Source of the DNA: Comamonadaceae bacterium
GTDB taxonomy: Bacteria; Pseudomonadota; Gammaproteobacteria; Burkholderiales; Burkholderiaceae
Reading direction: 5' to 3'
Length of the DNA: 25,258 bases
NCBI GenBank assembly: GCA_947505915.1
Contig: CANNNH010000008.1
Coordinates: 1-25,258 of the forward strand
Each line of letters starts with the position of its first letter. Within the stretch, counting starts at the first letter, position 1. This document shows positions 1-25,258 of this stretch, piece by piece. The notes under the pieces were generated by a model. That model saw nothing but the letters and a program-made list of their open reading frames with translations. It searched no databases and was not told where the DNA came from. Both the position numbers and the translations under genes were made by a program.

Positions 1-863
1 GACATGAGTTTGAGTTTTTTAAGTTCGCCTTCCGCCTTTTTACGGGCCTCGGCTGGCATCTTGGCAGCCTTGATCTTTTTCTCGATCTCTTCGATGTCTG
101 CGCCCTCTTCGCCTTCGCCAAGCTCTTTTTGAATGGCCTTGACTTGCTCGTTCAGGTAAAAATCACGCTGGTTTTTTTCCATCTGGCGCTTGACGCGGCC
201 ACGGATTTTTTTGTCCACATTCAAAATATCGACTTCGCGCTCCAGCTGCTCATAGAGGTTCTCTAAGCGCGCCTTCACGTTGTCCATGTCCAGCACCACC
301 TGCTTGGCGTCGAGCTTGAGCGGCAGGTGCGCGGCGATGGTGTCGGCCAGGCGGCCGGCATCGTCGATGCTGGAGATCGAGGTCAGGATCTCGGGCGGAA
401 TTTTCTTGTTGAGTTTGACGTACATGTCAAACTGCTGCATCACCGCACGGCGCAGGGCTTCAACTTCGCTGCTCTTGTCGCCGGGCAGGGCTACTTCGGG
501 CTCGACCGGTGTCACATTGCAAGTGAAATGCAATTCGCCGTCTTCGATCTTGTTGACCTTGGCGCGCTGCTGGCCTTCCACCAGCACCTTGACGGTGCCG
601 TCCGGAAGCTTGAGCATTTGCAAAATGGTGGCAATGCAACCCACGTTGAACATGTCCTCGACTGAGGGCTCGTCCTTGGCGGCGGCTTTTTGCGCCACCA
701 GCATGATGCGGCGTTCGGCCTCCATGGCCGACTCCAGCGCCTTGATACTTTTAGGTCTGCCCACAAACAGGGGGATGACCATATGCGGAAACACCACCAC
801 GTCGCGCAGAGGCAGCATGGGCAGATCCAGGGGGGTCGCTGGTAAAGAAATTTGTCCGGACAT
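1..863 (-). CDS. lon: Lon protease, N-terminal part (3' end cut by window edge)
   Basis: ATP-dependent serine protease of the cytoplasm that degrades misfolded and regulatory proteins. The 287 residues visible from the ATG at 863-861 start MSGQISLPATPLDLPMLPLR and match the Lon N-terminal substrate-recognition domain (about residues 10-205). A Lys/Glu-rich helical segment follows (about 225-287, including FYLNEQVKAIQKELGEG), which leads into the AAA+ module. The ATPase and the Ser/Lys protease domains lie outside the window. The frame is open to base 1 with no stop, so this is truncation by the window and not a broken gene. An AAGG ribosome site precedes the ATG. It is the last gene of the tig-clpP-clpX-lon block, with about 110 bp between it and clpX containing a sigma-32-like promoter. 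Identification is from the recognisable N-domain sequence and the conserved gene order. Confidence 0.96.
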   Translation of the reverse strand, partial: MSGQISLPATPLDLPMLPLRDVVVFPHMVIPLFVGRPKSIKALESAMEAERRIMLVAQKAAAKDEPSVEDMFNVGCIATILQMLKLPDGTVKVLVEGQQRAKVNKIEDGELHFTCNVTPVEPEVALPGDKSSEVEALRRAVMQQFDMYVKLNKKIPPEILTSISSIDDAGRLADTIAAHLPLKLDAKQVVLDMDNVKARLENLYEQLEREVDILNVDKKIRGRVKRQMEKNQRDFYLNEQVKAIQKELGEGEEGADIEEIEKKIKAAKMPAEARKKAEGELKKLKLM

Positions 864-922
864 ATAAAACCTTCAACATTAACGCTGACCTGAAAAGGAT
901 CAGGCTCAGTCACACTTACCTG

Positions 923-950
923 ACTTGGGGGGTAGAGCCAGACTTACAAG
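923..950 (-). promoter_or_regulatory. candidate sigma-32 heat-shock promoter of lon
   Basis: Read on the minus strand, CTTGTAA (950-944) is followed after exactly 13 bp by CCCCAAGT (930-923). This is close to the enterobacterial RpoH consensus CTTGAAA-N13/14-CCCCATnT. The start of transcription would fall near 915, leaving a leader of about 50 nt before the lon ATG. lon is a classic RpoH target, so the placement makes sense. It is a motif match by eye and not a measured promoter. Confidence 0.6.
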
Positions 951-975
951 GCCTTGTCGCCCCGGTCAATTTGTC

Positions 976-2241
<1,266 letters not shown>

Positions 2242-2260
2242 GGGTAATACCTTTTCGCAT

Positions 2261-2275
2261 GCCCCTTCAGGGGGC
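2261..2275 (-). other. small GC hairpin just upstream of the clpX ribosome site
   Basis: GCCCC-TTCAG-GGGGC forms a 5-bp stem with a 5-nt loop. It ends about 6 nt before the clpX AAAAGG ribosome site on the transcript. There is no following U tract, so it is not a terminator. It may affect mRNA stability or ribosome loading, but that is inference. Confidence 0.35.
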
Positions 2276-2309
2276 GGTCTGGCAATAACAATCAAGCAAT
2301 GATAACCAA

Positions 2310-2345
2310 AGAAAAACGGCGTTTTCCGGACCAGAAAACGCCGTT
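2310..2345 (-). terminator. terminator/attenuator-type hairpin between clpP and clpX
   Basis: AACGGCGTTTTC (2315-2326) and GAAAACGCCGTT (2334-2345) are perfect 12-bp inverted arms around a 7-nt loop. On the minus-strand transcript the stem is followed by TTTTTCTTT, which is the layout of a Rho-independent terminator. Because clpX continues in the same direction, it is more likely a partial terminator or attenuator that sets the ClpP:ClpX ratio, or a processing/stability hairpin. Confidence 0.65.
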
Positions 2346-2370
2346 GCCAAAACCCCAGCTGCCAAGCCGG

Positions 2371-3006
2371 TCAAGGACGCTTGGCAATCACCTGATCAAT
2401 CAGGCCGTATTCCTTGGCGTCATCGGCAAACATGAAGTAATCGCGCTCGGTGTCACGCTCAATGCGCTCGATCGATTGGCCGGTGTTGGCGGCCAAGATG
2501 CGATTGAGCTGATCGCGGGTTTTAAGGATGTCACGGGCATGGATTTCAATGTCCGTGGCTTGACCCTGCGCACCGCCCGAAGGTTGGTGAATCATGACGC
2601 GGGAATTGGGCAGCGAAAAGCGCTTGCCCTTGGTGCCTGCCGACAGCAGAAAGGCGCCCATGCTGGCGGCCATACCGACGCACAGGGTTGAAACATCAGG
2701 CTTGATGAACTGCATGGTGTCGTAAATCGCCATACCCGCGGTGACGGAACCGCCCGGGGAGTTGATGTAAAAAGAAATGTCCTTGTCCGGGTTTTCGCTT
2801 TCCAGAAACAAAAGCTGTGCCACCACCAGGTTGGCCGTCTGGTCATTGACCGGCCCGACCAGAAAGATCACGCGCTCTTTGAGCAGACGCGAGTAAATGT
2901 CATAAGAGCGCTCGCCACGGCCCGACTGCTCAATGACCATGGGCACCATGCCCAGGCCCTGGGTTTCCTGTCGGGGAGCGGCGCCGTAGCTGTAGTTTGC
3001 AACCAT
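2371..3006 (-). CDS. clpP: ATP-dependent Clp protease proteolytic subunit ClpP
   Basis: Serine peptidase that forms the tetradecameric barrel of ClpXP and ClpAP in the cytoplasm; 211 aa. The start is the ATG at 3006-3004 ([16 protein letters not shown]), preceded by TGGAGAAA at good spacing. The longer open frame upstream runs into the promoter region and is rejected. The catalytic triad is visible: Ser115 in GMAASMGAF, His140 in [10 protein letters not shown] and Asp189 in RDTERD. The GGS oxyanion strand (NSPGGSV, 82-88) is also present. The first 20 or so residues are a variable propeptide-like extension before the conserved [21 protein letters not shown]. It lies 99 bp downstream of tig and upstream of clpX. 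A sigma-32-like promoter and a perfect small palindrome are in its leader. Confidence 0.98.
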
Positions 3007-3027
3007 TGTGTATTTCTCCAAAGATAG

Positions 3028-3040
3028 AGGTACTGTACCT
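3028..3040. promoter_or_regulatory. perfect palindrome in the clpP leader (possible operator)
   Basis: AGGTAC-T-GTACCT is a perfect 6-bp dyad with a one-base centre. It sits where transcription from the predicted sigma-32 promoter would begin and 22 bp before the clpP ATG. A dyad at a transcription start is typical of a repressor site or a very short hairpin. I do not recognise the regulator. Confidence 0.35.
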
Positions 3041-3047
3041 AAAAATA

Positions 3048-3075
3048 AGTTGGGGCCTGCGCCGTCAAGCACAAG
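3048..3075 (-). promoter_or_regulatory. candidate sigma-32 heat-shock promoter of clpP
   Basis: On the minus strand CTTGTGC (3075-3069) is followed after 13 bp by CCCCAACT (3055-3048). Spacer and -10 box are nearly identical to the candidate in front of lon. The predicted start is near 3040, about 35 nt before the clpP ATG. clpP is an RpoH target in proteobacteria. This is a motif match only. Confidence 0.6.
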
Positions 3076-3105
3076 CCCCAGGACGTTCAAAAGGCTATCA
3101 AAAGC

Positions 3106-4416
3106 TTAGTTTTGGGCCATCAATTCGTCGAAAGAAATCTCTTTTTCACTGACCTTGGCCTTAGACAGCACAAAGTCAGTGACATTGTTTTCAATCACAA
3201 CTGACTCAACCTCGGCCATGCGGCGGTTGTCGCCCAGGTACCAGCGCACCACTTCCTGGGGTTTTTCGTAGCTGGCGGCCAGCTCATCGATGTGCGCTTT
3301 GAGCTGCTCAGGCTTGGCTTGCAATTCGTTCTTGCGCACCAACTCGGCCACCACCAGGCCCAGACGCACGCGCTTTTCAGCTTGCGGGCGGAAGATGTCG
3401 TCAGGAATCGGCGCTTTGTCAGCGTCTTTGATGCCGCGCTGCTTGAGGTCGGCGCGGGCCGCTTCGATCATGCGGTCCAACTCGGCTTGCACGCTGGACT
3501 TGGGCAGGTCGAGCTCGGCAGTCGCCACCAGAGCGTCCATCACCGCAGATTTATTGCGTGCCAGCAGACGGAACTTGACTTCGCGCTCCAGGTTTTTGCG
3601 GATGTCGGCGCGCAGACCTTCAACAGTCTGATTGGCAATGCCCAAAGACTTGGCCAGGGCTTCGTTGACTTCCGGCAGGTTGGCAGCTTCAATTTTGTTG
3701 AGCGTGACCATGAAGTCCGCCTGCTTGCCGGCCACGTCTTTGCCGTGGTAATCGGCCGGGAAGCTCAGTGGGAATGTCTTGCTTTCGCCCGACTTCATGC
3801 CGCGCACAGCGTCTTCAAATTCTTTGAGCATCTGACCTTCGCCGACCAGGAACTGGAAGGCTTCGGCTTTGCCGCCGGGGAATGTTTCGCCGTCGATCTT
3901 GCCTTCGAAGTCGATGGTCACGCGGTCGCCTTCTTGAGCAGCGCTGTCCATGGCTCGCTGGGCAAAGGTGCGGCGCTGCTTGCGCAGGATGTCGATGGTC
4001 TTGTCAATGGCAGCTTCGCTGACATCCGCGCTGAGCTTGACGACTTCGGCGCCGGAAAGCTCACCAAGCTTGACTTCAGGAAATACCTCGAAGACAGCGT
4101 CAAAATGCATTTCGCCTTCGGGTGCGCCTTCTTTTTCGCTGATGCGCGGCTGGCCGGCCACACGCAGTTTGGCTTCGTTGGCAGCGGCTGAAAAAGCCTC
4201 GCCCACTTTGTCGTTCATCACTTCGTAGTGAACCGAATAACCGTAGCGCTGGGCCACAACGTTCATGGGCACTTTGCCGGGCCGGAAACCGTCCATTTTG
4301 ACTGTGCGCGCCATGCGCTTAAGGCGTGTATCCACCTCCGATTGGATCGTGCCGACGGGCAGCGACAAGGTCATTTTGCGTTCGAGCTTTTCCAGCGTTT
4401 CTACGGTCACGGCCAT
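3106..4416 (-). CDS. tig: trigger factor, ribosome-associated chaperone and peptidyl-prolyl isomerase
   Basis: Binds the ribosome exit tunnel and shields nascent chains; 436 aa, the normal family length. The start is the ATG at 4416-4414 (MAVTVETLEKLERKMTLSLP) with a strong AGGAGA site at 4428-4423. A longer frame upstream is not coding because it passes through the tRNA-Leu gene. The ribosome-binding signature GFRPGKVP is at residues 43-50. An FKBP-type isomerase domain covers about 161-243 (EGDRVTIDFEGKIDG to FMVTLNKIE), and the remainder is the helical C-terminal cradle. It is first of the tig-clpP-clpX-lon order conserved in proteobacteria. With only 30 bp between it and the tRNA-Leu gene, tig is probably co-transcribed with and processed from the tRNA. 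Confidence 0.97.
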   Translation of the reverse strand: MAVTVETLEKLERKMTLSLPVGTIQSEVDTRLKRMARTVKMDGFRPGKVPMNVVAQRYGYSVHYEVMNDKVGEAFSAAANEAKLRVAGQPRISEKEGAPEGEMHFDAVFEVFPEVKLGELSGAEVVKLSADVSEAAIDKTIDILRKQRRTFAQRAMDSAAQEGDRVTIDFEGKIDGETFPGGKAEAFQFLVGEGQMLKEFEDAVRGMKSGESKTFPLSFPADYHGKDVAGKQADFMVTLNKIEAANLPEVNEALAKSLGIANQTVEGLRADIRKNLEREVKFRLLARNKSAVMDALVATAELDLPKSSVQAELDRMIEAARADLKQRGIKDADKAPIPDDIFRPQAEKRVRLGLVVAELVRKNELQAKPEQLKAHIDELAASYEKPQEVVRWYLGDNRRMAEVESVVIENNVTDFVLSKAKVSEKEISFDELMAQN

Positions 4417-4446
4417 CAATCTTCTCCTGAAATCTGCTTGTAAGTG

Positions 4447-4533
4447 TGGTGCGCGGGGCGGGACTCGAACCCGCACATCCTTGCGGACGTCAGGACCTAA
4501 ACCTGGTGCGTCTACCAATTTCGCCACCCGCGC
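4447..4533 (-). tRNA. tRNA-Leu (anticodon UAG)
   Basis: The 87-nt minus-strand gene folds as a class II tRNA. Acceptor arms GCGCGGG (4533-4527) and CCCGCGC (4457-4451) pair perfectly, followed by discriminator A and an encoded CCA (4449-4447). The D arm is GGCGAAATTGGTAGACGC, the anticodon loop TTTAGGT gives UAG, and there is a long variable arm (TCC-GCAA-GGA). The T loop is GTTCGAGTCCC-like. It closely follows the E. coli tRNA-Leu(UAG) layout. Its position directly 5' of tig fits other Burkholderiales. Confidence 0.96.
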
Positions 4534-4540
4534 GCCGTAA

Positions 4541-4584
4541 ACAAAAACGGGAATCAAAAGCCTTTGGGGCCTTCGAACTCCCGT
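4541..4584 (-). terminator. Rho-independent terminator of the RND efflux operon
   Basis: On the minus strand ACGGGA (4584-4579) pairs with TCCCGT (4552-4547), with a second partial stem (AAGGCC..GGCTT) inside the loop, followed by TTTTTGTTT. It lies 24 bp after the RND pump stop codon and ends 8 bp before the mature 5' end of tRNA-Leu. That leaves no room for a separate tRNA promoter between them. Confidence 0.6.
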
Positions 4585-4607
4585 CTTCAATCGGTCAACT
4601 TGGCATT

Positions 4608-7600
4608 TTAGCCTGTAACAGGCGCTGTGGACGGCTCACGCCGTACCTTGAAGGCGGCCGCGTACATGGCCGGCAAGGCCAGCAGGGTGAGCACGGTGGC
4701 AACGACCAGGCCACCCATGATGCAGACGGCCATCGGTCCCCAGAAAACGCTGCGCGACAGCGGAATCATGGCCAGAACGGCGGCAGCGGCTGTCAGCACA
4801 ATGGGGCGCAAACGCCCCACGGCCGACTCCACAATCGCATCCCATGCGGGCAAGCCGCGCAAGCGCTCCTGCTCAATCTGGTCGATCAGGATCACCGAGT
4901 TGCGCTGAATCATGCCCATCAGGGCAATCACCCCGAGCAAGGCCACAAAGCCGAAGGGCTTGCCGAAGATCAGCAGCCCGGCTGCCGCACCCGCAATGCC
5001 CAGCGGGCCGGTGATGAACACCAGCAAAGACCGGCTGAAGCTGCGCAGTTGCAGCATCAACAAGGTGAAGGTCAGGAACAACATGACAGGCACGCCCGCC
5101 ACGATGGAGTCGGAGCCCTTGCTGCTTTGCTCTACTGCGCCGGCGACGTCGATGTTGTAACCCGAAAAGCCCTTGGCCAGCCACTGCTTTTCCAGAGCCT
5201 TGAGGGCTGGCATGAGTTCGGCGGTGACGGTTGCGCCTTGCAAACCCTCCACGATGTCGCTTTGCACCGTGATGGCAAAGTCACGGTTCTGACGCCACAT
5301 GATGCCGGGCTCCCAGGCAAATACCGGCCTGGCGATTTGCACCAGCGGTATGGAGCGGCCAGACGTTGTCGGCACATAGGCGCTGAACAAGTCGGTGATG
5401 GCGTCGCGCTCGGCCTTGGGCTGGCGCAACACCACCTCAATCAGCTTGTCACCTTCCCGTAACTGGCCCACCGTGCTGCCCGTCAGGGCAATGCTCAGAG
5501 CTTGCGCGATCGACTGGCTGCTGACACCCAGCGCCCGCGCCTTGGCCTGGTCCACCTCCAGGCGGATGGTCTTGACATACTCGTTCCAGTTGTCGTTCAC
5601 GCCCCGGGTGTTGCTGCTGGCCTGCATCAACTTCTTGACTTCGTCAGCGCGCTCACGCAAGACGACCGGGTCTGCGCCCACCACCCGGAACTGCACCGGG
5701 TAAGCCACCGGCGGCCCGTTGGGCAGCAACTTGACGCGCCCGCGCACCTCGGGAAACTCACTGGCCAGGATCGCGGGTAGCTTGACGCGCAGCGACTCAC
5801 GCACTTTCAGGTCTTTGGGCAAGACCATTAGCTGCGACACATTGCTTTGCGGAAAAACCTGGTCCAGCGGCAGGTAAAAACGCGGCACACCCGAGCCCAC
5901 CCAGGTGCTCACAGAGCTCACGCCAGGCTCTTGCATCAGACGCTGTTCAAAGCGCATGGCAACTTGCTCGCTGGCCGCGAAAGAGGCACCTTCGGGCAGC
6001 CAGATCTCCACCAAAATTTCGGGGCGGCTCGAATCCGGGAAAAACTGCTGCTGCACCCGTCCCATACCGACAATGCCCAGCACAAAAATCAGCACGGTCA
6101 CGCCAATGGTGGTCCAGCGGTACTCGACGCACCAGCTCACGCAGCGCCGGAACTGGTTGTAAAACGGCGTGTCGAAATGCTCTTCATGCACCGCCTCGCC
6201 CGGAGCCACCGGCTTGACCTTGAGCAGCCAGGTGCCCAGATAGGGCACAAAAAATACGGAAGCAAACCAACTGAGCACCAGCGCAATCACGGTCACCGCA
6301 AAGATGGCGTAGGTGTATTCGCCGGTGACCGACTTGGCCAGCCCGATTGGCAAAAAGCCGGCCGCCGTGATGAGCGTGCCCGTCAGCATGGGCATGGCCG
6401 TGACTTCGTAGGCAAAGGTGGCCGCGCGAACCTTGTCGTAGCCCTCCTCCATTTTGCGCACCATCATTTCTACCGCAATGATGGCGTCGTCCACCAGCAA
6501 ACCCAGCGCAATGATGAGCGAGCCCAGCGAAATTTTGTGCAGGCCGATGTTCCAGTAATCCATCGCCAGAAAAGTCACCGCCAGCACCAGCGGAATGGTG
6601 ATACCCACCACCAGGCCCGGACGCATGTCAACGTAGTAGCGCCTCCACAGCGGCAGCGCTGCAGCGTTGTCGCGCTTGTGCAGGCCCAGGCTGATGAAAC
6701 TCACTGCCAGCACAATCAGCACCGCCTCGATCAACACGCTGATGAACTCATTGACAGAACTCGTCACTGCCTTGGGCTGGTCTTGCAACTGCACCAGCTT
6801 GACACCCGCCGGCAGACCGGCTTCCAGGCCTGCGCGCATCTGGGTCAGTGCTTTGCCCAGGCGGACGATGTCACCGCCCTTGGCCATAGAGACACCCAGT
6901 GCCACGACTTCACGGCCCTGGTGATGCACCTTGATCGATGGCGGATCGGCGTAGCCGCGGTAAACGTTGGCAATCTCGCCCAAGCGCGTCTGGCTGCCTG
7001 AGGCGCCGCGCACCGGCATGGCCTTGATCTGCTCGACCGCCTGAAACTGCCCGCCCACGCGAATCTGCAGCACGTCTTGAGGCGTTTGCAAAGAGCCTGC
7101 GAACTCCACCGCGTTTTGCTGGCCGAGTTGGTTGAGAACCTGGTTCATGTCCAGCCCGAGCTGAACCTGGGCCTTGGAAATGTCGATGAATATTTTTTCG
7201 TCCTGCGCACCAAAAATCTCGACCTTGGCCACATCTTTCACCCGCAGCAGCTGCTGACGCAGCTGGTCGGCAATCACTTTGACTTCGGCGTAATTGAAGC
7301 CGTCAGACTCCAGCGCGTAAATGATGCCGTAGACATCACCGAACTCGTCGTTGAAAAACGGGCCCTGAATACCGGCGGGCAAGGTGGGGCGGATGTCGCC
7401 GATTTTTTTGCGCACGGTGTACCAAACATTGGCCACCTCGCTGGGCTTGGAATAGTCCTTGAGCTCCATGATGATCTGCGACTCACCTGGTTTGGAATAG
7501 CTGCGGATCTTGTCGGCGTAAGGCACCTCTTGCAAGCTGCGCTCCAGCTTGGCCGTGACCTGCTCGGCCATTTGCTGCGTGGTGGCGCCAGGCCACAAGG

Positions 7601-7805
7601 TGCGCACCACCATGGCCCGGAAGGTGAAAGGCGGATCTTCGTCCTGACCCAATTGGAAATAGGTGAAGCCCCCCATCAACATCAGCACCACCAACAGGTA
7701 GCGCGTCAGCGGCCGGTGGTCCAGCGCCCAACGGGACAGGTTGAAACCGCTGGAGGCCTCTGGCTTGGCGGCGGGCGCGGCGTCGCGATGCGTTTCGTCG
7801 TTCAT
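4608..7805 (-). CDS. RND-family efflux pump inner-membrane transporter (HAE1/AcrB-like)
   Basis: Proton-driven RND permease of 1065 aa, the usual size for multidrug (hydrophobe/amphiphile) pumps, acting in the inner membrane in a tripartite complex. The first transmembrane helix is about 33-52 (RYLLVVLMLMGGFTYFQLG), followed by the periplasmic porter motif GQDEDPPFTFR. Transmembrane helix 4 carries the proton-relay pair D439-D440 in LGLLVDDAIIAVEMM. In helix 10 the position of AcrB Lys940 is Arg968 (GMIQRNSVILID). Two porter-domain repeats are evident. The N-terminal 30 residues are polar and cytosolic. It starts 7 bp after the membrane-fusion gene, with GTGAGG as ribosome site. The DEDPP style recalls TriC-like pumps. 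The substrate cannot be read from sequence, and a heavy-metal (CzcA) pump is less likely given the HAE-type D-D pair. Confidence 0.93.
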   Translation of the reverse strand: MNDETHRDAAPAAKPEASSGFNLSRWALDHRPLTRYLLVVLMLMGGFTYFQLGQDEDPPFTFRAMVVRTLWPGATTQQMAEQVTAKLERSLQEVPYADKIRSYSKPGESQIIMELKDYSKPSEVANVWYTVRKKIGDIRPTLPAGIQGPFFNDEFGDVYGIIYALESDGFNYAEVKVIADQLRQQLLRVKDVAKVEIFGAQDEKIFIDISKAQVQLGLDMNQVLNQLGQQNAVEFAGSLQTPQDVLQIRVGGQFQAVEQIKAMPVRGASGSQTRLGEIANVYRGYADPPSIKVHHQGREVVALGVSMAKGGDIVRLGKALTQMRAGLEAGLPAGVKLVQLQDQPKAVTSSVNEFISVLIEAVLIVLAVSFISLGLHKRDNAAALPLWRRYYVDMRPGLVVGITIPLVLAVTFLAMDYWNIGLHKISLGSLIIALGLLVDDAIIAVEMMVRKMEEGYDKVRAATFAYEVTAMPMLTGTLITAAGFLPIGLAKSVTGEYTYAIFAVTVIALVLSWFASVFFVPYLGTWLLKVKPVAPGEAVHEEHFDTPFYNQFRRCVSWCVEYRWTTIGVTVLIFVLGIVGMGRVQQQFFPDSSRPEILVEIWLPEGASFAASEQVAMRFEQRLMQEPGVSSVSTWVGSGVPRFYLPLDQVFPQSNVSQLMVLPKDLKVRESLRVKLPAILASEFPEVRGRVKLLPNGPPVAYPVQFRVVGADPVVLRERADEVKKLMQASSNTRGVNDNWNEYVKTIRLEVDQAKARALGVSSQSIAQALSIALTGSTVGQLREGDKLIEVVLRQPKAERDAITDLFSAYVPTTSGRSIPLVQIARPVFAWEPGIMWRQNRDFAITVQSDIVEGLQGATVTAELMPALKALEKQWLAKGFSGYNIDVAGAVEQSSKGSDSIVAGVPVMLFLTFTLLMLQLRSFSRSLLVFITGPLGIAGAAAGLLIFGKPFGFVALLGVIALMGMIQRNSVILIDQIEQERLRGLPAWDAIVESAVGRLRPIVLTAAAAVLAMIPLSRSVFWGPMAVCIMGGLVVATVLTLLALPAMYAAAFKVRREPSTAPVTG

Positions 7806-7812
7806 GCCGGCC

Positions 7813-8970
7813 TCACTTCGCAGCAGGTGTTGTCACAGCGGCTGCAGGCGCAACAGCCGTCGGCATGCCAGCCGTCGGCGTGGCCGCTGCCGGCGGCTGG
7901 TACAACCTGACTTTCTGGCCAGGCGTGAGCACATGCACGCCCGCACTCACCACCTGCATGCCCGGCGTCAGCCCGGAACTGATCACAGCCATGTTGACGT
8001 CGGCATTGGCCACCTGAACATCCTGCGCCCGCACCGTCATGCTGGCCGGCTCCAGCACCCAGACAGAAATGCTGGTGCCCTCCTTGCGCAGCGCGGCAAT
8101 CGGCAGCTTGATGATGGGTTGACCCTGTGCCAATTCAGCCGGCTGGCCCGACAGACTGACGGTCACGGTAGAGCCCAGGGCGGGCGGCTTCTGGCCGGCG
8201 CTCAAGCTGGCCTTCACTTGGTAAGTGCGGGTGGCCGGGTCAGCACTGGCCGCCACCTCGCGCACCTTGCCTTCTAAGGGCGTGTTCAGCGGCCACACCA
8301 GCACCTTCACCGGCATACCCACACGCATGGCAGCCAGGCGGGAATCAGGCACCGTAAAGACCACATCGCGTGCGCCATCGGCCGCAATTTTGAACACCGT
8401 CATGCCGGCGCTGACCACCTGGCCGGCCTCGGCCTCCACGGCGGTGACCACCCCGGCCACATCAGACGCCAGCACCGCATAGCCCGACTGGTTGGACTGC
8501 GAAGCCAGTTGTGCCTGGGCCTGCTCGAGCTGCGCCTGTGCCGACTTGAGCGTGGCATCGCGCCGGTCCAACTCGGCGCGGCTGATGAAGTTTTGTGCCA
8601 GCAAGTCTTTGTAGCGTGCCAAGTCTGCCGCTGCCAGGTCGCGGTTGGTCTGCGCGGCGACGGTTTGCGCACGGGCCGCGTCTGCGGCCAGTTTGTAGTC
8701 CTGCGGGTCCAGCCGGGCCAGCACCTGACCGGCCTTGACCGACTGCCCCAGCTCGGCCTGGCGCTGAATCATTTTGCCGCCCACCCGAAAAGCCAGCCGT
8801 GACTCAACCTGCGCCCGCACCTCGCCGGTGTATTCACTGTTGGCAGCATAAAAGTCCGCGCCCACCGTGATGGTTTTCACAGCCCGGATAGGTTCTTCGA
8901 CCACCGCCGGCTTGGAGCAGCCCAGCAAAAAAACCGACCCGATGGCGGCAACACTGATGATTCTTTTCAT
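7813..8970 (-). CDS. RND efflux periplasmic adaptor (membrane-fusion lipoprotein)
   Basis: Adaptor of 385 aa that links the RND pump to an outer-membrane channel. The N terminus MKRIISVAAIGSVFLLGC is a lipoprotein signal with lipobox LLGC, so Cys18 would be lipidated. Next come a beta-barrel/biotinyl-lipoyl half (GEVRAQVESRLAFRVGGKM, GQSVKAGQVLARLDPQDY), an alpha-helical hairpin of about 100-170 (Ala/Gln/Arg-rich heptads), the second lipoyl half (SDVAGVVTAVEAEAGQVVSAG) and beta-barrel strands. The last 30 residues are a Pro/Ala/Thr-rich tail. It is first in a two-gene operon with the pump. No TolC-type gene is near, so the outer-membrane partner must come from elsewhere. It diverges from hpnC, with a shared upstream region that contains an operator-like dyad. 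Confidence 0.93.
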   Translation of the reverse strand: MKRIISVAAIGSVFLLGCSKPAVVEEPIRAVKTITVGADFYAANSEYTGEVRAQVESRLAFRVGGKMIQRQAELGQSVKAGQVLARLDPQDYKLAADAARAQTVAAQTNRDLAAADLARYKDLLAQNFISRAELDRRDATLKSAQAQLEQAQAQLASQSNQSGYAVLASDVAGVVTAVEAEAGQVVSAGMTVFKIAADGARDVVFTVPDSRLAAMRVGMPVKVLVWPLNTPLEGKVREVAASADPATRTYQVKASLSAGQKPPALGSTVTVSLSGQPAELAQGQPIIKLPIAALRKEGTSISVWVLEPASMTVRAQDVQVANADVNMAVISSGLTPGMQVVSAGVHVLTPGQKVRLYQPPAAATPTAGMPTAVAPAAAVTTPAAK

Positions 8971-9027
8971 GACAATTACTTCCCTGCAAAATCCAAGGCT
9001 GAAAAGCCCGTGCGTAAGACCATTAAA

Positions 9028-9049
9028 TTAATGACTGAATGGTTATTAA
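9028..9049. promoter_or_regulatory. operator-like inverted repeat in the efflux/hpnC divergent region
   Basis: TTAATGAC (9028-9035) and GTTATTAA (9042-9049) are inverted arms matching at 7 of 8 positions around a 6-bp spacer, in an AT-rich patch between the divergent efflux operon and hpnC. TetR-type repressors commonly bind such dyads upstream of RND operons, but no regulator gene is in the window. It would be inside hpnC if that gene started further upstream, which argues for the 9061 start. Confidence 0.4.
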
Positions 9050-9060
9050 ACCAGAAGCAG

Positions 9061-9972
9061 ATGAATGCCGTCTCAAGCGACAATCCGACCATGAAGGAAG
9101 CACCGCCCACCACCCAGTCAAGCCAAAAAGAATACCAAGGTTCAATAAACGGCAATACTTTAACGCATTACGAAAACTTTCCAGTCGCTTCCGTGCTGTG
9201 TCCGGCGCATCTGCGGCCGGCCGTGATGTCCATTTACAACTTCGCCAGAACCGCCGACGACCTGGCCGACGAGGGCGACGCCAGCCCCGCCCAGCGATCG
9301 CAGGACCTGGCGTTCTACAAGGCCGATTTGGCGGCTTGCGCCCAGGGCCTGGCCACTTCCGGCCGCTGGCACAGGGTGTTTGACGCGCTGGCCCCGCAAA
9401 TCAGGCAATGGCAATTGCCCCTGCCTTTGCTGGGCGACCTGCTCAGTGCTTTCGAGCAAGATGTGCACAAGACCCGCTACGCCGACCAGGCAGAACTGCT
9501 GGACTACTGCAGCCGCTCGGCCAACCCGGTCGGGCGCCTGCTGCTGCACCTCTACGGCGTCTCAAGCGAAGCGGCCCTGCGGCAAAGCGACTGCATCTGC
9601 ACGGCGCTGCAATTGATTAATTTCTGGCAAGACCTGAGCGTGGACATACCGCGCGGGCGCATTTACCTGCCGGCCGAACTGCAAGCGCTGCACGGAGTGA
9701 GCGAGGCCGAGCTGCTGGCGCAGTCGATCTCGCCGGGCACCCGAGCGCTGGTGGCCGACTGCGTGGAGCGGGCGCGCCGGCTCATGCTCGAAGGCGCGCC
9801 GTTGGTGCACACGGTGCCAGGGCGCGCCGGCTGGGAACTGCGCCTGGTGGTGCAAGGCGGTCTGCGCATTGCCGAGCGCATTGCCCAGCTGGACTTTGCC
9901 ACGCTGCGCCAACGCCCCGTCATCGGCCGCAGTGATGCGCTGCTCATGGCCTGGCGCACGCTCTGGATGTAG
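9061..9972 (+). CDS. hpnC: squalene synthase HpnC (hydroxysqualene-forming step)
   Basis: Isoprenoid synthase of the trans head-to-head class, 303 aa. In the three-enzyme HpnCDE route, HpnD joins two farnesyl diphosphates to presqualene diphosphate, HpnC converts that to hydroxysqualene, and HpnE reduces it to squalene. Both Asp-rich metal sites are visible: DDLAD (66-70, in FARTADDLADEGD) and QDLSVD within NFWQDLSVDIPRGR. The HYENFPVAS segment (36-44) is typical of HpnC. I chose the ATG at 9061. Earlier starts (GTG 9010, ATG 9031) would place the operator-like dyad inside the gene and add residues unlike the family. A start at 9091 is also possible, and no candidate has a strong ribosome site. 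It is the first gene of hpnC-hpnD-hpnE. No squalene-hopene cyclase is in the window. Confidence 0.93.
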   Translation: MNAVSSDNPTMKEAPPTTQSSQKEYQGSINGNTLTHYENFPVASVLCPAHLRPAVMSIYNFARTADDLADEGDASPAQRSQDLAFYKADLAACAQGLATSGRWHRVFDALAPQIRQWQLPLPLLGDLLSAFEQDVHKTRYADQAELLDYCSRSANPVGRLLLHLYGVSSEAALRQSDCICTALQLINFWQDLSVDIPRGRIYLPAELQALHGVSEAELLAQSISPGTRALVADCVERARRLMLEGAPLVHTVPGRAGWELRLVVQGGLRIAERIAQLDFATLRQRPVIGRSDALLMAWRTLWM

Positions 9973-10027
9973 CCAGCCCGCCTCGCCGCCCTCCAATGCG
10001 GCCGCACTTGCGGCGACAATCCAACGC

Positions 10028-10870
10028 ATGAATCCCGAACAGTACGTCCAACAAAAAGCCGCCGCCTCGGGCAGCAGCTTTTATTACGCCTTTCTGTTTT
10101 TACCCAAGGACAGGCGCGCCGCCATCACCGCCTTTTATGCGTTTTGCCGCGAGATCGATGACGTGGTCGATGAAGTCACCGACCCCGGCGTAGCCGGCAC
10201 CAAACTCGCATGGTGGCAAACCGAAGTCGGCAAGGCCTTTGCCGGCCAGCCCACGCACCCGGTGATGCAAGCGCTGATGCCATGGACAGCTGTCTACGGC
10301 ATCACGGCGTCGCACCTGCTGGCCGTCATCGAAGGCTGCCAGATGGACCTGGCGCAAAACCGCTACCTCGACTACCCCGCCCTGACCCGCTACTGCCACC
10401 TGGTGGCCGGCATCGTGGGCGAAGTAGCGGCGCTCATTTTCGGCCAGACCGACCCGGCCACCACGGCCTACGCCCACCAACTGGGGCAAGCCTTTCAGCT
10501 GACCAACATCATTCGCGACGTCGGCGAAGACGCGCTGCGCGGCCGCATCTACCTGCCCATCAGTGAGTTGCAACAGTTCGATGTCAAGGTGCACGACATC
10601 CTGCAACGCCAATACTCCCCCCGCTTCAGCGCGCTGATGGAATTTCAAACCCGGCGCGCGCTGGCGCTGTATGACGAAGCCCTGGCCGGCTTGCCCGCTT
10701 CAGACTGGCGCGCCCAAAAGCCCGGCCTCATGATGGCCAGCATCTACCGCAGCTTGCTGCGCGAGATCCAGGCCGACGGCTACCAGGTGCTGCACCAACG
10801 CGTGAGCCTGACGCCGCTGCGCAAGTTCTGGCTGGCCTGGAAAACCCAGGCCTTCGGCCGCGTCGCCTGA
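10028..10870 (+). CDS. hpnD: presqualene diphosphate synthase HpnD
   Basis: Condenses two farnesyl diphosphates to presqualene diphosphate, the first committed step of bacterial squalene synthesis; 280 aa. Family marks are FYYAFLFLPKDRRAAITAFYAFCREIDD, with the first metal site DDVVDE (about 43-48). The second is in NIIRDVGEDALRGRIYLP (D-x3-D). The start at ATG 10028 (MNPEQYVQQKAAASGSSFYY) gives the usual family N terminus, although no clear ribosome site precedes it. The longer open frame upstream overlaps the hpnC end and is not family-like. It lies 55 bp after hpnC and 10 bp before hpnE, so the three genes probably form one transcript. It is paralogous to hpnC. Confidence 0.95.
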   Translation: MNPEQYVQQKAAASGSSFYYAFLFLPKDRRAAITAFYAFCREIDDVVDEVTDPGVAGTKLAWWQTEVGKAFAGQPTHPVMQALMPWTAVYGITASHLLAVIEGCQMDLAQNRYLDYPALTRYCHLVAGIVGEVAALIFGQTDPATTAYAHQLGQAFQLTNIIRDVGEDALRGRIYLPISELQQFDVKVHDILQRQYSPRFSALMEFQTRRALALYDEALAGLPASDWRAQKPGLMMASIYRSLLREIQADGYQVLHQRVSLTPLRKFWLAWKTQAFGRVA

Positions 10871-10880
10871 GGCCCTAGAG

Positions 10881-12221
10881 ATGAAAGTCGCCGTCATCGG
10901 TGCCGGCTGGGCCGGTTGCGCCGCCGCCGTCGAAGCCACACGGCTGGGCCACAGCGTCACCCTGTTTGAAAGCGCCCGCATGGCGGGCGGGCGGGCCAGG
11001 CGCGTGGACAGCAGCTTCAAGGGCCAGCCACTGGCGCTGGACAACGGCCAACACATCTTGATAGGCGCTTACAGCGAGACCCTGCGCCTCATGCAAACCT
11101 TGGGCGTGGACCCGGGCAGCAGCCTGCTGCGCCTGCCGCTGCGGCTGCAATTTCCCAACGGCGAAGGCCTGGCATTACCCCGGTCTGCCGTGCTGGCAGC
11201 CTGGCCCGGCGGGCCGCGTTGGCCGGCGGCCTGGCAAGCGGCCTGGGGCATTGCCATGGCACGCGGCTGGACCTGGGGCGACAAAGCTTCGCTGCTGCGG
11301 CTGGCGCTGCGCTGGCGCGCCGCCGGCTTTGCGTGCGCACCCAGCCTGTCGGTGGCTGCGCTCTGCAAGGGCTTGTCGGCGCGCGCTATGCGCGGGCTGG
11401 TTGAGCCGCTGTGCGTGTCCGCGCTCAACACCCCGGCAGATCGGGCCTGCGCGCAGGTTTTTTTGCGCGTGATGAAAGACGCGCTGTTCAGCCAGCCCGG
11501 CGGCGCCGACCTTCTGCTGCCCCGCCTGGACCTCAGCGCCCTGCTGCCAGACGCTGCACTGGCTTGGCTGGCAGCACGCGGCCCCGCGCCGCGTCTGGGT
11601 GCGCGGGTTCAAGCGCTAACGCGCAGCGCCACAGGCTGGCAGCTCAGCGCATCGGGCAGCGCAGACGCTGACGACACAGAAGAAATATTTGACGCCGTGC
11701 TGCTGGCCTGCCCGCCGCAAGAGGCAGCACGGCTGGCAGAAGGCACCGGCAGCAACACCGACTGGGCCGCCCAAGCCACCGGCCTGCAACACGAGCCCAT
11801 AGCAACGGTCTACGCACGCGTGGTTTCGGGCGAAAGCTCTGCAAAAAAGTTGCCGCAGTCCATGTTGGCCTTGCACTGCAGTGCTGATGCGCCGGCCCAG
11901 TTTGTGTTTGACCGCGGTCAGCTCGGCGGGCCTGCCGGTCTGCTGGCCTTTGTGGTCAGCGCCAGCGTGGGCGACACTGCGCTGCTCAGCGCGCAGGTGC
12001 TGGCGCAAGGCCAGGCGCAACTCGGGCTGCTGCTCGAGCTGGTGCAAACCATTGTGGAAAAGCGCGCCACCTTTGCCTGCACACCCGGCTTGCTGCGGCC
12101 CGCAGCGAATATTGCGCCCGGCCTGCTGGCCTGCGGCGACTATGTGGCCGGGCCCTACCCCGCCACGCTCGAAGGCGCGGTGCGCTCGGGCCTGCACGCT
12201 GCCCGGCTGCTCAAAGCCTAG
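10881..12221 (+). CDS. hpnE: hydroxysqualene dehydroxylase HpnE (FAD-dependent)
   Basis: Flavoprotein of 446 aa in the amine-oxidase/phytoene-desaturase superfamily that reduces hydroxysqualene to squalene. The N-terminal Rossmann dinucleotide motif VAVIGAGWAGCAAA (3-16) is followed by an acidic residue at the end of beta-2 (TLFES) and the GGRARR segment typical of FAD amine oxidases. The C-terminal FAD motif is ACGDYVAGPYPATLEGAVRSG. The start is at ATG 10881, 10 bp after the hpnD stop. Its stop codon TAG shares the palindrome CTAG with the stop of the convergent glutathione transferase gene, so the two coding regions overlap by 4 bp. It is the last gene of the squalene operon. Confidence 0.94.
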   Translation: MKVAVIGAGWAGCAAAVEATRLGHSVTLFESARMAGGRARRVDSSFKGQPLALDNGQHILIGAYSETLRLMQTLGVDPGSSLLRLPLRLQFPNGEGLALPRSAVLAAWPGGPRWPAAWQAAWGIAMARGWTWGDKASLLRLALRWRAAGFACAPSLSVAALCKGLSARAMRGLVEPLCVSALNTPADRACAQVFLRVMKDALFSQPGGADLLLPRLDLSALLPDAALAWLAARGPAPRLGARVQALTRSATGWQLSASGSADADDTEEIFDAVLLACPPQEAARLAEGTGSNTDWAAQATGLQHEPIATVYARVVSGESSAKKLPQSMLALHCSADAPAQFVFDRGQLGGPAGLLAFVVSASVGDTALLSAQVLAQGQAQLGLLLELVQTIVEKRATFACTPGLLRPAANIAPGLLACGDYVAGPYPATLEGAVRSGLHAARLLKA

Positions 12222-12862
12222 CCCTTGCGGGACATGGCCCGCACTTGCAATTGCGCCGGTCTGTCCATACAACGCGCCAGCCACGCGGCGGTGGCCGGGC
12301 AAGCTGCCAGCAATTCCGGCGCCGGCTTGAGCCAGGCCAGCACCGAGGCCACGGCGATGTCGGCCACGGTGAAGCGCTCGCCCGCCAGGTAAGCCGTGCC
12401 TGCGCTGCTGGCAGCCAGGTGTTGCTCAATCACGCCCAGCGGCCCGGCCAAACGGCGCGCCGCCTCTGCCGCCAGCTCGGGCTTGCGCCTGTCTGCGGGC
12501 ATCACCAGCGTGTGCATCAAAATGGTTAGCGCGTCTTTTTCGCACTCAGTGACAACCCAGAAAGACCAGCGCAATATCTCGGCGCTTTCTGCTTTGTTTT
12601 GGGCGGCCAGGTTCAAACCGTCAGGGCCTTTGTAGTTGTCGGCCAGGTACAGGGCGCAGGCCATGGACTCCCACACCACCACACCCTCGTCTTGCAACAC
12701 CGGGATATGCCCGTTCGGATTTAGCGCCAAAAACTCGGGCGTGTGGGTCGCGCCGTCCTTGTAGTGCAGGGGCACATGCTCAAAGGCCAGACCCAGTTCA
12801 AGCGCCACCCACAGCGGGCGCGAAGCGCGGGACGCGGCAATACCGTGAATCTTCAAACTCAT
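12218..12862 (-). CDS. glutathione S-transferase family protein
   Basis: Cytosolic thioredoxin-fold transferase of 214 aa. The N-terminal domain (1-80) begins MSLKIHGIAASRASRPLWVA, where Ser11/Ser14 could serve as the catalytic Ser. The cis-Pro glutathione-site loop is NPNGHIPVLQ, and the WES segment binds the gamma-glutamyl group. The all-helical C-terminal domain includes the capping box FTVADIAVASVLAWL. The start is the ATG at 12862-12860 with AGAGA ahead; an upstream in-frame ATG adds 12 residues foreign to the fold. It lies 38 bp downstream of the HAD hydrolase on the same strand and may be co-transcribed. It converges on hpnE with a 4-bp overlap. Substrate is unknown. Confidence 0.9.
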   Translation of the reverse strand: MSLKIHGIAASRASRPLWVALELGLAFEHVPLHYKDGATHTPEFLALNPNGHIPVLQDEGVVVWESMACALYLADNYKGPDGLNLAAQNKAESAEILRWSFWVVTECEKDALTILMHTLVMPADRRKPELAAEAARRLAGPLGVIEQHLAASSAGTAYLAGERFTVADIAVASVLAWLKPAPELLAACPATAAWLARCMDRPAQLQVRAMSRKG

Positions 12863-12900
12863 AAGGTCTCTTTCTTGCAAGTTAAGGGAAATGGCCAAGC

Positions 12901-13590
12901 TTAAAACAAGGCCGTCAACTCAGCCAAACTGCGCACTGTTTCATGCGGCTCTTGCGCATGCGGCCACAGCTTGTCTTCGCGGTTGACCCAGGCCGTCTGC
13001 ATGCCGCAAGCCAGCGCGGCCAGCACGTCCAGTTCGGCGTCGTCACCAATGTGCAGCACCTCTTCGGAGGGTACGCCGGCAGCCTGCGCGGCCGCCTCAA
13101 AAATACGCCGGTCCGGCTTGCCCACGCCGAACACCTGCGCGCTCAAACCGGCCTTGAAGTAGCCCGCCAGCCCGACACGCGCCAAGTCGGCATTGCCGTT
13201 GGACAGCGCCACCAAGGGAAAGCGTGCCGACAAAAAAGCCAACGCAGGCAACGCGTCGTCAAACAGCTTCACACGGTTGCGTTCGTCAAAAAACACATCA
13301 AAAGCCGGCTCGGCCAGCGCGCTGTCTTCGCCGCAACGCAGCAAGGCCAGGCGTATTTGTGCCAGCCGCAAGTTGCTCAACTGGTGCAGCAGCTCGGGCT
13401 GCGCTGCCATCACCTCATGGCGCAGCGCCAGGCGGGCCGCCGGGTCGGCAAACAGGGCACTGGCACGCGGCGCATGCCCCAGCAGGAAGTGCTGCAAGGC
13501 ATGTTCGGCGCGCTCAATGGTCGGCCAGATGGGCCAGAGGGTGTCGTCCAGGTCCAGCGTGATGGCACTGATTTTTCGAAGGTTCAACAT
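12901..13590 (-). CDS. HAD-superfamily hydrolase (subfamily IA phosphatase-like)
   Basis: Predicted cytosolic phosphatase of 229 aa. Four HAD motifs are present: motif I LDLDDTLWP (Asp13 nucleophile, Asp15 acid/base), motif II Ser in FPLVALSNGNAD, motif III Lys in VFGVGKPDRRIF, and motif IV HIGDDAELD with the metal-binding Asp pair. An alpha-helical cap is inserted between motifs I and II, as in subfamily IA. The start is the ATG at 13590-13588 (MLNLRKISAITLDLDDT). The longer frame upstream crosses the start region of hemH and is rejected. It is divergent from hemH with only 21 bp between start codons. The natural substrate cannot be told from sequence. Confidence 0.9.
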   Translation of the reverse strand: MLNLRKISAITLDLDDTLWPIWPTIERAEHALQHFLLGHAPRASALFADPAARLALRHEVMAAQPELLHQLSNLRLAQIRLALLRCGEDSALAEPAFDVFFDERNRVKLFDDALPALAFLSARFPLVALSNGNADLARVGLAGYFKAGLSAQVFGVGKPDRRIFEAAAQAAGVPSEEVLHIGDDAELDVLAALACGMQTAWVNREDKLWPHAQEPHETVRSLAELTALF

Positions 13591-13611
13591 AGGTAGTGGA
13601 GAATATCCCAC

Positions 13612-14715
13612 ATGAGCTTTTCCAAAGAACCCGAATTCAGCCACGGCAAGGTACCCGCCAGCGGCGCCAGTACCGGCGTGCTGTATTGCAATCTGGGCAC
13701 CCCCGACGCACCCACCGCACCGGCCCTGCGCCGTTACCTGGCCGAATTTTTAAGCGACCAGCGCGTGGTCGAGATTCCCCGCCCCATCTGGTGGCTGATC
13801 CTGCACGGCATCATCTTGCGCCTGCGCCCCAAAAAGTCAGCCGCCAAGTACGCCAGTATCTGGACGGCCGAAGGCTCGCCCCTGAAAGTCTGGACCGACA
13901 AGCAGTCCCAGTTGCTCGGCCAAGCCCTGCAATCGCGCGGTCACCACGTGGCCACACGCTACGCCATGCGCTACGGCAACCCGTCTATCGCTTCCCAGCT
14001 CGAGGTCTTCAAAGACCAGGGCATCACGCGCGTGCTCATCGTGCCGGCCTACCCCCAGTACAGCGCCACCACCACTGCCAGCTTGTTTGACGCGGTCTAC
14101 ACCTGGGCCGCCAAAGTCCGGCGCCTGCCCGAATTTCGCTTCATCAACCATTACCACGACGACGACGGCTACATCTCTGCGCTGGCCACCCGGGTGCGCG
14201 CCCACTGGGACTTGCACGGCCAGGCCGAGCAACTGGTGATGAGCTTTCATGGCGTGCCCCAGCGTACGCTGGAGCTGGGTGACCCCTACCACTGCGAGTG
14301 CTACAAAACCGCCCGCCTGTTGGCCGAATCACTGGGGCTGACCAAAGACCGCTACACGGTGACGTTTCAGTCCCGCTTCGGCAAAGCCAAATGGCTGCAG
14401 CCCTACACCGAACCCACGCTGGTGAGCATGGCCGGGGCCGGTGTCAAAAAGGTCGACGTTATTTGCCCGGGATTTACCGGCGACTGCCTGGAAACGCTGG
14501 AAGAAATTAACGACGAAGCCCGCGAAGCCTTTATGCACGCCGGCGGCGAGAGTTTTCACTACATCGCCTGCCTGAACGACAGCCCCGAGTGGGCGCTAGG
14601 CCTGGCCAGTATTTGCGAGCAGCATCTCAGCGGCTGGCCCAGCCAGGCGGCGCCGGATGCCCCAGCGCTGGAGCAAAGCCGGGCCAACGCACTGGCCCAA
14701 GGCGCAGCCAACTAA
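13612..14715 (+). CDS. hemH: ferrochelatase
   Basis: Inserts Fe2+ into protoporphyrin IX, the last step of protoheme synthesis; membrane-associated or cytosolic, 367 aa. Recognisable segments are GVLYCNLGTPDAPTAPALRRYL near the N terminus, the catalytic His213 in VMSFHGVPQRTLELGDPYH, and the acidic pocket PGFTGDCLETLEEI that contains the conserved catalytic Glu. The family-typical CLNDSPEW is near the C terminus. The start at ATG 13612 is preceded by GGAG at 13598-13601. The 21-bp gap to the divergent HAD gene means its promoter must overlap the HAD coding region. Its TAA overlaps the convergent sensor kinase TAG by 4 bp. Confidence 0.97.
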   Translation: MSFSKEPEFSHGKVPASGASTGVLYCNLGTPDAPTAPALRRYLAEFLSDQRVVEIPRPIWWLILHGIILRLRPKKSAAKYASIWTAEGSPLKVWTDKQSQLLGQALQSRGHHVATRYAMRYGNPSIASQLEVFKDQGITRVLIVPAYPQYSATTTASLFDAVYTWAAKVRRLPEFRFINHYHDDDGYISALATRVRAHWDLHGQAEQLVMSFHGVPQRTLELGDPYHCECYKTARLLAESLGLTKDRYTVTFQSRFGKAKWLQPYTEPTLVSMAGAGVKKVDVICPGFTGDCLETLEEINDEAREAFMHAGGESFHYIACLNDSPEWALGLASICEQHLSGWPSQAAPDAPALEQSRANALAQGAAN

Positions 14716-16115
14716 ACCATACCGGCCGGCGGCCACTGCAACCGAATGCGTGTGCCGCGCCCGTTGGCACAGGGACTGGTCAAGGACAGAGCTGCACCGT
14801 GCTGGCGGGCGATTTCCTGCACGATGGCCAAACCCAGGCCGCTGCCGCGCAAGGCGGCCGCGTCGGCGCGGTAAAAGCGCTCAAACACATGAGGCTGGTG
14901 GCGCGCAGCAATGCCGACACCCGCGTCCTCAACTTCCAGCCAGCCCGCGCCCACCCGCACCGTCACCGCCACGCCGCCGCCGGCATGCACCAGCGCGTTG
15001 TCCACCAGGTTGCGCAGGGCCTCCTGCACCAGCAAGGGCATGCCCAGCACCTGGCTCACAGCAACGGTGGTTTCAAAACCCAGGTCATGCTGATGGGTCT
15101 GCGCCTGGTGCCACATGGACTGCGTTACCTCGCGCGCCAGCGCTACCAGCGCCACCTTTTGCGGCACCTCCATATCGGGGGCGTGTTCGGCCCGGGTGAG
15201 CGCCAGCAGTTGCTCTGTCAGGTGCACCGCCTTGTCGGTGGTGTGCACAGCCGCAAGCACCGCCGCCTTAGCTTGCTGCTCCGGAATCTGGCGCTCGGCC
15301 AGTGCCAGCTGCGTTTTGAGCACAGTCAGCGGCGTGCGCAACTGGTGCGCAGCGTTGTCTAAAAAGCGTTTGCGGATGTCAATCAAACGGCCCAGCCGCT
15401 GCACATAGCTGTTGAGCGTGTCAATCAAGGGTTGCAGCTCACGCGTGTTGTAGGCCGGCGCGATCGCCGAATCGTCTGACTCATCACGCGCGGCCAGTTG
15501 CAGCCGAAAAGCCTCCAGCGGCCGCATCGCCACATGAATACCCCAACCCACCAGGCCCATGGTCACCAGCAGCAGCAAACCCTGAATCGCCAGCGTGTCA
15601 CGCAAGATGTGCTGGGTCAGCAACTGCCGAGCCTCCAGGGTCTCGGCCACCCGCACCGTGATCAGCTTGGTGCCCGGCGCCTGCCCGGGTGTGCCGGGGC
15701 TGTCCACCAGCACGTGGCGCAAGCTGGTCAGGCGCACCGGTTGGCCGCGGAGCAAAGCGTCTTCAAAACTCACCAGCGAAAAGAACTGCACCTCTTGCGA
15801 CAGCGCCGCCGGCGAAGGCAGTTCCGAGTCACCAGCCAAGGTGAGGCCAGCTTCGTCTTCAATTTTGTAAAACAGGCGCGAGCCGATGTGGTTTTCAAAC
15901 AAGTAACCCGCCGCCCGCAGCACGTCCACGCGCAAGGTCTGGTTTTCCAGGCGTATTTCTTCGGCCAGCGTTCGCGCTGCCAGGTACAAAGAGCGGTCAT
16001 AAGCCTGGTTGGCCGACTCCACAGCGCGCCCGTAGGACACATAAGCACCCACCCCGATGAGCAGAAACAAAGGCAGCAAAATCAGCAGCAGCAAGCGCTG
16101 GCGCAAAGAGTTCAT
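14712..16115 (-). CDS. tctE: sensor histidine kinase TctE
   Basis: Membrane sensor of 467 aa for the TctE/TctD two-component system that controls tricarboxylate uptake. Transmembrane helix 1 is about 7-27 (RLLLLILLPLFLLIGVGAY). A periplasmic sensor of about 130 residues follows, of the kind seen in TctE/2CSK kinases. Helix 2 is about 170-190 (AIQGLLLLVTMGLVGWGIHV), followed by a HAMP-like linker. The dimerisation helix has phospho-acceptor His257 in AAHQLRTPLT. ATP-binding boxes are LRNLVDNALVHAGG (N), EDAGVGI (G1) and RGSGLGLAIVQEIARQHG (G2). It lies 25 bp after tctD on the same strand, so the two probably form an operon, divergent from the tctCBA transporter they should regulate. The symbol rests on context plus sequence. 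Confidence 0.9.
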   Translation of the reverse strand: MNSLRQRLLLLILLPLFLLIGVGAYVSYGRAVESANQAYDRSLYLAARTLAEEIRLENQTLRVDVLRAAGYLFENHIGSRLFYKIEDEAGLTLAGDSELPSPAALSQEVQFFSLVSFEDALLRGQPVRLTSLRHVLVDSPGTPGQAPGTKLITVRVAETLEARQLLTQHILRDTLAIQGLLLLVTMGLVGWGIHVAMRPLEAFRLQLAARDESDDSAIAPAYNTRELQPLIDTLNSYVQRLGRLIDIRKRFLDNAAHQLRTPLTVLKTQLALAERQIPEQQAKAAVLAAVHTTDKAVHLTEQLLALTRAEHAPDMEVPQKVALVALAREVTQSMWHQAQTHQHDLGFETTVAVSQVLGMPLLVQEALRNLVDNALVHAGGGVAVTVRVGAGWLEVEDAGVGIAARHQPHVFERFYRADAAALRGSGLGLAIVQEIARQHGAALSLTSPCANGRGTRIRLQWPPAGMV

Positions 16116-16140
16116 GGCGGGCCCGGCCTGGTGATGACGC

Positions 16141-16899
16141 TCATGCCGTGTCTTTGTCGCTGAGCATGTAACCCAGACCGCGCAAGGTGTTGATGCGCAG
16201 GCGCCGGGCCGGCGCAGCGCCGGTCGGCGGCAAAGGGGTTTCGATTTTTTTGCGCAAGCGGTAGATCAACACCTCCACCGCGTCCAACTCGGCCGGCGCG
16301 TCTGAAAACACCCGAGCATGCAACTGCTCTTTGCTCACCACGCGATGGGCAGACTCCAGCAGCGTTTTTAGCGCCGCGGTCTCACGCGGGGTCAATGCCA
16401 GCGGCTGTTCATGCAACAAAAAGTGCTGGTCATCCCCATCCCACAGCAGCGGGCCAACGCCCCACTGCGTCCACTGCATTTGCCGGGGCCGGCGCAGCAA
16501 AGCCTGCACACGCGCTTCAAACTCACTGAGCTCGAAGGGTTTGGGCAGGTAGTCGTCGGCGCCCACGTTCAAACCCAGCACCCGGTCGGCCACGCTGGCA
16601 CGTGCGGTCAAAATCATCACCGGCACCGCATCGGCCCGCTGGCGCAGCGCCTGCAGCACCGACAGACCATCGCGCCCCGGCAGGTTCAAGTCCAACAACA
16701 CCAACTTAAAACGGTGGCCCGCCTGCAACTGGGCATCGGCCGACTCGCCGTCTGGCGCAAACGCCACCTGCAAACCCAGCTGGCGCAAAGCGGTGCCCAG
16801 CCAGAGCGAGAGCTCGGGCGTGTCTTCTACCAATAAAACGGGGGCACTAGGGGTTATCACTGAATCAAATTGAAAGGCGTTTGACAGCTTGGCCGCCAT
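16141..16899 (-). CDS. tctD: response regulator TctD (OmpR/PhoB type)
   Basis: DNA-binding activator paired with TctE. The receiver domain begins PVLLVEDTPELSLWLG. The phospho-acceptor Asp70 is in LLDLNLPGRDG, the conserved Thr/Ala switch in MILTARAS, and the Lys in YLPKPFEL. The stretch SVADRVLGLNVGADDYLPKP is very like enterobacterial TctD. A winged-helix output domain follows and ends LRINTLRGLGYML. Start choice is uncertain. The ATG at 16899-16897 gives 252 aa, but with about 20 extra residues before the receiver and no ribosome site. The GTG at 16860-16858 gives 239 aa with the usual short N terminus, and would free the TTGACA at 16881 to lie in an intergenic promoter. I list the longest ATG form but consider the GTG form equally likely. 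It diverges from tctC. Confidence 0.88.
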   Translation of the reverse strand: MAAKLSNAFQFDSVITPSAPVLLVEDTPELSLWLGTALRQLGLQVAFAPDGESADAQLQAGHRFKLVLLDLNLPGRDGLSVLQALRQRADAVPVMILTARASVADRVLGLNVGADDYLPKPFELSEFEARVQALLRRPRQMQWTQWGVGPLLWDGDDQHFLLHEQPLALTPRETAALKTLLESAHRVVSKEQLHARVFSDAPAELDAVEVLIYRLRKKIETPLPPTGAAPARRLRINTLRGLGYMLSDKDTA

Positions 16900-16908
16900 A
16901 TTTAAAGC
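16881..16908 (+). promoter_or_regulatory. possible tctCBA promoter with a perfect -35 and poor -10
   Basis: TTGACA at 16881-16886 is a perfect sigma-70 -35 hexamer. The best following -10 is only TAAAGC at 16903-16908 (16-bp spacer). A weak -10 would fit a promoter that needs an activator such as phosphorylated TctD. It overlaps the tctD N terminus if that gene starts at the ATG 16899. Motif reading only. Confidence 0.3.
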
Positions 16909-16976
16909 AAACTGCTCAGGTCTTGGCGCAACATGCCCCAAGCCCACCAACGATCATTTTCACTCAGGAGACAAAC

Positions 16977-17951
16977 ATGACCATTTCCAAACGCGATTTC
17001 TTGTCCATGGGCGGCGCATTGGGCGCCGGCCTGGCACTGCCGGCATGGGCTCAAGCCAAGCCATTGTTTGACACCATCAACATGTTTGTACCTGCAGCCC
17101 CCGGCGGCGGCTGGGACGGCACAGCCCGCTCGATTGAGCGCGCAGCCAAGGCCAGCGGCCTGGTCGGCAACTTCCAATTTGAAAACGTAGGCGGCGCCGG
17201 CGGCATGATCGGCCTGCCACGCTTTGTGAACCAGCGCAAAGGTCAGGGCAACAGCCTGATGGTCGGCGGCTCGGTGATGGTGGGCGCAGGCATCACCAAC
17301 AAAAGCCCGGTCACCATGCGCAATGTCGTGCCCGTGGCCCGCTTGACCGAAGAGTCCAGCGTGATCGTGGTGCCCGCCGGCGGCAAAATCAAAACCTGGA
17401 ACGAACTGGTGGCCGCTCTCAAGGCCAACCCCAAGGCCGTGTCCGTGGCCGGCGGCAGCGCTGGCGGCACTGACCACATCGTGCTGGGCCTGATGATCAA
17501 AGAACTGGGCCGCAACCCGCGTGAAGCCGCCTACGTTGCCTTTGCAGGCGGCGGTCCGGCCAACGCCGCTATTTTGGGCAACCAGGTCACTGCCGGCGTA
17601 TCGGGTTACTCTGAATTTGAAGACCAGATCAAGGCCGGCCGCATGATTCCGCTGGCCGTCTCCGGCAACATCCGCATACCCGGTGTGAATGTGCCCACCA
17701 TGCGCGAACTCGGCCTGAACGTGGCGGTGGCCAACTGGCGCGGCGTGTTTGCCGCCCCCGGCGTGACCACGGCCCAGCGCGACAAGCTGGTCGAGTTGAT
17801 GAGCAAGTTGAACCAATCCACCGCCTGGCAACAAGAGCTGGTCACCCGCAAGTGGACCGGCGTGTACCTTGCTGACCTGCCTTTCGAGCGCGAAATCAAC
17901 AAAGACATCGCCGACACCGAAGGCGTGCTGAAAGACCTGGGTCTGGCATGA
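16977..17951 (+). CDS. tctC: tripartite tricarboxylate transporter substrate-binding protein TctC
   Basis: Periplasmic solute-binding protein (Bug family), 324 aa, which captures a carboxylate for the TctAB membrane pair. The start at ATG 16977 has a strong AGGAGA ribosome site at 16967-16972. The signal peptide is MTISKRDFLSMGGALGAGLA followed by a cleavage site after AWAQA. The KRDFL start is Tat-like, with KR instead of RR. The mature part shows family segments: NMFVPAAPGGGWDGTARSIE, NVGGAGGMIGLPRFVNQ, the hydrophobic-Gly stretch SVAGGSAGGTDHIV, and WRGVFAAPGVT. It is the first gene of tctCBA and overlaps tctB by 4 bp (ATGA). It diverges from tctDE. The ligand (citrate, tricarballylate or another acid) cannot be read from sequence, because Bug proteins are a large expanded family. 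Confidence 0.94.
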   Translation: MTISKRDFLSMGGALGAGLALPAWAQAKPLFDTINMFVPAAPGGGWDGTARSIERAAKASGLVGNFQFENVGGAGGMIGLPRFVNQRKGQGNSLMVGGSVMVGAGITNKSPVTMRNVVPVARLTEESSVIVVPAGGKIKTWNELVAALKANPKAVSVAGGSAGGTDHIVLGLMIKELGRNPREAAYVAFAGGGPANAAILGNQVTAGVSGYSEFEDQIKAGRMIPLAVSGNIRIPGVNVPTMRELGLNVAVANWRGVFAAPGVTTAQRDKLVELMSKLNQSTAWQQELVTRKWTGVYLADLPFEREINKDIADTEGVLKDLGLA

Positions 17952-18412
17952 CGCCTTTTCGACTTGCCCTGTGCCTTTTAGCGCTGGGGCTGGTCGGGGC
18001 CTGGCAGGTGACGCTGATCCCCGAGTCGCCTATTCAGATGCCCGTGGGGCCCATCCTCACCCCTGCGGTGGTGGTGGGCCTGTTGCTGGTGATTGCGCTG
18101 CTGTATGGCCTGAGCGCCTGGCGCGGCCGTCAGCTCGATGCCGTGCTGGGCGACGACGGGCAGCCCCTGCCAGGCGCCAACCGGCGCATGCTCATGCTGC
18201 TGGGCGGCGGCGCTGCCTTCGTGCTGCTGGCCGTGCCTTTGGGCTTTGTCATCCCGGCCACCTTGTGCGGCATGGGGGTAGCGCGCGCTTTTGACGAACC
18301 GCTGGGCTGGCGCTCAGCTTTGGTGTGCGGCACGATTGCCCTGCTCTTCTGGATTTTATTTGCCCAGGTGTTGGGCGTCGGGCTCGGGCCCGCAGTGGCC
18401 TGGCCTTTGTGA
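17948..18412 (+). CDS. tctB: tripartite tricarboxylate transporter small membrane subunit TctB
   Basis: Small inner-membrane subunit of 154 aa with four predicted helices: about 5-20 ([17 protein letters not shown]), 35-57 ([19 protein letters not shown]), 80-100 ([22 protein letters not shown]) and 120-150. A polar loop carries [15 protein letters not shown]. The ATG overlaps the tctC stop (ATGA), so the two are translationally coupled. TctB is weakly conserved in sequence, so the call depends on size, topology and position between tctC and tctA. Confidence 0.9.
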
Positions 18413-18434
18413 CAGGCTGTCTGAAAGTTTCCCC

Positions 18435-19937
18435 ATGAATGCCTTTGACTCCTTGATGGGCGGCTTTGCCAACGCCTTGCAGCCCATGACGCTGATGTAC
18501 GGCTTCATCGGTTGCTTCGTCGGCACTCTGGTCGGCGTGCTGCCCGGCATCGGTCCGGCCCTGACCATTGCCCTGCTGCTACCGCTCACCTACCACGTGC
18601 CGGCCACCGGCATGTTTGTCATGTTTGCCGGCATCTACTACGGCGCGGCCTATGGCGGCTCCACCACCTCCATCTTGCTCAACACACCGGGCGAATCTGC
18701 TTCGGTGGTGACAGCGCTGGAGGGCAACAAAATGGCCCGCCGCGGACGCGCCGGCCCGGCCCTGGCGACTGCCGCCATCGGCAGCTTTGTAGCCGGCACC
18801 ATCGGCACGCTGGCACTGACATTTTTTGCTCCCCTGGTGGTGGAGGCAGCGCTGGCCTTTGGCCCGGCCGAGTACTTCAGCCTGATGATTTTGTCTCTGG
18901 TGGCCGTGTCCGCCGTGCTGGGCAACTCGGTGCTGCGCGGCATTGCCAGCCTGACAGCCGGCTTGCTGTTTGGCCTGGTCGGCCTGGATTTGCAAACCGG
19001 CCAGCCCCGCTTTACCTTTGGGCAGACCGAGCTGCTCGACGGCATCGAAGTCACCATTGCCGCCGTCGGTCTGTTTGCCGTAGGCGAAGCGCTTTACCTG
19101 GCCTGGCAGGGCAAAGAAACCAAGGCCGGCGAAGTCATGAAGGTCACCGGCAGCCTGTGGCTCAGCGCTCAGGACTGGAGCCGCTCCTGGAAAGCCTGGC
19201 TGCGCGGCGCTATGTTTGGCTTTCCCATTGGCGCCATGCCCGCAGGCGGCGCTGAGCTGCCCACCCTGCTGTCTTACTACACCGAGAAAAAACTCAGCAA
19301 GCACCCCGAAGAATTCGGCCACGGCGCCATCGAAGGCGTGGCCGGCCCCGAAGCCGCCAACAACGCCGCCGCCGCCGGTGTGCTGATGCCGCTGCTCACA
19401 CTGGGCATACCCACTTCTGCCACAGCCGCCATCATGCTGTCGGCCTTTCAGGGCTACGGCATCCAAACCGGCCCCACCCTGTTCAGCCAACAAGGCTCCC
19501 TGGTCTGGACCCTGATTGCCAGCCTGTACATCGGCAACGTTATTTTGCTGGTGCTCAACTTGCCGCTGGTCGGCCTGTGGGTCAAGCTGCTGAAAATTCC
19601 GCCACCCTGGCTGTACGCCGGCATCATCATCATCTCAACGGCCGGCGTCTACGGCGCGGGCAACTCGGTGTTCAACGTCGGCTTGCTGTACGTCTTCGGC
19701 CTGATCGGCTTTGCCATGCGGCGCTTTGACTTCCCGGCCGCGCCGCTGATCGTCGGCCTGATTCTGGCGCCCATGGCAGAACAATCCATGCGCCAGGCCC
19801 TGACCATCAGCATGGGCGAATGGTCCACCTTTGTCACCCGGCCGCTATCGGCCAGCCTGATGGCCATCTCGGTGATTTTGTTGATTGCCCCGCCGCTGGT
19901 GCGCCGCTGGCAACAAAAACGAGTGGCTACGGCCTAG
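18435..19937 (+). CDS. tctA: tripartite tricarboxylate transporter large permease TctA
   Basis: Large membrane subunit of the sodium/proton-coupled TTT transporter, 500 aa with about 11-12 helices. The N-terminal family sequence is [33 protein letters not shown] (broken here by positions 18-50), with the conserved GxLPGIGP. The [20 protein letters not shown] motif is at about 73-92. A second conserved loop, [17 protein letters not shown], is in the middle. The start at ATG 18435, 22 bp after tctB, gives the family N terminus; the longer open frame upstream only re-reads tctB. It ends 14 bp before the hslR start, so hslR may be on the same transcript. Confidence 0.96.
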
Positions 19938-19951
19938 GCGCAACACGCAGC

Positions 19952-20356
19952 ATGCGCATCGACAAATGGCTGTGGGCCGCCCGTTTTTATAAAACCCGCT
20001 CGCTGGCGGCGCAAGAACTCGACAAAGGCCGCATCCAACTCAATGGCCATGCCGTCAAGCCGGCGCACGACATCAAGCCCGGCGACAAACTGACGCTGCG
20101 CCAGGGCCCTGTGCTGCGCGAGGTGTTTGTTAAAGGCTTGAGCATGCAGCGCGGCGCCGCCCCGGTGGCGCAAGCGCTGTATGAAGAAAGCGCCGACAGC
20201 ATTGAAAAGCGCCTGCTGGCCGCCGACCACCGCAAGCTGAACAGTGAGCCGGCCGCCAGCATAGAACACGGCCGCCCCACCAAGCGCGAGCGCCGCAGCA
20301 TCGACAAAGGCTGGGACAGCCGCTGGAGCGCCTCCATCGACCCCAGCGGCTCCTGA
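19952..20356 (+). CDS. hslR: Hsp15-like S4-domain RNA-binding protein
   Basis: Small basic RNA-binding protein of 134 aa (E. coli Hsp15 has about the same length). Known Hsp15 binds stalled 50S subunits that carry peptidyl-tRNA after premature dissociation. The S4 domain is at about 1-60 (MRIDKWLWAARFYKTRSLAA, then GRIQLNGHAVKPAHDIKPGD), and the C terminus is charged, with GRPTKRERRSIDKGWD. The start at ATG 19952 is 14 bp after tctA with no clear ribosome site. It may be co-transcribed with tctA or have its own promoter inside tctA. Functionally it fits the heat-shock theme of the left end of the window but is not linked to it. Confidence 0.9.
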   Translation: MRIDKWLWAARFYKTRSLAAQELDKGRIQLNGHAVKPAHDIKPGDKLTLRQGPVLREVFVKGLSMQRGAAPVAQALYEESADSIEKRLLAADHRKLNSEPAASIEHGRPTKRERRSIDKGWDSRWSASIDPSGS

Positions 20357-20420
20357 GCTCTGTTACCCTCCCCCTACATTCGGCTTGCCACGGAAACACA
20401 ACGCCAAGGTCATCAGCACT

Positions 20421-20972
20421 ATGTCCACAGACACAATGCCTTTGCTGCCATCGCCCGGCCCCACCCGCGCGGACAAGCTGTTCATGCTCTTTTTAGTGCT
20501 GGTGCTACTGGGTGTGGTGGCCATCGGCCGCATGATGTACAACGTCGGCCTGAAGAACGAAATCAGCAAACAAAACACCGCCGACTTGGTGCAATGGCTG
20601 GCGCAAGCCGGCAGCCACAGATTTGACAGCGGATTTGAGCCTGCGCAGTGCGCCGGCGGCGATGCCAACGCCGGTAACACCTGGGCTGCCTGCCTGCCCC
20701 GCTTGCTGGCAGACGGCGGCCCCCTGGCCGGGCTGCGCAACCCCTTTACCCAGAAAACCCCGTTTTTTGTGGCCCGATGCGAGCCGGGCAGCGCAGCCCT
20801 GGCCGGCGCGCTGGTCATTGAAAAACTCACGCCCGGGCAACCGGGCGCTGCCCAAGCGTTTTACCCCTCGCCCTTGGGCGGGGACGACCCAATTAACAAA
20901 AAAATGCAGCTGCGCTTGAGCGCCTGCGACCATGGCGGCTACGCAGGCATCTCCACAGAGGTGACTTTTTGA
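20421..20972 (+). CDS. uncharacterised single-span membrane protein, coupled to the channel gene
   Basis: I do not recognise this 183-aa protein. Residues 1-18 are a polar cytosolic tail, about 20-38 (LFMLFLVLVLLGVVAIGR) is one membrane helix, and the rest (about 145 residues) is a predicted periplasmic domain with four cysteines, in PAQCAGGD, AACLPRLL, ARCEPGS and SACDHGG. These could form two disulfides. The fold class (short tail, one helix, extracellular domain) resembles minor pilin-like or accessory subunits, but no prepilin cleavage site is seen. The start at ATG 20421 follows a weak AAGG; a TTG 12 codons upstream is less likely. Its stop codon TGA overlaps the TTG start of the channel gene (TTGA), so the two are translationally coupled and the product may act with the channel. 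That is inference. Confidence 0.75.
   Translation: MSTDTMPLLPSPGPTRADKLFMLFLVLVLLGVVAIGRMMYNVGLKNEISKQNTADLVQWLAQAGSHRFDSGFEPAQCAGGDANAGNTWAACLPRLLADGGPLAGLRNPFTQKTPFFVARCEPGSAALAGALVIEKLTPGQPGAAQAFYPSPLGGDDPINKKMQLRLSACDHGGYAGISTEVTF
20957..20971 (+). promoter_or_regulatory. strong Shine-Dalgarno sequence that supports a TTG start
   Basis: AGAGGTGA at 20957-20964 is followed 4 nt later by TTG (20969-20971). The next in-frame ATG (21005) has no ribosome site. The TTG overlaps the upstream stop as TTGA, a coupling arrangement. Confidence 0.65.
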
Positions 20973-22600
20973 AGCCCCACCAACCCAAACCACAGCTCGT
21001 TTCTATGGAAGCGCCCAGTGCCAGCATCCCCTCAGATCTGCCAATGCGCCAATGGCTGTACGCCTGGTTGCTAGACACCAAGATCGCCGGCAACTACCAG
21101 CAGAGCCTAGACCGTTGGATCGCCTTGCTGATTGTGGCCAACCTGCTGGCTTTGCTGTTCGAGCACATACCGGCGGTCTACCTGCCTTACCAGAGCTGGT
21201 TTCACCTGTTTGATGTTGCCTCCGTCGCCGTCTTCAGCGCCGAATACCTGCTGCGCCTTTACCTGGCCCCTGAAGACCCGGAGTTCAAAAACCGCGGCTC
21301 ACCGCGCCTGCGCTTCATGCGCAGCCCCTTTGGCCTCATTGACCTGCTGGCCATTGCGCCTTTTTACCTGCAAGCCTTCGTTCCGGTGGACTTGCGTGCG
21401 CTGCGGTTTTTGCGCTTGCTGCGGATTCTCAAACTGTTTCGCGTGCTCATCCCTGCCTGGCAGGAGTTCAAACGCCTGAACCAGGGCCGCAGCTTCCGCC
21501 AAAAAATCCATGCCCTGGTCTACCCCAGCGAGTTCGGCGGGAACCTGCACCACATATTTGACACCTTCATCATGGTCTGTGTGCTGATTTCGGTGATCGG
21601 TATCGTCATTGAGTCCGTGCAGAGCATCGACCACGTGATGCACTTGGAGTTCATCGTATTGGACACTGTGATGGTGGCGATTTTTTCGCTTGAATACTGC
21701 ACCCGCCTTTACTGCTGTGTCGAGCAGCCCGGCTTTCAAAAAGCCATGAGCGGCCGGTGGCGACATGCCAAGTCGCCCTCTTTGCTGGTGGACCTGCTGG
21801 CCATCTTGCCGTTTTTCCTGGAAGCCTTTTTGCACCACCTGTTTGACCTGCGCTTTTTGCGGGTGTTCCGGCTGATACGCCTGCTCAAACTCACCCGCTA
21901 CACCGGCGCCACCGCCACACTGACCAAAGTGCTGGCCCGCGAGTGGCCGGTGATGAGCGCTTCCATCTTCATCATGCTCTTGATGGTGGTGCTGACGGCC
22001 ACCCTGGGCTACTTGTTTGAGCACCAAGCCCAACCCGAAAAGTTTGAAAACATTCCGCAGTCCATTTACTGGGCGGTGATCACGCTGGCCTCGGTCGGTT
22101 ATGGCGACATTTCACCGGTCACCCCCATGGGCCGGATGATGACCATCATCCTGGCCCTCATGGGCATCGGTATCTTTGCCATTCCAGCGGCGCTCTTGTC
22201 ATCGGCCTTCACCGACCAGCTGCGCATTGAGCGCGAGAACCTGCGCAACGAGCTCTATGAAATGCTGGAAGACGGCCGGCTGAGCGAACAAGAAATTGAG
22301 CAGGTGCAAGCCGAGGCCAAGCGACTGCACCTGTCGCAGCAAGATGTTGACCAACTGATAGAAAAAGCCAGGCGCGAACGTGAGCTCATGGAAGATGTCT
22401 CCGGGCTGCCCCTGCATAAAATTGCCGGCAAATCAGAGCACGCCCTGGAGCACTATAAGTCCTTGCTCAGCCAGATCCGCCAGTTAGGTATATTGACCGA
22501 CGCTCAGAAGTTCGAAGAACTGGCCCGCAGCAGCGACCGGCTCACAGACACGGAGCTGGCCCTGTGGCACAAAATTCAGGGCAATAAGGGTAAGGAATAG
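20969..22600 (+). CDS. K+-channel-like protein with two tandem voltage-sensor domains and one pore
   Basis: Inner-membrane ion channel protein of 543 aa. The first S1-S4 unit is at about 49-160: S1 WIALLIVANLLALLF, S2 with FSAEYLLRLY, S3 with Asp125 in LIDLLAIAPF, and S4 with R143, R146, R149, R152, K155, R158 at every third position. No pore follows it. A second S1-S4 unit is at about 193-312: S2 FSLEYCTRLY, S3 Asp275 in LVDLLAILPF, and S4 with R295, R298, R301, R304, K307, R310. Then come S5 (about 325-345), the selectivity filter SVGYGD (375-380) and S6 (about 390-410). The C-terminal 130 residues are charged, helical and cytosolic (ELYEMLEDGRLSEQEIEQVQ). Typical bacterial Kv channels have one sensor and about 230-290 residues. 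The filter predicts K+ selectivity. The TTG start is supported by its ribosome site. It may work with the coupled upstream protein. Confidence 0.9.
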   Translation: MKPHQPKPQLVSMEAPSASIPSDLPMRQWLYAWLLDTKIAGNYQQSLDRWIALLIVANLLALLFEHIPAVYLPYQSWFHLFDVASVAVFSAEYLLRLYLAPEDPEFKNRGSPRLRFMRSPFGLIDLLAIAPFYLQAFVPVDLRALRFLRLLRILKLFRVLIPAWQEFKRLNQGRSFRQKIHALVYPSEFGGNLHHIFDTFIMVCVLISVIGIVIESVQSIDHVMHLEFIVLDTVMVAIFSLEYCTRLYCCVEQPGFQKAMSGRWRHAKSPSLLVDLLAILPFFLEAFLHHLFDLRFLRVFRLIRLLKLTRYTGATATLTKVLAREWPVMSASIFIMLLMVVLTATLGYLFEHQAQPEKFENIPQSIYWAVITLASVGYGDISPVTPMGRMMTIILALMGIGIFAIPAALLSSAFTDQLRIERENLRNELYEMLEDGRLSEQEIEQVQAEAKRLHLSQQDVDQLIEKARRERELMEDVSGLPLHKIAGKSEHALEHYKSLLSQIRQLGILTDAQKFEELARSSDRLTDTELALWHKIQGNKGKE

Positions 22601-22633
22601 CCGCAGGGCTAAGTTCCAGACCGGGGGCCGGCC

Positions 22634-23200
22634 TCACTTCACCGTGACGGCGTCCACCAGACGGTAATACAGGCCATAGGGGTCGTCTTTGAGCACCATC
22701 AAGCGGCCCTCCACCACCACCGCGTCCTGGCTGTACTTGACGGGCGTTTTCAGGCGCACTTCCATCATGCTTTCAGGCCCGCCCGGCAGGCAAAAATTGC
22801 AGCTCAAAGGCACCGCAGAGAGCAACATGCGGGTGTGCTTTTCGCCGGGTTCGACCGGCATCATGAAACCCTGAAGCCGCTGTGTCTTGTCGTTCAGCCC
22901 CAACTGGCTGGCAGTGAACAGCGGCAGGCTGCGCTTTTTCACCACCTGGGTTTTCACATCGGCCAGCACCGACCAGGGCAACACGTCGGCGCGTGGCACC
23001 AGCGGCGCAATCGGGCTGTTGGCCCCGTGCACGCCAGCGCCCTTGCCGGCCGGCAAATCAATGCTGCCCGGCAACATGGGCGCCGTCTGGGCCACCACGG
23101 GTGCCGACAGACAGGCCGCCAGCCCCAGTACAGCCAGGGCGCGCACCAGCGGCCGTTCGGCCAGCTTTGAAACAGCGAAACGCGAGTGGGTCGGGTTCAT
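22634..23200 (-). CDS. DUF3299 periplasmic protein of a metal-type ABC cluster
   Basis: Secreted protein of 188 aa. The signal peptide covers about 1-38 (RALAVLGLAACLSAPVVAQ). The mature part has the DUF3299 core: a beta-rich domain with QGFMMPVEPGEKHTRMLLS and the cysteine motif LSCNFCLPGGPESMMEV (C134, C137), ending in YYRLVDAVTVK. The start is the ATG at 23200-23198 with AGGA 9 nt ahead; an in-frame TTG ten codons earlier has none. DUF3299 genes accompany MacB/FtsX-type ABC transporters in zinc-starvation clusters such as Pseudomonas PA4063-PA4066, and the same neighbours are found here. A role in metal binding or in folding around metal uptake is likely but not shown. It is the last gene of the minus-strand operon. 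Confidence 0.85.
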   Translation of the reverse strand: MNPTHSRFAVSKLAERPLVRALAVLGLAACLSAPVVAQTAPMLPGSIDLPAGKGAGVHGANSPIAPLVPRADVLPWSVLADVKTQVVKKRSLPLFTASQLGLNDKTQRLQGFMMPVEPGEKHTRMLLSAVPLSCNFCLPGGPESMMEVRLKTPVKYSQDAVVVEGRLMVLKDDPYGLYYRLVDAVTVK

Positions 23201-23237
23201 GCGTTGGATTCCTTGTTTGGCTTGATTCAAGCGCGCT

Positions 23238-23633
23238 TCAGTGCGCGTGCTTCATACCGCAGTATTTGCCAACGGCCAAGCCTTTGCAAGCGGCCTGCAA
23301 CTGCTTGGTGCAAACATCTGGTTTTTGGCCCGACTCCAGGCATTTGGCAGCCGCCTCGTGGGCTACGGCCATGGCGCGGTGGCGCTGTATATCTTCTTTA
23401 ACTTCTTTGTCGCTGTGCTGGGCATGCGCCACAGACAACACGGCGCTGAGCGCCAGGATGGCAAGGCCGTAGAAGATGGATCCCCGCTTTCGCGAGGATG
23501 ACGAAAAACGCGAGGATGACGAAACCAATCCGTCATTCCTGCGCAGAGCCTGCCCTCGACCTGATCGGGGGCAGGAATCCATCCCCGAGTCCAAGGCCAC
23601 AGCCGGCACTGGTTTCACAGAAAAATGTATCAT
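23238..23633 (-). CDS. small secreted four-cysteine protein, function unknown
   Basis: Unrecognised protein of 131 aa from the ATG at 23633-23631, which has a strong GAGGTGA ribosome site that overlaps the permease stop. A signal-peptide core is at about 53-71 (IFYGLAILALSAVLSVAHA), with cleavage before Gln72. The mature 60 residues are helical and carry C98, C108, C116 and C125 and end in CGMKHAH. This suggests two disulfides or a metal site, with His129 and His131 as extra ligands. Residues 17-53 are encoded by an intergenic-type repeat, which gives a very long Ser/Arg-rich segment (SSSSRFSSSSRKR) ahead of the hydrophobic core. An alternative TTG start at 23528 (AGGA 8 nt ahead, within the repeat) would give a 96-aa precursor with a normal leader. 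It sits between the permease and DUF3299 genes, so probably serves the same system. Confidence 0.75.
   Translation of the reverse strand: MIHFSVKPVPAVALDSGMDSCPRSGRGQALRRNDGLVSSSSRFSSSSRKRGSIFYGLAILALSAVLSVAHAQHSDKEVKEDIQRHRAMAVAHEAAAKCLESGQKPDVCTKQLQAACKGLAVGKYCGMKHAH
23475..23583. repeat. intergenic-type repeat with inverted ends inside a coding region
   Basis: The ends GATGGATCCCCGC (23475-23487) and GCAGGAATCCATC (23571-23583) are inverted copies matching at 11 of 13 positions. Internally, CGCGAGGATGACGAAA occurs twice (23491-23506 and 23509-23524), an 18-bp period. The left end is itself a dyad, ATCC..GCTTTCGC..GGAT, and GTCATTCCTGCG starts the right half. The style matches short dispersed repeats of the ATTCC-n-GGAAT class known as dRS3 in Neisseria. 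I cannot count genome copies from this window. Confidence 0.65.
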
Positions 23634-23637
23634 CAAT

Positions 23638-24840
23638 TCACCTCGATTGAAGTAGTTCCAAAACACTGACCCGATACGCCTCCCAGGTGGGCAACAGGGC
23701 CGAAGCCACGGCCACTCCCAGCGCCAGCGCCGGTACCGCCAGCAACGCCACCGGCCAGTTCAGCGCGGCCAGCGAGATCGACTTGTCTACATCCAGCGCC
23801 ACGGCCAGCAAAGCCGCCACGCCCTGCCCCAGGGCCAGGCCCAGCAGCATGGCCAGCAAGGCCAGCCATAAAGCCTCACACCATAGCAGAGCCGCCAGCT
23901 GGCGCGGCGCCGCGCCCAGCATGCGCAGCAAAGCCAGGTCGGCGCGGCGTTCGCGCACAGCGCTCCAGAGCGCAATGAAAACACTCACCCCGGCCGTCAG
24001 CAACAACACGGCGGCAAAGGCCCGCAGCACATCGGCACCAATGCCGATCAGCCCGAGCAGGCGAGATATTTCGACAGCTGGTGCTGCCGCCTGCATGTCG
24101 GTGGTGGTGTTGATAAAGCGCGGAAAAGTCACCGCCGCCAGCGGGCTGCGGTACTGAATCAACGCCAGTGTGACCTCGCGCTCTTCTTCCAGAATCTTCT
24201 GGTCTGCGGCGTCCAGCGCAGTGTCTTTCTCGTGCACGCGCCAGACCGACTCTGTCGGCGTCAAAATCAAACGGTCCATCACCAAGCCACTGGGGGCCAG
24301 CACGCCCGTCACGGTGTAAGGCGTCTGGCCGTGGGCATGACCGCCGCCGCCCAGGCCGTGGCTGCCCGCAAAACTGTCACCCACGCGCAAGCCCGTGTCG
24401 CGCGCCACTCTGGCGCCCAGCACCGCCTGCATGGGCGTCTGCCACAGCGCACCGCTGGCCATCACCCCGGCGTAGTGGCTCAGGTAATCCGGCGTGGTGC
24501 CAATGATGCGGTAGCCCTTGAAACTGTCGCCCATGCTGATTGGTATCAGCTTGGCCACCTGCGGGTTGGCTTGCAGCGCCTGCACGTCAGCCAGCGGCAC
24601 ATTGCCGGTGGGCGTGTCGATCTGAAACACGCCAGACAAAATCAGTTGCAGCGGGCTGCCCTTAGCGCCCACCACCACGTCAATGCCGGCCAGGTCCCGC
24701 GCAAAGGCCTGCTGAATTTGATGGTTGACCAGCAGCACCAGCGTGATGGACGCCAGCCCCAGCGACAGCAGCAGCAAGTTAAGCGCCGCTGCCAACGGTC
24801 TGGACCACAAAAACTGCCAGGCCCAGCGCAGTGTCTTCAT
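23638..24840 (-). CDS. ABC transporter permease, MacB/FtsX type, with a His-rich loop
   Basis: Inner-membrane permease of 400 aa. Helix 1 is about 18-38 ([20 protein letters not shown]). A large periplasmic domain of about 40-270 begins with the MacB-like [20 protein letters not shown]. Three C-terminal FtsX helices follow ([63 protein letters not shown]). A His-rich loop with H161, H168 and H170 ([12 protein letters not shown]) lies in the periplasmic domain and could bind metal. Its ATG overlaps the ATPase stop (ATGA), and its TGA stop forms part of the ribosome site of the next gene, so the operon is tightly coupled. Similarity to the PA4065 class of zinc-starvation permeases is recalled from family knowledge. 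LolC/E-like lipoprotein release is the alternative, but the neighbours favour metals. Confidence 0.87.
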
Positions 24841-25258
24841 GCGGCCACTCCGGCTCTCTGGGGCAGCGCCAGGTTCAGCACACTGACCGGGCCGGCCTGC
24901 GTGAAAAACTGCAGCAGCCGCGCATCATGACTGGCCACCACCAGCGTGGCGCCCTGCTTAGCGGCGACCTGCGCCAGCAACTGCGCGGCCTGCGCGGCGG
25001 CAGCGTCGTCCAGGCTGGCCGTGGGCTCGTCAGCCAAGATCACCTGCGGCTGAAGCAGCACCGCCCGCGCCAGCGCCACGCGCTGTGCCTGGCCCCCCGA
25101 CAACTGCGCCGGCTTGCGGCGCGCCAGCTCGGCCACGTCCAGCGCCGCCAGCGCACCGGCAATGCGGCCGGCGTCTTCAGGCTGGCCTGCGGCCCACTGC
25201 GCCAGCGACAGGTTGTCATGCACGCTGAGCGCCGGGCTCAGGTGCAGTTTTTGCGGCA
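24837..25258 (-). CDS. ABC transporter ATP-binding protein, C-terminal part (5' end outside window)
   Basis: Partial ATPase open to the window end. The visible frame starts inside the Q-loop region ([18 protein letters not shown]), then the signature [17 protein letters not shown], Walker [13 protein letters not shown] and the H-loop [13 protein letters not shown]. Walker A lies beyond base 25258. The type is LolD/MacB-like, matching the FtsX permease that follows with a 4-bp overlap. It energises the transporter in the cytoplasm. A GTG at 25223 is an internal codon (V in LSVHDN) and not a start. The gene upstream of this one, outside the window, would show whether a DUF2796/ZrgA-like zinc-binding protein begins the operon. 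Confidence 0.93.

Follow-up and report, generated by a model that had tools for sequence, protein, structure and literature searches.

The window analysed here, a stretch of 25,258 nucleotides, contains a two-gene locus on its forward strand in which a small gene overlaps the start of a gene for a predicted potassium channel with two S1-S4 voltage-sensor domains (VSD1 and VSD2) ahead of a single pore module. The features of this locus are as follows:

20385..20972, forward strand: partner gene, 195 or 183 amino acids with a start at TTG 20385 or ATG 20421, respectively; overlaps the start of the channel gene
20969..22600, forward strand: tandem-sensor K+ channel gene, 543 amino acids, with a TTG start that shares 4 nt with the stop of the upstream gene; an alternative ATG start lies at 21005
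21104..21454, forward strand: VSD1, residues 46-162, S1-S4 with D82, F89, E92, D125 and a six-charge S4
21389..21454, forward strand: S4 of VSD1, residues 141-162, with R143/146/149/152, K155 and R158; the modelled helix continues to residue 170
21455..21544, forward strand: VSD1-VSD2 linker, residues 163-192, with no pore after it; a similar motif is found in three single-sensor paralogues
21554..21907, forward strand: VSD2, residues 196-313, with the identical charge ladder R295-R310
21941..22222, forward strand: S5-pore-S6, residues 325-418, with the filter SVGYGD at 22091-22108
22223..22597, forward strand: C-terminus, residues 419-543, predicted to be cytoplasmic and helical

Homology searches confirmed that the open reading frame at 20969-22600 encodes a predicted K+ channel with two S1-S4 units and a single pore, as an initial sequence-only reading of this DNA had proposed. 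Two stretches of the protein match the Pfam family Ion_trans, residues 1-184 do so by themselves (1.5e-15), and VSD1 aligns with the remainder of the channel at 47 of 124 identical positions (38%; blastp E 1e-24) with a Smith-Waterman score of 207, compared to 30.7 +/- 5.3 and a maximum of 59 in 1000 shuffles. The spacing of about 150 residues between the units that had been given in that reading was reproduced (152 residues from R143 to R295), as was the placement of the pore, since S5, P-loop and S6 are present after the second unit alone (Ion_trans_2, matched once at residues 335-415, 8.4e-19) and VSD1 leads into the linker of residues 163-192 and then into VSD2. Searched on its own against PDB sequences, VSD1 found a bacterial sodium channel as its best match (4bgn, 3.1e-9) as well as KCNQ2 (1.8e-6), and KCNQ4 aligns with residues 193-423 of the channel (3.7e-25). 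The C-terminus has a weak, sub-threshold similarity to TerB (0.017). A protein from a Rhodoferax MAG is 90% identical to the channel across residues 7-288.

Conservation was assessed in an alignment of 121 rows, composed of the query and the best 120 of 4618 homologues passing the E-value threshold. The six S4 charges in both of the units (R143, R146, R149, R152, K155 and R158; R295, R298, R301, R304, K307 and R310) are invariant in 121/121 rows, and the same is true for the paired positions E92/E242, D125/D275, R96/R246 and F132/F282 and for the filter SVGYGD at residues 375-380, so that the S4 residues and the filter had been named correctly from the start. In a smaller table of 17 rows (the window and 16 loci; one row ends before S4 of VSD2), D82 and F89 of VSD1 and D232 and F239 of VSD2 are likewise invariant; by comparison with Shaker, D82 and F89 are placed at the positions of the S2 outer acid and the charge-transfer aromatic. 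The S4 ladders and the acidic and aromatic pairs listed above recur in this table as well. The mean frequency of the most common residue across the 121 rows is 0.795 for VSD1, 0.818 for VSD2 and 0.941 for the pore, and the values for S4 are nearly equal in the two sensors (0.941 for VSD1 vs 0.964 for VSD2). Even a divergent tandem channel (L113:907-2496, forward strand) has both six-charge ladders intact. As judged from these alignments, both sensors possess the full set of voltage-sensing residues examined.

Rates of substitution (Nei-Gojobori), which are rough because dS was often close to saturation, gave dN/dS values of 0.016-0.201 for VSD1 (10/12 pairs with a value), 0.029-0.324 for VSD2 (9/12 pairs, only roughly like VSD1) and 0-0.073 for the pore (8/12 pairs). 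At the sequence level, VSD1 bears the mark of purifying selection. AlphaFold2, run on an 18-row alignment, modelled VSD1 as four helices (residues 44-64, 75-102, 120-137 and 142-170; block pLDDT 72-87), in line with the earlier expectation that residues 49-160 form a four-helix sensor, and placed a short helix (176-184) between the end of S4 of VSD1 and S1 of VSD2. The model of the channel as a whole is modest, with a mean pLDDT of 71.5 and values below 50 for residues 365-385 around the filter, and a fold search with the whole channel was dominated by VSD2-pore matches and therefore says little about VSD1.

Several features place this protein among voltage-gated potassium (Kv) channels, namely a filter of the (T/S)VGYG type between S5 and S6 (here SVGYGD) and a pore-attached VSD2 with R295-R310 at every third residue together with E242 and D275, all of them present in 121/121 rows. 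It departs from the six-helix Kv subunit with one VSD per pore module in that two VSDs precede the pore module. Compared to Kv channels such as KCNQ/Kv7, Kv4 and Shaker or bacterial representatives, of which KvAP is an example, it therefore has an extra complete VSD in front, and it additionally has an upstream partner gene and a C-terminal helical domain of its own. Two-pore channels (TPC) and the 4-domain Nav/Cav channels also contain multiple VSDs per polypeptide, but there every VSD has a pore module of its own behind it, whereas the tandem channel has two VSDs and one pore module, with VSD1 preceding another sensor instead of a pore. Hv1 and the voltage-sensing phosphatases resemble VSD1 in having a VSD without a pore directly after it; unlike Hv1, VSD1 is bacterial, is fused ahead of a VSD plus pore, and lacks the Asp and Trp of Hv1. 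The NCBIfam model for hyperpolarization-activated voltage-gated K+ channels (NF040645) was matched with 62.1 bits, below its curated cut-off of 300. We assign the predicted protein to the Kv kind of channel, new in its extra sensor and in the small partner gene linked to it. No sensor-sensor-pore channel was found among 60 of 248 PDB sequence matches listed, and no description of this plan was found in the listed part of the open-licence literature, which agrees with the initial statement that no characterised bacterial channel of this plan was known.

The sequence-only reading had considered neither the partner gene nor the single-sensor paralogues described below. The partner protein consists of a long N-terminal helix, predicted to lie in the membrane, and a beta domain in which four Cys are invariant. 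Its structure model is confident and shows a single long helix and a small beta domain that together look loosely pilin-like, and a nearly invariant Asp (D18) sits close to the helix start. The protein of the window has no match in Pfam, NCBIfam or the PDB sequences (among 18 family members, 1 matched an unrelated Pfam family at 0.039), no profile relation to the channel was found, and a Foldseek search returned nothing under E 0.001, with the best hit, to an unrelated fold, at E 0.051. Prepilins have a Gly/Ala(-1) cleavage site and a Glu at +5 ahead of the helix. The likeness to type IVb pilins is a weak fold match, and this prepilin cleavage motif is not conserved in the partner family, which lacks Glu as well as a conserved Gly. 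KCNE and similar proteins are known accessory subunits of Kv channels that span the membrane once, and the partner resembles them in being small, single-span and channel-associated, here by gene order only; it differs from KCNE by its larger Cys-bearing beta domain, its setting in a bacterial gene pair, and the lack of a sequence relation to anything named.

A partner homologue lies directly upstream of the channel in 18/18 distinct loci that encode a close tandem channel but in 0/4 other loci, comprising three loci of single-sensor paralogues and one divergent tandem. Among 61 relatives the partner is found in 6, exactly the 6 with a tandem channel; in a second genus (that of G406) it is found in 9 of 61 genomes, all within the 10 with a tandem channel; and among 300 genomes of the order it is found in 1, directly upstream of the tandem channel. 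When the two sets of 61 genomes are pooled, every one of the 15/122 genomes with a partner also has the tandem channel (15 with both, 1 with the channel only, 0 with the partner only, 106 with neither; Fisher p 2.6e-18, although the genomes are not independent). Among related genomes such linkage can reflect shared descent, and the divergent tandem (G763, L113) lacks a partner, which shows that the tandem form also occurs on its own. Judged from these genome comparisons, the upstream gene is nevertheless tied to the tandem form.

Of the 61 relatives, 6 carry the tandem channel, and all 6 belong to the nearest genus, which is represented by 37 genomes (the copy of G031 ends at a contig end). 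A sample of 399 genomes from the order yielded 3 carriers in two further families (G252; G380 and G406), and in the genus to which G406 belongs the channel was found in 10 of 61 genomes. In addition, 321 genomes drawn from the class and 249 from the phylum were searched (with E-value limits of 1e-20 and 1e-15, respectively, for listed matches and at most 4 or 5 candidates scored per genome), and no listed match covers both sensors and the pore. We also inspected 20 regions with long reading frames, picked from the more numerous ones that searches of order, class and phylum had given, and found no frame with two whole VSDs; 9 of them have two pieces totalling about one VSD, and L144 was seen as a 311-aa frame only. 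The sensor-sensor-pore plan is thus a patchy family within Burkholderiales, and the samples of class and phylum gave no case beyond that order.

Phylogenies of the individual modules bear on how the second sensor arose. In a 61-row tree built from VSD2 and the pore, one clade of 23 rows (support 100/99) unites 18 tandem channels, the split channel of L002 and four single-sensor relatives that share their C-terminus, with the divergent tandem L099 (the same gene as L113) at its base. In a tree of VSDs (102 rows), the 26 VSD1s form a single group (99/98), and a split of 92/90 (unstarred) separates the 26 VSD1s, 26 VSD2s and 9 single VSDs from 41 single VSDs. Five long-branched single VSDs group with the VSD1s at weak support (82/39); without them, a quick tree keeps the other 56 rows as one group with 92.8, a value short of showing the grouping. 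Based on these groupings, an origin of VSD1 by duplication within one gene is favoured, though not proven, over the fusion of two adjacent channel genes. Neighbouring single-sensor channel genes do occur in L048 and L051 and ahead of the tandem channel in L114; the latter locus (5473-8506, forward strand) has three genes in a row, a single-sensor channel, a partner and a tandem channel. The second sensor of L099 scores higher with the VSD1 profile (113.7 bits) than with the VSD2 profile (88.8 bits), and an independent doubling of the sensor is therefore possible in that lineage.

Three single-sensor paralogues (L106:15822-17009, forward strand; L107:1166-2338, forward strand; L108:1544-2761, reverse strand) share the C-terminus of the tandem channels. 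They have no VSD1, no partner was found nearby, and they keep the motif NKGR(T/S)FRQK...TPTSG.LHH, which in the tandem proteins lies in the linker after S4 of VSD1 and was not seen in single-sensor channels outside the clade among the sequences compared. These three proteins are perhaps natural deletions of VSD1 that retain an apparent relic of the linker; L043, with its long branch, matches this pattern less clearly. The most economical history is a single gain of VSD1, probably by intragenic duplication, followed by later losses. At L002 (5702-7381, forward strand), a single in-frame stop divides a tandem channel between VSD1 and VSD2-pore, which may stem from a sequencing error, from decay or from a natural split.

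We propose, with a probability of roughly 0.6, that the locus is a two-gene unit for a voltage-gated K+ channel of the Kv type in which VSD2 drives the pore, VSD1 is an auxiliary working sensor and the partner is an accessory subunit. Each subunit would have the order VSD1-VSD2-pore, and four subunits, with eight sensors between them, would assemble one pore that VSD2 opens via the usual S4-S5 link as in other Kv channels. Voltage would also move VSD1, which may bias VSD2 through the helical linker running from its S4 to the pre-S1 helix of VSD2 and thereby alter the threshold or the steepness of opening. The partner would be a single-span subunit acting on the sensors, most likely on VSD1, with its beta domain placed outside the inner membrane as suggested by its layout and its Cys pairs.

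That VSD1 probably still senses voltage, as had been surmised initially from its intact ladder, is suggested by the conservation of that ladder, yet other roles for this domain have to be weighed. It could have ceased to be a sensor in practice and serve as a scaffold or assembly module for the partner or the tetramer, with its charges kept for folding, given that the partner's presence and absence largely track VSD1 and that, as is well established, counter-charges and S4 arginines pair with one another in the VSD fold. If VSD1 were purely a scaffold, some of its S4 charges should have been lost, as in non-sensing VSD-like domains, but all six, the outer ones included, persist throughout the 121 rows, and we consider this role unlikely. 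The tie of the partner to the tandem form, its absence from the loci of single-sensor paralogues and its conserved four-Cys domain could alternatively suggest that VSD1 addresses the partner and not the pore, the protein being a channel fused to a module that signals voltage to the periplasm. This seems improbable to us, since the divergent tandem does without a partner and the loci compared, most of which have about 1.5 kb of flank, showed no additional neighbouring gene common to the families.

The sequence-only reading is supported in proposing a sensor-sensor-pore K+ channel with a probably sensing VSD1 but had also raised the idea of VSD1 as an ion path for protons or cations in its own right, like Hv1, and this part was not supported. 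VSD1 is, as in Hv1, a VSD without its own pore, and its S1 Glu65 falls at the position of Hv1 E119 if this Glu is used to align the two S1 helices. As described in the literature, the marks of Hv1 are an Asp/Glu filter in S1, which in human Hv1 is D112, 7 residues before E119 (PMC8804609), and an S4 Trp in the motif RxWRxxR (PMC8804609, PMC10377628) that is totally conserved in eukaryotic Hv1 (PMC10377628). In VSD1, however, the residue 7 before Glu65 is Asn58 and not Asp/Glu in 17/17 rows (with the site equated by spacing only), and S4 of the window reads RALRFLR, with Leu in place of Trp and this Leu145 invariant in 18 rows. The six charges filling S4 should moreover plug the gating pore. 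A review further reports that nothing points to typical Hv1-type channels among prokaryotes and states that known prokaryotic voltage sensors all come with a selective pore (PMC10377628). The residues of VSD1 thus disfavour an Hv1-like proton path, and we regard any independent ion path through this domain as highly improbable.

Going beyond the proposed two-gene unit with an auxiliary VSD1, one could tentatively imagine an eight-sensor K+ channel whose VSD1s are a second voltage input coupled to the co-encoded, pilin-like extracytoplasmic subunit, a possibility that we would not bet on. If it were true, voltage would be read twice and one of the readings passed to, or set by, an extracytoplasmic protein, yielding both a two-input voltage-gated channel and a bacterial Kv channel with a dedicated accessory subunit; we know of no characterised two-input voltage-gated channel of such a kind. 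The close paralogues that have VSD2, pore and C-terminus but no VSD1 or nearby partner offer a possible natural control, and comparing them with the tandem channel would reveal what a second voltage sensor contributes and bear on whether accessory subunits exist for bacterial Kv channels.

Elsewhere in the window, a two-component system composed of a histidine kinase with a 2CSK_N domain and a response regulator is encoded near a TctA tricarboxylate transporter gene (14712-19937). The reverse strand at 22634-25223 carries two small genes without a Pfam match (22634-23230 and 23238-23666) and, beyond them, genes for an FtsX/MacB-like permease and then an ABC ATPase near the window end; the first three of these genes have homologues in like order downstream of the channel in L021.
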